From Thermohalobaculum xanthum (lineage in GTDB: Bacteria; Pseudomonadota; Alphaproteobacteria; Rhodobacterales; Rhodobacteraceae), in NCBI RefSeq assembly GCF_016623495.1, contig NZ_JAEHHL010000001.1, positions 744,001-808,000 of the forward strand: a DNA stretch of 64,000 nt. The letters are read 5' to 3'. How positions within the stretch are numbered: the first letter of the stretch is position 1; each line of letters starts with the position of its first letter. Both the position numbers and the translations under genes were made by a program. A model generated the notes under the pieces. It was not told the DNA's origin, searched no databases, and saw nothing but the letters and a program-made list of their open reading frames with translations. Shown piece by piece: positions 1-64,000 of the stretch.

Positions 1-92
1 AGGATCCGCGTCGCCACCGCCCGGTGGTCGGTTTCGGCCCGAGCCGAAGGTGCCAGAAGCGCGAGGGCAGCCGCCAGGATCAGGCGCAACAT
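1..92 (-). CDS. Imelysin-family protein, N-terminal fragment (runs off window)
   Basis: Only about 30 N-terminal codons are present. They encode a hydrophobic signal peptide (MLRLILAAALALLAPSARA) and then a mature start (ETDHRAVATRIL) that resembles the beginning of the second imelysin-like protein usually found after the di-heme oxidase. The ATG overlaps the TGA of the upstream di-heme oxidase gene by four bases, so the two are probably translationally coupled. Imelysin proteins are periplasmic or surface proteins linked to iron acquisition. The family call rests on the short N-terminus and on gene order; the bulk of the gene lies outside the window. Confidence 0.6.
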   Translation of the reverse strand, partial: MLRLILAAALALLAPSARAETDHRAVATRI

Positions 93-1633
93 CACAGCGA
101 TCCGAGGAAAGTGAGCAGCGCAGCGCGGTCCGCCGGCGGCATCTCGACCACCTGCGCACGCGAGGCCTCGGCCTCGCCACCGTGCCAGAGCACCGCCTCC
201 AGCAGGTTCCGCGCGCGGCCGTCGTGGAGGAACTTGCTGTGGCCGCTGACCGTCTGCGTGAGCCCGATGCCCCAGAGCGGCGCCGTGCGCCACTCCTGGC
301 TATCCGCCAGCCCCTCGGGCCGGTTGTCGGCCAGCCCCTCGCCCATGTCGTGCAGCAGCATGTCAGTATAGGGCCAGATCAGCTGGAAGCTCTGCTCAGG
401 CCGGTCCGCAAGCCGGTGGGTCACGAATTTCGGCGTGTGGCAGGCGGCGCAGCCGGCATCGTGGAAGACCTGCTTGCCGCGAAGCACCCGCGGGTCGTCG
501 ACGTCACGCCGGGCGGGGACGGCCAGGTTGCGGCTGTAGAAGGTCACGAGGTCGAGCGCCACGTCGTCAACCTCGAGGGGGCTCCCGCCATCGGGAGCGG
601 CCTGGCATTCAGGCTGCACATCGGTGCACTCGCCCGCGCCTGCGGGGAATAGGCTGGTCGACAGCCCCATGTCGCCCGAGAAGGCAGCGGCCGACTGTTG
701 GCGGATCGTCGGGGCCCCTGCCTTGAGGCCAAAGCGGCCCAGCATCGGACGGTCAAACTCGCGCGACCAGGCAATGTTGGGCCGGCCCGAGATGCCGTCT
801 CGGTCGGCATCCTCGGGGTCGGCCAAGGCCAGGATGTCGGCCGCGGGCACTGCTTCGAGCAGCCCCAGCCCGATCATCTGCGGCGCGACGCGCGGCGAGA
901 GCATCGCCCCCTCGGCAAGGGGGCCATAGCCAAGTTGCTCGGCCCGCCAGGTCGGGCGCCGCAGCCATGCCGTCTCGCCCCCTGAAAGCGCGACCTCGAT
1001 TTCCTCCCAGCTGACGTCGAGCCGGTATTCCGCCGGGACACCGGGGATCGAGAAATCCTGCAACTGCTCGCCATAGACCGGATCGGGCTGCACGCGGTGA
1101 CTGCCTGGAATGGGCCCCGGAGCGCCGCCGGGCACCGAGACCCGAAGGAACATCGATACGGCGTTGTCGTCTTGCCCCTCGTATGGATGGCCGCGGCCGT
1201 CCTTGATGTGGCAACGCTGGCAGCTCCGAGCATTGTAGAGCGGGCCAAGCCCGTCCGAGGCCTCGGTCGAGGACGGCGCTGCGACCCAGACCTTGCGAAA
1301 GAGCCCGTTGCCGACCTTGAAATCCATCTCCCGCTCGAACGGCATGTTGGCCGAGGCGTGCGAAAAGGCGTCATGGTTGACGCGCTTGAGCGAGGTCGCG
1401 GCACCCGCCGGCCGTGCCTCGAACTTCTCGGGCGCTGAGAAATCCGTGGCCGGCGTGGTCACCTGCTCGACCCGCGCGGCCTCGGCCGCCGCGCGAGGGA
1501 TGATGGAAAGGTGCGGCTCGGCCGTGGCGATGGCGTCACCCTGACCGGCATGAACCACCACCACGGAAGCGCCAAGGCAAGTGCCGATGGCCGCGGCCCT
1601 CAGCAGAGGAACAAGGGAAGCGGGCGGCATCAT
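92..1633 (-). CDS. Di-heme oxidoreductase family protein (DUF1111, MauG/peroxidase-related)
   Basis: A 513-residue exported c-type cytochrome. Two CxxCH haem-attachment motifs are visible, CQRCH in the N-terminal third and CAACH in the C-terminal third, which is the DUF1111 pattern. The start is placed at the tandem ATG before a signal-like stretch (MMPPASLVPLLRAAAIG); the open frame continues upstream only as a shadow inside bfr. Family members sit next to imelysin genes and are thought to act in periplasmic iron redox chemistry or uptake, but the reaction is not established. The gene follows bfr by eight bases and overlaps the next imelysin by four, so it belongs to the leftward iron operon. 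Confidence 0.85.
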   Translation of the reverse strand: MMPPASLVPLLRAAAIGTCLGASVVVVHAGQGDAIATAEPHLSIIPRAAAEAARVEQVTTPATDFSAPEKFEARPAGAATSLKRVNHDAFSHASANMPFEREMDFKVGNGLFRKVWVAAPSSTEASDGLGPLYNARSCQRCHIKDGRGHPYEGQDDNAVSMFLRVSVPGGAPGPIPGSHRVQPDPVYGEQLQDFSIPGVPAEYRLDVSWEEIEVALSGGETAWLRRPTWRAEQLGYGPLAEGAMLSPRVAPQMIGLGLLEAVPAADILALADPEDADRDGISGRPNIAWSREFDRPMLGRFGLKAGAPTIRQQSAAAFSGDMGLSTSLFPAGAGECTDVQPECQAAPDGGSPLEVDDVALDLVTFYSRNLAVPARRDVDDPRVLRGKQVFHDAGCAACHTPKFVTHRLADRPEQSFQLIWPYTDMLLHDMGEGLADNRPEGLADSQEWRTAPLWGIGLTQTVSGHSKFLHDGRARNLLEAVLWHGGEAEASRAQVVEMPPADRAALLTFLGSL

Positions 1634-1641
1634 AAGGGAAG

Positions 1642-2133
1642 TCAGTCCTCGCCGACGTCGTTCGCAGACTCGGCATTGAGCTGTGCGTAGCGCTCCTCGC
1701 CGATCGCAGCCAAGAGGTCGAGCTGTGTCTCGAGGAAGTCGATATGCCCTTCCTCGTCGGCCAGAAGCTCCTCGAAGAGCTTCATCGACACGTAGTCCCC
1801 GATCGAATGGCAATGCTCACGGGCCTCGCGGTAGAGCGCGCGCGCGTCATGCTCCGCGGCGAGATCGGCCTCGAGCGTCTCCCGTGGGTTCTGTCCGATG
1901 CGAAGCGGATCCAGCGTCTGGAGGTTCGGATGCCCCTCGAGAAAGATGATCCGGTCGATCAGCTTGTCGGCGTGATGCATCTCTTCGATGGATTCCTCGC
2001 GCGACTTGGCGGCAAGCTTGCCGACGCCCCAATCACTCTGCAGCCGATAATGCAGCCAGTACTGGTTCACCGCTGTCAGCTCGCTGCGGAGTGCCCGGTT
2101 CAGATACTCGATGACGCTCGCTTCGCCCTTCAT
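1642..2133 (-). CDS. bfr: Bacterioferritin (haem-containing iron-storage subunit)
   Basis: A 163-residue protein of normal bacterioferritin length that begins [12 protein letters not shown], close to the E. coli start. The ferroxidase ligands are recognisable (Glu18, Glu51, His54) together with Met52, the haem ligand, in [10 protein letters not shown]. It would form the 24-subunit cytoplasmic shell storing ferric iron. A strong Shine-Dalgarno (AGGAAGGA) precedes this ATG, which excludes the longer frame starting further upstream. The gene lies after bfd and within its 3' end; the two products normally act together, Bfd supplying electrons for iron release. Confidence 0.95.
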
Positions 2134-2374
2134 TTGCCCGTCCTTCCTGTGTGATTGCGCGGAGCCCGCGCAAGTGCATGGGTAGCGGATTGTCGATACC
2201 AAGTTCCATGTTCGCAATGAAAAGAGGCACGCAGCCCCCGCAGACGGGTCGCTTGCCCAGCGCGCGATAGACCTTGCCAGGCGTCACGACCGCCTGCGGG
2301 TCGGCGGCGCGCATCCATTCGACGGCACTGCGGATGTCCTTGTCGGTGATGACGGCGCAAGAGCAGACGATCAT
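2033..2374 (-). CDS. bfd: Bacterioferritin-associated ferredoxin-like [2Fe-2S] protein with long C-terminal overlap into bfr
   Basis: Starts [14 protein letters not shown]. It carries four cysteines in the BFD arrangement, Cys4-x-Cys6 and Cys45-GG-Cys48 (CGGC), expected to bind one [2Fe-2S] cluster. The start lies seven bases after the imelysin stop and has a GAGG ribosome-binding sequence inside that gene's end. The BFD fold is complete by about residue 65, but the frame stays open to 113 codons, overlapping the first 101 bases of bfr in another frame. Such a tail is unusual for the family. It may be natural coupling or the result of a lost stop codon. The function, electron donation to bacterioferritin, is inferred from the fold and the neighbour. 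Confidence 0.85.
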
Positions 2375-2381
2375 CGCGGCC

Positions 2382-3647
2382 TCACTGAAACACGGCGCCG
2401 GGATTGTCGAGACTGTCCGACCCGTCGAACGCAATCGGCTCGAGCGCGAGGGCCGCGACGGCGCGCTCGATGTCGCGGGTTTGCGCGACCAATGCGTCGA
2501 TCGCGGCCTGGATCAGCGCCTCGCCGGCGGCGTTGCCGGGTGCCAGCATCTGATCATAGGCGGTGCCTGCCTCGGCCGCCGTCTTGATCCCCCCCAGCGC
2601 CGCCATGGTCGCATCGAGGCTGTCGCGCAGCCGCGCGTCGGCCACTGCATCGGCGGCGGCGACGAGGTCCGTCACCGCGGGCCCCTCGACGACCGAGCCG
2701 TCGATGCGCACGTAGCGGCCGAGATAGACGTTCCGGATGCCCAGCCCGTCGTAGTAGTGGCTGTTGTGGGTGTTGTCCGAGAAGCAGTCATGTTCTTCCT
2801 CGGGGTCGTTGAGGAGAAGCCCGAGCTTCATCCGCTCGCCCGCCTGCTCGCCGTAGGAGAGGCTGCCCATCCCGGTGAGGATCGACACGATGCCGCCATC
2901 GGCACCCTTCGCCAGCAGCTCGGCCCGCGCCTCACCGCCCGGCGACCAGGCCGCCGCCATCCATTCCAGATCGGTGACGAGAAGGTCCGTCGCGGCCTTC
3001 AGGTAGGCGGCGCGCCGGTCGCAATTTCCGTTCGTGCAGGCCTGCGGGTCGAAATCGGTGGCGGGGCGCTGGCCCGCGCCCTGCCCGCTTCCGTTGATGT
3101 CCTGGCCCCACAGCAGGAACTCGATCGCGTGATAGCCGGTGGTGACATTGGCCTCGATCTCGTCAAGCTCGTGAAGCTCCCCGATCAGTGACGGCGTGAT
3201 GGTGGACGCGTCGATTGTTCGGCCTGAAACGGTGATCTCGGGGCTGGCAATGATATTGAGCGCAGCATAGGGGTTGAGGTCAGTCGCTCCGCCGCCCGCG
3301 ACGTAGTCGATCAGCCCCTCGTCGAGAGGCCAGGCGTTCACCTTGCCTTCCCAGGCGTCGACCACGGGGTTCCCGAAGCGATAAACCTCGGTCTGCTGAT
3401 AGGGCACGCGCGCTCGGATCCATGCGGCCCGGGCATTGGCGAGCGTGACTTCCGAGGGAGCGGCAATCAACGCGTCGACGGCAGCATGAAGCGCGCGCGC
3501 GGACACAAGACTGTCGCCATAGGCCGCCTCGGCGATCGCCATGTAGGTGTCGAGGACGGCCTGCTTGTCGGGCGCCTCCGCGGCGGCGGCATGGCCGGCG
3601 ATCACGCTTGTCACCACTGCCCCCACCATGAACTTCGCCATCTTCAT
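2382..3647 (-). CDS. Imelysin-family (ICMP) iron-regulated periplasmic protein
   Basis: A 421-residue protein with a signal peptide (MKMAKFMVGAVVTSVIAGHAAA) and the signature GYHAIEFLLWGQD, which contains the GxHxxE motif of the imelysin/EfeO-like fold. A GGAGG site stands just upstream of the chosen ATG; the 100-codon N-terminal extension of the open frame is not credible. Imelysins are alpha-helical iron-responsive proteins of the periplasm or outer membrane, and homologues with this length accompany di-heme oxidases. The setting, downstream of hemP and upstream of bfd and bfr, supports a role in iron acquisition. Metal or haem binding by this copy is not demonstrated. Confidence 0.88.
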   Translation of the reverse strand: MKMAKFMVGAVVTSVIAGHAAAAEAPDKQAVLDTYMAIAEAAYGDSLVSARALHAAVDALIAAPSEVTLANARAAWIRARVPYQQTEVYRFGNPVVDAWEGKVNAWPLDEGLIDYVAGGGATDLNPYAALNIIASPEITVSGRTIDASTITPSLIGELHELDEIEANVTTGYHAIEFLLWGQDINGSGQGAGQRPATDFDPQACTNGNCDRRAAYLKAATDLLVTDLEWMAAAWSPGGEARAELLAKGADGGIVSILTGMGSLSYGEQAGERMKLGLLLNDPEEEHDCFSDNTHNSHYYDGLGIRNVYLGRYVRIDGSVVEGPAVTDLVAAADAVADARLRDSLDATMAALGGIKTAAEAGTAYDQMLAPGNAAGEALIQAAIDALVAQTRDIERAVAALALEPIAFDGSDSLDNPGAVFQ

Positions 3648-3690
3648 CTTGCCCTCCAACCTCTCGATCACGTCTCTGTCCTCTTGATTC

Positions 3691-4179
3691 TCAATGCAGC
3701 GTTCGTGCCTCGCGCGACGTCGTCGGATAGGCACCAGCCTCGTCGAGCTGCATGCCGAGCCGGGCGGCGCGCTCGACAACCTCGACGAGATCGGCCTCGC
3801 GCAGCAGGCCGCGCACGTGCGACTCGGCCGCCGCACGCCGACCCCGCGCCGCTGCCCGGACCATGCCCGACAGTGCGGCCTCGTCCGCGCCGAGGCATGG
3901 GCAACGGGTCGCGTGACGCCGGAAGGGGCGCAGCGCACTTCGGGCCAGGACATCGATCAGCTGCTCGAAGCACGCCAGGATGCGGCGCGCACCCGTCACC
4001 CCGGCCGATCGCACCAGCGCATCCCAAAGCGCAGCCTGCGCCTGTGGGCCATCCAGCCACGAGCGCAACATCAGGACGAAGCCCTGCTCGACCGGATCGG
4101 CGTCCGCAAGCCAGCCTGTCCGGTCCTCGGCTTCCGGGTGCCCGGAGCCTTCCCGGCGCCATTTCATGAAGCCGCCCAT
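3691..4179 (-). CDS. Conserved small protein of unknown function between hemP and imelysin
   Basis: The 162-residue product begins MGGFMKWRRE and overlaps the hemP stop by four bases (ATGA), which fixes the start. No signal peptide or membrane segment is evident. The middle is rich in Leu, Ala and Arg and has a helical look. A cluster RRHATRCPCLGADE contains two cysteines and a histidine that could bind metal, but this is only a visual impression. I do not recognise the family. Its coupling to hemP and its position ahead of the imelysin gene suggest a role in haem or iron handling or in its regulation. Confidence 0.65.
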   Translation of the reverse strand: MGGFMKWRREGSGHPEAEDRTGWLADADPVEQGFVLMLRSWLDGPQAQAALWDALVRSAGVTGARRILACFEQLIDVLARSALRPFRRHATRCPCLGADEAALSGMVRAAARGRRAAAESHVRGLLREADLVEVVERAARLGMQLDEAGAYPTTSREARTLH

Positions 4180-4385
4180 CACTTCGTCAGGATCAGCTTG
4201 TCCGAGCGCGTGATGCGCAAGGTATAGACGTCCTCGCCATGCCGGATCAGCACGACCTTGGCAGCGCCGAACAGCGCCTTGCTGTCGATGTCCGCGACTG
4301 CCCCGGCAACTCCTGCTTTCGCACTTCCGTCGAAACGGGGCGTCGCCCCGGGCTCCCCATGTCCACGTCCTGCCATGTAATCCAT
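4179..4385 (-). CDS. hemP: Hemin uptake protein HemP
   Basis: A 68-residue cytoplasmic protein. Its C-terminal 40 residues (LFGAAKVVLIRHGEDVYTLRITRSDKLILTK region) match the compact HemP family, which ends in a characteristic R-x-x-K-L-I-L-T-K. Family members are found beside haem receptors, and in some proteobacteria act as positive regulators of haem-uptake gene expression. Here it is the first gene of the leftward iron operon and is divergent from the haem receptor gene across a 356-base gap. The start is either this ATG or one three codons later; both keep the conserved domain. Confidence 0.85.
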   Translation of the reverse strand: MDYMAGRGHGEPGATPRFDGSAKAGVAGAVADIDSKALFGAAKVVLIRHGEDVYTLRITRSDKLILTK

Positions 4386-4741
4386 CCAAGCCTCCCGGCG
4401 CCCGGCGAGGGCCGGGCGAGCGCGTTCGAAAAGAGGGTTTCACTGTCACGGCTGGCTTCCGGACCCCGTGCCGGTGGCTTGCATCGACTCGTGAATAGCA
4501 GAGTGTTTCGCTCGGAAAAAGAGTGTCCGACTGATTTTGTCTGATTTTTTGCGGCTGCCCTTGCCGCAGCTAAAATCACGCGAAGAATCTGACGCTTAAC
4601 GCCAACGTGTGGGCACGCAGCGTGCAGGAATTTAATTGTTGACAAATTTAGTCTGAATTCACTAGTGACCGGCTACCGCTTCACGCCACCCAGCCTCTGC
4701 CCGGAAGCCCGCGGTTCCTTCTAGGGTCAAGAGGCAGGCAC
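4386..4741. promoter_or_regulatory. Divergent hemP / hmuR control region
   Basis: A 356-base gap with no credible gene. Towards hmuR there is a TTGACA hexamer at 4639-4644, with CTAGTG 17 bases later (4662-4667) as a weak -10. It overlaps a small inverted repeat TAGT-N8-ACTA (4649-4664). Runs of T and two GTCTGA copies make 4505-4560 locally AT-rich. Iron-responsive regulators (Fur, Irr or RirA in this group) would be expected to act here, but no convincing consensus box could be read. Promoter confidence is moderate; the operator is unproven. Confidence 0.45.
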
Positions 4742-6844
4742 ATGCGTGGTTCATCTTCATTCCGAGGCATCCGGCACCGCTCGGTCGTCACACTCGTAGC
4801 GGTGGGCGGAGCGGCGCTCACCCCTGGCGACATGCTCGCGCAGGAGCAATCGAGCGATCCGCTGGAACTGTCGCCCATCATCGTCACCGCGGGCTCGCGC
4901 GACGAGCGCGATCTCCTCGACACGCCAAATGCGGTGAACATCGTGGGCGAGGAGGAGGTGCTGCGGCGGCAACCCTCGACTTACGAGGAACTGATCGGGG
5001 ATCAGACCGGCGTCACCATATCCGGAGGCCCGCGCGCCATCGCGCAGGAGCCGAACATCCGTGGCTTCCAGGACGAGCAGGTGGCAGTGCGCATCGATGG
5101 CGCGCGGCAGAACTTCAACCTCGACCACCGTGGCCGGTTCTTTCTCGACCCCGACATCCTCAAGCGCGTCGAGATCCTGCGGGGCGGCTCGTCGACGCTC
5201 TATGGCTCGGGTGCGCTCGGCGGGGCGATCCTGCTCGAGTCGAAGGACGCCGACGACATCCTGATGGGCGACGAAGGATGGGGCGGGCGCGTGAAGCTCG
5301 GCTACTCGAGCCAGGGGGACGAGTTCCTGACCAGCGCGACGGGCGCAGTGCGTGCGGACGCCTTCGACGCGATCGCATTCCTCGCCTACCGCCCGATGTT
5401 CAGCGACATCGATGACGGCAATGGGGACCCGATCCTGAACTCCGAGATCGACACACTAAACGGCCTCGTCAAGGTTGGCTGGCAGCCCTCCGACGCCCAT
5501 CGCATCGAGCTTGGCTACACGCACTACAGCGACAACGGCGATACGCCGCCCAATGCCAACGCCGCGTCGACACCCGAAACCGTCGTGGGCCGGACCCTCG
5601 ACTACGACAGCGTCCGTCTGGGCTGGGATTGGGCGCCCACCGGATCGGAGCTCGTCGATCTGTCGGTGCTTGCGTACTACAACGACACGCGCGCGACCGA
5701 GGACCGGATTGCCGACGGTCGGCTCGACAAGACCGATTACCGCACCCTTGGCTTCGAGGCCGTCAACCGCTCGCGCTTCGACATCGGCTTGCCGCTCCGC
5801 CTGACCTATGGCGTCGAGACCTACCGCGATCGGCAGGAGGCAACCCGAAACGGCGCGCCACGCCCTCAGGCGCCCGACGCCAGCGTCCTCTTCCTCGCGG
5901 GGTTCGCCCAGGCCGACATCGACGTGACCGAGACCGTGACCTTGACGCCCGGGCTCCGCTTCGACCTGTTCGACCTCGATCCCGAGGGAAGCTACGAAAG
6001 CCGCACCGAGCATCAGGTCTCGCCGCGGCTCGGCGTCTCGTGGCGCCCCGTCGAGCCTTTCCAGCTCTATACCAATGTCGCGCGATCCTTCCGCGCACCG
6101 TCGCTCACCGAACTCTACACCGACGGCGTCCACTTCTCGGTGCCGGGCTTCTCGCTCGGGCCGGGGATGGCATTCACCGGCAACAATGTCTTTGTGCCGG
6201 CCCCCGATCTCGACCCTGAGCGCGCGCTCGAGTTCGAGATCGGCGGACGCTACGATGCGCCCGACTTCCTCGGCTCCGGGGGCCGCCTCTCGTTCTCGGG
6301 CAATGTCTATTTCTCGCGCGTCGACGATTTCGTCGACACTCAGGTGACATTCATCGATTTCTCGACCGGCACATTCAATCCCGGAACAGGCCTCGTCGAG
6401 TTCGACGGAACCACCCGCAGTGAGAATGTCGATGCCGACCTGTGGGGCTTCGAGGCCGACGTTACCTACGATGCCGGCCTCTGGTTCACGGGCGCCGGGC
6501 TGACGATCCCGCGCGGTCGCAACCGGTCGGGCGGCGCGCTTGCCTCGATCCCGCAGGACCGGCTGGTCCTGACTGCCGGCGTTCGCCCCGTCGGAGATGT
6601 AGAGATCGGCGGGCGTGCGACCTTTGCCGACGGCCAAGACGATGTGCCGGCAGGCAGCCTCGAGACGCCCGGTTATGCGGTCTTCGACGTGTTCGCCAAC
6701 TGGGTGCCCACGAGCGGTCCGTTCGAGGGCGCGACCCTCGCCGCCGGCATCGACAACCTGACGGACCGCCAATACCGCATCCATCCGAACGGGCTCAACC
6801 AGCCCGGGCTGACCTTCAAGCTGGGCGTCAGCTACGACTTCTGA
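4742..6844 (+). CDS. hmuR: TonB-dependent haem/hemoglobin receptor
   Basis: A 700-residue outer-membrane receptor. After a signal peptide ending near LAQEQ comes the TonB box-like segment (SPIIVTAGSRDERDLLDTP) and the plug domain (about 60-170), then a 22-strand barrel ending in a terminal aromatic residue (GVSYDF). A FRAP motif, SFRAPSLTELY, typical of haem receptors, lies near residue 448. The gene heads the hmuRSTUV operon and is divergent from hemP, which supports haem as ligand. The start follows an AGAGG sequence. It is full length with no frameshift. Confidence 0.92.
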   Translation: MRGSSSFRGIRHRSVVTLVAVGGAALTPGDMLAQEQSSDPLELSPIIVTAGSRDERDLLDTPNAVNIVGEEEVLRRQPSTYEELIGDQTGVTISGGPRAIAQEPNIRGFQDEQVAVRIDGARQNFNLDHRGRFFLDPDILKRVEILRGGSSTLYGSGALGGAILLESKDADDILMGDEGWGGRVKLGYSSQGDEFLTSATGAVRADAFDAIAFLAYRPMFSDIDDGNGDPILNSEIDTLNGLVKVGWQPSDAHRIELGYTHYSDNGDTPPNANAASTPETVVGRTLDYDSVRLGWDWAPTGSELVDLSVLAYYNDTRATEDRIADGRLDKTDYRTLGFEAVNRSRFDIGLPLRLTYGVETYRDRQEATRNGAPRPQAPDASVLFLAGFAQADIDVTETVTLTPGLRFDLFDLDPEGSYESRTEHQVSPRLGVSWRPVEPFQLYTNVARSFRAPSLTELYTDGVHFSVPGFSLGPGMAFTGNNVFVPAPDLDPERALEFEIGGRYDAPDFLGSGGRLSFSGNVYFSRVDDFVDTQVTFIDFSTGTFNPGTGLVEFDGTTRSENVDADLWGFEADVTYDAGLWFTGAGLTIPRGRNRSGGALASIPQDRLVLTAGVRPVGDVEIGGRATFADGQDDVPAGSLETPGYAVFDVFANWVPTSGPFEGATLAAGIDNLTDRQYRIHPNGLNQPGLTFKLGVSYDF

Positions 6845-6855
6845 GGAGCCGAGGC

Positions 6856-7911
6856 ATGAGTACTTCGACGACGACCCTTCTCGACGAATGGCACGCTTTG
6901 CGCGCCGCCGAGCCGCAGATCCGCGCGCGTGACGCCGCCGAGTGGCTGGGCGTCAGCGAGGGCAAGCTTCTGGACGCGCGGCGGGAAACGGGCGACGTCG
7001 CTCGCCTCGCGCCGCGCGGCGCCGGGTTCGCCACATTGATCGAAGGCATCTCCGGCGTGGGTCGGATCATGACGCTCACCCGAAACGACGCGGCCGTCCA
7101 CGAGACGCATGGAAGAATGGGCGAGGTCTCAATCTCGAACGTCATCGGACAAGTGACGGGCCAGATCGACCTGCGGCTGTTTCTGTCGCGCTGGACGGTC
7201 GCCTACGCGGTCGAGGAGGAAGTCCGCTCGGGCCTGCGCCGTTCGATCGAGGTGTTCGACGCAGCGGGCACGGCGGTGCTGAAGGTCTATGCGGTCGACG
7301 GCACGGATCCGGGCGCATGGTCGGAGCTGACCAAAGGGCTCCTCGACCCCGACGGCGGGCCCACCAGCTTCGCAGCGTCCCGCCCACCGGCCCCGGATAG
7401 GCCGGATGCCGAGATCGACGTCGAGGCGCTGCGGCGCGGCTGGCTGGCGCTCGAGCACAGTCACGACTTCCACGCACTCCTGCACCGCAATTGTGCCGGG
7501 CGCCTACAGGCGCTGCGCCTCGTCGGCGAGGATCTCGCCCGCCCGGTGGCCGAAGGCGCTGTTCAGGCCCTGCTCGATGGGGCCGCCGCATCCGGCCTGC
7601 CGATCATGTGCTTCGTCGGCAATCCGGGTTGCATCCAGATCCATTCGGGTCCCGTGCAGACGATCAAGCCGCTTGGACCCTGGCTCAACATTCTTGATCC
7701 GGAGTTCAACCTGCACCTTCGAACCGACCGGATCGCGAGCGTCTGGCGCGTCGTGAAGCCGACGGCGAGCCGGGGACGCATCACCTCGATCGAGTTGTTC
7801 GACGCCCAAGGCACGATGGCCTGCCAGTTCTTCGGCCAGCGCGCCGCGGGGCAGCCCGAGCGGCCGGAGTGGTCGCGCCTCGTGGCAACCGCAGCGGAGA
7901 CCGCATCATGA
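6856..7911 (+). CDS. hmuS: Cytoplasmic haem-handling protein HmuS/HemS
   Basis: A 351-residue protein made of two tandem HemS-like halves (roughly 1-165 and 185-350), the usual length for HemS/HmuS/ShuS. The HSHDFHALLHR segment in the middle occupies the place of the haem-ligating histidine region of HemS; the exact ligand is inferred. Proteins of this family receive haem from the inner-membrane transporter and pass it to degrading enzymes, or break it down themselves. It follows hmuR by 11 bases and overlaps hmuT by four. The start ATG has GAGG just upstream; the longer open frame upstream is a shadow inside hmuR. Confidence 0.92.
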   Translation: MSTSTTTLLDEWHALRAAEPQIRARDAAEWLGVSEGKLLDARRETGDVARLAPRGAGFATLIEGISGVGRIMTLTRNDAAVHETHGRMGEVSISNVIGQVTGQIDLRLFLSRWTVAYAVEEEVRSGLRRSIEVFDAAGTAVLKVYAVDGTDPGAWSELTKGLLDPDGGPTSFAASRPPAPDRPDAEIDVEALRRGWLALEHSHDFHALLHRNCAGRLQALRLVGEDLARPVAEGAVQALLDGAAASGLPIMCFVGNPGCIQIHSGPVQTIKPLGPWLNILDPEFNLHLRTDRIASVWRVVKPTASRGRITSIELFDAQGTMACQFFGQRAAGQPERPEWSRLVATAAETAS

Positions 7912-8774
7912 TCGGGCGGATCATCCTCGCCGTGCAATTGGCTGCCTGGGGGCTGAGTGTGCCCGCACCGGCGGCGGAACGGGTCGTGATTGCCGGCGGT
8001 GATCTGACCGAGATCGCCTTTGCGCTGGGCGCGGGCGATCTTGTCGTGGGTGTCGACCAGACCTCGACCTATCCGCCCGCGGCAACGGAACTTCCGCAGA
8101 TCGGCTACATGCGCCGCCTCTCGGCCGAGGGCGTGTTGTCGCTCGCACCCGACCTCGTGATCGCCGCGCGCGATGCCGGCCCTGACACCGTGCTCGAGCA
8201 GCTCAGCGCCGCCGGTGTTCCCGTCTCGCGCGCGCCGGATGCCGAGGGCCCGGACAGCATCGCCGTCAAGATCCGCTTCGTCGGTGACGCCCTTGGCGAG
8301 GAAGAACGGGCCGGCGCACTCGCCACGCGGATCAAGGCGGACCTCGAGACCATCGCGAGCCGCGTCGCGTTACTGCAAAGCCGGCCGCGCGTGCTGTTCG
8401 TCCTGATGGTGCGGGACGGCACACCGATGGTCGCCGGGTCGGGGACTGCAGCCGACCAGATGCTGCGCCTCGCGGGCGCAGAGAACGCTGCAACCGGCTT
8501 CGGCGGCTACAAACCGATGTCGCGCGAGGCAATCATTTCCGCGGCGCCCGAGGCGGTCATCATGATGACCAGTCACGCCGATGCTGCAGGCGGCATCGAC
8601 GCGGTGTTGTCGCGCCCCGACCTTGCCCTCACGCCCGCGGGCCGCGAGCGGCTCGGCGTGACAATGGAGGGAAACCTGCTCCTTGGCTTCGGTCCACGCA
8701 CGCCCGAGGCCGTGGATCTGCTCGCGCGCGCACTGCATCCCGCGACAGCGCTGTTGGCAGCGGGGTTCAGGTGA
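7908..8774 (+). CDS. hmuT: Haem ABC transporter periplasmic binding protein HmuT
   Basis: A 288-residue exported protein with a signal peptide (MIGRIILAVQLAAWGLSVPAPAAE) followed by a class III (BtuF/FhuD-like) binding-protein fold, recognisable from VVIAGGDLTEIAFALGAGD and GVDQTSTYP. The family carries haem from the receptor to the HmuUV permease. The ATG overlaps the hmuS stop (ATGA), and its own stop overlaps the GTG of hmuU, so hmuS, hmuT and hmuU are tightly coupled. The longer frame beginning upstream has no signal peptide at its start and is less likely. Confidence 0.93.
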   Translation: MIGRIILAVQLAAWGLSVPAPAAERVVIAGGDLTEIAFALGAGDLVVGVDQTSTYPPAATELPQIGYMRRLSAEGVLSLAPDLVIAARDAGPDTVLEQLSAAGVPVSRAPDAEGPDSIAVKIRFVGDALGEEERAGALATRIKADLETIASRVALLQSRPRVLFVLMVRDGTPMVAGSGTAADQMLRLAGAENAATGFGGYKPMSREAIISAAPEAVIMMTSHADAAGGIDAVLSRPDLALTPAGRERLGVTMEGNLLLGFGPRTPEAVDLLARALHPATALLAAGFR

Positions 8775-9814
8775 GGGTGCTGTTTCTTCCAACCGCCGGC
8801 ACGGCGTTGCCGTGGTTCACGGCAGTCTCACTTCTCGCGCTCGTCCTGGCGCTCGCAGCCCTTACGCTCGGGCCCGTCGAAATCACGCCCGAGCGCGTCC
8901 TCGCGGCCATCGCCGGTCGAGGTGCCCCCGCAGACGTGGCGATCGTCGGCGAGATCCGGCTGCCTCGCCTTCTGCTCGGTATTGCCGTTGGCGCGTCGCT
9001 CGCCATGTCGGGCGCGGCGCTCCAGGGAATGCTCCGCAACCCTCTTGCCGATCCCGGTCTGATCGGCGTGACGGCGGGCGCCTCGCTTGGAGCAGTGGCG
9101 GTGATCGTGCTCGGCGACGTCGTCGCCGGCGGCCTGCCGCAGGGCCTGCGGCCCTGGCTTCTTCCGATCGCGGCCTTTGCGGGCGGCGGGATCGTGATCG
9201 GCTTCGTCCTTGCCCTCGCGCGCCGCTCGACAGGCACCCCGGTCGCGACACTGATCCTTGCCGGCGTCGCGATCAACGCAATCGCCAGTGCAGGCATCGG
9301 TGCGCTCGTCTATCTGAGCGACGACCGGCAGCTCAGGGACCTGACGTTCTGGAGCATGGGCGCGCTTGGCGGCGCCGGCTGGGATCTGGCGGCTGCAGCC
9401 GCACTGCTTGCGGCGCTGGCACTTCCGATCCTACTGATCCATGCGCGCGCGCTCGACCTGATGCAGCTTGGCGAGCAAGCGGCCTTTCATGCCGGCCTCG
9501 ACACGGAGCGGGTCAAGCGCCGGATCGCGCTCGCCACCGCGCTCGGGATCGGGGCGGTGACGGCAGCCGCGGGACCTATCGGTTTCATCGGGCTGGTCGC
9601 ACCCCACCTTGCGCGACTCGTGATCGGGCCGGCACATGGCCTTCTTCTCCCCGCCGCAGGGCTCATGGGAGTGGTTCTGGTGCTGGCGGCCGATCTCGCG
9701 GTCCGCCTCGTCGTTCCACCGGCCGAGCCGCCGATTGGCCTTGCTACCAGCCTTATCGGCGGGCCCTTCTTTCTCTGGCTGCTTCTGCGCCGGGCGCCGT
9801 CGTCCAATGCTTGA
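8771..9814 (+). CDS. hmuU: Haem ABC transporter permease HmuU (FecCD family)
   Basis: A 347-residue integral inner-membrane protein of the FecCD/BtuC type with about ten hydrophobic segments. The family signatures LRLPRLLLGIAVGASLAMSG-like (around residue 60-80) and GFIGLVAPHLARL (around 275) are visible; the latter is the ATPase-contact loop. Translation starts at a GTG overlapping the hmuT stop (GTGA), and the gene ends eight bases inside hmuV. It forms the transmembrane channel for haem with two HmuV subunits and HmuT. Confidence 0.93.
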   Translation: MRVLFLPTAGTALPWFTAVSLLALVLALAALTLGPVEITPERVLAAIAGRGAPADVAIVGEIRLPRLLLGIAVGASLAMSGAALQGMLRNPLADPGLIGVTAGASLGAVAVIVLGDVVAGGLPQGLRPWLLPIAAFAGGGIVIGFVLALARRSTGTPVATLILAGVAINAIASAGIGALVYLSDDRQLRDLTFWSMGALGGAGWDLAAAAALLAALALPILLIHARALDLMQLGEQAAFHAGLDTERVKRRIALATALGIGAVTAAAGPIGFIGLVAPHLARLVIGPAHGLLLPAAGLMGVVLVLAADLAVRLVVPPAEPPIGLATSLIGGPFFLWLLLRRAPSSNA

Positions 9815-10616
9815 GGCGCGCGAAGTCTCGTTGTCTCGCGGTGGCCGCGAGGTGCTCGGCGGTGTCTCGCTCTCGGTTCGCATGGGCGAGATCGTCGCCG
9901 TCGCCGGGCCCAACGGGGCGGGGAAATCGACCCTCCTGGGGTGCCTGTCGGGTGCGCTCGTGCCTTCGGCCGGCACGGTCCGGATCGACGGCGACGTGCC
10001 GCATCACCTCGATCCGGCAATGCTGGCACGGCGCCGCGCGGTTCTCGACCAGTCGCCCGGAACCGAAGTGGCCTTCCCCGTCGCGGACCTCGTGGCACTC
10101 GGCATCCCGCGCGAGATCCCGACTGACATGGCGCGCGGGATCGTGGCCGGGGCGCTTGCGGCCCTTGGCCTCGCTCGCGACGCGCGGCGACCCGTGACCA
10201 CACTGTCCGGAGGCGAGCGTCACAGGGCGCATATGGCACGCGTGATCGCGCAGCTGATGGCGGGACGGGCGCTCGGAGGCGGACGCTGGCTGCTGCTGGA
10301 CGAGCCCACGGCGAGCCTCGACTTCGCCCATCAGGTGGCCGTCCTGCGGGCGGCGCGCGAGGCGGCTGCGGGAGGCGGGGTTCTCATCGTGCTTCACGAC
10401 CTCACCCTCGCGGCGCGCGTCGCAGACCGCATCGTGCTGATGCGCTCGGGCCGCGTCGAGGCGGATGGACCGCCGCGCGAAGTGCTCACGGCCGCGCGAT
10501 TGTCGCAGCTTTACGGCCACCCGGTCGCCCTCGCCGAGGGACCGGACGGCGCCCCCGCAGTAATCCCCGTGATCGGCCAACATTCCAAAGGAGACAGCCA
10601 ATGTTTATCGCAATGA
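9807..10616 (+). CDS. hmuV: Haem ABC transporter ATP-binding protein HmuV
   Basis: A 269-residue ABC ATPase with Walker A GPNGAGKST, signature LSGGERHRAHMAR, Walker B WLLLDEPTASLD and the switch histidine in VLHDLTLAA, in the usual order. It energises haem import through HmuU. The start is the ATG eight bases before the hmuU stop. The C-terminal 16 bases overlap the following IsdG-type gene, so six genes from hmuR onward form one transcription unit. The much longer open frame beginning inside hmuU is rejected because its extension is not ABC sequence. Confidence 0.94.
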   Translation: MLEAREVSLSRGGREVLGGVSLSVRMGEIVAVAGPNGAGKSTLLGCLSGALVPSAGTVRIDGDVPHHLDPAMLARRRAVLDQSPGTEVAFPVADLVALGIPREIPTDMARGIVAGALAALGLARDARRPVTTLSGGERHRAHMARVIAQLMAGRALGGGRWLLLDEPTASLDFAHQVAVLRAAREAAAGGGVLIVLHDLTLAARVADRIVLMRSGRVEADGPPREVLTAARLSQLYGHPVALAEGPDGAPAVIPVIGQHSKGDSQCLSQ

Positions 10617-10906
10617 ACCGCTTTCGCGTCGTGAAGGGCCGCGAGGCCGACTTCGAGCAGGTCTGGCGAAGCCGTGAAAGCAAGCTCGCCGAGATGCCGG
10701 GCTTCCGGAGCTTCCACCTGCTGCGCGGGTCCGAGGGTGACGACCACACCCTGTTCGCCTCACACACGGTCTGGGACAGCCACGCCGATTTCGATGCGTG
10801 GACGCGCTCCGAGCAATTCCGTGCCGCGCATCGCGGCGCCGGCCAAAGCGCGCAGCTCTACCTCGGTCATCCGCAATTCGAGGGGTTCGCTATGGTCGAC
10901 CTCTGA
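10601..10906 (+). CDS. IsdG-type haem-degrading monooxygenase (ABM fold)
   Basis: A 101-residue ferredoxin-like alpha/beta barrel protein. The three residues that IsdG/IsdI enzymes need for haem ring opening are all in register: Asn6, Trp67 and His77 (IsdG uses Asn7, Trp67 and His77, from memory). As the last gene of the hmu operon, overlapping hmuV by 16 bases and behind an AAAGGAGA site, it most likely opens imported haem and frees iron. Comparable rhizobial proteins have been called HmuQ or HmuD. A generic antibiotic-biosynthesis monooxygenase role is the alternative, but the triad and context argue against it. Confidence 0.85.
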   Translation: MFIAMNRFRVVKGREADFEQVWRSRESKLAEMPGFRSFHLLRGSEGDDHTLFASHTVWDSHADFDAWTRSEQFRAAHRGAGQSAQLYLGHPQFEGFAMVDL

Positions 10907-11157
10907 CCAGCATATCAACGGCGGATCCTGCGGCGTGTGCTCACCCGCCGCGTCCGCGCCGATCTGTGCCAATGACCGGAGGCCAGCTTCACCACCGCCG
11001 CCCGCTCAGGCGCTGGTCCTGAGGGCCGCTCAGCCGGAAAATGCATATCCCCCAACAATCCGAGAAAGGCCGCGGCGTCGCCCGTGCGGGTGCGGGTGCG
11101 GCATTCCCATGCGCATCATCCAAAGATTCATTCGGCCGAGCGATCGACCTTCAGCCG
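10907..11157. other. Intergenic, convergent hmu and urt operon ends
   Basis: This 251-base stretch lies between two operons that converge. I see no credible gene, no strong hairpin with a T-run, and no repeat. A short tandem of GTGCGG units occurs near 11085-11102. The two transcripts presumably terminate here by a factor-dependent route or by weak structures. Confidence 0.4.
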
Positions 11158-11853
11158 TCACACGATCAGCAACTGTCTCAGCTCGTCGGCAACCAGATCC
11201 GTGCGCTTGCCCGAGCGCGTTATTTCGCCTCGCTCCATCACGTAGATACGATCGGCGAGTTCATGGGCGAACTCGAAATACTGCTCGACAAGAATGATCG
11301 CCATGTCGCCACGCGCCCGCAGATAGTCGATCGCCCGGCCGATATCCTTGATGATCGATGGCTGGATGCCCTCGGTCGGCTCGTCGAGGATGAGGAGCTT
11401 GGGGCGGGTGACAAGCGCGCGACCGATCGCAAGTTGCTGCTGCTGACCGCCAGAGAGATCCCCTCCCCGGCGCCGCAGCATTTTGCCCAGGACGGGAAAG
11501 AGCTCGAAGATTTCATCGGGGATCGTCCGCTCCGCTCGTGGCAGGGGTGCAAACCCGGTTTCGAGGTTCTCTCGGACATTGAGAAGCGGGAAGATCTCGC
11601 GCCCCTGCGGGACAAGCGCGAAACCCTTGCGCGCACGGGCGTGTGGGGGAAGCGGACGCATGTCGGTCCGTTCCCAGACGATCTCGCCAGCGCTGATCGG
11701 CTGCTGCCCCATGATCGCGCGAATGAGCGAGGTCTTCCCGACACCGTTACGGCCCAGAATTGTCGTGACCTGCCCGACGCGGGCCTCGATCGAGACGCGG
11801 CGCAAGGCTTGCGCCGCGCCATAGTGAAGGTCGATTGCGTTCACCGTCAGCAT
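11158..11853 (-). CDS. urtE: Urea ABC transporter ATP-binding subunit UrtE
   Basis: A 231-residue LivF-type ATPase with Walker A GRNGVGKTS, signature LSGGQQQQLAIGRAL, Walker B LLILDEPTEGIQPS and the switch histidine replaced in the usual LivF/UrtE way by LVEQYFEFA. The EGIQP motif and the FPLLNVRENLETGF segment are typical of UrtE rather than of amino-acid LivF. It is the last gene of the leftward urtABCDE operon, one base after urtD. With UrtD it powers urea (or short-chain amide) import. Confidence 0.92.
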   Translation of the reverse strand: MLTVNAIDLHYGAAQALRRVSIEARVGQVTTILGRNGVGKTSLIRAIMGQQPISAGEIVWERTDMRPLPPHARARKGFALVPQGREIFPLLNVRENLETGFAPLPRAERTIPDEIFELFPVLGKMLRRRGGDLSGGQQQQLAIGRALVTRPKLLILDEPTEGIQPSIIKDIGRAIDYLRARGDMAIILVEQYFEFAHELADRIYVMERGEITRSGKRTDLVADELRQLLIV

Positions 11854-11854
11854 G

Positions 11855-12601
11855 TCAGCGCCCCAGATACACGTCGATCACCCGCTGGTCGGCGCTGACA
11901 TGATCGATCGACCCCTCGGCCAGGACCGAGCCCTCGTGCAGCACCGTGACCTTGACGCCAAGCGCGCGGACGAACTCCATGTCGTGCTCGACGACCACGA
12001 CGGTGTGCTCGCCAGCGATTTCCTTGAGCAGGTCGGCCGTCTCCATCGTCTCCGCATCGGTCATTCCCGCTGCCGGCTCGTCGACAAGCAGGACCTTCGG
12101 GTTCTGCGCGAGCAGCATCCCGATCTCGAGCCATTGCTTCTGCCCGTGGCTGAGCGCACCGGCGATCTCCTTGCGCCGGCCATCCAGTCTGATCAGGCGC
12201 AGGATGCGGTCGACACGGCGTGCCTCGTCACCAGACAGGCGGGCGCCGAGCGTCGCGAAAACACCGCGCTTGCCGGCGAGGGCGAGCAGGATGTTGTCCT
12301 CGACCGAGTGCGTCTCGAACACCGTGGGCTTCTGAAACTTCCGGCCGATCCCGAGGCGCGCGATGTCGGTCTCGTCGAGCCGTGTGAGATCGACCTCCCC
12401 GTCGAAGATCACCTGCCCGCGGTCCGGCCGCGTCTTGCCCGTGATGATGTCCATCATGGTCGTCTTGCCGGCGCCGTTCGGGCCGATGATCGCGCGCATC
12501 TCGCCCGGACGGAGGACGAGCGAAAGCTCGTTGATCGCCTTGAACCCATCGAAGGTGACCGAGACGCCATCGAGATAGAGCGCTGTCCCTGACGCCGTCA
12601 T
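11855..12601 (-). CDS. urtD: Urea ABC transporter ATP-binding subunit UrtD
   Basis: A 248-residue LivG-type ATPase with Walker A GPNGAGKTT, signature LSHGQKQWLEIGM, Walker B VLLVDEPAAGMTD and switch histidine in VVVEHDMEFVR. The LSHGQKQWLEI signature is characteristic of UrtD. The gene starts four bases after urtC and ends one base before urtE. It forms the cytoplasmic ATPase pair with UrtE on the UrtBC channel. Confidence 0.93.
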   Translation of the reverse strand: MTASGTALYLDGVSVTFDGFKAINELSLVLRPGEMRAIIGPNGAGKTTMMDIITGKTRPDRGQVIFDGEVDLTRLDETDIARLGIGRKFQKPTVFETHSVEDNILLALAGKRGVFATLGARLSGDEARRVDRILRLIRLDGRRKEIAGALSHGQKQWLEIGMLLAQNPKVLLVDEPAAGMTDAETMETADLLKEIAGEHTVVVVEHDMEFVRALGVKVTVLHEGSVLAEGSIDHVSADQRVIDVYLGR

Positions 12602-12605
12602 TTGC

Positions 12606-13811
12606 TCACTCCGCCGCTTCGACCGCTGAGGTGAGATGTGCGCCCTCGGCCGCAGCCGCGCGCATCCGCCTCAGACCGGTGGCGATGCGCTCACGCTTCT
12701 CGGCTGCGTGGCGTGCCTTCAGGACATCCCATTCGCCCAGGATGCCCCGCGGCATGAACAGGGTGACAAGGATGAAGATCCCGCCCAGCGCAAAGAGCCA
12801 CTCGTTCGGCGCAACCGAGGTGAAGACCGTCTTGAGCCCGTTGATCGTGAGTGCACCGACTGCCGCCCCGATGAGCGTGCCGCGGCCGCCGACAGCGACC
12901 CAGATCACGATCTCGATCGAGTTCGCCGGGCTGAATTCACCCGGGTTGATGATCCCGACCTGCGGCACGTAGAGCGCGCCCGCCAGCCCCGCCATCATCG
13001 CCGAGACGACGAAGACGAAGAGCTTGTAATGCTCGACTCGATAACCAAGGAACCGCGTCCGGCTCTCGGCGTCGCGCACCGCGATCAGGACCTTTCCCGC
13101 GCGCGAGGTCGTGATCACGCGGCAAACGACGTATCCCGCGGCAAGCGCCAGAGCCGAGAAAACGAAGAGGCCGGCGCGCGTCGTATCCGACTGGAGATCG
13201 AAGCCCAGCACGTCCTTGAAGTCCGTAAGACCGTTGTTGCCGCCGAACCCCATGTCGTTGCGGAAGAAGGCCAGCATCAGCGCGTAGGTCATGGCTTGCG
13301 TGATGATCGACAGATAGACGCCCGTCACGCGGCTGCGGAACGCAAACCATCCAAAGACGAAGGCCAGGAGCCCCGGCACCAGCAGCACCATCAGGCAGGC
13401 GAACCAGAACATGTCGAAGCCCCACCAGAACCAGGGAAGCTCTTTCCAGTTCAGGAACACCATGAAGTCGGGCAGGACCGGGTCGGCATAGACACCCCTC
13501 GGGCCGATTTCCCGCATCAGGTGCATGCCCATCGCGTAGCCGCCCAGCGCAAAGAAGGCTCCGTGTCCCAGCGAAAGGATGCCGCAATAGCCCCAGATCA
13601 GGTCGACCGACAGCGCGAGCAGCGCATAGGTGAGGTACTTGCCCATCAACGCGACGGCATAGCTCGGCAGATGCGCGGCATGCCCGGGCTCAACGGCAAG
13701 ATTGGCTACGGGAACGATGATGCCTGCGGCAAGAAGCGTCGCGAGGAAGGTCCACGACCGACGGTCGAGACTTGCGAGCAACATGGGGCGGCTCTTCGGC
13801 AAACTGCTCAT
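12606..13811 (-). CDS. urtC: Urea ABC transporter permease UrtC
   Basis: A 401-residue LivM-type membrane protein with about ten hydrophobic segments, including LTYALLALSVDLIWGYCGILSLGHGAFFALGGYAMG and WVAVGGRGTLIGAAVGAL in the C-terminal half. The start at 13811 overlaps the urtB stop (ATGA); the open frame continues 150 codons upstream only as a shadow of urtB. It forms the heterodimeric channel with UrtB. Confidence 0.94.
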   Translation of the reverse strand: MSSLPKSRPMLLASLDRRSWTFLATLLAAGIIVPVANLAVEPGHAAHLPSYAVALMGKYLTYALLALSVDLIWGYCGILSLGHGAFFALGGYAMGMHLMREIGPRGVYADPVLPDFMVFLNWKELPWFWWGFDMFWFACLMVLLVPGLLAFVFGWFAFRSRVTGVYLSIITQAMTYALMLAFFRNDMGFGGNNGLTDFKDVLGFDLQSDTTRAGLFVFSALALAAGYVVCRVITTSRAGKVLIAVRDAESRTRFLGYRVEHYKLFVFVVSAMMAGLAGALYVPQVGIINPGEFSPANSIEIVIWVAVGGRGTLIGAAVGALTINGLKTVFTSVAPNEWLFALGGIFILVTLFMPRGILGEWDVLKARHAAEKRERIATGLRRMRAAAAEGAHLTSAVEAAE

Positions 13812-15409
13812 TGTTCCACCGACCGTCCCCTGAGCGCGAACATCCCTCGCGGGCGTTTCTGGATGAAGAGGATGATGAAGACGAGCACAAGGACCTTGGC
13901 GAGCACGGCACCCGCGAAGGGCTCGAGGAACTTGTTGGCGACGCCGAGGGTGAACGCACCGGCCAGCGCGCCCCAGAGATTGCCGACCCCGCCGAACACG
14001 ACGACCATGAAGCTGTCGACGATGTAGGTCTGACCCAGATTGGGCGACACATTGCCAATCTGGCTGAGAGCGACGCCCGCAATGCCGGCGATCCCGGCGC
14101 CAAGGCCGAAGGTGGTCGCGTCGATCCACCCGGTTCGAATGCCCATCGCCGACGCCATCGGACGGTTCTGCGTCACCGCCCGCATCTGCAATCCGACGGG
14201 TGTGCGCTTCAGGACCAGGAGCAGAACCGCGAAGACGATCAGCGCGAACACCATGATCCAAAGCCGGTTGTAGGTAATCGTGATCGCGCCAAGCTCGAAC
14301 GCACCCGACATCCAGCCGGGGTTCCCGACCTCGCGGTTGTTCGGGCCGAAGATTGAACGCACCGCCTGCTGCAGGATCAGGCTAACCCCCCAGGTCGCGA
14401 GCAGCGTCTCGAGCGGGCGGCCATACAGGTAGCGGCACACCCCGCGCTCGATCATTACCCCGACCGCGGCGGAGACCAGGAAGGCGAGCGGCAAGGCGAT
14501 GGCGAGCGACCAGTCGAACAGCCAGACGGCATGGGTCCGGATGATCTCCTGCACCACGAAGGTGGTGTATGCACCAAGCATCACCAGTTCGCCGTGAGCC
14601 ATGTTGATCACGCCCATCACTCCGAAGGTGATGGCAAGTCCGATGGCCGCGAGCATCAGGACCGACCCCAGCGACAGCCCGTACCAGACGTTCTCGGCAA
14701 CCTGCCAGAGCTGCTGGCGGCGCTCGAAATCGGCGACGGCAGAACGTGCGGCATCCGCAACTGCGGGACTTTCGGCATTCATCGCCGCGGCAAGGATGCC
14801 AAGAGCGTCGCGCCCTCCCTCGGAAGCAAGCGTCTCGATCGCCTCGATCTGCTCGGCCTCGGGCCGGTTCGAGCCCAGGGTCACGGCCGCCCGTGCCCGG
14901 CGCATCGCGGCAGCAACATTCGGTACGGTCTCGGTTGCGAGTGCCGCATCGAGCGCTTCGAGCTGGCTTGCGTCGCGAGCCCGAAAGATCGCCTCAGCGG
15001 CTTCGAGCCGTTTCGCGGGCTCGGCGGCGCCGAGCCTCAGCGCGCCGAGCGCTTTCTCGATCGCCCGGCGAAGGTTGTTGTTTAGCTTGATGCTTTGCGT
15101 ATCGCGCCGTCCGAGCTCGGCAATCTTCTCGCCGGAGAACGGATCAACCGCCGTTTCCGTCTTGCCTTCCTTGACGACACGAACGACGCGACCATCGGCC
15201 TTGAGCACCTCGAGCTCGCGAGCCGCGAGCCGGTCGAGGATGCCTGCCGCGCGCTCGTCGCCGGTCGCGGCGATCTGCTCGATGACGCGGGCACGATCTT
15301 CGAACCCGCCATCCGGCAGTTTCTGGACAAGTTCCTCGAGGGTCTGAGCGGCCGCGGCCCCCGAAAGGAGAAGGCCTGCGAGGAACACGAAGAGGTGGAG
15401 GAGCGGCAT
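13808..15409 (-). CDS. urtB: Urea ABC transporter permease UrtB
   Basis: A 533-residue protein with the two-part structure specific to UrtB: a signal sequence and an extracytoplasmic alpha-helical domain (about 20-230), then a LivH-type membrane domain (about 240-530) with GLAITFGVMGVINMAHGELVM. The helical N-terminal part distinguishes it from amino-acid LivH proteins, which lack it. The start is the ATG of MPLLHLFVFLAG; an upstream in-frame start is less likely because it precedes the signal peptide with a charged stretch. It lies 86 bases after urtA, separated by a perfect hairpin. Confidence 0.94.
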   Translation of the reverse strand: MPLLHLFVFLAGLLLSGAAAAQTLEELVQKLPDGGFEDRARVIEQIAATGDERAAGILDRLAARELEVLKADGRVVRVVKEGKTETAVDPFSGEKIAELGRRDTQSIKLNNNLRRAIEKALGALRLGAAEPAKRLEAAEAIFRARDASQLEALDAALATETVPNVAAAMRRARAAVTLGSNRPEAEQIEAIETLASEGGRDALGILAAAMNAESPAVADAARSAVADFERRQQLWQVAENVWYGLSLGSVLMLAAIGLAITFGVMGVINMAHGELVMLGAYTTFVVQEIIRTHAVWLFDWSLAIALPLAFLVSAAVGVMIERGVCRYLYGRPLETLLATWGVSLILQQAVRSIFGPNNREVGNPGWMSGAFELGAITITYNRLWIMVFALIVFAVLLLVLKRTPVGLQMRAVTQNRPMASAMGIRTGWIDATTFGLGAGIAGIAGVALSQIGNVSPNLGQTYIVDSFMVVVFGGVGNLWGALAGAFTLGVANKFLEPFAGAVLAKVLVLVFIILFIQKRPRGMFALRGRSVEQ

Positions 15410-15455
15410 GGCGATGTCCGGACCGTCGGTCGCGCGCACCACTGCGCGCTGGTAC

Positions 15456-15480
15456 GCCCCTCCCCGCGAAGGGGAGGGGC
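15456..15480 (-). terminator. Perfect hairpin between urtA and urtB
   Basis: Ten-base arms GCCCCTCCCC (15456-15465) and GGGGAGGGGC (15471-15480) enclose a five-base loop. No T-run follows on the urt (minus) strand, so full termination is unlikely. Such intercistronic hairpins after a binding-protein gene can protect upstream mRNA or cause partial termination, giving more UrtA than UrtBCDE. The structure is read directly; the function is inferred. Confidence 0.65.
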
Positions 15481-15495
15481 AAGCTCAGGCAACGA

Positions 15496-16773
15496 TCAGT
15501 TCGCGATGCCACCGCACTTGCTGGTCTCGACGTTGAAGTTGCCGCAGCTCATCGGCTTGCGCCAATCCGAGATCAGCTTGGCGGACTCGGGCAGGAAGTC
15601 GGACCACGCATCGCCGACGACAAGGCCCGGGGTCTCCCACACGATCTCGAACTGCCCATCGTCCTGAATCTCGCCGATCAGCACGGGCTTGGTGATGTGA
15701 TGGTTGGGCATCATCGCCGAGTAGCCGCCGGAAAGGTTGGGAACCGAGACACCGATAATGCCGTCGATCACCGCGTCGACGTCGGTGGTGCCCACCTTCT
15801 CGACGGCCGTCACCCACATGTTGAACCCGATGTAGTGGGCCTCCATCGGATCGTTCGTCACGCGGTTCTCGTCGCCGATGAAGCCATGCCAAGCCTCGAT
15901 GAAGGCATCGTTCTCGGGCGTGTCCACGGACATGAAGTAGTTCCACGCGGCGAGATGGCCGACCAGCGGTCCGGTGTCGAGGCCCGCGAGTTCCTCCTCG
16001 CCCACCGAGAAGGCGACAACCGGGATGTCGGTCGCCGCGAGGCCCTGGTTGCCGAGCTCCTTGTAGAACGGCACGTTGGCGTCACCATTGATCGTCGAGA
16101 CCACCGCGGTCTTCTTGCCGGCCGAGCCGAAGGTCTTGATGTCGCTGACGATCGTCTGCCAGTCGGAATGCCCGAACGGCGTGTAGTTGATCATGATGTC
16201 GTCGGCGGCGACGCCCTTGTCCTTGAGATATTGCTCGAGGATCTTGTTGGTGGTGCGCGGGTAGACGTAGTCGGTGCCGGCGAGAACCCAGCGCTCGATG
16301 CCCTGGTTCATCAGGTAGTCAACGGCCGGGATCGCCTGCTGGTTCGGCGCGGCACCGGTGTAGAACACGTTGCGCTGGCTCTCCTCGCCCTCGTACTGCA
16401 CCGGGTAGAAGAGGATGCCGTTCAGCTCCTCGAACACCGGCAGCACCGACTTGCGGCTGACCGAGGTCCAATTGCCGAAGACAACGTCGACCTTGTGCAC
16501 GTCAAGAAGCTCGCGCGCCTTCTCGGCGAAGAGCGGCCAATCCGAGGCAGGGTCGACGACCACCGCTTCGAGCTGCTTGCCGAGGACCCCGCCCTTCTCG
16601 TTCTGCTCTTCGATGAGCATGAGCATCACGTCCTTCAGGGTCGTCTCGGAGATCGCCATCGTGCCGGAAAGCGAATGCAGGATCCCGACCTTGATCGTGT
16701 CCTGCGCGTGCGCGGAAGATGCGGCGAACACCGATACCGCCATCGCCGAAGCGATCAATCCATTCTTGAACAT
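15496..16773 (-). CDS. urtA: Urea ABC transporter substrate-binding protein UrtA
   Basis: A 425-residue periplasmic protein with a signal peptide (MFKNGLIASAMAVSVFAASSAHA) and a type I binding-protein fold that starts QDTIKVGILHSLSGTMAISE, the familiar UrtA opening. GNWTSVSRKSVLPVFEELNGILFYPVQYEGEE-like sequence around 95-130 also fits the urea/amide-binding group. A GGAGGA site precedes the ATG. It is the first gene of urtABCDE. Urea is the likely ligand; short amides remain possible because FmdD-type proteins are close relatives. No urease or amidase gene is visible nearby. Confidence 0.92.
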   Translation of the reverse strand: MFKNGLIASAMAVSVFAASSAHAQDTIKVGILHSLSGTMAISETTLKDVMLMLIEEQNEKGGVLGKQLEAVVVDPASDWPLFAEKARELLDVHKVDVVFGNWTSVSRKSVLPVFEELNGILFYPVQYEGEESQRNVFYTGAAPNQQAIPAVDYLMNQGIERWVLAGTDYVYPRTTNKILEQYLKDKGVAADDIMINYTPFGHSDWQTIVSDIKTFGSAGKKTAVVSTINGDANVPFYKELGNQGLAATDIPVVAFSVGEEELAGLDTGPLVGHLAAWNYFMSVDTPENDAFIEAWHGFIGDENRVTNDPMEAHYIGFNMWVTAVEKVGTTDVDAVIDGIIGVSVPNLSGGYSAMMPNHHITKPVLIGEIQDDGQFEIVWETPGLVVGDAWSDFLPESAKLISDWRKPMSCGNFNVETSKCGGIAN

Positions 16774-17097
16774 AGGGGTGGTCCTCCAGCTGTTGCTCCC
16801 CGAGGAGAAGCAAGGGCCATGCCACATGGCCGATCAGCTGATGTTTGCGCTGAAATGTGGTTTGATTTTCCCCTGTAAAGGCATATCGCATAAAATTTAT
16901 GCTAATTGGCATTCGATTTATGATTGTTTTTTCACCACTAATTTACACACTGGTCACATTATCCTCACAGAGAGGCGTCGTTTGATATCCGACCAATCGT
17001 ATGGGCGCTGTCAGCGGAAGCCGGCATGAGGCGGATCCGTCGCCGCACGGTTCTCACACGGGAATGGGGACAGTTCATTCAGGTTTCTTGACGCCTC
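16774..17097 (-). promoter_or_regulatory. AT-rich urtA upstream region with two adjacent palindromes
   Basis: The region ahead of urtA is clearly richer in A/T than its surroundings between about 16860 and 16995. It holds a perfect inverted repeat GCATAAA-a-TTTATGC at 16888-16902, directly followed by an imperfect one, TGCTAATTGGCA (16900-16911). They lie 115-140 bases upstream of the urtA start and are good operator or activator-site candidates, for example for nitrogen control. No sigma-54 consensus was found by eye. No gene is seen here. Confidence 0.45.
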
Positions 17098-17208
17098 TTC
17101 GAGTCCTCCGGCGTCACAGGCATCCTGACCGCGAAAGGGCGCATCAACGGCGTCGAGACCGTTCAGGGCACCATCAAGTGCGATGCCATCGCGCTTTGCA
17201 CCGGCGCT
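17098..17208 (+). pseudogene. Remnant of an FAD-dependent oxidoreductase (DadA/dimethylglycine-dehydrogenase type)
   Basis: A 37-codon stretch reads FESSGVTGILTAKGRINGVE and then TVQGTIKCDAIALCTGA. This matches the part of DadA/DMGDH-type flavoenzymes where 'V-x-G-I-x-x-x-x-G-x-V-x-G-V-x-T-x-x-G-x-I-x-x-D-x-V-V-x-x-x-G-A' leads into the second FAD-contact strand. There is no start, and the frame breaks down on both sides, so it is a decayed fragment. It lies between the urt operon and the M24 peptidase gene. The origin is uncertain; a database search of this frame would settle it. Confidence 0.45.
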
Positions 17209-17306
17209 CAACAATATCGAAAACCTGATGGCGCGCGCGCACACGGGCCGGTTCTACGGCTGGGATGGGGCAGCAACCCTACGGTCAGCGGTGCCGGGGC
17301 CCACTA

Positions 17307-18488
17307 TCAGCAAGAAATTTCTATGAGCTCGCGCGGCGAGTGCGTCAGCAAGCGGCAACCATCCCGTCCCACAAGGACCATGTCCTCGAGCTTTACCATT
17401 CCGGCCTGCTCGTCACACACGTGCAATTCGACCGCCAGGATCATGCCTTCCCGGATCGGCTCGCGGCCACCGCGCGACAGGAAGGGTGGCTCGTTGAGAT
17501 CCAGGCCGACGCCGTGGCCCACAAAATGCGCCTGCTTGCCATCGGGAAACTTCAGAAAGGCGTCATGCAGTCCCAGCCTGTCTGCGTGAAAGCAGGCCCT
17601 GGCAAAGACATCCCCCGAACTCATGCCTGGCAAGATGTCGGCGATCAGCCCGTCTGCCACGTCACGCAGCCGCTCGTAGAGCCGGGCAGTCTCGTCGCTC
17701 GGGCGCCCCATGCAATATGTGCGGGTCTGGTCGCCGTGGTAGCCTTGGACACAGGTCGGGATATCGACGATCACGAGGTCGCCCGCCCGGATCGATCGAC
17801 GGCCAGCTCCGGCGGGCACGGCAGCGCTCAGACCACAGCCCGAGATCGTGAACACCACGCCGCTGATCCGCCCGATGTTCTCGCCCGATGCGAGGGGGCC
17901 GCGGCCCATGGTGAAGTCCGGCTGACGGACGAAATACACGCCCTCGTGCCCTGCCCGGCGCTGGCCATCCTCGACGAACGCCGACGCCTCCAACTCGCTG
18001 ATGCCGGGGCGCCAGTTTTCCACGGCCGCCCTGTGCCCGGCGTCAAGTGCAGCGGTTGCCAGTTCAATGGCGGCGACTTCTTTGCTGTCCTTGATCATTC
18101 TCTGATCCAGGATGTCCGAAGAGATATCGACCAGCCGCGTGTCATGCAGCTGCTCTTGCAGCTTTCGATATTGTGGGACCGTCATCAGATCGAGTTCCGC
18201 CCCAATCACCAGCCCGGCGGTGTTGTGACCGAATACGCTGGACACGATCCTCTCGAGACTTCCCTCTCGAAGAATCCGATCGCCGCTCAGAGCGGACTGG
18301 GTCTGCGCGAAATCGAGCCCCGCGCGGACAAACAGGAAGGCGTCAGATGGCAAGACGACCAGCCATCCGGGTTGTGCCGTGCCGGTGTAGTAATAGATGT
18401 CCCTGGACGCATGGGTCATTGCCCCCGAGAGGTCGCGCTCCCTGATGCGGTCTTGAAGGCAAGCGATACGCTCTTGAAACCGTGCCAT
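17307..18488 (-). CDS. M24-family metallopeptidase-like protein (Xaa-Pro aminopeptidase / creatinase fold)
   Basis: A 393-residue protein with an N-terminal creatinase-type domain (about 1-150) and a pita-bread catalytic domain. The five M24 metal ligands can be placed: Asp in IVDIPTCVQG, Asp in YHGDQTRTY, His in HFVGHGVGLDLNEPPF, Glu in ILAVELHV and Glu in VKLEDMVLV. Ribosome-binding AGGAAAGA precedes the ATG. It lies 142 bases after meaB in the same direction and may be the last gene of the mutase operon. Substrate is unknown: Xaa-Pro peptides, creatine-like amidines or ectoine derivatives are all possible for this fold. Confidence 0.82.
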   Translation of the reverse strand: MARFQERIACLQDRIRERDLSGAMTHASRDIYYYTGTAQPGWLVVLPSDAFLFVRAGLDFAQTQSALSGDRILREGSLERIVSSVFGHNTAGLVIGAELDLMTVPQYRKLQEQLHDTRLVDISSDILDQRMIKDSKEVAAIELATAALDAGHRAAVENWRPGISELEASAFVEDGQRRAGHEGVYFVRQPDFTMGRGPLASGENIGRISGVVFTISGCGLSAAVPAGAGRRSIRAGDLVIVDIPTCVQGYHGDQTRTYCMGRPSDETARLYERLRDVADGLIADILPGMSSGDVFARACFHADRLGLHDAFLKFPDGKQAHFVGHGVGLDLNEPPFLSRGGREPIREGMILAVELHVCDEQAGMVKLEDMVLVGRDGCRLLTHSPRELIEISC

Positions 18489-18630
18489 TCTTGATCGTCT
18501 TTCCTGGGGTTACCGCATCAACGGACGACAGCTTCCAATCGTTGGGGCCGGCGTCTCTCGTCTTCTCGGGAAGCCATCTGCGCTCGAAAGCATGGGCGCC
18601 CCCGCCACTTGGCAAGGGGCTCGCCGCGCC

Positions 18631-19566
18631 TCAGTTGCGCGAGCCCGCGGCAAGCGCTGCGAGTGACTGCTTCACGACGCGTTCGAGTTCTTCCGGCTCA
18701 AGGCTGCCGATATCCTTTCCGGCGATGCTCTCCGTGATCCGGCCCGCCAGTCTCTGAACCTCGATGGCCAATTTGCGCGCATTCCTTCGGGCTGCCCGGT
18801 CGGTGCCCGCCGCCTCAAGCCGGTCGTCGAGGACACGGCAGAGTTCGGCGACACCAAGGCCGGTCGAGGCGGCCACGCGCAGAACCGACACCCCTTGCTT
18901 GTCACCGGCGCGCAGCGACAGCATTGCTTCAAGATGCTTCGCGGTCTGCTCGGCATCGTCACGGTCCGCCTTGTTCACCACCAGCACGTCCGCAATTTCC
19001 AGGATACCTGCCTTGATCGCCTGAAGCTCGTCGCCCAGCCCGGGCGCCGAGATCACCACGCTCAGATCCGCAACTTGCGAGATCTCCGTCTCGGACTGCC
19101 CCGCACCGACGGTCTCGATCAGGATAAGAGGCCACCCGGCCGCATCCATCACGTCAGCCATATCCTGCGCTGCCAGGCAAAGCCCGCCCAGATGACCGCG
19201 CGCCGAGACCGAGCGAATGAAGACCCCATCATCAAGGCTGTGCGCCCCCATGCGCGTCCGGTCCCCCAGGACTGCGCCACCAGAAATCGGGCTAACAGGG
19301 TCCACCGCGAGAACCGCCACCGGTTGCCCCTTCCTGCGCCACTCGTGGATGAGCGCATCAACCAGTGTCGATTTGCCCGCGCCCGGCGGGCCGGTGAAAC
19401 CGATTACGCGCGCCCGGCCGATGTCCCCGCGCAACGCGTCAAGAAGCGCCTTGCCGTCTTCGCCGCCGTTCTCCGCAAGCGTCAAAGCCCGACCAAGCGC
19501 GCGCCGGTCGCCGTCTCGCACCCTTTGCGCCAGGCGCTCGGCACGGGATGTCGGCTCGGTGGACAT
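18631..19566 (-). CDS. meaB: MeaB-type G-protein chaperone of B12-dependent acyl-CoA mutase
   Basis: A 311-residue P-loop GTPase with Walker A GFTGPPGAGKSTL, the MeaB motif ETVGAGQSE, NKAD guanine-specificity motif and the VDPVSPISGGAVLGDR-type switch segment. MeaB proteins guard mutase holoenzyme assembly and eject inactivated cobalamin. Its start codon directly follows the stop of the mutase large subunit, so its client is almost certainly that enzyme. The older name ArgK for this family reflects a mistaken role in arginine transport. Confidence 0.93.
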   Translation of the reverse strand: MSTEPTSRAERLAQRVRDGDRRALGRALTLAENGGEDGKALLDALRGDIGRARVIGFTGPPGAGKSTLVDALIHEWRRKGQPVAVLAVDPVSPISGGAVLGDRTRMGAHSLDDGVFIRSVSARGHLGGLCLAAQDMADVMDAAGWPLILIETVGAGQSETEISQVADLSVVISAPGLGDELQAIKAGILEIADVLVVNKADRDDAEQTAKHLEAMLSLRAGDKQGVSVLRVAASTGLGVAELCRVLDDRLEAAGTDRAARRNARKLAIEVQRLAGRITESIAGKDIGSLEPEELERVVKQSLAALAAGSRN

Positions 19567-21246
19567 TCATGCCACCATCTGGGGGTGGCCGAACCCGAGC
19601 TCGCGCCTGAGGCACGCGATGATCTCGCCATGCGTCACGCCGACCAGTGCCGCATCCACAACTTTCTCGTAGACGTTCTCCGACCCGTTCGCGGCACGGG
19701 CGAGGTCGTCGAGCGCCGCGCTCACCGCGCGTTTGTCCCGGGCCGCCTTGAATGCCCGGAACTCTGCGACCTGCGCCTCCATCGCCGCGCGGTCGGGGCG
19801 ATAGGTTTCCACCTCCTGCACCTCGGCCTCGGCCTGGTAGCAGTTCACGCCAACGACCTTCTCCGCCCCGGATTCGATGCGATTCTGATACGCAAGAGCC
19901 GACTTGCCGATCATGCGCTGGACGATCCCGGCATCGACCGCCTTGTACATGCCGCCGGCCTTCTCGATGACGTCCATGACCTCGAGGATCTTTTCCTCCA
20001 TCTCGTTGGTCAGGGCCTCGACGTAATAGGAGCCGCCCAGAGGGTCGATCACGTCGCAAAGATGGGCTTCTTCGCGCAGGATGTTCTGGGTCGCGACCGC
20101 GATCCGCGCCGACGCTTCGGTCGGGCAGGCCAGCGCCTCGTCAAAGCCGTCCGTATGCATCGACTGGAGGCCACCGAAGATGCCGGCGATCGCCTGCGCC
20201 GTGACCCGGGCGATGTTGTTGAGCGGTTGCTGCTGGGTCAGGTCCACGCCCGAGGTCTGGCCGTGGAACTTGAACCTCCAGGACCTCGGATCCTTCGCGC
20301 CGAACCTGTCGCGCGCGATCCGCGCCCAGATCCGTCGGCCCGCCCGGAACTTCGCCACCTCCTCGAAGAAACTGATCGAGATGTCGAAGAAGAATGTGAA
20401 CCGCCGCAAGATGTTGTCGGGATCCATGCCGGCGTTGATGCAGTCCTCGGCGTATTGGATCGCCGTGGACAGGGTCAGGCCCATGGTCTCGGCCGGCGTG
20501 GCGCCGGCCTGCTGCATATGCTGGCCGACGACGGAAACCGGATTCCAGTTCGGCACGTGCTCGCGGCAGAACTTGACGTGATCGACGAAGACACGCCGCG
20601 CGCCCGGCTGGCTGAGGCGGTAAAACATGTGGTTCGCCACGTAGTGCGAGATATAGTCCGACTGGTTCGCCGTGCCGGTGATCTTGTCGAACGGAACGCC
20701 GCGCCGCTTGGCCACGCCCAGAAGGAACGCGAACAGGGTAAACGGCGTCGGGTCATTCATCGCGGTCGAGATCCGGTCAATCGGAACGCCGTCGAGCGCG
20801 GCATCCATGTGATCGACCGTGTTGACGACCGTGCCGCAAGTGCCCAGCAGCGGGATCGGGCTTTCGTCGCAGTCAATTCCCCTGAAGCCGGAGTTGCAGG
20901 GCAACAGGCTGATGGCAGTAGCGCCCTGCTGCAGCAGCATCCGAACGCGCTGGTTATAGTCCTGCGGCGTGCCGAGACCGATCAGCTGCCTTTGGGTCCA
21001 GGTGCGCCCGCGATGCATCGTATTGTAGATGCCGCGCGTGTAAGGCGGCTCGCCCGGCATTCCCAGATCGTCCGCATAGCGGTCCTCGGACCAGTCGAGC
21101 GGCGTGTAGAGCGGCCGCACCTCGATGCCCGAGCGGTTCACAACCGCCCGGTCGCGCCCGATCTCGCGCTCGTACCGCGCATTCCAGTCGTCGAAGGATG
21201 CCTGCAGGTTCCGAGCATCCGCGTTGTCATGGAATTTCGTCATCAT
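19567..21246 (-). CDS. Coenzyme-B12-dependent acyl-CoA mutase, large (catalytic) subunit, atypical specificity
   Basis: A 559-residue stand-alone catalytic chain of the methylmalonyl-CoA mutase superfamily, without the B12-binding domain, which is supplied by the next gene. Catalytic His is kept (His243 in GQHMQQAGA, equal to MCM His244). The substrate-pocket positions differ: the RQY of methylmalonyl-CoA mutase (Tyr89) is RQL here (Leu88), the Arg207 position is Asn205 (YVANHMF), and MCM Tyr243 is Gln242. Known classes use Tyr/Arg (methylmalonyl), Phe/Gln (isobutyryl) or Ile/Gln (2-hydroxyisobutyryl); numbers are from memory. The Leu/Asn pair fits none. Carbon-skeleton rearrangement of a branched acyl-CoA is expected; the substrate is unknown. 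Confidence 0.9.
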
Positions 21247-21671
21247 GCGATCTCCGCTGCTTCGCGCGCGATACGGGCCTCTTGAGCAAGGCGGCGCACG
21301 GTTTCGACGATCTCCTGGCTGGTGGCGCCCGGATTGAAGACGGCGCTGACCCCGGCCGAAATCAGCTCGGGCTGTTCGTTCTGAGGGATGATCCCGCCAA
21401 CGATGACGCGCACGTGGTGAAGCCCCGCCTCGCGAAGCGCGCCAACCAGTTCAGGCAGGATGAGATGGTCCGTGGCCAGCGAGCTGACACCGACAACGTC
21501 GACGTCTTCCTGAAGAGCCAGGTTCACGACCGCCGCGATTTCCTGCCATGGCGGCGTGTAGATCACCTCCATGCCGGCATCACGCAGATAGGCCGCCACG
21601 ACACGGCTGCCCCGATCATGGCCGTCGAATCCGATTTTCGTGACCAGCACTCTCTCCGGATATCCCATCAT
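21243..21671 (-). CDS. Cobalamin-binding small subunit of the acyl-CoA mutase
   Basis: A 142-residue Rossmann-like domain with the complete B12 base-off/His-on motif: DGHDRG (DxHxxG), VSSLATDH (SxL) and VGGIIP (GG). Alone it matches the C-terminal domain of methylmalonyl-CoA mutase; paired with the 559-residue chain it gives the two-subunit layout of isobutyryl- and 2-hydroxyisobutyryl-CoA mutases. It overlaps tetR upstream and the large-subunit gene downstream by four bases each, so the three are co-transcribed. Adenosylcobalamin is the expected cofactor. Confidence 0.93.
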
Positions 21672-22270
21672 TCCGATCCTTCTGACTGGGTGCGGGCGGT
21701 GCAGCGGAAAAGACGTACGAGCTCTTGGGCAATCTCTGCCGGGCCGGTTCCGCCGGGCTGATACCAGACCTGCACATGGTTCACCGCCCCGATCAGGAAC
21801 AGTCTCAGCAGCCGTCGATCAACGTCCCCGGGAAGGGGCAACGCTGCGACCAGGCTCTTCAGGATTGCTTCGTATCTGTCGCGCAGCTCGACCAGATCGG
21901 CTTCGGCGGACGGGACCGCATCCGGCAGGATCCGGATGATGACACTCGCATAGGCGGTCGGTTCGATGATCATCCCGATATGGGTGGTGAGCATCCGTTC
22001 AAGCCGCACCCAGGGGTCGTTTTCATCCGCAAGTGCATCGAGCACCCGTGCCGTCAGGCGCTTCACCCCCTCCTCGTAGACCGCGACGAGCAGCGCTTCC
22101 TTGTTCGGGTAGTGGTAATAGATCGAGCCGGGACGCATGCCGCAGCTCTCGGCAATGTCCCGCATCGTGGTCGCCTGGTAGCCACGCGTCGAAAACAACT
22201 CGGCCGCGCTGTCGAGCAGCGTTTCGATGCGGTTGTTCGAGCGAGTCGCCGTTTTCATGTCCGACACCAT
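21668..22270 (-). CDS. TetR/AcrR-family regulator of the acyl-CoA mutase operon
   Basis: A 200-residue regulator with an N-terminal TetR helix-turn-helix (about 15-60; FSTRGYQATTMRDIAESCGMRPGSIYYHYPNKEAL) and a C-terminal ligand domain. It is first in the operon, overlapping the B12-subunit gene, and a palindrome CAAACGTTTG lies eight bases upstream of its start, which suggests autorepression. TetR regulators of fatty-acid and branched-acyl-CoA pathways often sense acyl-CoAs, so the mutase substrate or product is a plausible effector. A second ATG at 22258 is an equally possible start. Confidence 0.88.
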   Translation of the reverse strand: MVSDMKTATRSNNRIETLLDSAAELFSTRGYQATTMRDIAESCGMRPGSIYYHYPNKEALLVAVYEEGVKRLTARVLDALADENDPWVRLERMLTTHIGMIIEPTAYASVIIRILPDAVPSAEADLVELRDRYEAILKSLVAALPLPGDVDRRLLRLFLIGAVNHVQVWYQPGGTGPAEIAQELVRLFRCTARTQSEGSE

Positions 22271-22277
22271 AACCTAA

Positions 22278-22287
22278 CAAACGTTTG
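22278..22287. promoter_or_regulatory. Candidate TetR operator CAAACGTTTG
   Basis: A perfect 10-base palindrome inside the longer imperfect dyad CTAACAAACGTTTGGTTAAC, immediately upstream of the tetR start. PsrA/FadR-type TetR regulators recognise CAAAC...GTTTG half sites, so the location and sequence both fit autoregulation of the mutase operon. Confidence 0.5.
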
Positions 22288-22427
22288 GTTAACACGATCG
22301 TGAAAATCGTTCAAGCGCCCAGCAGAGGCAATCGCGCTCAAGGCGACACGCCTCCGTCTCGCCTGCAGGAGAAACGTGCATCGGAAGCGGGCTCTCAATC
22401 GCCTACGATGGCCGACCGCCCTGATTT

Positions 22428-22898
22428 TCAGTAGTGCTCAGGCGCCCAGTTGAGGAACAGCCCGACATCCCCCGGCAGATCGTCCGGAAAGTTGATGATG
22501 GCGGCTTTCAGCCGATACCCCTGCGGCTTGGCGAAGCCCTCGTATCGCTCGTACAACTCCTTCGCCTTTCCCTGGAGCGTCGAGGGCCAGGCCTTGTCAC
22601 CATTGTTGATCGCGCGCCCGCCATCGGTGCACAGCTTGGCCGGAAAGCTGTAGACCATCGCCTCCATCGCGCCGTCCTTGACGGCGTTCATGACGAGGCG
22701 TCGGATCAGGGTACGCTCCTTCTCGGTGACGTGCTCGGTCATGAATTTCGTAATGAACTCGGACCGCTCCTTCTCTTCAGCCTCGCGGGCCTTGTCCTTC
22801 CGCGCCATTTCTTCCAGCTGCTTTTCGAGCAGCATCCGTCGCAGGTCTTCGGCACTGGGAACGCCGCTCGGCGGGGTCTTCGAGTGATCCGAGCTCAT
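22428..22898 (-). CDS. Conserved protein of unknown function
   Basis: A 156-residue cytoplasmic protein. The first 60 residues are highly charged and helical (EKQLEEMARKDKAREAEEKERSEF). The rest is compact, with segments such as MEAMVYSFPAKLCTDGGRAI and LKAAIINFPDDLPGDVGLFL that look conserved. The frame is well preserved and starts behind an AGGGA-like site, so I take it as real. I do not recognise a domain with a known role. It is a single gene with noncoding sequence on both sides (157 and 822 bases). Confidence 0.7.
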   Translation of the reverse strand: MSSDHSKTPPSGVPSAEDLRRMLLEKQLEEMARKDKAREAEEKERSEFITKFMTEHVTEKERTLIRRLVMNAVKDGAMEAMVYSFPAKLCTDGGRAINNGDKAWPSTLQGKAKELYERYEGFAKPQGYRLKAAIINFPDDLPGDVGLFLNWAPEHY

Positions 22899-23720
22899 TT
22901 TTCCCTCTCCCAGTTTTCCGGCGGATCGCTTCAGTGCACCCAGGCTTGATCGCCCTTCCCTGTCCGCTCGCCTGACGAGAGGACAGGATCATCGTGTGTT
23001 TCCGAGAATGGTCTTCCCGAGCGCCGCCGATCACAAAATCAATTCGCGAGGAAGGTATCATACGGGGCCCCTCTGACAATGCTGCACGAAGGACCCGAAC
23101 CTGCCTTGCCCGCCACGTGCAAATGGTGGTGGGGACACAGCTGCTTTGCAGCCCACCGAAGGACCGCCGTTCACATGGATCGCGACACCGATCGCCACGA
23201 CGATCTCCTCACGGGTCGCCCGGGGCATGCCGCCGCTCCAGCATGACAGCCAAGAGCTCCGACCGATATGGCAGTGATCCCGATTGCGGGCGCGGCCCGC
23301 ATCTTCGTCGTCGTGACGAGCGAGCCCGGTGTCATCGCTGCCTTGGCGCAGCCACGGAACGCGGCAGTTCTACGTCACGAAAGGCCTTTCAACGATCGGT
23401 CATCGGGCGTCGGTAAACTCCAAGAATGCGCGGCAGTCATCGATCACTGTCCGATACCCCAGGCACGGCTGGAATCGGGCAAGTTTAACACCTGAATTCA
23501 AGTGTTTCCCGTGCATTTGGCAGATCCAAACTGCAAAACTTGCATTGATAGCCAGGAGCCCGCCAGACATTGCTGCGCGCGCCGCGATCCTCGCGGTCGA
23601 CCCGCGCTCAGACATGCACTAATCATTGATCATGACCATCCGGCGGATCCCGCTCAGACCGAGTCGGCAAAGGACGACGAGCGGCAACCCCGCGCAACAA
23701 ACGGCAAGGGAGCAATCACA
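22899..23720. promoter_or_regulatory. 822-base noncoding region upstream of the oligopeptide-binding gene, with operator-like palindromes
   Basis: No credible gene is seen. At 23487-23506 there is a 20-base palindrome, AACACCTGAATTCAAGTGTT, with a single mismatched pair, and at 23516-23530 a second dyad, TTTGG-cagat-CCAAA. Both are in a locally AT-richer patch about 200 bases ahead of the binding-protein start and are likely regulator sites. The remainder, about 23000-23480, has broken short frames and may contain decayed coding sequence that I could not identify. Confidence 0.45.
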
Positions 23721-25310
23721 ATGACCAACAAGAACGGAACAAGCAAAACCGGCGGAATCCTTCGGCCCGACAGGCGCAGTTTCCTCGGTGGAACGGCTGC
23801 GCTCGGCCTGGCCGCGGGTCTCGGACCTGCGCTGCTGCCACGTGACCTGAGAGCCGCCGAACCCAAGAAAGGCGGCAAGCTACGGGTTGCGATGCAACAG
23901 GGCGCAACGACCGACAGCCTCGATCCGCAGACCTACACAGACACCTTCATGCTCTCGATCGGTTTCGGCACGCATGGCACGCTGACCGAGATCAACCCCG
24001 AGGGCGAACTGGTCGGCGACCTCGCGGAAAGCTGGGAAGCGAGCACGGACGCCAAGACTTGGACGTTCCGGATCCGCAAGGGCGTCGAGTTCTCGGACGG
24101 CAAGACGCTGACCGCTGACGACGTCATCGCCTCGATCAACCACCACAGGGGCGAGGACTCGAAGTCGGCGGCAAAGTCGAACGTCGACCCGATCGCCGAG
24201 ATCCGCAAGCCTGACGACAACACCGTGGTGTTCGACCTGAAGAACGGCAATGCCGACTTCCCTTACCTGATGGCGGACTATCACCTCCTGATCATGCCGG
24301 CCGTCGACGGCAAGGCGGACTGGGAGAATTACATCGGGACCGGCGGCTACGTCCTCGACACCTTCGAGCCCGGCATCCGCGCCACGCTCAAGCGCAACCC
24401 GAACTACTGGAAGCCGGGACGCGCCCATATCGACGAGATCGAGATGGTAGTGATCGCGGATCCCGCGGCTCGCCAGAATGCGCTGATCACGGGCGAGGTA
24501 GACTATCTGCAGCGCGCCGATCTGAAGACCGTGCATCTGCTCGCGCGGCGTCCCGAGATCCATATCGAGGAATCGACCGGCTTCCTGCACTACACGGCGC
24601 CGATGATCACCACTAATTCTCCTTACGATTCAAACGAGTTGAGGCTTGCGATCAAGCACGGCATCAACCGTGACGAGTTGCTGGAGAAGATCCTGCGCGG
24701 CCATGGCGCAATCGGCAACGACCATCCGATCGCGCCCTCGGTGCCGTTCTGGGCCGATCTCGAACAACGGACCTACGACCCCGACAAAGCGAAGTTCCAT
24801 CTCAAGAAGTCCGGGTATGAAGGTGTTACTCTTGATCTTTCTGCCGCAGACGCAGCCTATGCCGGCGCCGTCGACGCGGCGGTTCTGATGAAGGAGCAGC
24901 TGGCGGCTGCGGGAATGGACATCAATGTCGTCCGCGAGCCCAACGACGGCTACTGGTCCAATGTCTGGATGAAGAAGGACTGGTGCCAGTGCTACTGGGG
25001 CGGCCGGCCGACCTGCGACTGGATGTTCAGCCAGGCTTATGCCGAGGGCGCCAACTGGAACGACACCTATTGGAGCAACGAGCGCTTCAACGTGCTGCTC
25101 AAGCAGGGCCGCGCCGAGCTCAACCCGTCGGTTCGCGCCGAGATCTATCGCGAGATGCAACAGATCGTGCGCGACGATGGCGGCGTCGTGGTCTGGGCCT
25201 TCGCGAACTATGTCGATGCCCGCACCGACAAGGTCCAGCACGGCGAGAAGGTCGCAGCCAACTGGGACATGGATGGCGGCCGCTTCATGGAGCGCTGGTG
25301 GGTGGCCTGA
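23721..25310 (+). CDS. Oligopeptide/dipeptide-type ABC transporter substrate-binding protein (Tat-exported)
   Basis: A 529-residue family-5 extracytoplasmic solute-binding protein. The N-terminus has a twin-arginine signal (DRRSFLGGTAALGLAAGLG). The mature start (KKGGKLRVAMQQGATTDSLDPQTY) and the segment GELVGDLAESWEASTDAKTWTFRIRKGVEFSDGKTL are typical. The chosen ATG has an AAGGGA site; the longer frame upstream would bury the signal. No permease or ATPase gene accompanies it. Its only partner is the CocE-type hydrolase downstream, so it may feed a transporter encoded elsewhere. Confidence 0.88.
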   Translation: MTNKNGTSKTGGILRPDRRSFLGGTAALGLAAGLGPALLPRDLRAAEPKKGGKLRVAMQQGATTDSLDPQTYTDTFMLSIGFGTHGTLTEINPEGELVGDLAESWEASTDAKTWTFRIRKGVEFSDGKTLTADDVIASINHHRGEDSKSAAKSNVDPIAEIRKPDDNTVVFDLKNGNADFPYLMADYHLLIMPAVDGKADWENYIGTGGYVLDTFEPGIRATLKRNPNYWKPGRAHIDEIEMVVIADPAARQNALITGEVDYLQRADLKTVHLLARRPEIHIEESTGFLHYTAPMITTNSPYDSNELRLAIKHGINRDELLEKILRGHGAIGNDHPIAPSVPFWADLEQRTYDPDKAKFHLKKSGYEGVTLDLSAADAAYAGAVDAAVLMKEQLAAAGMDINVVREPNDGYWSNVWMKKDWCQCYWGGRPTCDWMFSQAYAEGANWNDTYWSNERFNVLLKQGRAELNPSVRAEIYREMQQIVRDDGGVVVWAFANYVDARTDKVQHGEKVAANWDMDGGRFMERWWVA

Positions 25311-25335
25311 CCCCGCTTTTCGCGTAACGATTTCC

Positions 25336-25360
25336 CCTCCGGCGGTCCATCCGCCGGAGG
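25336..25360 (+). terminator. Perfect hairpin between the binding-protein gene and the CocE-type gene
   Basis: Arms CCTCCGGCGG (25336-25345) and CCGCCGGAGG (25351-25360) around a TCCAT loop. There is no T-run behind it, so partial termination or mRNA stabilisation is more likely than full termination. The downstream gene's GGAGGT ribosome-binding site follows directly. Confidence 0.6.
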
Positions 25361-25377
25361 GCGTCGGAGGTATTCCC

Positions 25378-27357
25378 ATGGATGAACCAGTCGGGGTCGA
25401 GGTCATCGAGACCGAGTGGATCACCTTGCCCGACGGCACGCGCCTCGCGGCGCGTATCTGGCTGCCCGAGAACGCGCGAGCGAACCCGGCGCCGGCTGTT
25501 CTGGAATTCCTTCCCTATCGGCGCCGCGACGTCACCGCGCCGCGCGACGAGAGCACCTATCCGGGCCTCGCCCTGCAGGGAATTGCCGGCGTCCGGGTAG
25601 ACATGCGTGGCACGGGCGACAGCGATGGGCTCTACGACGACGAGTACTCGGAAACCGAGCTCTCCGACGCAGAAGCGGTGATCGCCTGGATCGCGTCGCA
25701 GCCGTGGTGCTCGGGCTCGGTCGGCATGATGGGCATCTCGTGGGGCGGCTTCAACGCCTTGCAGGTAGCCTGGCGCAAGCCACCCGCGTTGAAGGCCGTG
25801 ATCTCGATCGCATCGACGGTGGACCGGTTCGCCGACGACATCCACTATCGCGGCGGGGCGCAGCTTTCGGCGCAGGCCTACTGGTCGAACACGATGCTCG
25901 GCAACATTGCGCGTCCACCTGACAGCGCCGTGGTCGGCCCCGCCTGGCGCGAGATCTGGCAAAAGCGCCTCGATGCGCTGACACCGCCCATTTCGACGTG
26001 GCTGCGGCACCAGCGTCGAGACGATTTCTGGCGGCACGGTTCCGTCTGCGAGGATTTTTCCCGGCTCATCACCCCCTCCCTCGTCATTGCGGGCTGGGCG
26101 GACGGGTATCGGAACACACCGTGGAAGGCTGTCGAAGGGACCGGCGGACGGGTTCGCGCGCTTACCGGCCCCTGGATCCACAAGTATCCGCATTTCGCAT
26201 GGCCACGCCCGCGTGCCGATTTCGTCTCCGAGGCCGGCCAATGGTTCAACCGGTGGCTGGCGGGCCGGGATGGCGCCGAGTTGCCGCTCCATCGCCTCTT
26301 CGTCTCGGAAGCCGTCCGACCCGGCGGTCGACGCGAAGACGAATCGGGACGCTGGGTCTCGATCGACGCGCAGAGCCCTGCCTCCGAAAGCCGGTTCTGG
26401 CTTGTCGACAGCCGGCTGGCCGACCGGCCAGGCCCTGCCAAGCCGGTGACGATTTCAACCCGACAGGACTGCGGCACCGAGGGCGGCGAGTTCTTCACGG
26501 TGAACCCCGAAGGCGATCTGCCGGGCGATCAGCGGGCGGACGATGCCCTCTCGCATTGCTTCGAGACAGGAAGGCTGGAACAGCCGATCGACCTGATCGG
26601 GCGACCGGTGCTGCGCCTTCGCGTCGCGCTCGACGCGCCGGTCGGGGCGCTCGTGGCCCGACTCGTCGACGTCCATCCGGACGGCGCCGCACACCGGGTG
26701 TCGATGGCAATCCTCAACCTGACGCACCGGCATGGCAGCGAGACCCCGAACCCCATGGACCCCGGCAAGGCCGAGCCGGTCGAGATCGTCTTCGACGCGG
26801 CGGGATATCGGTTCAAGCCTGGCCACCGCATCAGGCTCGCACTCTCAACGGCGTATTTCCCGATGGTCCTGCCAGCACCCGGTGCCGTTGCGGCGACCAT
26901 TGAAACCGGCACGGCCGAGCTTGTGGTGCCCCGGGCGGCGGCGCACGATGTCGAGGTTTCACCGCCCGACGACCCCTCTCCCCTGCCCCGCTATCCGATG
27001 CACGCGCCGGCCTCCGCCAGCCACGAGGTCCGGCGCGATCCCGGCTCGGGCCGCGTCACGGTCGACCGCAGCGATGACACGGGCGAGATCGAGCATCCCG
27101 GAAACGGCATGATCTGGCGCGAGACGCGTCGCTCCTCGTGGTCGATCGGGCCGGACGACCCGCTCGGCTTCGAGGGCGTGGAAGAAATGGTCGCGATGCG
27201 CCTCCGCGACGGTGTCCAGACCGAAGTCACTGCACATCACCGGCTGACGGCGAGCGCCGAGCGCTGGTTTATCGAGGCGAGTCTCACAACCCGTGTCGAC
27301 GGCGCCGAGACCTTCTCGCGCGCGTGGCGCTCGGAAATCGAGCGCGACCTGATGTAG
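25378..27357 (+). CDS. CocE/NonD-family alpha/beta hydrolase (X-Pro dipeptidyl-peptidase-like S15)
   Basis: A 659-residue serine hydrolase. Nucleophile Ser121 sits in GISWGG; the acid is likely Asp in AGWADGYRNT (about 240) and the base His in GPWIHKYPH (about 270). A C-terminal jelly-roll domain (about 430-580; RLRVALDAPVGALVARLVDVHPDG) is typical of CocE and glutaryl-7-ACA acylase relatives. No signal peptide is seen. It hydrolyses an ester, amide or acyl-Pro bond of an unknown substrate. Located 67 bases after a solute-binding-protein gene, it probably processes what that protein imports. Confidence 0.87.
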   Translation: MDEPVGVEVIETEWITLPDGTRLAARIWLPENARANPAPAVLEFLPYRRRDVTAPRDESTYPGLALQGIAGVRVDMRGTGDSDGLYDDEYSETELSDAEAVIAWIASQPWCSGSVGMMGISWGGFNALQVAWRKPPALKAVISIASTVDRFADDIHYRGGAQLSAQAYWSNTMLGNIARPPDSAVVGPAWREIWQKRLDALTPPISTWLRHQRRDDFWRHGSVCEDFSRLITPSLVIAGWADGYRNTPWKAVEGTGGRVRALTGPWIHKYPHFAWPRPRADFVSEAGQWFNRWLAGRDGAELPLHRLFVSEAVRPGGRREDESGRWVSIDAQSPASESRFWLVDSRLADRPGPAKPVTISTRQDCGTEGGEFFTVNPEGDLPGDQRADDALSHCFETGRLEQPIDLIGRPVLRLRVALDAPVGALVARLVDVHPDGAAHRVSMAILNLTHRHGSETPNPMDPGKAEPVEIVFDAAGYRFKPGHRIRLALSTAYFPMVLPAPGAVAATIETGTAELVVPRAAAHDVEVSPPDDPSPLPRYPMHAPASASHEVRRDPGSGRVTVDRSDDTGEIEHPGNGMIWRETRRSSWSIGPDDPLGFEGVEEMVAMRLRDGVQTEVTAHHRLTASAERWFIEASLTTRVDGAETFSRAWRSEIERDLM

Positions 27358-27417
27358 CTGCGAGAAAGCGCGGAGCCTCGACTGACACGTGGACCGCAAC
27401 GACGGTCGAATGCGATC

Positions 27418-28363
27418 TCAACCTGGCTCGCGCTCCGAATGGATATCGCCCGCCGCGATGCCTGCCCGATGCTCGACCACTCCGGCGGAGCGCCGCACGA
27501 CGTCGGCAATCTTCATGAACTGGTCGGTCAACGGGCTGGTCTTGCGCCAGATCATGCCAATCGTCCGCGTTGGCCTCGGATCCTCAAACAGTGCGACCGA
27601 AACTCCGGCAGAGCGGGTCTCGACCGGAACTGCCATTTTCGGGATCAGCGTGACACCGATCCCCGCGCCGACCATCTGCACGAGCGTTGAAAGCGAGCTC
27701 CCGTCCAGCAGCTCCCGCGATCGCGTGGCGTGCAGATCGCAAAACGAAAGCGCCTGGTCACGGAAACAGTGCCCCTCTTCGAGCAGCAGCAAGCGCATTT
27801 CACGCAGCGCCTCGCGGTTCGGCACCGGCTTTCCCTCGTCCGCGATCGGCCGCACAAACGCGAACTCCTCGTTGAAGAGCGCGACCTCGGTCAGCGACGG
27901 TTCGGACACCGGCAGTGCGACAATCGCCGCATCAAGGCGTCCATCAGCCAACTCCTCGATCAGCTTCGCCGTCTGGCTTTCGCGCACATAGAGCTCCAGC
28001 GCGCCATAAACATCCGCAAGCTCTCGAAGAACGGTGGGCAGCAGGTACGGAGCGACCGTCGGAATGACGCCGAGGCGCAGGCGGCCCGACAGGTGCCCCT
28101 GCGCTGCACGCGCAAGGTCGCCGAGTTCCTCGACCGCGCGAAGGATCTCGCGCGCCCGCTCGGCAAACTCGTCGCCGAGTCGCGTCAGCTGCAGCTGACG
28201 CGCGCCCCTTTCGAACAGTGCCGCGCCGAGCGATTGCTCGAGCTCCTTGATCTGCATGGACAATGCCGGCTGCGAGATCGCGCATGCATCGGCCGCGCGC
28301 CCGAAATGGCGATGCCGGGCCAACGACTCGAAGTAGCGCAGTTGCTTGAGCGTGAGGTTTTTC

Positions 28364-28365
<2 letters not shown>
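27418..28365 (-). CDS. oxyR: Hydrogen-peroxide-sensing LysR regulator OxyR
   Basis: A 315-residue LysR protein. It has an N-terminal winged helix-turn-helix (LTLKQLRYFESLARHRHFGRAADAC) and the OxyR redox pair, Cys200 and Cys209 in GHCFRDQALSFC, with the same spacing as E. coli Cys199/Cys208. On oxidation it should activate peroxide-defence genes. It is divergent from katG, the classical arrangement. A dyad ATAA-N7-TTAT overlaps its own start codon. Confidence 0.93.
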
Positions 28366-30889
<2,524 letters not shown>

Positions 30890-30905
30890 TCGAGACGATC
30901 GCGCG

Positions 30906-30936
30906 CCCGGGCGTGGCCATGCTGGCCATGCCCGGG
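30906..30936 (+). terminator. katG terminator hairpin
   Basis: Fourteen-base arms CCCGGGCGTGGCCA and TGGCCATGCCCGGG with a single G.U pair and a TGC loop, 17 bases after the katG stop. There is no T-run, but the stem is long and very stable. The next gene converges from the other side. Confidence 0.7.
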
Positions 30937-31106
30937 TGCCACCCGCGGCGCCGTAACCCGCCGCCGGTCAGGCGCGGCCGAGACGCGGGCAAGCTCCCCC
31001 ACACCCTGAATGCGTCGCGCTTTCCGAAGCCTTGGCACCGCTGCGATCGCGCTGTCTTCATTTAGGGCCCGTGCCGTTCAGTGCCTGTCGCCCATGATGC
31101 AGCCGA

Positions 31107-31748
31107 TCAACGCTTGGCTGCGGCCGCGGCACTCTGCACCACCGCCCAATCGACGGCCGAGCGCATCGTCTTGCCGAGCGCCTCGTCGAAGGCGGCGACC
31201 ACATCCAGCATCTCGCCCGATGCCGCGGGTGTCTCGAATCCGAAGGACTCCGACGCGATGATGACGCCACGCGGCTCCTCGACGATCTTCATGTTGAGCT
31301 GCACCTGAACGAGGATGTCGCTTCCCCCGTTCGGAACGAGACGCGCCTGAAACTCGCGCAGATCGGTCAGCAAGGTGTAATCGGCCGAAAGCCCGATCGC
31401 CTGTCGCCCCACCGATCGGACCTTGCCGGTGTTCTCGAAGCTCTCGACCAGCAGGGTCTGCACCATCAGCGGCGCACGGTCGACCCAGCCGGATTTCGGA
31501 AAATACTGCACCGCAAACGGATTGGGCTTCACGGCGATACGGTCAGTGTTCAGCCCGGCCGCCGCTGTCGGCTCCTCGATCACGAGCTGCGCATTGAGTT
31601 GCGGCAACCCCGGATCGTAGCTGCTCTTGGGCGTGAGTTCGTAGAGATCCTTCGGGGTCGTCACGGCATTGAGCGTGGCAAGCCCCGTGCACCCGGACAG
31701 CAACAAGGCGGCGCCCAGCGCGCCGAAGCGGTTCAACAACATCATCAT
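31107..31748 (-). CDS. ABC-type transport auxiliary lipoprotein (MlaD/MCE-associated)
   Basis: A 213-residue lipoprotein. The signal ends in the lipobox LLLSGC (Cys20), and the mature part has the ABC-auxiliary lipoprotein fold known from PqiC, with paired beta segments such as LVIEEPTAAAGLNTDRIAV and YTLLTDLREFQARL. It is expected to sit in the outer or inner membrane face and dock with the MCE protein. It is the last gene of the mla-like operon and overlaps the MCE gene by four bases. Confidence 0.85.
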   Translation of the reverse strand: MMMLLNRFGALGAALLLSGCTGLATLNAVTTPKDLYELTPKSSYDPGLPQLNAQLVIEEPTAAAGLNTDRIAVKPNPFAVQYFPKSGWVDRAPLMVQTLLVESFENTGKVRSVGRQAIGLSADYTLLTDLREFQARLVPNGGSDILVQVQLNMKIVEEPRGVIIASESFGFETPAASGEMLDVVAAFDEALGKTMRSAVDWAVVQSAAAAAKR

Positions 31749-33484
31749 CTCCGGAATTCGGGGGCCTGGGTGCCGAGCAGGAACCGCGCCGGATCACGCT
31801 CGATCCGCGCCGTGAGCCGCTCGAGGTTCTGGACGAGCTTTCTCGCCTCCTGCACGAAGCGCACGAACTCGGTCAGCCCGACCTGGGCGAACCCGTCGAT
31901 CTCGTCTCGGTTCTCGACCACGATCGCATTGATGTTTCCAACGAGGCTCTGCGCATTGTCCAGAACGGCACGGACATCCGCGGTGATGCGCGGAAGATCG
32001 GCCGAGGCAGCGCCGACCGACTCCTCGAGCGACGCCACCGTATTGCGGATGTCCTCGAGTATGGCGCCTGCATCCTGTTCGAGAAGGACGCTCGCGCTGT
32101 CGAAGGTGCGGGTTGCCGAGGCCAGCGCGGCGTCCGCACCGGTCAAGGTATTGTCGATGGCCGCAAGCGTCACGTTCGCGCGCTCGAACGTCTCCGCCGC
32201 GGCGCCAAGCGTCCTCTCGGCACCGACTGTGATTGCTTCGAGCCGGCCGGCCGCGGTCTCGATCTCGGGACCGAGCGTCGTGATCAGCCGGTTGATTTCG
32301 CCGGTTGCACTGCGCACGTCAGCCATGATGGCAGGAACATCCTGATCGACGACGCGGTTGACACTGTCGATGGCCGTGCTGGCGCCCTCGACGGCAGCGC
32401 GCGCTTCACGAACCAGCGCCGCGCCCTCGCCCGTGACCAGCGCGTCGACATCACGGGCGAGCGTATCGACCGATTTCAGCGTCGTGTCGGCCTGGTCGAT
32501 CGTCGTGTCGAGGCGGGCGATGACGGTCTCGGCCTCGACGAGCCGCGCGATCGCGGTGTCGGTCAGAACCTCGATCCTGTCGGCAACGCCACCCGCGCGC
32601 ATTCCCAGGTCCTGGGCGACGTTGCCGATCGTGACGGCCGTCTGATCCACCGACGCGATGAGTTTGGGCAGATCGTTCGCGATCAGTTCATTCGCGCTGC
32701 CGAAAGTGGCCTCGGCGCTCTTGAGCGCTGCCGACGCGTCGCCGATCGCCACCTCGGCCTTGCGTATCCCTTCCGTCGCCGCCCGCATCGTCTCGTCGGC
32801 ACTGTTGAGGGTGCGATCAGCCGTTACCGCGAGACCGTCGAGCGTGCCTGAGAACTCGACGACTTCACGCGCCGCGCCTGAGAGGTCGGCCGACAGCGCC
32901 GAGAAATCCTTCAGCACGGTGTCGAGCTCACCCGACGCGCTCTCGAGGTTACTGAGGATCCCCGTGATGGCCTCGCGGTTTTCGTCGCTGACGACCTCGC
33001 GCACCTCCTCGAGCAGCGAGATTGCCTTCTCCAGCAATTCAGGCGCTCCCTCGAAGATGCTCTGGAAGGCTGAACGGGCCGAGGGAATGACCGGGTTCGA
33101 GCCATCGGCCGGACGCGCGAGAGGCGCCGCGCCCGGGCTGCCGCCCGAGAGAGACACGTAAGAGACGCCCGTGACGCCCTGGAACTCGAGCGTGGCCACC
33201 GTGTCGGTCGTGACAGGCGTCTCGGCCGCGATTTCGAGGCCGACGCGCACCTTGCCGGGGTTGTCCTCGTCCAGGGCCAGCGACACGACCTGTCCGACCG
33301 GAAGCCCGTTGAAGCGCACGCTACCTGCCGAACCGAGGCCGGAGACGCTGTCGAAGAGCACATCGTAATAGGCGTACTGCCGGTCGACCTCGACCTTTGC
33401 CAGCCACAGGAAGAAGCCGAGCGCGCCGAGTACACCGAGAATGGTGAAGAGCCCGATCAGGACGTAGTTCGCACGTGTTTCCAT
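31745..33484 (-). CDS. mlaD: MlaD/MCE-domain lipid-transport protein with long coiled-coil tail
   Basis: A 579-residue protein: one N-terminal membrane anchor (about 8-30), one MCE domain (about 38-120, with VRFNGLPVGQV and GVTGVSYVSLSG), then about 420 residues of heptad-like Ala/Leu/Asp/Glu-rich helix ending DPARFLLG. E. coli MlaD is only about 180 residues, so the long helical tail makes this a needle-forming MCE protein that could span the periplasm. It is encoded between mlaF and an auxiliary lipoprotein. Expected role: phospholipid or hydrophobic-compound transfer between membranes. Confidence 0.88.
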   Translation of the reverse strand: METRANYVLIGLFTILGVLGALGFFLWLAKVEVDRQYAYYDVLFDSVSGLGSAGSVRFNGLPVGQVVSLALDEDNPGKVRVGLEIAAETPVTTDTVATLEFQGVTGVSYVSLSGGSPGAAPLARPADGSNPVIPSARSAFQSIFEGAPELLEKAISLLEEVREVVSDENREAITGILSNLESASGELDTVLKDFSALSADLSGAAREVVEFSGTLDGLAVTADRTLNSADETMRAATEGIRKAEVAIGDASAALKSAEATFGSANELIANDLPKLIASVDQTAVTIGNVAQDLGMRAGGVADRIEVLTDTAIARLVEAETVIARLDTTIDQADTTLKSVDTLARDVDALVTGEGAALVREARAAVEGASTAIDSVNRVVDQDVPAIMADVRSATGEINRLITTLGPEIETAAGRLEAITVGAERTLGAAAETFERANVTLAAIDNTLTGADAALASATRTFDSASVLLEQDAGAILEDIRNTVASLEESVGAASADLPRITADVRAVLDNAQSLVGNINAIVVENRDEIDGFAQVGLTEFVRFVQEARKLVQNLERLTARIERDPARFLLGTQAPEFRR

Positions 33485-33511
33485 CCGCGCTCGACCCTCT
33501 CCCGCTTTCTG

Positions 33512-34279
33512 TCAGGCCGTAACCGCGCGGGCGCGGGGGCCATGAAAATATTCGTGCACCCAAGGGTGGTCGACCTTCAGCATCTCGTCCATCGTGCCGG
33601 TCACGAGTACTCGCTTCTCCGCAAGGACGGCGACCCGGTCGCAGATCGCCTGAAGGCTATCCAGGTCATGGGTTACCATGAAGACCGTAAGCCCGAGCGA
33701 TTTCTGAAGCTGACCGATCAGCTCGTCGAACGCGGCGGCGCCGATCGGGTCGAGACCGGCCGTCGGCTCGTCGAGGAACACGATCTCGGGATCGAGCGCG
33801 AGCGCACGCGCGAGCCCCGCGCGTTTGCGCATGCCCCCCGAAAGCTCGGAGGGAAACTTGCCGCAGGCGAGCGGCGGCAGACCGACCATCGAGATCTTCA
33901 GCTCGCCCAAGGCCTTCATCATGGAATGCGGCAGCGAAAGCTGCTCACGCATGGGCGCCTCGACATTCTGCAGAACGGTGAGCGACGAAAACAGCGCGCC
34001 GTCCTGAAAAAGCACGCCCCACCGCTTTTCGATCTCGCGCCGCTCGGCATCGGACGCCTTGAGCACGTCGCGTCCGAAAACCCGGATCGACCCGGCCTTC
34101 GGACGGATCAGGCCGACGATCGTGCGCAGGAGCACGGATTTCCCGGTTCCCGATCCGCCGACGACGCCGAGCACTTCGCCACGGTAGACATCGAGGTCCA
34201 GGCCATCATGCACGACCTGGCTGCCAAACTGGTTGACCAGCCCCCGCACCTCGATAACGGGCTCGCGCGCTCCGCTCAT
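33512..34279 (-). CDS. mlaF: MlaF-type ABC ATPase for lipid transport
   Basis: A 255-residue ABC ATPase with Walker A GGSGTGKSV, signature LSGGMRKRAGLARAL, Walker B EIVFLDEPTAGLDP and switch His in MVTHDLDS. The GMRKR signature and GVLFQDGALFSSLTV segment are typical of MlaF/Ttg2A. It overlaps mlaE by four bases and precedes the MCE gene by 27. It would energise the MlaE permease. Confidence 0.93.
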   Translation of the reverse strand: MSGAREPVIEVRGLVNQFGSQVVHDGLDLDVYRGEVLGVVGGSGTGKSVLLRTIVGLIRPKAGSIRVFGRDVLKASDAERREIEKRWGVLFQDGALFSSLTVLQNVEAPMREQLSLPHSMMKALGELKISMVGLPPLACGKFPSELSGGMRKRAGLARALALDPEIVFLDEPTAGLDPIGAAAFDELIGQLQKSLGLTVFMVTHDLDSLQAICDRVAVLAEKRVLVTGTMDEMLKVDHPWVHEYFHGPRARAVTA

Positions 34280-35397
34280 ACGCCAATCTCCGCGAAGAAC
34301 ACCGAAAAGATCGCGTCGACCACGATCACCGAGAAGATCGACAGGACGACCGAAGCGGTCGTGAGACGGCCGACCGACTCGGCGCTCCCTTCCACCTTGA
34401 GACCCTCGTAGCAGCCGATGACACCGATGATGAAGGCAAAGAACGGCGCCTTGATGAAGCCCACGCCAAGATGCCAGATGTCGGTCGTCTCGTAGAGTCG
34501 GGCAATGAACATGCCCGGGCTGACCCCAAGCTCGATCCAGCTCATCAGGCCGCCACCGAGCAACCCCATCACGTTGGCAATGAACCCGAGCACGGGGAGC
34601 ATGAACAAAAGGGCAAAGACCCGCGGCAGGACCAGCACCTCGATCGGATCAAGCCCGAGCGTGCGCATCGCATCGATTTCCTCGCGGATCTTCATCGACC
34701 CTATCGCTGCGGTAAATGCAGAGCCCGAGCGGCCTGCGACGATGATCGCGGTGAGCAAGATGCCAAGCTCACGCAGCACCGAGATCGCGATCAGGTTCAC
34801 GACGAAGACCTCGGCGCCGAACTGGCGAAGCTGCACCGAGCCCTGGAACGCCAACACCACGCCGATCAGGAAAGCCATGAGCGACACGATGGGAACGGCG
34901 TTGAAGCCGACCTCCTGCATGTGGTGGACGAGGGCGGTTCCCCTCAGCCGGCTCGGCCGGATCAATGTGTTCACGGCGCGCGCCAGCACGAGGCCGATAA
35001 AGCCGAGGATCTCGATGCTGGTGCGGGCGATATCCGCAACCTTCTCACCGACCCCCGCGACCCAGCCGACGAAGCCGCCCGGGGGCTCTTCGATCCCCTC
35101 CGCCGCGGGAAGCCCGCGCGCCACCGTTTCGAGCAGCTCTGCCTCGTGCGGGTCGAGGCCGACGATCTGAACGCGCGAGCCTTCCGCCTCTAGCTTCGCC
35201 TGAAGCTGAAGGATCCGCCATGCTCCGCCGGTGTCGAGCGTATCGACCCTGCTCAGGTCGATAACGACCCGAGCACCCGAGGGCGCTTTGCTCAGGCTGG
35301 GCTCGAGCACATGGAGCGTGGCCATCACCACCTGCCCTGCAATGCTCAGGACCGCTCCATCGCCTTCGCGTCTCATGTCGACGCTCACACCGCTCAT
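34276..35397 (-). CDS. mlaE: MlaE-type permease with fused N-terminal STAS (MlaB-like) domain
   Basis: A 373-residue fusion. Residues 1-95 form a STAS domain (VVIDLSRVDTLDTGGAWRI), equivalent to the separate E. coli MlaB. Residues 110-373 form a MlaE permease with about five membrane segments and the GRSGSAFTAAIGSMKIREEIDAM signature. Fusion explains the absence of a separate mlaB gene. The start at MSGVSVDMRRE gives exactly this domain pair; the 80-codon upstream extension of the open frame lacks sense. It is the first gene of the mla-like operon. Confidence 0.92.
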   Translation of the reverse strand: MSGVSVDMRREGDGAVLSIAGQVVMATLHVLEPSLSKAPSGARVVIDLSRVDTLDTGGAWRILQLQAKLEAEGSRVQIVGLDPHEAELLETVARGLPAAEGIEEPPGGFVGWVAGVGEKVADIARTSIEILGFIGLVLARAVNTLIRPSRLRGTALVHHMQEVGFNAVPIVSLMAFLIGVVLAFQGSVQLRQFGAEVFVVNLIAISVLRELGILLTAIIVAGRSGSAFTAAIGSMKIREEIDAMRTLGLDPIEVLVLPRVFALLFMLPVLGFIANVMGLLGGGLMSWIELGVSPGMFIARLYETTDIWHLGVGFIKAPFFAFIIGVIGCYEGLKVEGSAESVGRLTTASVVLSIFSVIVVDAIFSVFFAEIGV

Positions 35398-35712
35398 CGC
35401 AATGTCATGCTCCCGTGCGCCCCGGCAACCTGCCGAATCTTCGACGCCCGATCGTGGCCTTTTCACGGCGGGCCGTAAACGATTGCATCCTTGCCCGCGC
35501 TCCACCGGAAAAATGGGCAGGGAGCGCCCCCCGAAACATCGCCGCCCGCGCGGCCGCCGGCGCCGGGTCGCCGATACCGGCAAGACTCCGATGCAAGAAC
35601 CGTCGCCCGACACCACAAAAATCACGGCTTCAGCCCGGATTTCGCGATTCACTTTTGAAGTCTCGTGCTCGGGTCATGTAGGCTCGGCATGAAATCACGA
35701 GGGAGAGACCTC
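35398..35712. other. Divergent intergenic region upstream of mlaE and a periplasmic protein gene
   Basis: A 315-base gap that should contain promoters for both directions. I see no consensus promoter that stands out and no repeat. A strong GAGGGAGAG ribosome-binding site stands before the rightward gene. Overlapping short frames on both strands are not credible genes. Confidence 0.35.
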
Positions 35713-36255
35713 ATGTCAGACTTGATTGGCAGCTTGACTGGATCGGATCGCGCGCGCTTTGCATTGTCGCTCGCCATCGCGGCGATTATCGCGCTCGGCT
35801 TCCAGACCGGACCCGCCGAAGCAGCCACGGAAGACGAGGCGAAGCAACTGTGCATGACTGAAATGTCGGGCCCGCAGAAAGCGCTCGAGGTGCGGGAGAC
35901 AAGTCTCGTTCTGCGAGACCGGCAATGGCACTTCTATGGCAACGCCGACTTCGACGATGCCGAGAGCGTGCATTTCGACTGCGTCGTTCACGGCGAGAAG
36001 GTCGTCGCCGTACGCTACCTCGTCCCGGACTCCAGCCGCGCAAGCGGCACGCGCTGGTCGAACGAACGCCCTCGTGGGACCGCACACCAGGGCCTCGAAC
36101 TCAATGAGACCGCGATGAGCGACAATCCCCTGCCGCCCGCCGAGCCGAAGATGATGGAAGCGCCCAAACCGGGCAGCGGCGCACCCGCACTCGGCGGCAA
36201 CGCGGCCGACAAGGAAGGCTCGACTGGCGGGGCCAAGTTCATCAAGGTCAAGTGA
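35713..36255 (+). CDS. Exported protein of unknown function
   Basis: A 180-residue protein with a hydrophobic signal or anchor (about 12-37, ARFALSLAIAAIIALGF ... GPAEAAT). Residues 40-110 contain two cysteines (LCMTEM and HFDCVV) and a small beta-rich domain. The last 50 residues are Pro/Gly/Ala-rich, a low-complexity tail. I do not recognise the family. It stands alone, converging on a PAS-domain gene with a short hairpin between. A longer start 24 codons upstream is possible but has a weaker ribosome-binding site. Confidence 0.65.
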   Translation: MSDLIGSLTGSDRARFALSLAIAAIIALGFQTGPAEAATEDEAKQLCMTEMSGPQKALEVRETSLVLRDRQWHFYGNADFDDAESVHFDCVVHGEKVVAVRYLVPDSSRASGTRWSNERPRGTAHQGLELNETAMSDNPLPPAEPKMMEAPKPGSGAPALGGNAADKEGSTGGAKFIKVK

Positions 36256-36256
36256 G

Positions 36257-36274
36257 GGGCGCTTCGACGCGCCC
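36257..36274. terminator. Short bidirectional hairpin between convergent genes
   Basis: GGGCGC (36257-36262) pairs with GCGCCC (36269-36274) across TTCGAC, with flanking GAG/CTC able to extend it past a bulge. It lies in the 25-base gap between a rightward and a leftward gene, where a shared terminator would be expected. Confidence 0.45.
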
Positions 36275-36280
36275 TCACTG

Positions 36281-36718
36281 TCATCCGGCCGACGCCAGCC
36301 TGTCGCGCCGCGCCAGTTCCGCCTTGAGCCGCTTGCGTTCCTCGAACTCGGCCGTGACGTCGCGCATGACGGCGGCAACGCCTGACAGCCCGCCATGCTC
36401 ATCGGCGACCGGCATGATCGAGAACTGGATCGAGATCCGCGTCCCGTCCTTGCGCGTGGCTGGGACCGAAAGCAGGTCCCCCGCTCCATAGCGCGTCTTG
36501 CCCGTCTTCATCGTACGGAGGTAGCCGGACCAGTGCCGGGCTCTCAGATGCTCAGGCGTGATGATGTCCAGGGACTGGCCGACCGCTTCGCTCCGCTCAA
36601 AACCGAAGATCCGCTCGGCGCCCTCATTCCAGAAGCGAATGATCCCGTGCGCATCCGACACGACCAGCGCATCGGGCATTCCCTCGATCAGCCTGCGGCC
36701 GAGTGCATCGAGATCCAT
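36281..36718 (-). CDS. PAS-domain sensor protein (single domain)
   Basis: A 145-residue protein consisting of one PAS/PAC domain: LIEGMPDALVVSDAHGIIRFWNEGAERIFGF, then VPATRKDGTRISIQFSIMPV and the linker MRDVTAEFEERKRLKAEL. There is no kinase, GGDEF or DNA-binding domain, so it must act through a partner or as a small-molecule sensor. The start MDLDALG has a GAAGGA site; an ATG 15 codons upstream is possible but lacks one. Similar single-PAS proteins in this group sometimes bind haem or flavin; the ligand here is unknown. Confidence 0.8.
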   Translation of the reverse strand: MDLDALGRRLIEGMPDALVVSDAHGIIRFWNEGAERIFGFERSEAVGQSLDIITPEHLRARHWSGYLRTMKTGKTRYGAGDLLSVPATRKDGTRISIQFSIMPVADEHGGLSGVAAVMRDVTAEFEERKRLKAELARRDRLASAG

Positions 36719-36878
36719 CGGCGCATCCTTCGCTTTACCAACCAAACTGAACCACTGCGCCATGGCCGCGGGGCAAAAGGCGCTCAGGGGCGGCCCCAAT
36801 GCAGGCGCTCGGCTTCGCTACCCGCCGAACTGGCGCCTCGAAAACCGACATTCGCGATCCTGGCAAGAGCCGTTGCCC

Positions 36879-37241
36879 TCACGTCCGAACGTCGGCGGCT
36901 TCGAGATACTCCTTCAGCGCGATCGCGTTGTTGTGCGCCTCGTCCTTCGCGGCGTAGACGAGCGTCACCGGCCCCTCCCTCAGCCGCTGGCGAAGGTCCG
37001 CGATGGCCTGCGGGCAACCGTCGAGCTCACGTGCATAGCGCCATCGAAACTCGTTCCACTTCGAGGGATCATGGCCGAACCACGTCCTGAGCCCCTCGCT
37101 TGGCGCAAGGTCGCGCGCCCAGTGGTGGATGCGAAGCCGATCCTTCGCCAACCCGCGCGGCCAGAGCCGGTCGACCAGCACGCGCTGCCCGTCCGACTGA
37201 CGGGCCGCGCGATAGGCGCGCTTTACGCGCAGCCCGCTCAC
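36879..37241 (-). CDS. DUF488 (YeaO-like) protein
   Basis: A 120-residue protein with the DUF488 hallmarks: an R-x-Y-x-A start strand, VLVDRLWPRGLAKDRLRIHHWARDLAPS and the C-terminal VTLVYAAKDEAHNNAIALKEYL. The biochemical role of the family is unclear; it is widespread in bacteria. It overlaps the upstream 5-formyltetrahydrofolate cyclo-ligase gene by four bases, so the two are co-expressed. Confidence 0.9.
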   Translation of the reverse strand: MSGLRVKRAYRAARQSDGQRVLVDRLWPRGLAKDRLRIHHWARDLAPSEGLRTWFGHDPSKWNEFRWRYARELDGCPQAIADLRQRLREGPVTLVYAAKDEAHNNAIALKEYLEAADVRT

Positions 37242-37921
37242 CGCGCATCCGTCCTGGTCTGCACCCGACCAGCGCCCGTCACGATAACATCCATCGGAAT
37301 GTCATGTGGCTGCGGATGGATTGTCGGTATCGCCGCGCAGGGGTGACCCACACCGATCACCTGCGGACGCGCCGCGAACGACGCGAGCGTTCGATCGAAG
37401 AAACCGCCCCCGTATCCAAGCCGATAGCTTGCGGGATCGTATCCCACCACCGGTGCGATCGTGACGTCCGGGATCACCTGCTCGCCATCCGCCGGCACGG
37501 GAATGTTCCAGACGCCCCTCTCCATCCGGCAACCGGGGTGCCAGGCGCGGAAGACCAGCGGCTGTCCTTTCTCGACGACGATCGGCAACGCGATGCTCGC
37601 GCCGCGTATCGCGGCGCGGGTCATCCATTCCCTCAGGTCCAGCTCACCGCGAAACGGCCAGTAGAGGCTGACCGTGACACCGGGCCGAGGCTCGATCAGC
37701 CGATCGAGTTCGGCCGCCACCTCTTCGGCGACGCGCTGGCGCTCGGCTGCCGGCACGGCAAGGCGCGAGGCGATCAGGCGCTCGCGCTCAGCCTTGCGCC
37801 AGCGCGCCACGTCCCGAGCCGTGTCCGCATCCATCACGACATAGCCGTCGGGGCCCAGAGCCAGCTCGTGAGCGAAGCAGGGGGGCGAGGCAAAGCTTGC
37901 GCCGTCCGTATCGTCTTGCAT
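37238..37921 (-). CDS. 5-formyltetrahydrofolate cyclo-ligase family protein
   Basis: A 227-residue protein of the 5-FTHF cyclo-ligase (MTHFS) fold. The phosphate-binding GYGGGFFDRTL motif, VVGYDP and the basic N-terminal ARWRKAERERLI helix are clear. The enzyme converts 5-formyl-THF to 5,10-methenyl-THF with ATP in folate one-carbon metabolism. It has about 30 extra N-terminal residues compared with the shortest members. The ATG is preceded by AAGGAG; the longer frame upstream overlaps another gene and is rejected. Confidence 0.87.
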   Translation of the reverse strand: MQDDTDGASFASPPCFAHELALGPDGYVVMDADTARDVARWRKAERERLIASRLAVPAAERQRVAEEVAAELDRLIEPRPGVTVSLYWPFRGELDLREWMTRAAIRGASIALPIVVEKGQPLVFRAWHPGCRMERGVWNIPVPADGEQVIPDVTIAPVVGYDPASYRLGYGGGFFDRTLASFAARPQVIGVGHPCAAIPTIHPQPHDIPMDVIVTGAGRVQTRTDAR

Positions 37922-37941
37922 CACGTCTCCTTCCTCCGTGG

Positions 37942-38241
37942 TCACGGGTCGATGCCGAGAAGGTCGACGCCCGTTTCCCGTTCGAGCAGTCGCGCATTCG
38001 TCCGGAAAATCGCCGCGACCATCTCGGCGTCGCCGGCCTCGATCGCCATGTCGACGATGATTGCCGTGAGTGCCCAGACGATCCGCCGGTCGCCATAGGC
38101 CGCCGCGGCCCGAACGATAGCGGGTCGGATATCGCCAACGCATTCCGCGATGCGCCGCATCCGCGGGTTTGCAATGTCCGGCTCGGCGCCCAGCCAGAAG
38201 GTATGGCCGATGACATCAAATGCGGAAACGTCGCTGCGCAT
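37942..38241 (-). CDS. Small protein of unknown function
   Basis: A 99-residue frame with a consistent amino-acid composition: MRSDVSAFDVIGHTFWLG at the start, then two amphipathic helical stretches (RPAIVRAAAAYGDRRIVWALTAIIVDMAIEAGD and AEMVAAIFRTNARLLERE). It has no signal peptide and no known motif. It ends 20 bases before the cyclo-ligase gene in the same direction, and begins 106 bases from a divergent LysR gene. The LysR protein may regulate it. It is plausible as a real gene but unrecognised. Confidence 0.55.
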   Translation of the reverse strand: MRSDVSAFDVIGHTFWLGAEPDIANPRMRRIAECVGDIRPAIVRAAAAYGDRRIVWALTAIIVDMAIEAGDAEMVAAIFRTNARLLERETGVDLLGIDP

Positions 38242-38347
38242 GACACTGACCCATGCTCTCCATCAGCATGACGATAGCGGGTTCGATAAGATCACGAAAA
38301 CAAAAGTTATTTGATTTTAAATTCGACATTTCCAATATTAAACTGCC

Positions 38348-39190
38348 ATGGACACGGAACTCGCCCGCACCTTCCTTGCCGTCGCGGCGACCGGGAGCTT
38401 CGTCGCCGCAGCCGAACGCCTGCACGTCACCCAATCGACCGTGAGCGCGCGCATCCGGACGCTCGAGGATCAGTTCGGCCGCCGGCTCTTCACCCGCAAC
38501 AAGGCAGGCGCCGTCATCACTGACGCGGGGCGCAGGTTTCAGAAACATGCGGCGTTGCTGGTCCGGACCGTCGAACAGGCGCGCCATGACATCGGCCTCC
38601 CGCGCGGCTTCCGGGCCGGAGTCGTCGTGGGTGCTCGTATCGGCCTTTGGGATGGCCTCATGCTCGACTGGCTGGCGGAACTGACGACGAGCATCCCCGA
38701 CATCTCGTTCAGCGCGGAAATCGGGTTCGAGCCCGACCTGATGCAAGGCCTGATCGATGGTCGCATCGACATTGGCGTGATGTATGCCCCGCAGCGAAGA
38801 CCAGGCATGGAACTGGCGCGCATTGCCGAGGAAAGGCTGGTCCTGGTCCGGTCGGCACGTGCCGCGCCGCATGAAGGCGCCTATGTCTACGTGAACTGGG
38901 GGCCGGAGTTCTATTCCCAGCACAGCGCGAGCTTTCCGGATCTTCCGGGCCCGCATCTCTCGGTCAATGTGGGATGGCTGGCGCTGCAGCATATCCTCGA
39001 TCATGGCGGATCGGCATATCTTCCGTCGCGCCAGGTCCGGCACCTCGTCGCTGACGGCCGGCTCGAGGAGGTCCCGGGCGCCCCCGCCTTCGTGCTCCCG
39101 ATCTGGGCTGTCTATCCGCATGACCGGGACACGAAGCTGATCGATCCGATGATCGAGGCGCTCGCAGGGCGGGCGGCGGCGACTGTCTGA
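38348..39190 (+). CDS. LysR-family transcriptional regulator
   Basis: A 280-residue LysR protein with a clear N-terminal winged helix-turn-helix (ELARTFLAVAATGSFVAAAERLHVTQSTVSARIRTLE) and a co-inducer domain that is somewhat shorter than usual. Effector and targets are unknown. It is divergent from a small unknown gene and the folate cyclo-ligase. The 106-base gap is AT-rich just before its start (38300-38347), including TTATTTGATTTTAAATT, a likely promoter. Confidence 0.88.
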   Translation: MDTELARTFLAVAATGSFVAAAERLHVTQSTVSARIRTLEDQFGRRLFTRNKAGAVITDAGRRFQKHAALLVRTVEQARHDIGLPRGFRAGVVVGARIGLWDGLMLDWLAELTTSIPDISFSAEIGFEPDLMQGLIDGRIDIGVMYAPQRRPGMELARIAEERLVLVRSARAAPHEGAYVYVNWGPEFYSQHSASFPDLPGPHLSVNVGWLALQHILDHGGSAYLPSRQVRHLVADGRLEEVPGAPAFVLPIWAVYPHDRDTKLIDPMIEALAGRAAATV

Positions 39191-39247
39191 TCACGACAGC
39201 GCCACCCAAAGCAGGATCGGCCCGCGACCTTCCCTGCCCCGCGCAGC

Positions 39248-39952
39248 TCAGAGCACACCGTCTTGCTTCAGCCTCTCAGTAACCCGCTCGGCCATCCCGG
39301 CGCAGCGGGCGCCATCGAATGGAAAGATTGCCTCGAAGCCCGCACTTACCTCGGATTCGAGAATTGCCTTCAACCGTCGGCGCGCGCGGAAGAGGCGCGT
39401 CTTGACGGTAACAGGGTTGAGCGAGAGGTCATGCGCCACATCGCGCACGCTCATGCCCTCGACCTCGCGCATCAGGAACACGACGCGGAGCTCGTCGGGT
39501 AGGCTGGCCACGGCAGTCTCGAGCATCGCGCGCACCTGCGTACGGGCGAGCATCACTTCGGGCCTCTCGGTTCCCCGCGCCGGAAATGCCAGGACATCGG
39601 CGCCCGGAAATTCGTTCTCAGCCACGGTATCGTACTCCTCCTGAGGGCGCGCGGCGCGGCGGCGCATGCGCGCGGTGTTGAGAACGATGCGGGTGATCCA
39701 GGTCGAGAAACGCGCTTCCTCACGAAACGAGGAAAGCCGTGTAAAAGCAGAAAGATAGCTTTCCTGCACAACCTCCTCGGCTTCGGCATCGCTGTCGACG
39801 ATGCCGCGCGCGACACGGAAGAGCCGGGGGTTCAGGCGACGGATCAGTTCGCGTACCGCCGCCTCGTCGCCATCGCGGGCGCCGGCGACCAGCGCCCTTT
39901 CGTCAAGATCGCGCGGCTCGCGAATTCGGTGCTGTCTGCTGTTGGGGATCAT
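39248..39952 (-). CDS. ECF-family RNA polymerase sigma factor
   Basis: A 234-residue extracytoplasmic-function sigma factor. Region 2 (about 40-110; EEVVQESYLSAFTRLSSFREEARFSTWI) and region 4 (about 150-205; LPDELRVVFLMREVEGMSVRDVAHDLSLNPVTVKTRLFRAR) are separated by a Pro/Glu-rich linker, and a 30-residue C-terminal tail ends in KQDGVL. It is the last gene of a three-gene operon, overlapping the cupredoxin gene by four bases. No anti-sigma factor is encoded next to it in the window, so its control is unclear. Confidence 0.92.
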   Translation of the reverse strand: MIPNSRQHRIREPRDLDERALVAGARDGDEAAVRELIRRLNPRLFRVARGIVDSDAEAEEVVQESYLSAFTRLSSFREEARFSTWITRIVLNTARMRRRAARPQEEYDTVAENEFPGADVLAFPARGTERPEVMLARTQVRAMLETAVASLPDELRVVFLMREVEGMSVRDVAHDLSLNPVTVKTRLFRARRRLKAILESEVSAGFEAIFPFDGARCAGMAERVTERLKQDGVL

Positions 39953-40479
39953 GCCAGATCCTCGGGCATGATCCGTCCCTTCGCAAGGATCTCGGCGACC
40001 CTCGGAAAGGCTTTCAGCGCCGCCTCGGGCAAGTCGCCCGCATCCCCCGCGGGACCCTCCCAGCCGGGATCGCCCGGTCGGCCAACCACGATGCGCCCGA
40101 CCATGCCCGCATGCTCGTGGGGAATGCAGTAATAGTCGTAGACGCCAGGCACGCTCAACGTGACCTCGAAGCTCGCGCCGGGAAGCAGGAAGTCGCTGTC
40201 CCAGGGCGCCGCACCTGACGGAATGCGCCGTGGGCGGTCGAAGATCGCCGGATGATACGTCGTGGCGGTGTGGCTGTTGCCCTTGTCATGGTTCACGAAA
40301 CGCAGCATTGCGCCGGGCGCGACGGCGATCGCAAGCGGCGCAAACCAGACCCGTTCGCCCCGCGCGGTTCCGCGCATCTCGATGTCGCGCGGCGCCGCCG
40401 CACCGACAGGCCTGCGGGAGGCCAGGGCGGCGAGCGCACCGCCCGCCACCCTTCCGAACTGTCTTCGCGTGATCATCAC
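39949..40479 (-). CDS. Exported cupredoxin-domain (type 1 copper) protein
   Basis: A 176-residue Tat-exported protein (signal ITRRQFGRVAGGALAALA) with a plastocyanin/pseudoazurin-like domain. The copper ligands can be placed at His70, Cys118, His121 and Met126 (YYCIPHEHAGM), the C-x2-H-x4-M pattern. A 40-residue C-terminal extension follows the domain. It would carry electrons or buffer copper in the periplasm. It overlaps genes on both sides (secreted protein and ECF sigma), so all three share one mRNA. Confidence 0.9.
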   Translation of the reverse strand: MMITRRQFGRVAGGALAALASRRPVGAAAPRDIEMRGTARGERVWFAPLAIAVAPGAMLRFVNHDKGNSHTATTYHPAIFDRPRRIPSGAAPWDSDFLLPGASFEVTLSVPGVYDYYCIPHEHAGMVGRIVVGRPGDPGWEGPAGDAGDLPEAALKAFPRVAEILAKGRIMPEDLA

Positions 40480-40898
40480 TCGGCCAGCCGCGCCCGAGCG
40501 TCCTCGCCATGCAGCAGCACGACATGCGCATGGGGCTTGTCGACGCCCGGATGACCGGCGTTGTAGTAGATGTCGACCGCAGACACGTTGTGCGAGCCGA
40601 CCCCGAGGTCGTCGAAGGAAGTGCCGCTCTCGAGCGCTTCGATCGGCGTCATGTAGATCGTCGCCGCCAGCTTTCCGTCGCGGTCGTAGCCGAGGAACGG
40701 GCCGGCCGGCAGCGTGGCGGGATCGACGTAGAGCATGCCAAGGCCGGGCAGGAAATCCGGCAGGGCGACGAGGTCACTGACCTTGGCATAGGGCGCGGCC
40801 GGAGGCGCGTTGCGAAGGGCCTCCTCGTCATGGGCGCTGGCGGGAGCCGCCATGAAAAGCGTGGCGCCGAGTGCGGCGATAATCATCCTGTGGAACAT
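40476..40898 (-). CDS. Exported small protein (TTHB210/DUF5602-like)
   Basis: A 140-residue protein with a signal peptide (MFHRMIIAALGATLFMAAPASAH). The mature part holds LPDFLPGLGMLYVDPATLP, GKLAATIYMTPIEAL and VDIYYNAGHPGVDKPHAHVVLLH, a pattern I associate with TTHB210-like domains, where a histidine-rich end could bind metal. Function is unknown. It is the first gene of the operon that continues into the cupredoxin and ECF sigma genes, starting behind GAGGAGA and an ECF-like promoter. Confidence 0.75.
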   Translation of the reverse strand: MFHRMIIAALGATLFMAAPASAHDEEALRNAPPAAPYAKVSDLVALPDFLPGLGMLYVDPATLPAGPFLGYDRDGKLAATIYMTPIEALESGTSFDDLGVGSHNVSAVDIYYNAGHPGVDKPHAHVVLLHGEDARARLAE

Positions 40899-40941
40899 GT
40901 CTGTCTCCTCTGGCGACCAGGACCCCTGCCCTGGCTCACCC

Positions 40942-40972
40942 CGTTGGATGCGACGACGCGACAAAGGTTCCC
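40942..40972 (-). promoter_or_regulatory. ECF-type promoter of the secreted protein-cupredoxin-sigma operon
   Basis: On the minus strand GGGAACC (40972-40966) is followed after 15 bases by CATCCAACG (40950-40942). GGAAC-type -35 elements are the hallmark of ECF sigma factors, and the spacing is appropriate. It would start transcription roughly 40 bases before the first gene, suggesting that the operon's own sigma factor drives it. Confidence 0.55.
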
Positions 40973-41096
40973 GGGCAGCCGGAGAGATTTCTGAACGGCT
41001 CGTGCGGCGCGCAAAGATGATGAGTTGGGGCAGCCGGCACTTCGGCGTTGCTCGCAGCCCCGCACGCAAGGTCTGACGGCAGCCTTCGCAGCGGGC

Positions 41097-41774
41097 TCAG
41101 AGGTGTCGCAGGCGGCTTCGCTCGATCAGGTCCAAGAGCATTGCCATCGCATCGGCACGGTGAGCGCGGTGCAGTTTGCGCGCCAAGGCCGGGTCATGGT
41201 TGCGGATCGCCTCCAGCACGGCACGGTGATCCTCGTTCGACTTTGTCGGCAGCGGGCGCAGGTGAAGCGTCACCAGCCGCGCGCGGCGGACCTGGTCGGC
41301 CATCATGGTGACGATCGAGCAGACCCGAGAATTCCCGCCCAGTCGAACGAGTTCCGTGTGGAACGCATCATCGGCGCGCGCCCAGGCCTCGAGGTCCTTG
41401 CTGGCGAGAGCGACGTCCATGTCATCCATGGCTACGCTCAGCGCCTTCAGATCCGGATCATCGTATCCTGCCGCAGCCGCGCGCTCGGCCGCCAGGCTTT
41501 CCAGTTCGGTCAGGACCTCGTAGATCTCGCGCATGTCGTCGGGAGAGATCGGCAGGATGCGCACCCCCTTCCGCGGACGCACCTCCAGCAACCCCTGGGC
41601 CTCGAGCATGAGCGCGGCCTCGCGCACCGGCGTGCGGGACATCCCGAGGCGTTCCGCGAGTTCCGTCTCGAGATGGTCTGATCCGGCCGCCAGCTCCCCG
41701 CGGAAAATCAGATCGCGAAGCTCCTCGTAGGCGCGATGACTCGTGGAGAGCGGCTTGATCCGAACGTCATTCAT
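41097..41774 (-). CDS. GntR-family regulator (FadR/FCD subfamily)
   Basis: A 225-residue regulator with an N-terminal winged helix-turn-helix (YEELRDLIFRGELAAGSDHLETELAERLGMSRTPVREAALML) and a C-terminal FCD effector domain with Asp and His metal-type ligands (e.g. DDAFHTELVRLGGN and EDHRAVLEAI). FCD regulators usually sense carboxylic acids or sugar acids. It is the last gene of a leftward dehydrogenase operon, overlapping the Gfo/Idh gene, and probably acts at the divergent promoter 43894-44015. Confidence 0.9.
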   Translation of the reverse strand: MNDVRIKPLSTSHRAYEELRDLIFRGELAAGSDHLETELAERLGMSRTPVREAALMLEAQGLLEVRPRKGVRILPISPDDMREIYEVLTELESLAAERAAAAGYDDPDLKALSVAMDDMDVALASKDLEAWARADDAFHTELVRLGGNSRVCSIVTMMADQVRRARLVTLHLRPLPTKSNEDHRAVLEAIRNHDPALARKLHRAHRADAMAMLLDLIERSRLRHL

Positions 41775-42799
41775 GGCGACCCCGCGAGGCTCACCAGACG
41801 CCCTGTGCGGGCAGAGTCATACACAGCCTCTTCGATGATCTTCACGGCCAGGTAGTCACGAGCAGTGTTCTCGATGCTGCATTGTCCTGCAAGCCCTTGA
41901 ACCACATGCTGTTGCAGCGCGAAGACGCAGTCGCCGCCAAAGCCCCGGTCGGGCGCGTTGGTAAAGAGGCAGTCGTCCTCGACGGCGCCGAAGCGACGCA
42001 GGCGAACGACACCCTCGCCGTCGAGCATCATCGTGCCCGCCATGCCCTCGACCAGCGCCTCGCCCATCGTCCGGCGCGGATTGCCCGCAGCGTGGTCGAG
42101 AAGCCTGTTCCCGTCGAAAAGCGCCCGGACACCGCCTTCGAAGCCGAAGACGATATATCCCGCGTCCTCGCCAAGAATGGCGGGATTGAGCTTGCGCAAG
42201 TCGGCATAGACCTCGGTTGGCGGCCCCAGAAGGTAACGGAACGTGTCGATCCAGTGGACGGCGGTCTCGTGCACGAGAAAACGCGGCATCGTCTGGAAAT
42301 AGGGCTGTCGGTCGAGATAGGCGCGCGGCCCCTGCCCATCACCCGGGCGCAGCCGGAACGTCACCTGAAGTACGGCGCCGATCTTGCCGCCATCGATCGC
42401 CGCGCGGATTGCCCGATACCAGGGCTGAAATCTGAAATTCTCGTGCACCACCAGGGTCATCCCGGCCACATCGGCCAGGTCCGCCATCTCGCGCGCTTCG
42501 GCCAGAGATGTGCAGAAGGGCTTCTGGCAGATCACCGCGCGCACGCCGAACCGCGCCGCCTCGCGGATGCTTTCGGCATGGGCCGGAGGCGGGACGATGA
42601 TGTCGAGCAGGTCGGGCCGCTCGCGCTCGAGCATCTCGCCAAGTTCCGCGTAGGCGGCGAGGCCGGTCGCCTGCGCCCGTTCGATCTGCCGGTCGCAGGA
42701 AGCCACGACCTCGACACCAGGCATGCGCGACCATGCATCGTAGTGGAACTGGCTGAAATAGCCGGCCCCGAGACAGGCGACCGTCGGCCCGGCGCTCAT
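41771..42799 (-). CDS. Gfo/Idh/MocA-family NAD(P)-dependent oxidoreductase
   Basis: A 342-residue dehydrogenase with an N-terminal Rossmann fold (VACLGAGYFSQFHYDAW), the conserved EKP-equivalent QKPFC and the catalytic-region VHETAVHWIDTFRYLLGPP (Asp/His). The family oxidises sugars, inositols or their acids at a hydroxyl carbon. The start overlaps the downstream end of the isopropylmalate-type dehydrogenase gene by four bases, so both act in one pathway. Its substrate is unknown. Confidence 0.88.
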   Translation of the reverse strand: MSAGPTVACLGAGYFSQFHYDAWSRMPGVEVVASCDRQIERAQATGLAAYAELGEMLERERPDLLDIIVPPPAHAESIREAARFGVRAVICQKPFCTSLAEAREMADLADVAGMTLVVHENFRFQPWYRAIRAAIDGGKIGAVLQVTFRLRPGDGQGPRAYLDRQPYFQTMPRFLVHETAVHWIDTFRYLLGPPTEVYADLRKLNPAILGEDAGYIVFGFEGGVRALFDGNRLLDHAAGNPRRTMGEALVEGMAGTMMLDGEGVVRLRRFGAVEDDCLFTNAPDRGFGGDCVFALQQHVVQGLAGQCSIENTARDYLAVKIIEEAVYDSARTGRLVSLAGSP

Positions 42800-43893
42800 G
42801 CCGAAACGCGCTGCATCGCCGTGCGGATCGCTGTGATCATGTCCTCGGTCCCGTGCGTCCCGCCCATGTCCCGCGTCCGAACGTTGCCCTCGCCCAGCAC
42901 CGACCCGACCGCCCCATCGATACGCGCCGCGTCCTCCCGCAGTTCTGAGATGCCGTGTCTCGTGCCCAGCCAATCCAGCATCATGCCGGCCGACAGCACC
43001 ATTGCGATCGGATTGGCGAGCCCCCTGCCCACGATATCCGGCGCCGTCCCGTGGCATGGCTGGAACAGGGCGTTCGCGTCCCCGATATCGGCCGACGGCG
43101 CCAGCCCCAGCCCCCCCATCAGGCCCGCGCCCAGATCCGAGAGGATGTCGCCGAACATGTTCTCGGTCACCAGCACGTCGAAGCTCCATGGCCGCTCGAC
43201 CATCCACAGCGAGATCGCGTCGACATAGGCGTGATCATGGGTGACATCGGGATACTCCCGCGCGATCTCGTCGAAGATGCCACGGAAGAAGGCGAAGGCG
43301 CGAAAGACGTTCGCCTTGTCGACGCAGGTGACATGGCCGCGCCCCTTCCCCTCCTCGCGGCGCTTGCGGGCGAGTTCGAAGGCGAAACGAAACAGCTTCT
43401 CCGAGGTGCGGCGCGTGATCCTCAGCGTCTCGCGGGCCTCGTCCGCGCCGACCTCGCCCTTGCCGAGCGTGAAGAAAAGCCCCTCGGTGCTCTCTCTGAC
43501 CAGCGCGAAATCCACAGGCTGCCCTCCGTCGAGGCGGAGCGGCGTCGGCTGGCCAGGGCGGATCTGGACGGGCCGCAGTCCGGCATAAAGCCCGAATTCC
43601 ATGCGCAGGTCGATCTGTGGCGTGATCTCGGTGCCGTCGGGATAGCGGACCGTTGGCAGCCCCATGGCCGCGAGGAGGATCGCGTCGGCATCGCGTGCCG
43701 CGGCGATCGATGCGGCCGGCAATGCCTCGCCGGTCGTGGCGTAGTGCCCCGCCCCCGCGGGCAGGTCGATGAATCGCAGCGAGTAGGCACGCGATCCCTC
43801 GGCAAGCTCGTCGAGCAGGCTCAGCGTCGGCGCGATGACTTCAGGGCCGATACCGTCGCCCTGAAAGACCGCAATCTCGAATGTTCGGGCCAT
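42796..43893 (-). CDS. Isocitrate/isopropylmalate/tartrate dehydrogenase-family protein
   Basis: A 365-residue beta-decarboxylating dehydrogenase. FQGDGIGPEV, the LRMEFGLYAGLRPVQ arginine segment, VTENMFGDILSDL (metal-binding Asp residues) and CHGTAPDIVGRG (NAD-binding loop) are all present. These enzymes oxidise a 2-hydroxy acid and remove the beta-carboxylate. Isopropylmalate itself is unlikely because leuB normally sits with other leu genes; tartrate, malate or a related sugar-derived dicarboxylate fits the transporter context. It is the first gene of the leftward operon. Confidence 0.87.
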   Translation of the reverse strand: MARTFEIAVFQGDGIGPEVIAPTLSLLDELAEGSRAYSLRFIDLPAGAGHYATTGEALPAASIAAARDADAILLAAMGLPTVRYPDGTEITPQIDLRMEFGLYAGLRPVQIRPGQPTPLRLDGGQPVDFALVRESTEGLFFTLGKGEVGADEARETLRITRRTSEKLFRFAFELARKRREEGKGRGHVTCVDKANVFRAFAFFRGIFDEIAREYPDVTHDHAYVDAISLWMVERPWSFDVLVTENMFGDILSDLGAGLMGGLGLAPSADIGDANALFQPCHGTAPDIVGRGLANPIAMVLSAGMMLDWLGTRHGISELREDAARIDGAVGSVLGEGNVRTRDMGGTHGTEDMITAIRTAMQRVSA

Positions 43894-44015
43894 CGCACCC
43901 CGCGTCGCCGCGGCCTCCTTGCCGTGTCTCAATGTCGTTGACAGTGCGTGTTTTAATGTATACGCAACTTTATGCAACACTAATAACATTAAACCGTCAA
44001 GAAGGGGAGGACGGG
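43894..44015. promoter_or_regulatory. Divergent promoter/operator of the GntR-TTT module
   Basis: This 122-base region holds TTGACA at 43938-43943 and TATACG at 43959-43964 (15-base spacing) pointing to tctC. An inverted repeat, TTTAATGT (43952-43959) and ACATTAAA (43986-43993), flanks two GCAAC copies. Strongly AT-rich compared with its surroundings. It is the obvious target for the GntR protein encoded in this module. A GGGAGG ribosome-binding site precedes tctC. Confidence 0.5.
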
Positions 44016-45023
44016 ATGAAAAGCCTGATCTGCGCCGTGGCCTCCGCGGCCATCGTGCTGGGGCTGTCCGCGACCGCGGCCAGCGCGCAGAGCTATCCGT
44101 ACCGCGACATCACCAACGTGGTCGTATGGGGCGCCGGCGGCGGCACCGACACGATAAACCGGATGATCATGGCCGAGATGGAGAAACACCTCCCGGTCAG
44201 CATCAGCGTGACCAACGTCACGGGCGGCGTCGCCGGCTCCAACGGCATGGTCTATGCGATGAACCAGCCCGACGACGGCTATACGCTCGCCGGGATATCC
44301 GAGTCCAACGTCACCGCCGCGGTCCAGGGCGGCTGGGGCGAGCGGTTCGACGTCTGGTATCCGTTCATCGTCGGAGGATCGCCCGATCTCATCTCGGTCC
44401 CGGCCTCGTCGCCCTACACCTCGCTGAAGGAACTCGTGGACGCGGCCAAGGCCGCACCCGGCACCATCCCGGCGGGAGCCAGCGGTGCAGGCTCGATCCA
44501 CCATCTCAATCTCCTCGCACTCGAAAAGGGTGCAGGCGCGACCTTCAAGTTCATTCCCTACAAGGGATCCGCCCCCGCACAGGAAGCAGCCCTGGCCGGC
44601 GAGGTGCAACTGGTCGTGACGTCGCTCGCCGAGCAGGCCCCGCTGATCGAAGGCGGCAAGCTGCGTCCGCTCGCGATGCTGACGCCCGAGAGCGCCGAGA
44701 TCGCCGGGCAGACGGTCGAATCCGCCTTCACGATGTATGACGGGCTCGATGCATATCTGCCCCTGAAGCAGGCCATCGGATTTGCCGTTGCGGCCTCCGC
44801 GCCCGACGACGTGAAGCAGGTGCTCACCAATGCCTTCCAGGAAGCGATGAAATCCGATGTCGTCGCCGAATGGGCGAAGATGAACCACTATGACATCGGC
44901 GGACAGTCGGGTGCCGAGGCGAGCGAACTGTTCGCCCGGCTCGAGAGCAGCTTCGCCTGGACACTCGCGGACCTGGGACAGACGACTGTCGACCCGGCCT
45001 CGCTCGGCATCCCGAAGCCTTGA
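44016..45023 (+). CDS. tctC: Tripartite tricarboxylate transporter substrate-binding protein (TctC family)
   Basis: A 335-residue periplasmic protein with a signal peptide (MKSLICAVASAAIVLGLSATAASA) and the TctC/BugD fold: YPYRDITNVVVWGAGGGTDTINRM, TGGVAGSNGMVYA and IPAGASGAGSIHHLN. The family binds carboxylates such as citrate, tricarballylate, tartrate or aromatic acids. It is followed by tctB and tctA, so the transporter is complete. Ligand unknown; the neighbouring dehydrogenases suggest a hydroxylated di- or tricarboxylate or a sugar acid. Confidence 0.92.
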   Translation: MKSLICAVASAAIVLGLSATAASAQSYPYRDITNVVVWGAGGGTDTINRMIMAEMEKHLPVSISVTNVTGGVAGSNGMVYAMNQPDDGYTLAGISESNVTAAVQGGWGERFDVWYPFIVGGSPDLISVPASSPYTSLKELVDAAKAAPGTIPAGASGAGSIHHLNLLALEKGAGATFKFIPYKGSAPAQEAALAGEVQLVVTSLAEQAPLIEGGKLRPLAMLTPESAEIAGQTVESAFTMYDGLDAYLPLKQAIGFAVAASAPDDVKQVLTNAFQEAMKSDVVAEWAKMNHYDIGGQSGAEASELFARLESSFAWTLADLGQTTVDPASLGIPKP

Positions 45024-45033
45024 GGCACGGCGC

Positions 45034-45058
45034 GGCCGGCCCGGAGAAAGGGCCGGCC
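45034..45058 (+). terminator. Perfect hairpin between tctC and tctB
   Basis: GGCCGGCCC (45034-45042) pairs with GGGCCGGCC (45050-45058) around a seven-base loop. No T-run follows. As with the hairpins after urtA and the oligopeptide-binding gene, it lies between a binding-protein gene and membrane or enzyme genes of the same operon, suggesting differential expression. Confidence 0.65.
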
Positions 45059-45084
45059 AATGCCGTTCCGGCGGGGAGGCCGTC

Positions 45085-45828
45085 ATGGACGACAAATCGC
45101 AACTGCGTGCACGCGATTTCTGGGCCTCGCTGGGCCTGATTGCCCTGTCGGGGTTCTTCATCTGGCAGACCACGTCGATACCGCTCCAGGCGACGCGCGT
45201 GGCTGGCGTCTCGTCGGTGCAGTTCTACGACTCGGCGGCGGTCGTGCCCTACTTCATCTTCGGCGCGCTGCTTATCCTGTCGCTGATCCTCCTGGCCAAC
45301 TCGATCGTCTCGGGTGACGCTGCCCGGGCCCTGAGCGGCGCCGGCATCGGTCTCGACTGCGCCGAGATCTGGCGCATCGGAACCATTGCGGCCGCCATGG
45401 CCGCCTACATCCTCGGGCTGGTCCCGCGTGTCGATTTCATCATTGCGAGCGGGCTCCTGATCACCGCGCTGATCTGGGGGTATTCCACCGGCCAGGCGGG
45501 CCGCATGGGGCTGGCAGCGGGGGCAGTCGTGCTGGCGGGAAGCTACGCGTTGATCCGGCATCTTCCGCAGAGCGAGTGGAACAAGCCGCATGACGACGAC
45601 TGGGTCGCATTGGCCATCTGGATCCTGCTGACGACCTGGGCCCTCACACGGCCGGACCGAAACCGGCTGACGCGCGCGATGCCCCTGATCGCCGTGATCG
45701 CGCCACTGATCCTTGTCACGGCGATGGCCTTCGGCTTCCGGCAGAACGTTCCGAACCGCGGTGGACTGATCTTCAGCCAGATCGAGCGGACCTACTACCT
45801 GGATCTGCGCCCACTCTGGAGCCAGTAA
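45085..45828 (+). CDS. tctB: Tripartite tricarboxylate transporter small membrane subunit (TctB family)
   Basis: A 247-residue membrane protein with several hydrophobic segments (e.g. WASLGLIALSGFFIW, YFIFGALLILSLILLANSI, TIAAAMAAYILGLVPRVDF). Ordinary TctB proteins have four helices in about 150 residues; this one is longer, with two or three additional segments in the C-terminal half. A GGGGAGG-like site precedes the ATG. It ends three bases before tctA. Confidence 0.85.
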   Translation: MDDKSQLRARDFWASLGLIALSGFFIWQTTSIPLQATRVAGVSSVQFYDSAAVVPYFIFGALLILSLILLANSIVSGDAARALSGAGIGLDCAEIWRIGTIAAAMAAYILGLVPRVDFIIASGLLITALIWGYSTGQAGRMGLAAGAVVLAGSYALIRHLPQSEWNKPHDDDWVALAIWILLTTWALTRPDRNRLTRAMPLIAVIAPLILVTAMAFGFRQNVPNRGGLIFSQIERTYYLDLRPLWSQ

Positions 45829-45831
45829 GTA

Positions 45832-47343
45832 ATGGACTACTTCGTCGCGCAGCTCGCCGGTTTCTGGGGCGCCTTCACGGGGCTGGTGCTGGACCCGGTG
45901 ACCTATCTCTACATGCTGTCGGCGATGATCCTTGGCATCGTCTTCGGCGCCCTTCCGGGGCTGACAGCGACGCTCGCTGTCACCATCCTGACGGGCTTCT
46001 TCGGCAACAAGGTTCCGATCGACTATGCGCTCATCGCGCTTCTCGGCGCCTATGTCGGCGCGATCTACGGTGGCTCCTACCCCTCGATCCTGCTCAACAT
46101 CCCCGGCACGGCCGCCAGCGCGGCAACCGCCATGGACGGCCATCCGCTGGCGCGGCAGGGCCGCGGTGGCGAGGCGCTGGGGCTGACCACCACTGCCAGC
46201 CTGATCGGCACGCTCGTCGGCACCGCGGCGCTCCTTGTGTTCGTGTGGCTGCTGCTGGCGATCTCGAGCAACATCGCGAGCCCCGAGAAGGCGCTGCTGG
46301 CGCTCTTCGGCATCCTCCTGTCGGGGACACTGATGAGTGAAGACCTCGCGATAAAGGGCTGGATCTCGGGGCTGATCGGCCTCGCGATGGCGATGGTCGG
46401 CCTCGACCCGCTGCTCTCCGAGCCACGCTACACCTTCGACTGGTCGTATCTCCTGTCGGGTTTCCAGGTGGTCCCGGTCCTGATGGGCGCGTTCGCGGTG
46501 CCCCAGATCATCGAGGGTCTGCGAACCGCAAGACCCGGCGAGATGCTGGCGCTGACTGGCCGCATCCTGCCTCACGGCCGGACCATCCTGCGGCACCTTC
46601 CGACGATCACGCGCTCGGGCGTCATCGGCACCGGTGTGGGCGCCCTGCCCGGTGTCGGCGAGGACGTGGCCGGCTGGGTCAGCTATGGCGTCGGCAAGAG
46701 CGTCGGCCGCGACGGTGCGAATTACGGCAAGGGATCGGTCGAGGGCCTTCTGTGCAGTGAGACGGCAAACAATGCCTGCATCGGTGGCGCGCTGATCCCG
46801 CTCCTCGTGCTCGGGATCCCCGGCTCGCCCCCTGCCGCGGCGCTTCTCGGCGCGCTCAAGATCAACAACGTGATCCCGGGCCCCACCATCGACCCCGCGA
46901 TCATCATGCGCGTCGTGGCGATCATGGTGCTCGCCTCGATCACCATGTTCGCCGTCGGGCTTCTCACGGCGCGGCTGTTCGTGCGAATACTTAAGGTGCC
47001 GCCGGTGGCATTCCTGCCCGTGGTCATGGTGCTGACAACGATCGGCTCGTTCAGCGTGGGCGGCGGAATCAACGATCTCTATCTGATGCTCGGCGTCGGT
47101 GCGGTGGCCACGCTGATGAACGCGATGAAGTACCCGATTGCCCCGCTCGTGATCGGCGTCATACTCGGAGGCCTCTTCGACGAGACCTTCCGCCGCTCGA
47201 TGCTGCTATCGGATGGCGACCCGACAATCTTCCTGACACGCCCCATGGCCGCGCTGTTTCTTGTGCTGAATGTTGCATTGATCCTGAGCCAGGTGCCCGC
47301 ATTGCAGCGGTTGCTGACCCGGCGTGGGCGCGTGCTGTCATGA
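45832..47343 (+). CDS. tctA: Tripartite tricarboxylate transporter large membrane subunit (TctA family)
   Basis: A 503-residue permease with about 12 membrane segments. The TctA signatures GALPGLTATLAVTIL, YGGSYPSILLNIPGTAASAATAMDGHPLARQG and VLGIPGSPPAAALLGAL are all present and intact. It drives uptake with an ion gradient, using TctC as the external receptor. It overlaps the following small gene by four bases, so the enzymes downstream belong to the same operon. Confidence 0.95.
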   Translation: MDYFVAQLAGFWGAFTGLVLDPVTYLYMLSAMILGIVFGALPGLTATLAVTILTGFFGNKVPIDYALIALLGAYVGAIYGGSYPSILLNIPGTAASAATAMDGHPLARQGRGGEALGLTTTASLIGTLVGTAALLVFVWLLLAISSNIASPEKALLALFGILLSGTLMSEDLAIKGWISGLIGLAMAMVGLDPLLSEPRYTFDWSYLLSGFQVVPVLMGAFAVPQIIEGLRTARPGEMLALTGRILPHGRTILRHLPTITRSGVIGTGVGALPGVGEDVAGWVSYGVGKSVGRDGANYGKGSVEGLLCSETANNACIGGALIPLLVLGIPGSPPAAALLGALKINNVIPGPTIDPAIIMRVVAIMVLASITMFAVGLLTARLFVRILKVPPVAFLPVVMVLTTIGSFSVGGGINDLYLMLGVGAVATLMNAMKYPIAPLVIGVILGGLFDETFRRSMLLSDGDPTIFLTRPMAALFLVLNVALILSQVPALQRLLTRRGRVLS

Positions 47344-47633
47344 CGCTCGCGGTCGTCGTCCGCTTTCGCCTGCATCCCGGCGGCGCCGAGCGCTTCATGC
47401 CGCTGATGCACGAGAACGCAGCCACATCGCTGGCCGTCGAGCCGGGATGCACGCGCTTCGACGTGCTCACCGATCCCGGCCGTCCCGACGAGGTTTTTCT
47501 CTACGAACTCTACGACGACCGCGCGGCTTTCGACGTCCACTTGCGAAGCACACATTTCCGGGCCTTCGATGAAGCGACGTCAAATCTCGTCGCCGAGAAG
47601 CATGTGGAACTCTTCCGGGAGGTCGGACCATGA
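47340..47633 (+). CDS. ABM-fold monooxygenase-like protein
   Basis: A 97-residue antibiotic-biosynthesis-monooxygenase (dimeric alpha/beta barrel) protein: LAVVVRFRLHPGGAERFMPLMHENAATSLAVEPGCTRFDVLTDP and FYELYDDRAAFDVHLRSTHF-like sequence. The Asn-Trp-His triad of haem-degrading IsdG enzymes is absent. Such small proteins can be cofactor-free oxygenases, LsrG-like isomerases or aldolase-like helpers in sugar-acid pathways. It overlaps tctA and the downstream hydrolase by four bases. Confidence 0.85.
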   Translation: MTLAVVVRFRLHPGGAERFMPLMHENAATSLAVEPGCTRFDVLTDPGRPDEVFLYELYDDRAAFDVHLRSTHFRAFDEATSNLVAEKHVELFREVGP

Positions 47634-48424
47634 GCGCGTGGCAAGTTCATGCTCTGAAATACGCCGAGCGGAACAGCCGCATCCGCGCAGACAGTTTCAT
47701 GTTCGACGCGACACATGATGCGGCTCACCCGATGGACTACTTCATCTGGCTCTTGCGCCGCGGGGACGAGGTGATCCTGGTCGATACAGGGTATGACGGC
47801 GCCGAGGCGGAACGGCGCGGCCGGCCGATCCTGATCGACCCTCGCACGGCGCTGGCCCCGCTCGGGCTTGTGCCGGAGGCGATTTCAACCGTGATCGTGA
47901 CCCATCTGCATTACGATCACGCGGGCGGCCTCGCGCTTTTTCCGAACGCGACGCTTCATATGCAGGCGCGCGAGATGGCCTATGCCACGGGACCTTGCAT
48001 GTGCCATCCGACGCTGCAGATGCCCTTCACCGCCGAGCATGTCTGCGAAGCCGTCAAGCGGGTCTACAGTGGGCGCGTCGTGTTCCATGATGGCGATGGC
48101 GAGGTCGCGGAGGGGGTCACGGTCCATCGCATTGGTGGGCATTCGCGCGGGCTGCAAGCCGTTCGCGTCCGGACCGAGGCGGGCTGGCTGGTCCTCGCAT
48201 CGGACGCCTCGCATTTCTACGAGAACCTTTTCACCCGGAAACCCTTCCCGATCGTCGTCGACCTGCAGGAGATGCTCGACGGCTTCGCGATGCTCGAACG
48301 ACTTGCCTCGGCGCGCCGACTGATCGTTCCGGGGCACGACCCGTTGGTCACCCGATGCTTCCCACAGGATGGGCCGCCCTATGCCTACCGGCTCGACCGG
48401 GGGCCCGTCTCCGAGCCAGGCTGA
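47630..48424 (+). CDS. Metallo-beta-lactamase-fold hydrolase, lactonase type
   Basis: A 264-residue MBL-fold enzyme with the dinuclear metal motif HLHYDHAGG, a downstream His in IGGHSRG, Asp in LASDASHFY and His in VPGHDPL. The layout resembles N-acyl-homoserine lactonases (AiiA-like), but operon context points to hydrolysis of a catabolic lactone, for example one made by the Gfo/Idh dehydrogenase. No signal peptide. It is the last gene of the rightward tct operon. Confidence 0.87.
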   Translation: MSAWQVHALKYAERNSRIRADSFMFDATHDAAHPMDYFIWLLRRGDEVILVDTGYDGAEAERRGRPILIDPRTALAPLGLVPEAISTVIVTHLHYDHAGGLALFPNATLHMQAREMAYATGPCMCHPTLQMPFTAEHVCEAVKRVYSGRVVFHDGDGEVAEGVTVHRIGGHSRGLQAVRVRTEAGWLVLASDASHFYENLFTRKPFPIVVDLQEMLDGFAMLERLASARRLIVPGHDPLVTRCFPQDGPPYAYRLDRGPVSEPG

Positions 48425-48463
48425 TCGCCCGATGACGTCCCTCGGCGAAATCTCCCGCGGGCG

Positions 48464-49384
48464 CTAGCCGGATTTGGCGCCTCGCGCTGCTTTCCGTTTG
48501 CTCGTGCCGACGCCCTCATACGTCACGACTTTCCGATAGAGATGCCATGTCGCGTGACCAAGGATCGGAAGGACCACGACCAAGCCCAGGAACAGGGGTA
48601 TCGAACCCACCGCCAGCCCAACAGCCACGATAAGCCCCCACGCCGCGATGGGACGCAGGTTCCTTGCGGTCACGCGGAGCGACGTCACTATGGCCGTCGG
48701 CGCACCCACATGCTTGTCGAGCATCATCGGAAAGGAGACGACGCTGGTCGCAAGCGTGATGGCTGCGAACACGAAGCCGACCGCGAACCCGACCACGATC
48801 ATGACCCATCCCGCCCCGGTGGTCAGGGCATCGCTGAGAAGCGCCCCCAGCGAGGCCGGCGGCTCGGGCCCCAGCGTCGCGTCATAGATGATCTGCGCGG
48901 CAATCAGCCAGACGACGAAGAATCCGACAAGCAGCAGACCCAGCGCCACGATCGCGCCAAAGGACGGCGACGCGAGCACGGCCAGGGCATGTCTCCAGTC
49001 CGCCGCCTCGCCCTTCTCGCGCCGGCGGCTGAGTTCGTAGAGCCCGACCGCCGCCACGGGGCCTAGCAGCACGAAACCCGCCATCGCTGGGAACAACAGC
49101 TGCAGCAGGTTCTGGTCGAAGGCGATGAACGTGAGGATCAGCCCCCCGATGGAGTAGACGAGGCAAAGAAAGACCACGTCCGTGCGACAGGCAGCCAGAT
49201 CGGCCAATCCGGCACGAAGGGCGTCGCGTAGGTCGGGAATGTCGATGTGCTGGATGCGGACGTCTTCGAGCCCGACCTCGCCCTTCTCGACGCCGAGGCT
49301 TTCCGTGGCGGCACCGATGTGATGCGATCCGCCGCCGATCTGATCTGCCAGCCATTCAATCGGGTTGCGTATTGCTGCGACCAT
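48464..49384 (-). CDS. DUF2189-family integral membrane protein
   Basis: A 306-residue protein with a soluble N-terminus (about 1-55) and around six membrane segments, e.g. VVFLCLVYSIGGLILTFIAF, LLFPAMAGFVLLGPVAAVGLYELS and IVALGLLLVGFFVVWLIAAQIIY. The pattern fits DUF2189, whose function is unknown. The start is the ATG preceded by AGGGAGG. It converges with the MBL gene and is divergent from the SpoIIAA-like gene. Confidence 0.85.
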   Translation of the reverse strand: MVAAIRNPIEWLADQIGGGSHHIGAATESLGVEKGEVGLEDVRIQHIDIPDLRDALRAGLADLAACRTDVVFLCLVYSIGGLILTFIAFDQNLLQLLFPAMAGFVLLGPVAAVGLYELSRRREKGEAADWRHALAVLASPSFGAIVALGLLLVGFFVVWLIAAQIIYDATLGPEPPASLGALLSDALTTGAGWVMIVVGFAVGFVFAAITLATSVVSFPMMLDKHVGAPTAIVTSLRVTARNLRPIAAWGLIVAVGLAVGSIPLFLGLVVVLPILGHATWHLYRKVVTYEGVGTSKRKAARGAKSG

Positions 49385-49757
49385 GGTCAACCTCCCTGGT
49401 CACGAGCCGTCTCTGCCGCCCCGGCATAGCCCAAACGATCTGCGACTTGTCGGTCTGGCAGTTCGGGCGGTGTATCTAGGATTGAAACTATAGCAGAATT
49501 TTCGTTGGCCGCATTGTCCGATTGCGCCTGACCGAACGCACAACGCGCCACTCCGGAACGTCCAGCCTCGCGGTAGACACCGTCCGAGCGGCGTCTAGGA
49601 TAGGCGCACGTCATGGGACCAAATTCGTTCAAGTGCTGATGTTCCGGACCAAGGACCGGCACACGGGGGCCGTGTCACAAGCGTCGCCTCAGTGTGGCTT
49701 GCCCGGCACCACTCCTCTCCGGACCTGAAGGCTTCGGTATTACGAAGGGAGAACGAC
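49385..49757. other. Divergent intergenic region, DUF2189 and SpoIIAA-like genes
   Basis: A 373-base gap. An AT-richer patch at 49470-49510 (TGTATCTAGGATTGAAACTATAGCAGAATTTTC) may hold a promoter, with TATAGC as a possible -10. The rightward gene has GAAGGGA before its ATG. No gene, repeat or strong hairpin is seen. Confidence 0.35.
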
Positions 49758-50498
49758 ATGATCCGAACCGAATGGCTCCGCGAGGACGAGGTCCTCGCGA
49801 TCAGGCCGGATGGCGAGATCGACGACGACGATTTCAAGAGTGTTGCAAAGGTCATCGACCCCGTCATCGCTCGGCGTGGGCGGCTCGAGGGGCTGCTGGT
49901 CGACGCGCGCGGTTTTCAGGGCTGGGACGACACCAAGGCGCTGATTGCGCATCTGCGCTTTGTCCATGCGCACCAACCCAAGGTCGCGCGCATCGCGATC
50001 GCGGGCGATCAGTGGTGGCTGCGCGCCGCGCCGATGATGGAGCCGCTCTACGGAACCCCGATCCGGACCTTTGCGGCTTCAGACCAGGACGCGGCAAAGG
50101 CTTGGCTGCTCGAGAGCGAACCCGAACCGCCGAATGTCGCGATCCTGCCGGAAAGCCGGGGTGACGTCGTCGGCATCCGGGTGACCGGCAGGCTCCGGGA
50201 AGACGATTACGACGCGATGCAGGCCGAGCTGACGCGGCGCCTGCCGCAGGACGGCAAGCTGCGGTTGCTCGCCATCATCGATGACGATTTCAGGGGATGG
50301 ACGCCGAAGGCGTGCCTCGACGACATCGCGATGGCCTTCTCGCCATGGCGCGATCGGGTCGGAAAACTTGCCGTCGTGGCCGGGCCCGGGCTAGTGCGCT
50401 GGTGCGCCGAGCATTTCCCGCGCGGCCTTCTTCCCTACCCCCTCAAGGTCTTCGAGCCGGCAGAGCTCGACCAAGCGTGGGAGTGGCTGCGCGCGTAA
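49758..50498 (+). CDS. Tandem SpoIIAA-like (STAS/CRAL-TRIO-like) protein
   Basis: A 246-residue protein built of two similar halves (about 1-120 and 133-246). Each has the SpoIIAA-like pattern: a short strand with a polar loop (VLAIRPDGEIDDDDFKSV; VVGIRVTGRLREDDYDAM), a 'LLVDARGFQGW' or 'LLAIIDDDFRGW' strand-turn, a helix, and a 'KVARIAIAG' or 'KLAVVAGPG' strand. Single-domain relatives are common; the duplication is less so. Function is unknown; the fold is often used in stress regulation or lipid binding. Isolated gene. Confidence 0.8.
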   Translation: MIRTEWLREDEVLAIRPDGEIDDDDFKSVAKVIDPVIARRGRLEGLLVDARGFQGWDDTKALIAHLRFVHAHQPKVARIAIAGDQWWLRAAPMMEPLYGTPIRTFAASDQDAAKAWLLESEPEPPNVAILPESRGDVVGIRVTGRLREDDYDAMQAELTRRLPQDGKLRLLAIIDDDFRGWTPKACLDDIAMAFSPWRDRVGKLAVVAGPGLVRWCAEHFPRGLLPYPLKVFEPAELDQAWEWLRA

Positions 50499-50570
50499 CG
50501 CCTTCTGCGCGGCATTACCTACACGGCAGCGGCGCCGGACCTGTCGGCGCCCTGCCCCATGACGCCCTGC

Positions 50571-51233
50571 TCACCAGGCGGTGGCCAGCGCGACCACACC
50601 CACGATGACCAGGCTCGCGCCCCAGACGCGATCGAGATCAAACCACCCGCGGGTCAGGACCTTCAGGCCGAGCCAGCGGTAGACCGCCCAGGCGAGCGCT
50701 CCGCCCGAGGCGATCATCGCCGCCGAATGGACGAGAGCCACCGCGAAGGCGATGCCGACAGACGTCCCCATCAATTCGCCTGCCGCCTCGTGGCCAGCAT
50801 CGATCTCGCCGGCGTGGCACAGGCCCAGGTAGATCGGAACCAGCATCAGCGCCGCACCATGGGCAATCGCGACCAGGAACGACCACAAGGCAAGGCGCGA
50901 GGGCGGCACGCGCGCGAGAAATCGGGCGTGCCGTTTCGTCACGAAGATCCACGCGCCGAGGGCGATGACCAGCACCGCCGCCACGATGCGGATCTCGGCC
51001 TGCCACGCGATCAGCAGCGTCAGCGCAGCGAAGGGCAGAAGGATCGCCAGCATCGCCGCCAGATGCCCGGCGGCGAGTGCCGCGAGCGCGCGCCACAATG
51101 CCGCGCGCCGCCGCTCCATCAGGGCTGCCGACACCGCGAGTGGCCAGCCCATTCCGGGATTGACGCCGTGATAGACCCCGCTTGCCACCACGGCGAGCCA
51201 GAGACCCGCCGCGGCGCCGGTCAGACCCTCCAA
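50571..51233 (-). CDS. Polytopic membrane protein with intramembrane histidines, next to mtoX
   Basis: A 220-residue protein with about six membrane segments. Histidines occur in or next to them: VVASGVYHGVNPGMGW, ALAAGHLAAML, VAIAHGAALMLVP and ALVHSAAMIASG. This layout resembles HupE/UreJ-like or other metal permeases. It starts three bases after the stop of the methanethiol-oxidase-type gene, so they are co-transcribed. Because that enzyme is reported to contain copper, supply or loading of metal is a reasonable guess, not shown. Confidence 0.7.
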   Translation of the reverse strand: MEGLTGAAAGLWLAVVASGVYHGVNPGMGWPLAVSAALMERRRAALWRALAALAAGHLAAMLAILLPFAALTLLIAWQAEIRIVAAVLVIALGAWIFVTKRHARFLARVPPSRLALWSFLVAIAHGAALMLVPIYLGLCHAGEIDAGHEAAGELMGTSVGIAFAVALVHSAAMIASGGALAWAVYRWLGLKVLTRGWFDLDRVWGASLVIVGVVALATAW

Positions 51234-51236
51234 GGC

Positions 51237-52637
51237 TCAGGCGGACGGATAGCAGAAGCTGTCGGTCGAGCAGTCGCCCCCTTCGAGCCGGATCTGGTGG
51301 GCGCGGTAGCCCTTGGGAAACTCGACCCAGAACTTCTTGTCGAGCGTGAGCCCCCCATCCTTGCCGACATCGGCCTTGACCATCGCCGCGCCCCGGTCGC
51401 CCGGGTAGAACTGGTCGTCCCAGGTCGAATAGAGCGAGTTCGTCCAGTAGACACGCTTGCCGTCGCGGCTGATCTCGACCATCTGCGGGCCATAGCCGAA
51501 GGCGTTACCGCTGGGATGCTTGGCCTGCCGCACGATCCCGCCGACATGGACCGAACCCGCGAGCTTGGGGTTCATCGGGTCCGAGACGTCGTACTGGCGC
51601 ATCTCGCCCGTCCCCCAGCACGAGACATAGAGGAACCGGTCGTCGAGCGAGAGGTCGATGTCGGTGACCAGCGGCGGCACCGCCTCGAAGCCCTTGAGCA
51701 GCGGCGGGAGGTCGTCGGCCTTGGCGGGCTCGGGCGGGATCGTGGCGGTCTTCTTCGCATGGAACTTGCCGCCCTCGCGCCACCAGGTCCAGATCGATCC
51801 CTCGAGGTTGGTGGTGTCCACCACGACGCCGCAGAACCCGTATTCCTTCACCGGATCATGGGCGGGGCGAACCTCGAGCGCCATCTGGTGGTTCTCGCCA
51901 AGATCGATGGTCTGGACGTTCTTGCGCGCGCGCAGGTCCCAGAAGTGAAGCCTGTGGCCGTACTTGTTCGACAGCAGGTCCTCGGGCACCACGCCGCCCT
52001 CGAACTGCGGCGGCAGGCCCCATTCCGAGCTGACCATGTAGTCGCGCGGCAGGTTCCACCAGAAGTCGTACTGCTTGTCCTGCGGACCACGGTCGATCTC
52101 GTAACGGCCGATCACGTCGAAGGTCTCGCAATCCATGATGAAGATGCCCGGCGGGCCGTCGGTGCCGTCCTTGCCGCCGCCACCGAGGGTCGAGACATAG
52201 ATGCCCTCGGGCCCGCAGTGGATCGTGTGCGGCCGCGAGTAGCCGGTCTTGGCGAAGACCTCCTCGGGCTCGATGATCCGGTGGATCTTGGCGGCCGTCG
52301 GCCCGCCCTTCACGTCGACGACGTAGATGCGCGAGGAGCGGATGCCCGGAATGATCAGGTAGCGCCGCTCGAGGAAGGCGTGCCCGCTCAGGGGCGACAG
52401 GGCCGACGAGCAGGCGTTCCAGCCGAAGTGGTGAAACTCGTCACCCTTGTTCGGCATGATCAGCTTGTGGACGATCTGGCCGTATTCCGCCGACTGCGGA
52501 TTGACGTTGACGACCGCGAGGCCATCGGGCTGCGAGGCGTCCGGGCTCAGCATGAGCGTGTAGGCAAGCGTCTCGGCAGGGCCTGCCATGGCAAGCTTCG
52601 GCGATGGGTAGAAGGTCGGATCAGGTCTCAGGTTCAT
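51237..52637 (-). CDS. mtoX: Selenium-binding-protein-56 family, methanethiol oxidase type
   Basis: A 466-residue beta-propeller protein of the SBP56/SELENBP1/MtoX family, full length. Conserved landmarks: HHFGWNACSS (Cys76, the SELENBP1 selenium-binding cysteine position), SRPHTIHCGPEGIYVSTLGGG, LGENHQMALEVRPAHDP and LSLDDRFLYVSCWGTGEMRQYDV. Bacterial MtoX oxidises methanethiol to formaldehyde, sulfide and hydrogen peroxide, and roseobacters make methanethiol from DMSP. No signal peptide is obvious after the chosen GGGAGAA-preceded ATG. SCO1 and MauG-like genes, known partners elsewhere, are not adjacent here. Confidence 0.85.
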   Translation of the reverse strand: MNLRPDPTFYPSPKLAMAGPAETLAYTLMLSPDASQPDGLAVVNVNPQSAEYGQIVHKLIMPNKGDEFHHFGWNACSSALSPLSGHAFLERRYLIIPGIRSSRIYVVDVKGGPTAAKIHRIIEPEEVFAKTGYSRPHTIHCGPEGIYVSTLGGGGKDGTDGPPGIFIMDCETFDVIGRYEIDRGPQDKQYDFWWNLPRDYMVSSEWGLPPQFEGGVVPEDLLSNKYGHRLHFWDLRARKNVQTIDLGENHQMALEVRPAHDPVKEYGFCGVVVDTTNLEGSIWTWWREGGKFHAKKTATIPPEPAKADDLPPLLKGFEAVPPLVTDIDLSLDDRFLYVSCWGTGEMRQYDVSDPMNPKLAGSVHVGGIVRQAKHPSGNAFGYGPQMVEISRDGKRVYWTNSLYSTWDDQFYPGDRGAAMVKADVGKDGGLTLDKKFWVEFPKGYRAHQIRLEGGDCSTDSFCYPSA

Positions 52638-52960
52638 GGCGTTCTCCCGGAAGGTGGCGACGCCGTGGTCTTCGCGCCCGGCTGTCGCGATCAAAGTTCG
52701 ACAAGAAAATCCGACGCGGGCAAGTGAGGCCCGGTCCCAAACGGCCCGGCGCCGAGCATAATACACGATCAGCCTGTGGTCGACCGCGCCGACCGTCAAG
52801 CGCACGATGCGGCCGGAAGGGGTGCGAGACGCTGCGCACGAGCGGGCTTGCGCAGGAGTTACGCGGGCTTTCACGCGTGAAAACGTCGTCTAGTATTTGA
52901 TTTAATTAAATTATATGGAGATTCCCTCACACGGGCTATACCGCCATGATCGGCCGGACC
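52638..52960 (-). promoter_or_regulatory. mtoX upstream region with a 14-base perfect palindrome
   Basis: A 323-base gap. It contains the perfect palindrome TTTCACGCGTGAAA (52869-52882) and, 18 bases further, TTTAATTAAA (52901-52910) in a very AT-rich patch running to about 52915. These lie 230-275 bases upstream of mtoX and just after the stop of the cyclase gene. An operator for a regulator of mtoX is plausible. No gene is seen. Confidence 0.45.
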
Positions 52961-54880
52961 TCACTCGATCCCCCAGACCTCGAGATCCTGGCGCCGGCCC
53001 CGGATCGGGAACCGACCAACCCGCGATGTCCGGGCGGCAAGCTCGGGCGCATCGGCAAGCGCCGCGTTGCGGCAGGCGGCACTAACGACCAGACGACGCC
53101 CCGAGGACTTGGCGATGTCCTGAAGCCGGCTCGCCACGTTCACGGTATCGCCAGTCACCGTGAGCTGCGCATGCGTCTCGCCGCCCACGACGGCGACCGA
53201 GACCGGGCCGTGATGGATCGACACCCGCAGGCGCAGCGCCTCGCCGCCGCCTGCCCCCGCCACTGGGCCGAGTGCGTTGGCGCCGTCGAGCAGGTCGAGG
53301 CCGCAGCGCAGCGCGTTCGTGGCCGCACCGGCACCGGCATCGTCGGCATCGATACCGAAGGCGAGCAGCGCGCCATCGCCCTCGTAGGAGATGACGACGC
53401 CATCGCGGCGGTCGGCCGACGCCTGGAACAGGCGGTGCAGGTCACGCAGGAACGCGGTGGTCTCGGCGGGAGTGCGGATCTCGGAGAGCGTGGTGAAGCC
53501 CGCGACGTCGACGAACAGCACGGCCGCATCGGCCGAACGCTCGGCAAAGGCCGCGGCACCGCCCTCGGCCAACCTGCCCGCCAGCCGCGGCGAGAAGAAC
53601 CGCGAGAGGTTGTCGCGCTGCGCACCGAGCCCGGCAGACATCGCGCGCTGCCAGCGCAAGCGCCTGCCAAGGCCCCAGAGCGTGGCGAAGCCGAGCGCCA
53701 CGATCACGGCCGTCGCATCGAGCCAGAGCCCCGGCCCGGCAAACGCCGCCTGGAGCGCCGCGAGCGCCGCCGCCCAGACCAGGGGCACCGCCACGAGCAG
53801 GCCGCGCCGCCGCATGCCGAGCGCGGCGGCAGCGACGCCGCCCGCCCCGAGCGTACCAAGCACCAGCGTCGCCAGTGCCGACGAAGCGTCGCGGCGCAGG
53901 GGGCCACGGTCCACCAGGTTGCCCGCGAGCGTGGCCAGGATCTCGACGCCTGGCACATCGGGCCCGAAGGGCGTGGCGAACTGGTCCGACAGGCTCTCGG
54001 CCGTGGCGCCGATGAACACGGCCTTGCCGCGCAATGCCCCGGCCGCAACCCTGCCCTCGATGATGTCGAGCAGGCTGAGCGTGGGGATCGTCGCACTTGG
54101 GCCGTAGTGGTTGAGCACGACACCGCCGCTGGGATCGGTGCCGATCTCGTGCGCGCCGAGGCGCACCGCGCGCCCGGGCCAGAGCACGACATCGGTGGTG
54201 CTGAGCCCCTGCAGGCGCCGGACCGCTTCGAGCGACAGCGCGGGAAGGAACTGATCACCGCCGATCCAGAGGGCGAGCGGCACCATCCGTGCCACCCGGT
54301 CGCCCGAGCGCGCAATGTTCACATGCCCGAGGGTCGCACCACCCAGCAGCGCCGGATCCGGGATCAGGAGGCCGGTTTCGGGCATGCCGGTGGGGACTGC
54401 GCCGACCACCACGTCGAAGGTGCTGCGCTCGAAGGCCGCGATCTGCTCGGCGGAGAGCCCATCCTCGGCCACCACGTGAAGGCCGCGCCCGGCAGAAGCG
54501 ACCGCGACGACGACGTCCCCGCCGGCGGCGATGGCTGCGGCCAGCCGCGGGCCCGCGGCGGATTGTTCGAGAAAGAGGAGATCGACCGCGATCACCGCCG
54601 GGCCGGCTTCGCGCAGTGTCTCGATCGCCTCGGCGATCGCGAGGCGCGGCGGTGGCATCCAGCCCAGCGCGTCCACGGTCGCGTCGTCGATCGCGACGAT
54701 CACGATGTCCTCTGGCACCGCGGCCGCCCCGCGGATCGCGAATCTCAGATCGAGCAGCCGTGCCTCGGCGGCGTCGCTCAGCGGATCGCCGACGCCCGTG
54801 CGCCACAAAGTGAGGGCCGCCGCCACGACGATCGACAGCACCACGCCGGGCCAGACCATGCGGCGTGGAAGCCGGGCCAT
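52961..54880 (-). CDS. CHASE2-domain class III adenylate/guanylate cyclase
   Basis: A 639-residue membrane protein: one N-terminal helix (about 10-27), a periplasmic CHASE2 sensor (about 40-330; VIVAIDDATVDALGWMPPPR and GKAVFIGATAESLSDQFATPFG), three membrane helices (about 335-405) and a class III cyclase domain (about 435-620). The metal-binding Asp residues are present (LFVDVAGFT; YEGDGALLAFG), as are the transition-state Asn and Arg in TGDTVNVASRL. The usual adenine-selecting Lys (K-x-x-GD) is Ser here (ISYEGDG), so nucleotide preference is uncertain. It follows the FecR-like gene by six bases. Confidence 0.9.
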   Translation of the reverse strand: MARLPRRMVWPGVVLSIVVAAALTLWRTGVGDPLSDAAEARLLDLRFAIRGAAAVPEDIVIVAIDDATVDALGWMPPPRLAIAEAIETLREAGPAVIAVDLLFLEQSAAGPRLAAAIAAGGDVVVAVASAGRGLHVVAEDGLSAEQIAAFERSTFDVVVGAVPTGMPETGLLIPDPALLGGATLGHVNIARSGDRVARMVPLALWIGGDQFLPALSLEAVRRLQGLSTTDVVLWPGRAVRLGAHEIGTDPSGGVVLNHYGPSATIPTLSLLDIIEGRVAAGALRGKAVFIGATAESLSDQFATPFGPDVPGVEILATLAGNLVDRGPLRRDASSALATLVLGTLGAGGVAAAALGMRRRGLLVAVPLVWAAALAALQAAFAGPGLWLDATAVIVALGFATLWGLGRRLRWQRAMSAGLGAQRDNLSRFFSPRLAGRLAEGGAAAFAERSADAAVLFVDVAGFTTLSEIRTPAETTAFLRDLHRLFQASADRRDGVVISYEGDGALLAFGIDADDAGAGAATNALRCGLDLLDGANALGPVAGAGGGEALRLRVSIHHGPVSVAVVGGETHAQLTVTGDTVNVASRLQDIAKSSGRRLVVSAACRNAALADAPELAARTSRVGRFPIRGRRQDLEVWGIE

Positions 54881-54886
54881 GCCGCG

Positions 54887-55510
54887 TCAGTTCCAGTCGA
54901 AGCCGAGTGCGTCCATGGTCTTGCGGATCCGGGCCTCGCCCCAGGTCTTGACCTCGCCGGTTTCGCCCTGCCCGGTTACGGTCACGCCCTGCCCATCGGC
55001 CAGCACCACCGCCACGCGGTCGCGGCCGACCACTCGGACCCCGCCGCTACGCACGAAGACGGCGCTGCCATCCGAGGGCGAGTGTTCGGCCGTCCATCGC
55101 GTCGAGCGCACCGAGGCGATCAGGAGCGGCGTGCGCACCTTCATGCCAGCCGCGGTGTCGGCGGCGCCGAAGATCCCCAGAACGCCCTCGATGATCTGCA
55201 TCACGCGCCCGCCGCCGATGTCGGTCAGGGATTCGAGGTTCACCTCGGTCGAGGTGCCGACCGTCACCGCGAGCCCGTCCTCGCAGACGATGCGCGCACG
55301 CGTCTGTGCGTCGGTGACGATCTTGGCATCGCGCACCGCTGCCGCCCCCGGACGCAGCTGCGTCCACGTGCCGTCGGCCCACATCCGCGCCGAGGGGCCG
55401 CTGACATCGACAACCGTGCAGGCCGTGCGGGCCTGGGCATGCGCCGTACCCTGCCAGCCCAGCGCCAGCAGGACGCCGAGGCCGATCACCATCAGGCCCA
55501 TACGGATCAT
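54887..55510 (-). CDS. FecR-domain periplasmic protein
   Basis: A 207-residue exported protein. The signal is MIRMGLMVIGLGVLLALGWQGTAHAQ; the mature part holds a FecR-like beta domain (DAKIVTDAQTRARIVCEDGLAVTVGTSTEVNLES, then VRTPLLIASVRSTRWTAEHSPSDGSAVFVRSGGVRVV). FecR-domain plus CHASE2-cyclase pairs are a common bacterial combination, in which the FecR protein likely contacts the CHASE2 sensor. The start behind GGAAGGA excludes the 40-codon longer frame. Confidence 0.87.
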   Translation of the reverse strand: MIRMGLMVIGLGVLLALGWQGTAHAQARTACTVVDVSGPSARMWADGTWTQLRPGAAAVRDAKIVTDAQTRARIVCEDGLAVTVGTSTEVNLESLTDIGGGRVMQIIEGVLGIFGAADTAAGMKVRTPLLIASVRSTRWTAEHSPSDGSAVFVRSGGVRVVGRDRVAVVLADGQGVTVTGQGETGEVKTWGEARIRKTMDALGFDWN

Positions 55511-55776
55511 GGCATCCTTCCCGCTCGTGCGCGGCCGACCGGCGCCGCCGCCTGCCAGACTATCAGGTCCTGACCGCGAGGTTAATTCGGCTTGCCGGGC
55601 ATCGTCGGAGGACGTGGAAACGGGCGGCGCGGGCATGGGGTAGCAATGTCGCCAGACGCAAGGACGACCGCCCCTTCCCGGCCGGCATTCATTGATGTTC
55701 GTTCCACGACTTCATCGTGCCCGACGACGCCGCTCCGAATCCCAGCTTCGCGCCCATCGTGAACACTGCGATCCTT

Positions 55777-55815
55777 GGCGCGCCCCCATCTCCCGCCCCG
55801 CGCTTGGGGCGCGCC
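55777..55815 (-). terminator. Hairpin downstream of the Rieske oxygenase gene
   Basis: Ten-base perfect arms GGCGCGCCCC (55777-55786) and GGGGCGCGCC (55806-55815) with a 19-base loop, nine bases past the Rieske gene stop on the minus strand. It is the likely end of that transcript. The rest of the 313-base gap (55511-55823) to the FecR gene should contain the fecR promoter, but no consensus stands out. Confidence 0.5.
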
Positions 55816-55823
55816 CGCGCGCG

Positions 55824-56924
55824 TCAGGCGTCGACGCCCTCACGCATCCATTGCTGGAGCGTCCGGATCGAGTGCTCGGAGTTCAGCCCGCAGGCGGGAT
55901 CGAGCACAAGGGGCCCCGGCTTGTAGCCGCGGCTCTTGAGTCCGCGATGGACACTCTCGACGAGGCGGATGTCCTCCTCGACCGTGGTTGCGCGGTCCTG
56001 GATGGCAAGGCGGCGGATCACCTCGCTGTCCCAGCCGCCCTCGGTGTACCAGCCGCGCCAGACAGTGCAGTGATCCGCGTCATGCGCCCGCCAGTGATAG
56101 GTGTTGAGCACGTTGCCGGGATAGACTTGGAACGAGAACATCGGCCAGAGGAAGAAGGACCGATACTCGCCCGCATGGGGCTTGGCCAGGTCGATCTCGT
56201 AGGTCATCGCCTCGACGTTCTGGCATTCGGTCGTGTGGCGAAGGCAATAGCCCCTGGCGGTCGGCTGGATGTCGTAGGTCTCGGGCTTGATCACGCCGGT
56301 GGCGAAGGTCGGGTGGTTGAGCGAGCAGTGATAGCACTCGGAATAGTTCTCGACCGAGACCTTCCAGTTGCAATGCTCGGGGATCTCGACCCATTCGAGC
56401 GGTTCGAGCCTGGCGATGTCGGGGACGTATTCGGCCAGTTCCTTGCGCACGCCCGGATACCACTCGTCCATCGGCGCGGCGTTGTCGTCGAGATTGACGA
56501 AGATGAAGCCGTGGAACACCTCGGTCCGCACGCCCGTGAGGCAGACCTTGCCCCGGTCGAAGCCCGGCACGGCCTTGATGTTCGGGCCGGCCCTGAGCTG
56601 GCCCGACAGCTCGTAGGTCCATGCGTGATAGGGGCAGACGACGACACGGGTCGAGCCCGACCCCTCGACCAGCTGATGGGCGCGATGCTGGCAGACGTTG
56701 TAGAAGCTGCGCAGCTCCCCGTCGCGGCCGCGGATGCAGAACAGGCTCTCGCCCGCGATCTCGAAGCTGAAATAGTCGCCGGTGTTCCTCACCTGGCTCT
56801 CGTGCCCGGCATATTGCCAGGTCCGCGCCAGCAGGCCGCGCCGCTCGCGCTCGAAGATGACGGGGTCGGTGTAGTAGCGGGCCTCGAGCGAGTGGACGAG
56901 CTGGGGCGTGTCCTGAACCGTCAT
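55824..56924 (-). CDS. Rieske non-haem iron oxygenase, quaternary-amine demethylase type
   Basis: A 366-residue oxygenase alpha subunit. The Rieske [2Fe-2S] site is CQH...CPYH (Cys78, His80, Cys97, His100), and the mononuclear iron site is in ENYSECYHCSLNHPTF (two His). The SECYHC segment is typical of GbcA, CntA and stachydrine/proline-betaine demethylases, which oxidatively remove a methyl group from trimethyl- or dimethylammonium compounds. No reductase subunit is encoded nearby. It overlaps the RpiR gene by four bases and lies back to back with the DMGDH-like gene. Confidence 0.88.
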   Translation of the reverse strand: MTVQDTPQLVHSLEARYYTDPVIFERERRGLLARTWQYAGHESQVRNTGDYFSFEIAGESLFCIRGRDGELRSFYNVCQHRAHQLVEGSGSTRVVVCPYHAWTYELSGQLRAGPNIKAVPGFDRGKVCLTGVRTEVFHGFIFVNLDDNAAPMDEWYPGVRKELAEYVPDIARLEPLEWVEIPEHCNWKVSVENYSECYHCSLNHPTFATGVIKPETYDIQPTARGYCLRHTTECQNVEAMTYEIDLAKPHAGEYRSFFLWPMFSFQVYPGNVLNTYHWRAHDADHCTVWRGWYTEGGWDSEVIRRLAIQDRATTVEEDIRLVESVHRGLKSRGYKPGPLVLDPACGLNSEHSIRTLQQWMREGVDA

Positions 56925-57832
56925 CTGTCGGTGTCCTCTTCCTCGACATAGATGCCGAGCGCGTGGCGCCGGCTGTGGAAGGCTTCGATGCTGGAGACGA
57001 CATCCTCGCCCGCCGCGGCGATGACGAAGGCGGTGAGGACCTCGAAGAACGCGGTCAATGCCACCGTCGAGATGAAGAACTGCGGCGTGTCGGTGGGGAT
57101 GACGAACTGGTGCTTCGCGCCCGGCATGATCGGGCTCGCCAGGCTGTCGGAGATTGCGATGAAGGGAATGCCCCGCATTCGCGCCGCCTCGACCGCGTCG
57201 ACCACCTCGCTGCGATAGGGCCGGAAGGTCACGGCGACCAGAAGGTCGTCGCCATCGGCGCGCGACAGGCCGTCGACCGGCAGCGTCCCGCCGTTCGGCA
57301 GGATGCGGACGCTGTCGATCGCCATCCCGACCAGATAGGCGAAGTTCTGGGCCACCCCGTGGTTGACGCCCACGCCAAGCACATAGGTCCGCCGCGCCGC
57401 GACGATGGCCTTGGCGACCTGTTCGATCGCGCCGTGGTCGGTCGAGGCGAAGAAGCCTTCGAGGTTGTCGATCGAGGCCTCGGCGAAAGTCGCGTAGAGC
57501 TGCGCGAGCTCGCCCCGCCGCGACAGCGATTGAAGCCACCGCGCCCGGTCGGGGTAGGTTTCGCGGCCCTGCCTGATCTCGTTGCGGAAGACCTCGCGGA
57601 AGGCGGCGTAGCTCTCCATGCCAAGGACGTGGGACAAACGTACCAGCGTGTTTGGCCGCACGCCCGCCTTCTCGGCCAGTTTGCGGATCGAGTTCACGCC
57701 GATCTCGTTGGGGTTCTCGAGCAGGAAGGTCGCGGATTTCCGCAGCTCGGGCGTCAGATCGCCCCGGAGTTCCTGCAGGCGATCCATGACCTCCGGGGCC
57801 GTCAGAGATTTTGACACGTTTGTACCATCCAT
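56921..57832 (-). CDS. RpiR-family (HTH + SIS) regulator
   Basis: A 303-residue regulator with an N-terminal RpiR helix-turn-helix (about 20-80; GVNSIRKLAEKAGVRPNTLVRLSHVLGM) and a C-terminal SIS sugar-phosphate-type domain (about 125-265; RRTYVLGVGVNHGVAQNFAYLVG and VAVTFRPYRSEVVDAVEAARMRG). It is first in the leftward unit with the Rieske gene and divergent from the DMGDH-like operon, so it likely controls both. RpiR proteins are also found with betaine and amine catabolic genes; the ligand need not be a sugar phosphate. Confidence 0.9.
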   Translation of the reverse strand: MDGTNVSKSLTAPEVMDRLQELRGDLTPELRKSATFLLENPNEIGVNSIRKLAEKAGVRPNTLVRLSHVLGMESYAAFREVFRNEIRQGRETYPDRARWLQSLSRRGELAQLYATFAEASIDNLEGFFASTDHGAIEQVAKAIVAARRTYVLGVGVNHGVAQNFAYLVGMAIDSVRILPNGGTLPVDGLSRADGDDLLVAVTFRPYRSEVVDAVEAARMRGIPFIAISDSLASPIMPGAKHQFVIPTDTPQFFISTVALTAFFEVLTAFVIAAAGEDVVSSIEAFHSRRHALGIYVEEEDTDR

Positions 57833-57899
57833 GATTGACGAAGATACGAATGTCTCCTAGAGAAGTCTACATCAAACATTCGTTCGAAAGGACTCGCCG
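57833..57899. promoter_or_regulatory. Divergent promoter between RpiR and DMGDH-like genes
   Basis: Only 67 bases separate the two starts. Within them, CGAATGT (57847-57853) and ACATTCG (57876-57882) form an inverted repeat with a 22-base spacer, a likely RpiR operator covering both promoters. AAGGA before the rightward ATG is its ribosome-binding site. Confidence 0.5.
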
Positions 57900-60350
57900 A
57901 TGGCTCCCTCACATGCTCGGGTCGTGATCATCGGAGGCGGCGTGATGGGCTGCGGCCTCGCCTACCACCTGGCGCATGAGGGCTGGACCGATGTCGTCCT
58001 GCTGGAAAAGGCCGAGTTGACCAGCGGCTCGACCTGGCACGCAGCCGGCCAGATCACGCATTCGACCTCGAGCCATGCGCTCGGCAAATGCGTGGGCTAC
58101 AACATCGACCTCTACTCGAAGGTGCTCGAGGCCGAGACCGGGCAGTCGGTAACCTGGCATGGCTGCGGCTCGCTGCGGCTGGCCTACACGGATGACGAGC
58201 TCGACTGGCTCTACCAGACCATCTCGGTCGGCAAGGGCCTGGGATTCCCGATGGAGATCGTCGGGCCGGACCGGATCCGCGAACTGCACCCCTTCTACAA
58301 CCTCGACGGCGTCAAGGCGGCGCTGCACACGCCCGACGACGGCCATGTCGATCCTGCGGGCGCGGCATTCGCGCTTGCCAAGGGCGCGCGCCAGCTGGGC
58401 GTCGAGATCATCCGCCGCTGTCGCGCGACCAACGTCACCCAGCAGCCGAACGGCGAGTGGCTGGTCGAGACCGAGCAGGGGCCGATCTCCTGCGAGCATG
58501 TCGTCAACGCCGGCGGCACCTATGCGCGGCAGGTCGCGCTCTGGTCGGGCTATGACCTGCCCGCCACCTCGATGACCCATCACTACCTGATCACCGACAC
58601 CGTGCCGGAGTTCCTCGCGCTCGATGCCGAGTTGCCCGTGGTTCGCGATGACCGGCTGGTCTCGGGCTATATCCGCATGGAGCAGAAGTCGGGGCTGATC
58701 GGCATCTACGAGAAGGCCAATCCCAACACCGTCTGGGAAGACCACTGCCCGTGGGAGGCCGAGAACGAGCTGTTTGACCCCGACTACGACCGCATCATGC
58801 CCTGGCTCGAGAACGCCATGGACCGGATGCCGATCCTGGCCGAGCTGGGCATCAAGCGCGAGGTGCATGGCGCGATCAGCCATCCGCCGGACGGCAACCC
58901 GCTGATCGGCCCGGCGCCGGGCCTGCGCAACTACTGGTGCTGCTGCGGCACGCAGATCGGCATCGGCTGGGGGCCGGGCCTGACGCGCGAACTGGCCCGC
59001 TGGATGGTGCATGGCGCCGCCGACATCAACATGCGCGAGTTCGACCCGCGCCGCTTCGGGCCCTATGCCGACCAGACCTACCAGGTGACCAAGGCGAAGG
59101 AGGACTACCTCCTGCGCCACGAGATCCCCTTCCCGCATTTCAACCGCCCGGACGGGCGGCCGGTAAAGCCCTCGGCGCTCTATGACGACCTGAAGGCCGA
59201 AGGCGCGGTCTTCGAGGAGGTCTTTGGCCACGAGCGCCCGCGCTGGTTCGCGCCCGAGGGTGTCGAGGCGAAGGACATCTACGGCTTCCGCCGCACCGCG
59301 CTCCACGACATCGTCGGGACCGAGGTTCGCGCGGTGCGCGAGCGCGCGGGGATCATGGACATCTCGGCCTTCGCCAAGGTCGAGGTCTCGGGGCCAGACG
59401 CCGCCGCCTTCCTCGACCGGCTGGTGCCGAACCGGCTGCCCTCGGCGCCGGGACGGATCGCGCTGACCCATCTTCTGGGTGAGAACGGCCGGATCGAGCT
59501 CGAGACCACCATCGTGCGCCTGGCCAAGGACCGCTTCTACCTGGTCTGCGCCGCCTTCTTCGAGCAGCGGCTGGTCGACTACCTCACCTATGCCCGCGTG
59601 AACGAGTCCATCGAGATCACCAACCGCTCGACCGACTGGGGCGCGCTGGCGCTCAACGGGCCGCTCTCGCGCGAGATCCTCGCCGACTGCACGCCTGCCG
59701 CGCTGGACAATGCCGCGTTCAAGTGGCTGACGGCGCAGGAAATCGAGGTCGGTGGTCACCATCTCTGGGCGTTCCGCATGTCCTATGCGGGCGAATTGGG
59801 ATGGGAGTTCCACGGGCCGCGCGACGCAATCCTGGCCGCCTTCCGGGCGATGAAGGCCGCTGGCAAGGCGCATGGGCTGGTCAATTACGGATCCTTCGCG
59901 ATGAACGCGATGCGCATGGAGAAGGCGTTCAAGGGCGCGGGCGAATTGACCAACGAGGTCACCCTGCCCGAGGCCGATGTGATGCGTTTCGTCAAGCTCG
60001 ACAAGGAGTTCCGCGGCAAGGCGGCGACCGAGCAGGCCGCGGCAAAGCCGCTGCGCTGGGTCTGTGTCTATCTCGCGGTCGAGGCAGATGGCCGCTCGGA
60101 CGGCAATGGCGGCGAGGCCGTCCTGGCGGACGGCCGCCAGGTTGGCACCGTCAGCTCGATCGCCTACGGGCACGCTGTGGGCAAGCTGCTGTCCTTCGCC
60201 TATGTGAAGCCCGCGCACGCCACGCCGGGGACGCGCCTCGACGTGGTGATCATGGGAGAGCCGCGCGCCGCGACCGTGCTGTCGCAGCCTGCCTACGACG
60301 CCGAGAGCCTGCTGCCGCGTGCCGACGCGGCGCGTGTCGCGGCGCAGTGA
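57900..60350 (+). CDS. FAD-dependent N-methyl-amine oxidoreductase with GcvT domain (dimethylglycine/sarcosine dehydrogenase type)
   Basis: An 816-residue two-part flavoenzyme. Residues 1-380 form a DAO-type FAD domain (VVIIGGGVMGCGLAYHL; STWHAAGQ with the covalent-FAD histidine position of DMGDH). Residues 420-800 form the folate-binding GcvT fold (FRRTALHDIVGTEVRAVRERAGIMDIS; FRMSYAGELGWEFHGP). Such enzymes oxidise an N-methyl group and hand the one-carbon unit to tetrahydrofolate. It is the first gene of the rightward operon. It would act after the Rieske enzyme on the tertiary amine. The exact amine is unknown. Confidence 0.9.
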   Translation: MAPSHARVVIIGGGVMGCGLAYHLAHEGWTDVVLLEKAELTSGSTWHAAGQITHSTSSHALGKCVGYNIDLYSKVLEAETGQSVTWHGCGSLRLAYTDDELDWLYQTISVGKGLGFPMEIVGPDRIRELHPFYNLDGVKAALHTPDDGHVDPAGAAFALAKGARQLGVEIIRRCRATNVTQQPNGEWLVETEQGPISCEHVVNAGGTYARQVALWSGYDLPATSMTHHYLITDTVPEFLALDAELPVVRDDRLVSGYIRMEQKSGLIGIYEKANPNTVWEDHCPWEAENELFDPDYDRIMPWLENAMDRMPILAELGIKREVHGAISHPPDGNPLIGPAPGLRNYWCCCGTQIGIGWGPGLTRELARWMVHGAADINMREFDPRRFGPYADQTYQVTKAKEDYLLRHEIPFPHFNRPDGRPVKPSALYDDLKAEGAVFEEVFGHERPRWFAPEGVEAKDIYGFRRTALHDIVGTEVRAVRERAGIMDISAFAKVEVSGPDAAAFLDRLVPNRLPSAPGRIALTHLLGENGRIELETTIVRLAKDRFYLVCAAFFEQRLVDYLTYARVNESIEITNRSTDWGALALNGPLSREILADCTPAALDNAAFKWLTAQEIEVGGHHLWAFRMSYAGELGWEFHGPRDAILAAFRAMKAAGKAHGLVNYGSFAMNAMRMEKAFKGAGELTNEVTLPEADVMRFVKLDKEFRGKAATEQAAAKPLRWVCVYLAVEADGRSDGNGGEAVLADGRQVGTVSSIAYGHAVGKLLSFAYVKPAHATPGTRLDVVIMGEPRAATVLSQPAYDAESLLPRADAARVAAQ

Positions 60351-60375
60351 AACCGGCTGGACGAGGAGCCGTGTC

Positions 60376-61479
60376 GTGAAAATCACCCGCCTGACGCTGT
60401 GGGACGTGCCGCTGACCAGCCACGTGGCCTACCACATGGCAGGCGGCAAGACCTGCGACACGGTCTCGTCGATGGTTCTGCGCGTCGAGACCGACGCCGG
60501 CATCTCGGGATGGGGCGAGGTCTGCCCCATCCCGCATTACCTGCCCGCCTATGCGGGCGGCGTACAGGCCGCGCTGGAGGAGCTTGCGCCCGTCGTGATC
60601 GGCGGGGATCCGGTGGGGCCCGAGGCGCTGATGGCCCGCGCCGATGCCTGGCTCCTGGGGCACCGCTACGCGAAGTCGGCCCTCGACATCGCGCTTTGGG
60701 ACATCACCGGCAGGGTCGCGGGGCTGCCGCTCTGCGCGCTGCTGGGCGGTCGGCAGTCGGCGGACATGCCGCTCTACCACTCGATCACCTGCGTCGCACC
60801 CGAGGAGATGGCCCGCATCGCCCGCGAGGCGCAGCGCGAGGGGATCACCCAGTTCCAGGCCAAGCTGGGCGCCGATGGCGACTGGCAGGCCGATGTCGCG
60901 CGGCTGCGGCTTGTGCGCGAGGCCGTGGGGCCCGGCCCGCTGGTCTATGGCGACTGGAACTGCGGCGCGACGAGGCTCGACGCCACGCGGGTCGGCCGCG
61001 CGGTCGCGGATGCCGACGTGATGCTCGAACAACCGTGCGCCACGCTCGAGGAATGCGCCGCCGTGCGCGCCGCCACGAGCCTGCCGATGAAGCTCGACGA
61101 GACCGCGCACGATACCGCCTCGCTGCTGCGCGCGTGGGAGCTGGGCTGCATGGACGCGGTGGCGCTCAAGCTCTCGAAGTTCGGCGGGCTCTCGGCCACG
61201 CGGCGCGCGCGTGACCTGTGCCTCCACCTCGGCGCGCGGATGTGCGTCGAGGACACCTGGGGCTCGGACGTGACGACGGCCGCCCTGCTCCACCTGGCCG
61301 CCGCGACGCCGGAGCGTTCGGTGCTGAACACCTGCGACCTCTCGGGCTATGTCGCGCCAAGGCTCGACCCGACGGGACCTGCGCGCCAGAATGGCCGCAT
61401 CCGGCCGCCCGAGGGGCCGGGCCTCGGCGTCGCGCCCGACCCCGACATGCTGGGCCAGCCCGTGGCCGTGATCGACTAG
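60376..61479 (+). CDS. Enolase-superfamily protein resembling 4R-hydroxyproline-betaine 2-epimerase (HpbD)
   Basis: A 367-residue mandelate-racemase/muconate-lactonizing enzyme-type protein. Metal ligands: Asp193 (YGDWN), Glu219 (LEQPC), Asp241 (LDE). Catalytic lysines are Lys163 (QFQAKLG) and Lys265 (ALKLSKFGG), which coincide with the positions I recall for HpbD of Pelagibaca bermudensis. LEQPCATLEE and VEDTWGSD also look HpbD-like. This suggests racemisation or epimerisation of an N-methylated or cyclic amino acid. Translation starts at GTG behind GAGGAG, 25 bases after the DMGDH-like gene. Substrate is not proven. Confidence 0.82.
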   Translation: MKITRLTLWDVPLTSHVAYHMAGGKTCDTVSSMVLRVETDAGISGWGEVCPIPHYLPAYAGGVQAALEELAPVVIGGDPVGPEALMARADAWLLGHRYAKSALDIALWDITGRVAGLPLCALLGGRQSADMPLYHSITCVAPEEMARIAREAQREGITQFQAKLGADGDWQADVARLRLVREAVGPGPLVYGDWNCGATRLDATRVGRAVADADVMLEQPCATLEECAAVRAATSLPMKLDETAHDTASLLRAWELGCMDAVALKLSKFGGLSATRRARDLCLHLGARMCVEDTWGSDVTTAALLHLAAATPERSVLNTCDLSGYVAPRLDPTGPARQNGRIRPPEGPGLGVAPDPDMLGQPVAVID

Positions 61480-61490
61480 GAGATACCCCG

Positions 61491-62780
61491 ATGCTCGACA
61501 AGACCGCGATGCAAACCTGGGCCGAGCGCGCCCGCGCCGTGCTGCCTGCCGGGGGCTTCGGCAATTTCGACCCGTCGATCTTCATCCGCGAGGGTCGCGG
61601 CAGCCGCGTCTGGGACGAGGACGGCCGCGAGTATGTCGACTACCTGATCGGCTCGGGCCCGATGCTGCTGGGCCACGGCCATCCCGAGGTGCTGGAGGCG
61701 GTCGCCGAGCAGCTGCCCAAGGGCATGACCTTCTTTGCCAACAATGCCGCTGGCGTCGAGCTGGCCGAGGAGATCGTGCGCGCCGTCGCCTGCGCCGAGC
61801 AGGCGCGCTTCCTGTCGTCGGGCGGCGAGGCGGACATGTACGCCATGCGCCTCGCCCGCGCCTTTACCGGCCGCGACAAGATCCTCAAGTTCGAGGGCGG
61901 CTATCACGGCATGTCGGCCGAGGCGCAGATGAGCCTCGCGCCCACGCGGCTGGTCAATTTCCCGCAGGCCGTTCCCGACAGCGCCGGCATCCCCGAGGCG
62001 GTCCGCGCCGAGATGCTGATCGCCCCCTTCAACGATGTGGCCTATCTCGAAAGCCTTGCCGCCGAGCACGGGGACGAGATCGCCGGCATCATCATCGAGC
62101 CGCTTCAGCGCATCATCCCGCCCGAGCCCGGCTATCTCGAGGCCGTGCGCGCGATCTGCGACCGCTACGGCATCGTGCTGATATTCGACGAGGTGGTGAC
62201 CGGTTTCCGCTTCGCCTATGGCGGCGCGCAGGAGACGTATGGCGTCACTCCCGATCTTTGCACCCTTGGCAAGATCATCGGCGGCGGCTTCCCGCTGGCC
62301 GCGGTCGCGGGGCGTGCCGACGTCATGGCCCATTTCGACAAGGCCGCGGTCGGCGCCGAACGCTGGCTGATGATGCTGGGCACGCTGTCGGGCAACCCGG
62401 TTGCCGCCGTGGCAGGCCTCAAGACCATGGAGATCCTGCGCCGCCCCGGCGCCTTCGACCAGCTCAGGGCCAATGGCGCGCGGCTGCAGGGCATGTTCGC
62501 CCGCCACCTGTCGGATGCAGGCATCCCGCACCGGATCGTCGGGCACCCGACGCTCTTCGACATCGTCTTCACCGATCGGGACGTGCGGACCTATCGAGAC
62601 GTGCTGGCAGCCGATGCCGGGATGAATGCCCGCCTCAACGCGGTGCTGCGCGAGAATGGCGTCTTCAAGTCACCTGGCAAGGTCTATCCCAGCCTTGCCC
62701 TGACCGAAGAGGACTTCGCCCTGACCGAGGAGGCGATCGCCGCAGCCGCGCGCGCGCTGGGCGAGAGCGCCGGCAACTGA
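61491..62780 (+). CDS. Class III (PLP-dependent) aminotransferase
   Basis: A 429-residue class III aminotransferase with the PLP lysine at Lys261 (LGKIIGGGFP), the PLP-ring Asp in IFDEVVTGFR, and the phosphate-binding SSGGEADMYAMRLAR. The family name glutamate-1-semialdehyde aminomutase-like is possible, but the amine-catabolic context suggests a transaminase for an omega- or beta-amino acid. It follows the HpbD-like gene by 11 bases. Its presence implies that the pathway yields a primary amine, which a strictly cyclic betaine would not. Confidence 0.88.
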   Translation: MLDKTAMQTWAERARAVLPAGGFGNFDPSIFIREGRGSRVWDEDGREYVDYLIGSGPMLLGHGHPEVLEAVAEQLPKGMTFFANNAAGVELAEEIVRAVACAEQARFLSSGGEADMYAMRLARAFTGRDKILKFEGGYHGMSAEAQMSLAPTRLVNFPQAVPDSAGIPEAVRAEMLIAPFNDVAYLESLAAEHGDEIAGIIIEPLQRIIPPEPGYLEAVRAICDRYGIVLIFDEVVTGFRFAYGGAQETYGVTPDLCTLGKIIGGGFPLAAVAGRADVMAHFDKAAVGAERWLMMLGTLSGNPVAAVAGLKTMEILRRPGAFDQLRANGARLQGMFARHLSDAGIPHRIVGHPTLFDIVFTDRDVRTYRDVLAADAGMNARLNAVLRENGVFKSPGKVYPSLALTEEDFALTEEAIAAAARALGESAGN

Positions 62781-62814
62781 GCCTGCCGGCACGCGGGTGG
62801 TGGCTGGCGGGGGC

Positions 62815-63564
62815 TCAGATCGTGCGCCCGCCATCGACCTCGAGCACGACGCCGGTCAGGAACTCGGCCTCGTCCGATGCAAGGAAGAGGGCCGCATTGG
62901 CCATGTCCTCGGGCTCGCAGAGCCTGCCGAGCGGAATGGTTGCCAGGAACTTCTCGCGGTTCTGGGGCGTGTCCGGCATGCCCATGAAGGTTTCGAGCAG
63001 GCCGGTGACGCCCATCACCGGCGCGAGCGCACAGACGCGCACCTTGTCGGGCGCAAGCTCGACCGCCAGCGACCTGGTCATCAGGTTCACCGCGCCCTTG
63101 GACGAGTTGTACCACGTCAGTCCCGGGCGCGGCCGGATGCCGGCGGTCGAGCCGACATTCAACATCACGCCGCCGCCGATCTGGCGCCAGTGCGGCAGCG
63201 CCGTATGGGTCATGTGGAAGATCGAGTCGACATTGATCGCATAGACCTTTCGGAAGGTCTGGTAGTCGACGTCGAGGAGCGGCTGGTTGGGATGGCTCCA
63301 TCCCGCGTTGTTCACGACCACGTCAACCTTGCCAAAGGCTTGCACGGTATCGTTGAAGCAGGATGCGACCTGCGCACCGTCGGCCACGTCGCAGGCAACA
63401 GCGATCGCCGCGTCGCCGATCTCGGCTGCGACCGCACGCGCCCCCTCGGCGTTGAGATCGACGACCGCGACCTGCGCACCCTCCCGCGCGAAACGCCGGG
63501 CGATGGCCCGCCCGAAACCCGAGGCCGCGCCGGTCACCAGGGCCGTCTTGCCTTGCAGTCTCAT
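62815..63564 (-). CDS. Short-chain dehydrogenase/reductase (SDR)
   Basis: A 249-residue classical SDR with TGAASGFGRAIA (cofactor loop), NNAG, and the Ser-Tyr-Lys triad (STAG, then WYNSSKGAV). Aspartate after the second strand (VVDLN) predicts NAD(H). It converges on the aminotransferase gene and has its own GAGAAGG start. It could act on an alcohol or keto intermediate of the betaine-type pathway, but direction and spacing make co-regulation uncertain. Confidence 0.88.
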   Translation of the reverse strand: MRLQGKTALVTGAASGFGRAIARRFAREGAQVAVVDLNAEGARAVAAEIGDAAIAVACDVADGAQVASCFNDTVQAFGKVDVVVNNAGWSHPNQPLLDVDYQTFRKVYAINVDSIFHMTHTALPHWRQIGGGVMLNVGSTAGIRPRPGLTWYNSSKGAVNLMTRSLAVELAPDKVRVCALAPVMGVTGLLETFMGMPDTPQNREKFLATIPLGRLCEPEDMANAALFLASDEAEFLTGVVLEVDGGRTI

Positions 63565-63602
63565 CGCCTTCTCCGTGATTTCGCTTGCCGTGGCCCGCGC
63601 CG

Positions 63603-64000
63603 TCACCCGAGCTCGAGCGTCGCGACGGCGCGCAGATGCCGCCCCGTCGCGGGCGCCGGCCCCTTGTACATCCGTGCCGTCGAGAACGGCACCTCGAGCC
63701 CGAGTTCGCGGCAATAGTCGCCGAGCGCCTCGTTGCCCGAGGGCACGTCCACCATGACAGGCGCGCCTTCGGTCAGCGCGGCCACGGCATGGAGCAGGTC
63801 GAACGCGTCCTCCGGGTTCTCCGCGACCAGCGGGCCGACCTTGAAGCCGTCGCGGCATTCGCGAAGGGTCGCAAAGCCCCGAGGTCCCTCGCCGCGGTCG
63901 AGCACGAGCGTCTTGCGCGCCGCGGTGTCGGCAAGCCAGCCGGTGAAAAAGCGCTCCTTCTCCACCCCGCTGGCCGCCGCCTCGAGCGCGGCGAGCGCCG
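63603..64000 (-). CDS. GNAT-family acetyltransferase, C-terminal part (runs off window)
   Basis: An open frame reaching the window edge, with at least 132 codons. The end RMYKGPAPATGRHLRAVATLELG matches GNAT proteins with a C-terminal extra acetyltransferase-like domain, which close with 'MYxGPAP...LELG'. The N-terminal GNAT domain would lie beyond the window. An in-frame GTG within the window is unlikely to be the start. Substrate is unknown. It lies 38 bases upstream of the SDR gene in the same direction. Confidence 0.7.
   Translation of the reverse strand, partial: ALAALEAAASGVEKERFFTGWLADTAARKTLVLDRGEGPRGFATLRECRDGFKVGPLVAENPEDAFDLLHAVAALTEGAPVMVDVPSGNEALGDYCRELGLEVPFSTARMYKGPAPATGRHLRAVATLELG

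Follow-up and report, generated by a model that had tools for sequence, protein, structure and literature searches.

At this locus lies a four-gene operon for a B12-dependent acyl-CoA mutase on the minus strand of the window, i.e. the whole stretch of 64,000 nucleotides that was analyzed. The genes occur in the order TetR regulator, small subunit, large subunit and MeaB; neighboring genes in this run overlap or abut, with an overlap of 4 bases between the TetR and small-subunit genes. The genes, together with the next one downstream, are the following.

21668..22270, minus strand: TetR-family regulator, first gene of the operon (PF00440, 1.5e-19; PF17932, 3.4e-15)
21243..21671, minus strand: small cobalamin-binding subunit, 142 aa (TIGR00640, 9e-38; PF02310, 8.6e-23)
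19567..21246, minus strand: acyl-CoA mutase large subunit, 559 aa (PF01642, 4.8e-170)
18631..19566, minus strand: MeaB-type GTPase chaperone (TIGR00750, 280.1 bits with a cut-off of 240.75; PF03308, 1.5e-79)
17307..18488, minus strand: M24 metallopeptidase-like protein (PF00557, 1.2e-38)

The small subunit contains the motif GFDGHDRG and matches the small subunit of 2-hydroxyisobutyryl-CoA mutase (HCM; 4r3u_C, 5.3e-25). The top PDB match of the large subunit, hereafter the query, is the corresponding HCM chain (4r3u_A, 6.1e-111), followed by methylmalonyl-CoA mutases (MCM); it also scores above the cut-off of the family-level model TIGR00641. The same genome contains two further PF01642 genes, an MCM-type gene on contig C12 and a gene on contig C30 (row L003 in our alignments) which, from its sequence, we take to be similar to ethylmalonyl-CoA mutase (ECM-like). 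The mutase of the operon is therefore an additional one. Upstream of the TetR gene and on the same strand is an ORF of 156 aa (22428-22898) that matched no Pfam or NCBIfam model at E 0.001. A scan of the window with Rfam returned no family at its threshold, a promoter scan found none, and a terminator scan found 2 versus 4.2 in shuffled sequences.

A scan of genome contigs yielded 83 confirmed relatives, 80 of which were listed. By title these listed loci come mainly from betaproteobacteria, Burkholderiales among them; alpha- and gammaproteobacteria are also represented, as are single MAGs with the names Acidimicrobiales, Myxococcota, Deltaproteobacteria and Planctomycetota (L082, which is outside the clade described below). 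Neighboring genes were counted by tblastn, because the ORF caller is crude in GC-rich DNA. Among the 80 listed loci the small subunit adjoins the large subunit in all 78 that were testable, a TetR gene is adjacent in 58 of the 69 with enough upstream DNA, and MeaB is adjacent in 60 of 70 testable cases. The commonest extra neighbor is a PaaI-type hotdog thioesterase; 36 of the 64 testable loci have a gene for it no more than 2.5 kb downstream of the large-subunit gene (e.g. L084, 14620-15081, and L093, 12608-13042); a tblastn search of the window did not find it. This enzyme may free CoA from stalled intermediates. In the organism's own family, 4 of 198 sampled genomes, its own included, had a match at E 1e-150 or better; the operon is therefore an accessory trait in that family.

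Six relatives with at least 60% identity are on plasmids, from Roseovarius sp. THAF8, Sphingobium sp. YC-XJ3, Xanthobacter autotrophicus Py2, Diaphorobacter sp. HDW4B, Pseudosulfitobacter and Sulfitobacter. Five of them are annotated as "acyl-CoA mutase large subunit family protein"; the Xanthobacter protein, Xaut_5043, is annotated as methylmalonyl-CoA mutase. On the Sphingobium plasmid (L091 and L118; 194805-212020) AMP-ligase/thiolase genes and the TetR-small-large-MeaB run occur twice within about 17 kb, and the two copies are separated by IS6100- and ISSp1-type transposase genes. Pseudomaricurvus alkylphenolicus (L013) has the operon genes at about 70% identity; its species name points to alkylphenol degradation, and pivalate-like acids could arise from tert-alkylphenols.

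The M24 gene of the window follows MeaB on the same strand after a gap of 142 bases, and we are unsure whether it belongs to the operon unit. A relative of it is near the mutase in two of the 80 listed loci (L005 and L006) and on the Roseovarius plasmid (L094, 63% identity), on the opposite strand to the mutase in all three. On the other side of the operon is an ORF for a CocE-type hydrolase (25039-27357), which has 36% identity over 138 aa to an ORF near the L094 mutase. The M24 and CocE-type genes that flank the operon may point to a precursor that is an amide or an ester.

Next we consider the residues of the substrate pocket, the codons of which are located as follows.

20983..20985, minus strand: codon of Leu88, opposite Tyr89 of MCM, Ile90 of HCM and Phe of IcmF
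20890..20904, minus strand: codons of residues 115-119 (LPCNS), with Leu115 opposite Asp117 of HCM
20632..20634, minus strand: codon of Asn205, opposite Arg207 of MCM and Gln208 of HCM
20518..20523, minus strand: codons of Gln242-His243, opposite Tyr243-His244 of MCM

The MCM and HCM residue numbers follow the initial annotation or the usual numbering of these enzymes; Tyr89 and Arg207 are characteristic of MCM, and Ile90 and Asp117 of HCM. In a MAFFT alignment Leu88 is aligned with Tyr89 of human MCM and of the MCM from the same genome; the row of P. shermanii MCM (PDB 5req) is a Y89F mutant and hence has Phe at this position. Asn205 is opposite Gln in both HCM and IcmF, and the catalytic His244 of MCM is opposite His243. 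The residue mapping from HMMER alignments agrees with MAFFT. Thus both methods support the initial annotation in pairing Leu88, Asn205, Gln242 and His243 with Tyr89, Arg207, Tyr243 and His244 of MCM, and in its conclusion that a pocket with Leu88 and Asn205 in place of Tyr89 and Arg207 is not that of a methylmalonyl-CoA mutase. A candidate placement of Ala204 opposite Arg207, taken from a HMMER alignment, was rejected; MAFFT places Asn205 there.

Conservation was counted over 86 clade rows, comprising 79 of the 80 listed loci (L082 was omitted), five plasmid rows, the query and Xaut_5043. Leu88 is kept in 84 of the 86 rows (one X, one gap), Asn205 in 85 (one gap) and Gln242 with His243 in 84 (two gaps). 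Because the four residues are retained across these rows, the signature is not due to chance. A further signature, overlooked in the initial annotation, is present at residues 115-119, where the clade has (L/I)-P-C-(N/C)-S; the corresponding residues are A-F-D-x-x in MCM, in IcmF and in the ECM-like row, and D-F-D-M-P in HCM. The query reads LPCNS at this site versus AFDLP or AFDLA in MCM.

Asp117 of HCM is the residue that binds the hydroxyl group of the substrate. With Asn205 in place of Arg207 and Leu115 in place of Asp117, the pocket therefore has neither the Arg of MCM nor the Asp of HCM. Judged from the residues, Leu or Ile at the Asp117 site together with Leu at the Ile90 site would make an apolar pocket that suits a tert-butyl group. 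Such a pocket would suit the all-methyl analogue of 2-hydroxyisobutyryl-CoA, and an uncharged substrate is plausible.

A quick tree of 100 rows contained one clade of 81 rows with a support of 100 and a long stem; the rows of MCM, IcmF, HCM, the ECM-like protein and other split mutases all fall outside it. The combined pattern L-(L/I)-P-C-(N/C)-S-N-Q-H is found in 80 of these 81 rows; the remaining row, L062, is gapped at residue 88. The query and Xaut_5043 are together in a starred subset of 15 rows in the quick-tree clade, and in a more careful tree computed from 39 of the 100 rows they are in a set of 11 rows with a support of 100/100. The quick tree carried a long-branch warning for the ECM-like row and for L082, both of which were omitted from the careful tree. 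Eight loci that are fragments were left out of the trees (L067, L074, L075, L076, L078, L079, L081 and L083), and the classes are those sampled, the trees having been built without RcmAB of Kyrpidia and other mutase classes. RcmAB is an (R)-type 2-hydroxyisobutyryl-CoA mutase that occurs in Kyrpidia, according to an excerpt of PMC7176365.

In the alignment the query is 69% identical to Xaut_5043 (71% by tblastn of the large subunit), 36% to HCM, 34-37% to the MCMs from its own genome and from human, and 28% to one IcmF. The only distant locus among those listed is L082 (6001-7572), a split mutase from a Planctomycetota MAG with 37% identity and the Tyr/Arg signature; its branch is long and we are unsure of its placement. 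L082 has I-A-G-G-G where the query has H-G-Q-T-S (328-332).

The similarity to Xanthobacter extends to the gene order. On plasmid pXAUT01, Xaut_5045 to Xaut_5042 follow the TetR-small-large-MeaB order of the window, with separate genes for the large and small subunits (Xaut_5043/5044) as in the window. Xaut_5043 has Leu88, Leu115, Pro116, Cys117, Ser119, Asn205, Gln242 and His243 in common with the query; the only difference in the pattern (LLPCCSNQH versus LLPCNSNQH) is Cys instead of Asn118. The surroundings differ: in Xanthobacter the genes next after the unit code for a PaaI thioesterase, a PaaK-like ligase, an AMP ligase and a LIV ABC transporter, whereas the M24 gene comes next in the window. 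The same plasmid carries a separate HCM-like mutase, Xaut_5021, which is 83% identical to the HCM segment; Xaut_5043 is therefore not the HCM of that plasmid.

Kitanishi, Cracan and Banerjee (J Biol Chem, 2015) reportedly found a native split isovaleryl-CoA/pivalyl-CoA mutase (PCM) by bioinformatics, and expressed and assayed it. Its source is said to have been X. autotrophicus Py2, and we take Xaut_5043/5044 to be the enzyme that they assayed. A search of the literature on PCM, pivaloyl-CoA and pivalate degradation returned no text confirming Xaut_5043/5044 as PCM; the excerpts of PMC11575231, PMC7176365, PMC2847961, PMC5355916 and PMC11599936 do not mention the PCM sequence.

These findings bear on the initial annotation in two ways. 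Its description of a self-contained unit of split subunits, MeaB and TetR holds, as does its view that the pocket is not of the MCM type; the gene order of the unit recurs among the relatives. The proposal that the pocket lies outside the known classes has to be given up, because the clade includes Xaut_5043, presumably a PCM, which shares all four residues, the gene order and 69-71% identity. Provided that Xaut_5043 is the assayed PCM, the query clusters with a characterized class that has the same residues. The Leu88/Asn205/Gln242 pocket would then be the signature of the clade that contains the pivalyl-CoA mutase, and hence of a known kind.

Taken together, the sequence comparisons suggest, with a probability of roughly 70%, that the operon encodes a B12-dependent mutase of the PCM type that interconverts pivalyl-CoA and isovaleryl-CoA. 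The substrate, the direction in vivo and regulation by an acyl-CoA are what we infer. Members of the B12-dependent acyl-CoA mutase family use a radical mechanism. In the proposed reaction the 5'-deoxyadenosyl radical would abstract hydrogen from one of the methyl groups of the CoA-bound acid; migration of the CoA-carbonyl group from C2 onto that methyl carbon would then turn quaternary pivalyl-CoA into isovaleryl-CoA. The latter could enter the leucine pathway via acyl-CoA dehydrogenase, methylcrotonyl-CoA carboxylase, hydratase and lyase. MeaB would serve as the operon's own chaperone and TetR as its regulator. An analogous rearrangement has been proposed for the degradation of pivalic acid, as stated in part of PMC2847961, and passages of PMC10481361 and PMC9974510 state that IcmF also interconverts pivalyl-CoA and isovaleryl-CoA. 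IcmF thus performs the same type of reaction as that proposed for the query; it differs in being a fused protein with Phe, Gln and Tyr at the three positions and 28% identity, and its Phe/Gln pair is absent from the query (Leu88, Asn205).

Metabolic genes elsewhere give indirect support to the pivalyl-CoA reading. On two plasmids, L093 and L097, genes for a carboxyltransferase, a crotonase, a biotin carboxylase and an acyl-CoA dehydrogenase occur shortly after the mutase unit. The L093 carboxyltransferase is predicted to be of the methylcrotonyl-CoA carboxylase (MCC) type: its E-value is 6.4e-176 with MCC beta (3u9r) and 1.9e-76 with propionyl-CoA carboxylase beta (1vrg). Two points about these L093 genes count against the reading: the two top matches of the carboxyltransferase, which score above MCC, bear the names AccD1 and propionyl-CoA carboxylase beta (9tps, 3.1e-178), and for the acyl-CoA dehydrogenase 15 other sequences score above the first isovaleryl-CoA dehydrogenase, 4o5m. 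In the genome of the window, contig C1 has a colinear set with 34% (acyl-CoA dehydrogenase), 52% (carboxyltransferase), 45% (biotin carboxylase) and 53% (crotonase) identity to L093. Contig C28 carries, in this order, an AMP ligase, LivG, LivH, LivM, LivK, LivF and a PaaK-like ligase, which are relatives of the genes that come after the mutase on pXAUT01 and the Roseovarius plasmid; the AMP ligase is 64% identical to that of Roseovarius (L094) and 57% to that of Xanthobacter.

Other observations also count against this reading. Leucine-type genes are seldom close to the mutase: among the 80 listed loci, and at 60% coverage, the L093 crotonase found one, MCC-alpha four (one at 45% identity or more), the carboxyltransferase none, and the acyl-CoA dehydrogenase 15, none of them at 45% identity or more. 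Beside the operon in the window there is no CoA ligase and no carboxylase. The PaaI thioesterase neighbor also counts against the reading in that it names no substrate and that the window lacks it.

The alternative that fares best is that the clade acts in vivo on another, perhaps larger alpha,alpha-dimethyl or alpha-branched acyl-CoA, with pivalyl-CoA just one of the substrates accepted. It is consistent with the varied neighbors (a BktB-type thiolase in 6 and the PaaI thioesterase in 37 of the 80 listed loci), with an AMP ligase plus LivH and LivM of an ABC transporter in 7 of the 80 at 45% identity or more, and with the acyl-CoA dehydrogenase and SDR families that recur near the mutase. We consider this unlikely, because the pocket residues are almost invariant over 81 rows, as expected if the reacting end carries a single kind of group, and because MCC-type genes are present on L093 and L097.

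Far less probable is a variant of 2-hydroxyisobutyryl-CoA mutase. HCM (HcmAB, PDB 4r3u) is the closest solved structure to the query and its top PDB match, and both systems have split subunits and a MeaB gene; the HCM copy on the Methylibium PM1 plasmid is 99.6% identical to 4r3u over the 507 aa searched. Against this, the Ile90/Asp117 pair of HCM is absent from the query, Ile90, Asp117, Gln208 and the Tyr before the catalytic His being replaced by Leu88, Leu115, Asn205 and Gln242, the identity is 36%, and pXAUT01 has the HCM-like Xaut_5021 in addition to Xaut_5043. We give equally little credence to a new class with a reaction not yet assigned, in which Xaut_5043 would be uncharacterized or not a PCM. 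In its favor, the literature searched contained no text that confirms the link between Xaut_5043 and PCM; against it, the PCM of 2015 is reported to be a native split enzyme, and Xaut_5043/5044, which is likewise split and has an apolar pocket, differs from the HCM-like pair that pXAUT01 also carries. A paralogue of methylmalonyl-CoA or ethylmalonyl-CoA mutase is the least credible reading: the query shares with MCM the PF01642 family and the catalytic His, and it scores above the TIGR00641 cut-off, but Tyr89, Arg207 and Tyr243 are replaced by Leu, Asn and Gln, the ECM-like row (L003) has Tyr/Arg instead of Leu/Asn, and the genome has a separate MCM-type gene on C12 and the ECM-like gene on C30.

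If the pivalyl-CoA reading is true, a likely function can be given to genes that are named only generically in five of the six close plasmid relatives, and the PCM type is present in dozens of species as well as on plasmids. Leu88, (L/I)PC(N/C)S at 115-119, Asn205 and Gln242 would then separate the PCM type from the rows of MCM, IcmF, HCM and the ECM-like protein in our comparison. A quaternary carbon makes an acid difficult to degrade; therefore a marker of organisms capable of doing so could aid bioremediation and biocatalysis. Many proteobacteria, and individual MAGs from other phyla, carry a mutase of this clade in an accessory operon. There is a modest chance that the clade represents an overlooked general entry route into central metabolism for quaternary and alpha-branched acids, and that the natural substrate of most members is not pivalyl-CoA. 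If the pivalyl-CoA reading holds, the cells could use pivalic acid, a branched five-carbon acid, via a CoA-bound rearrangement.
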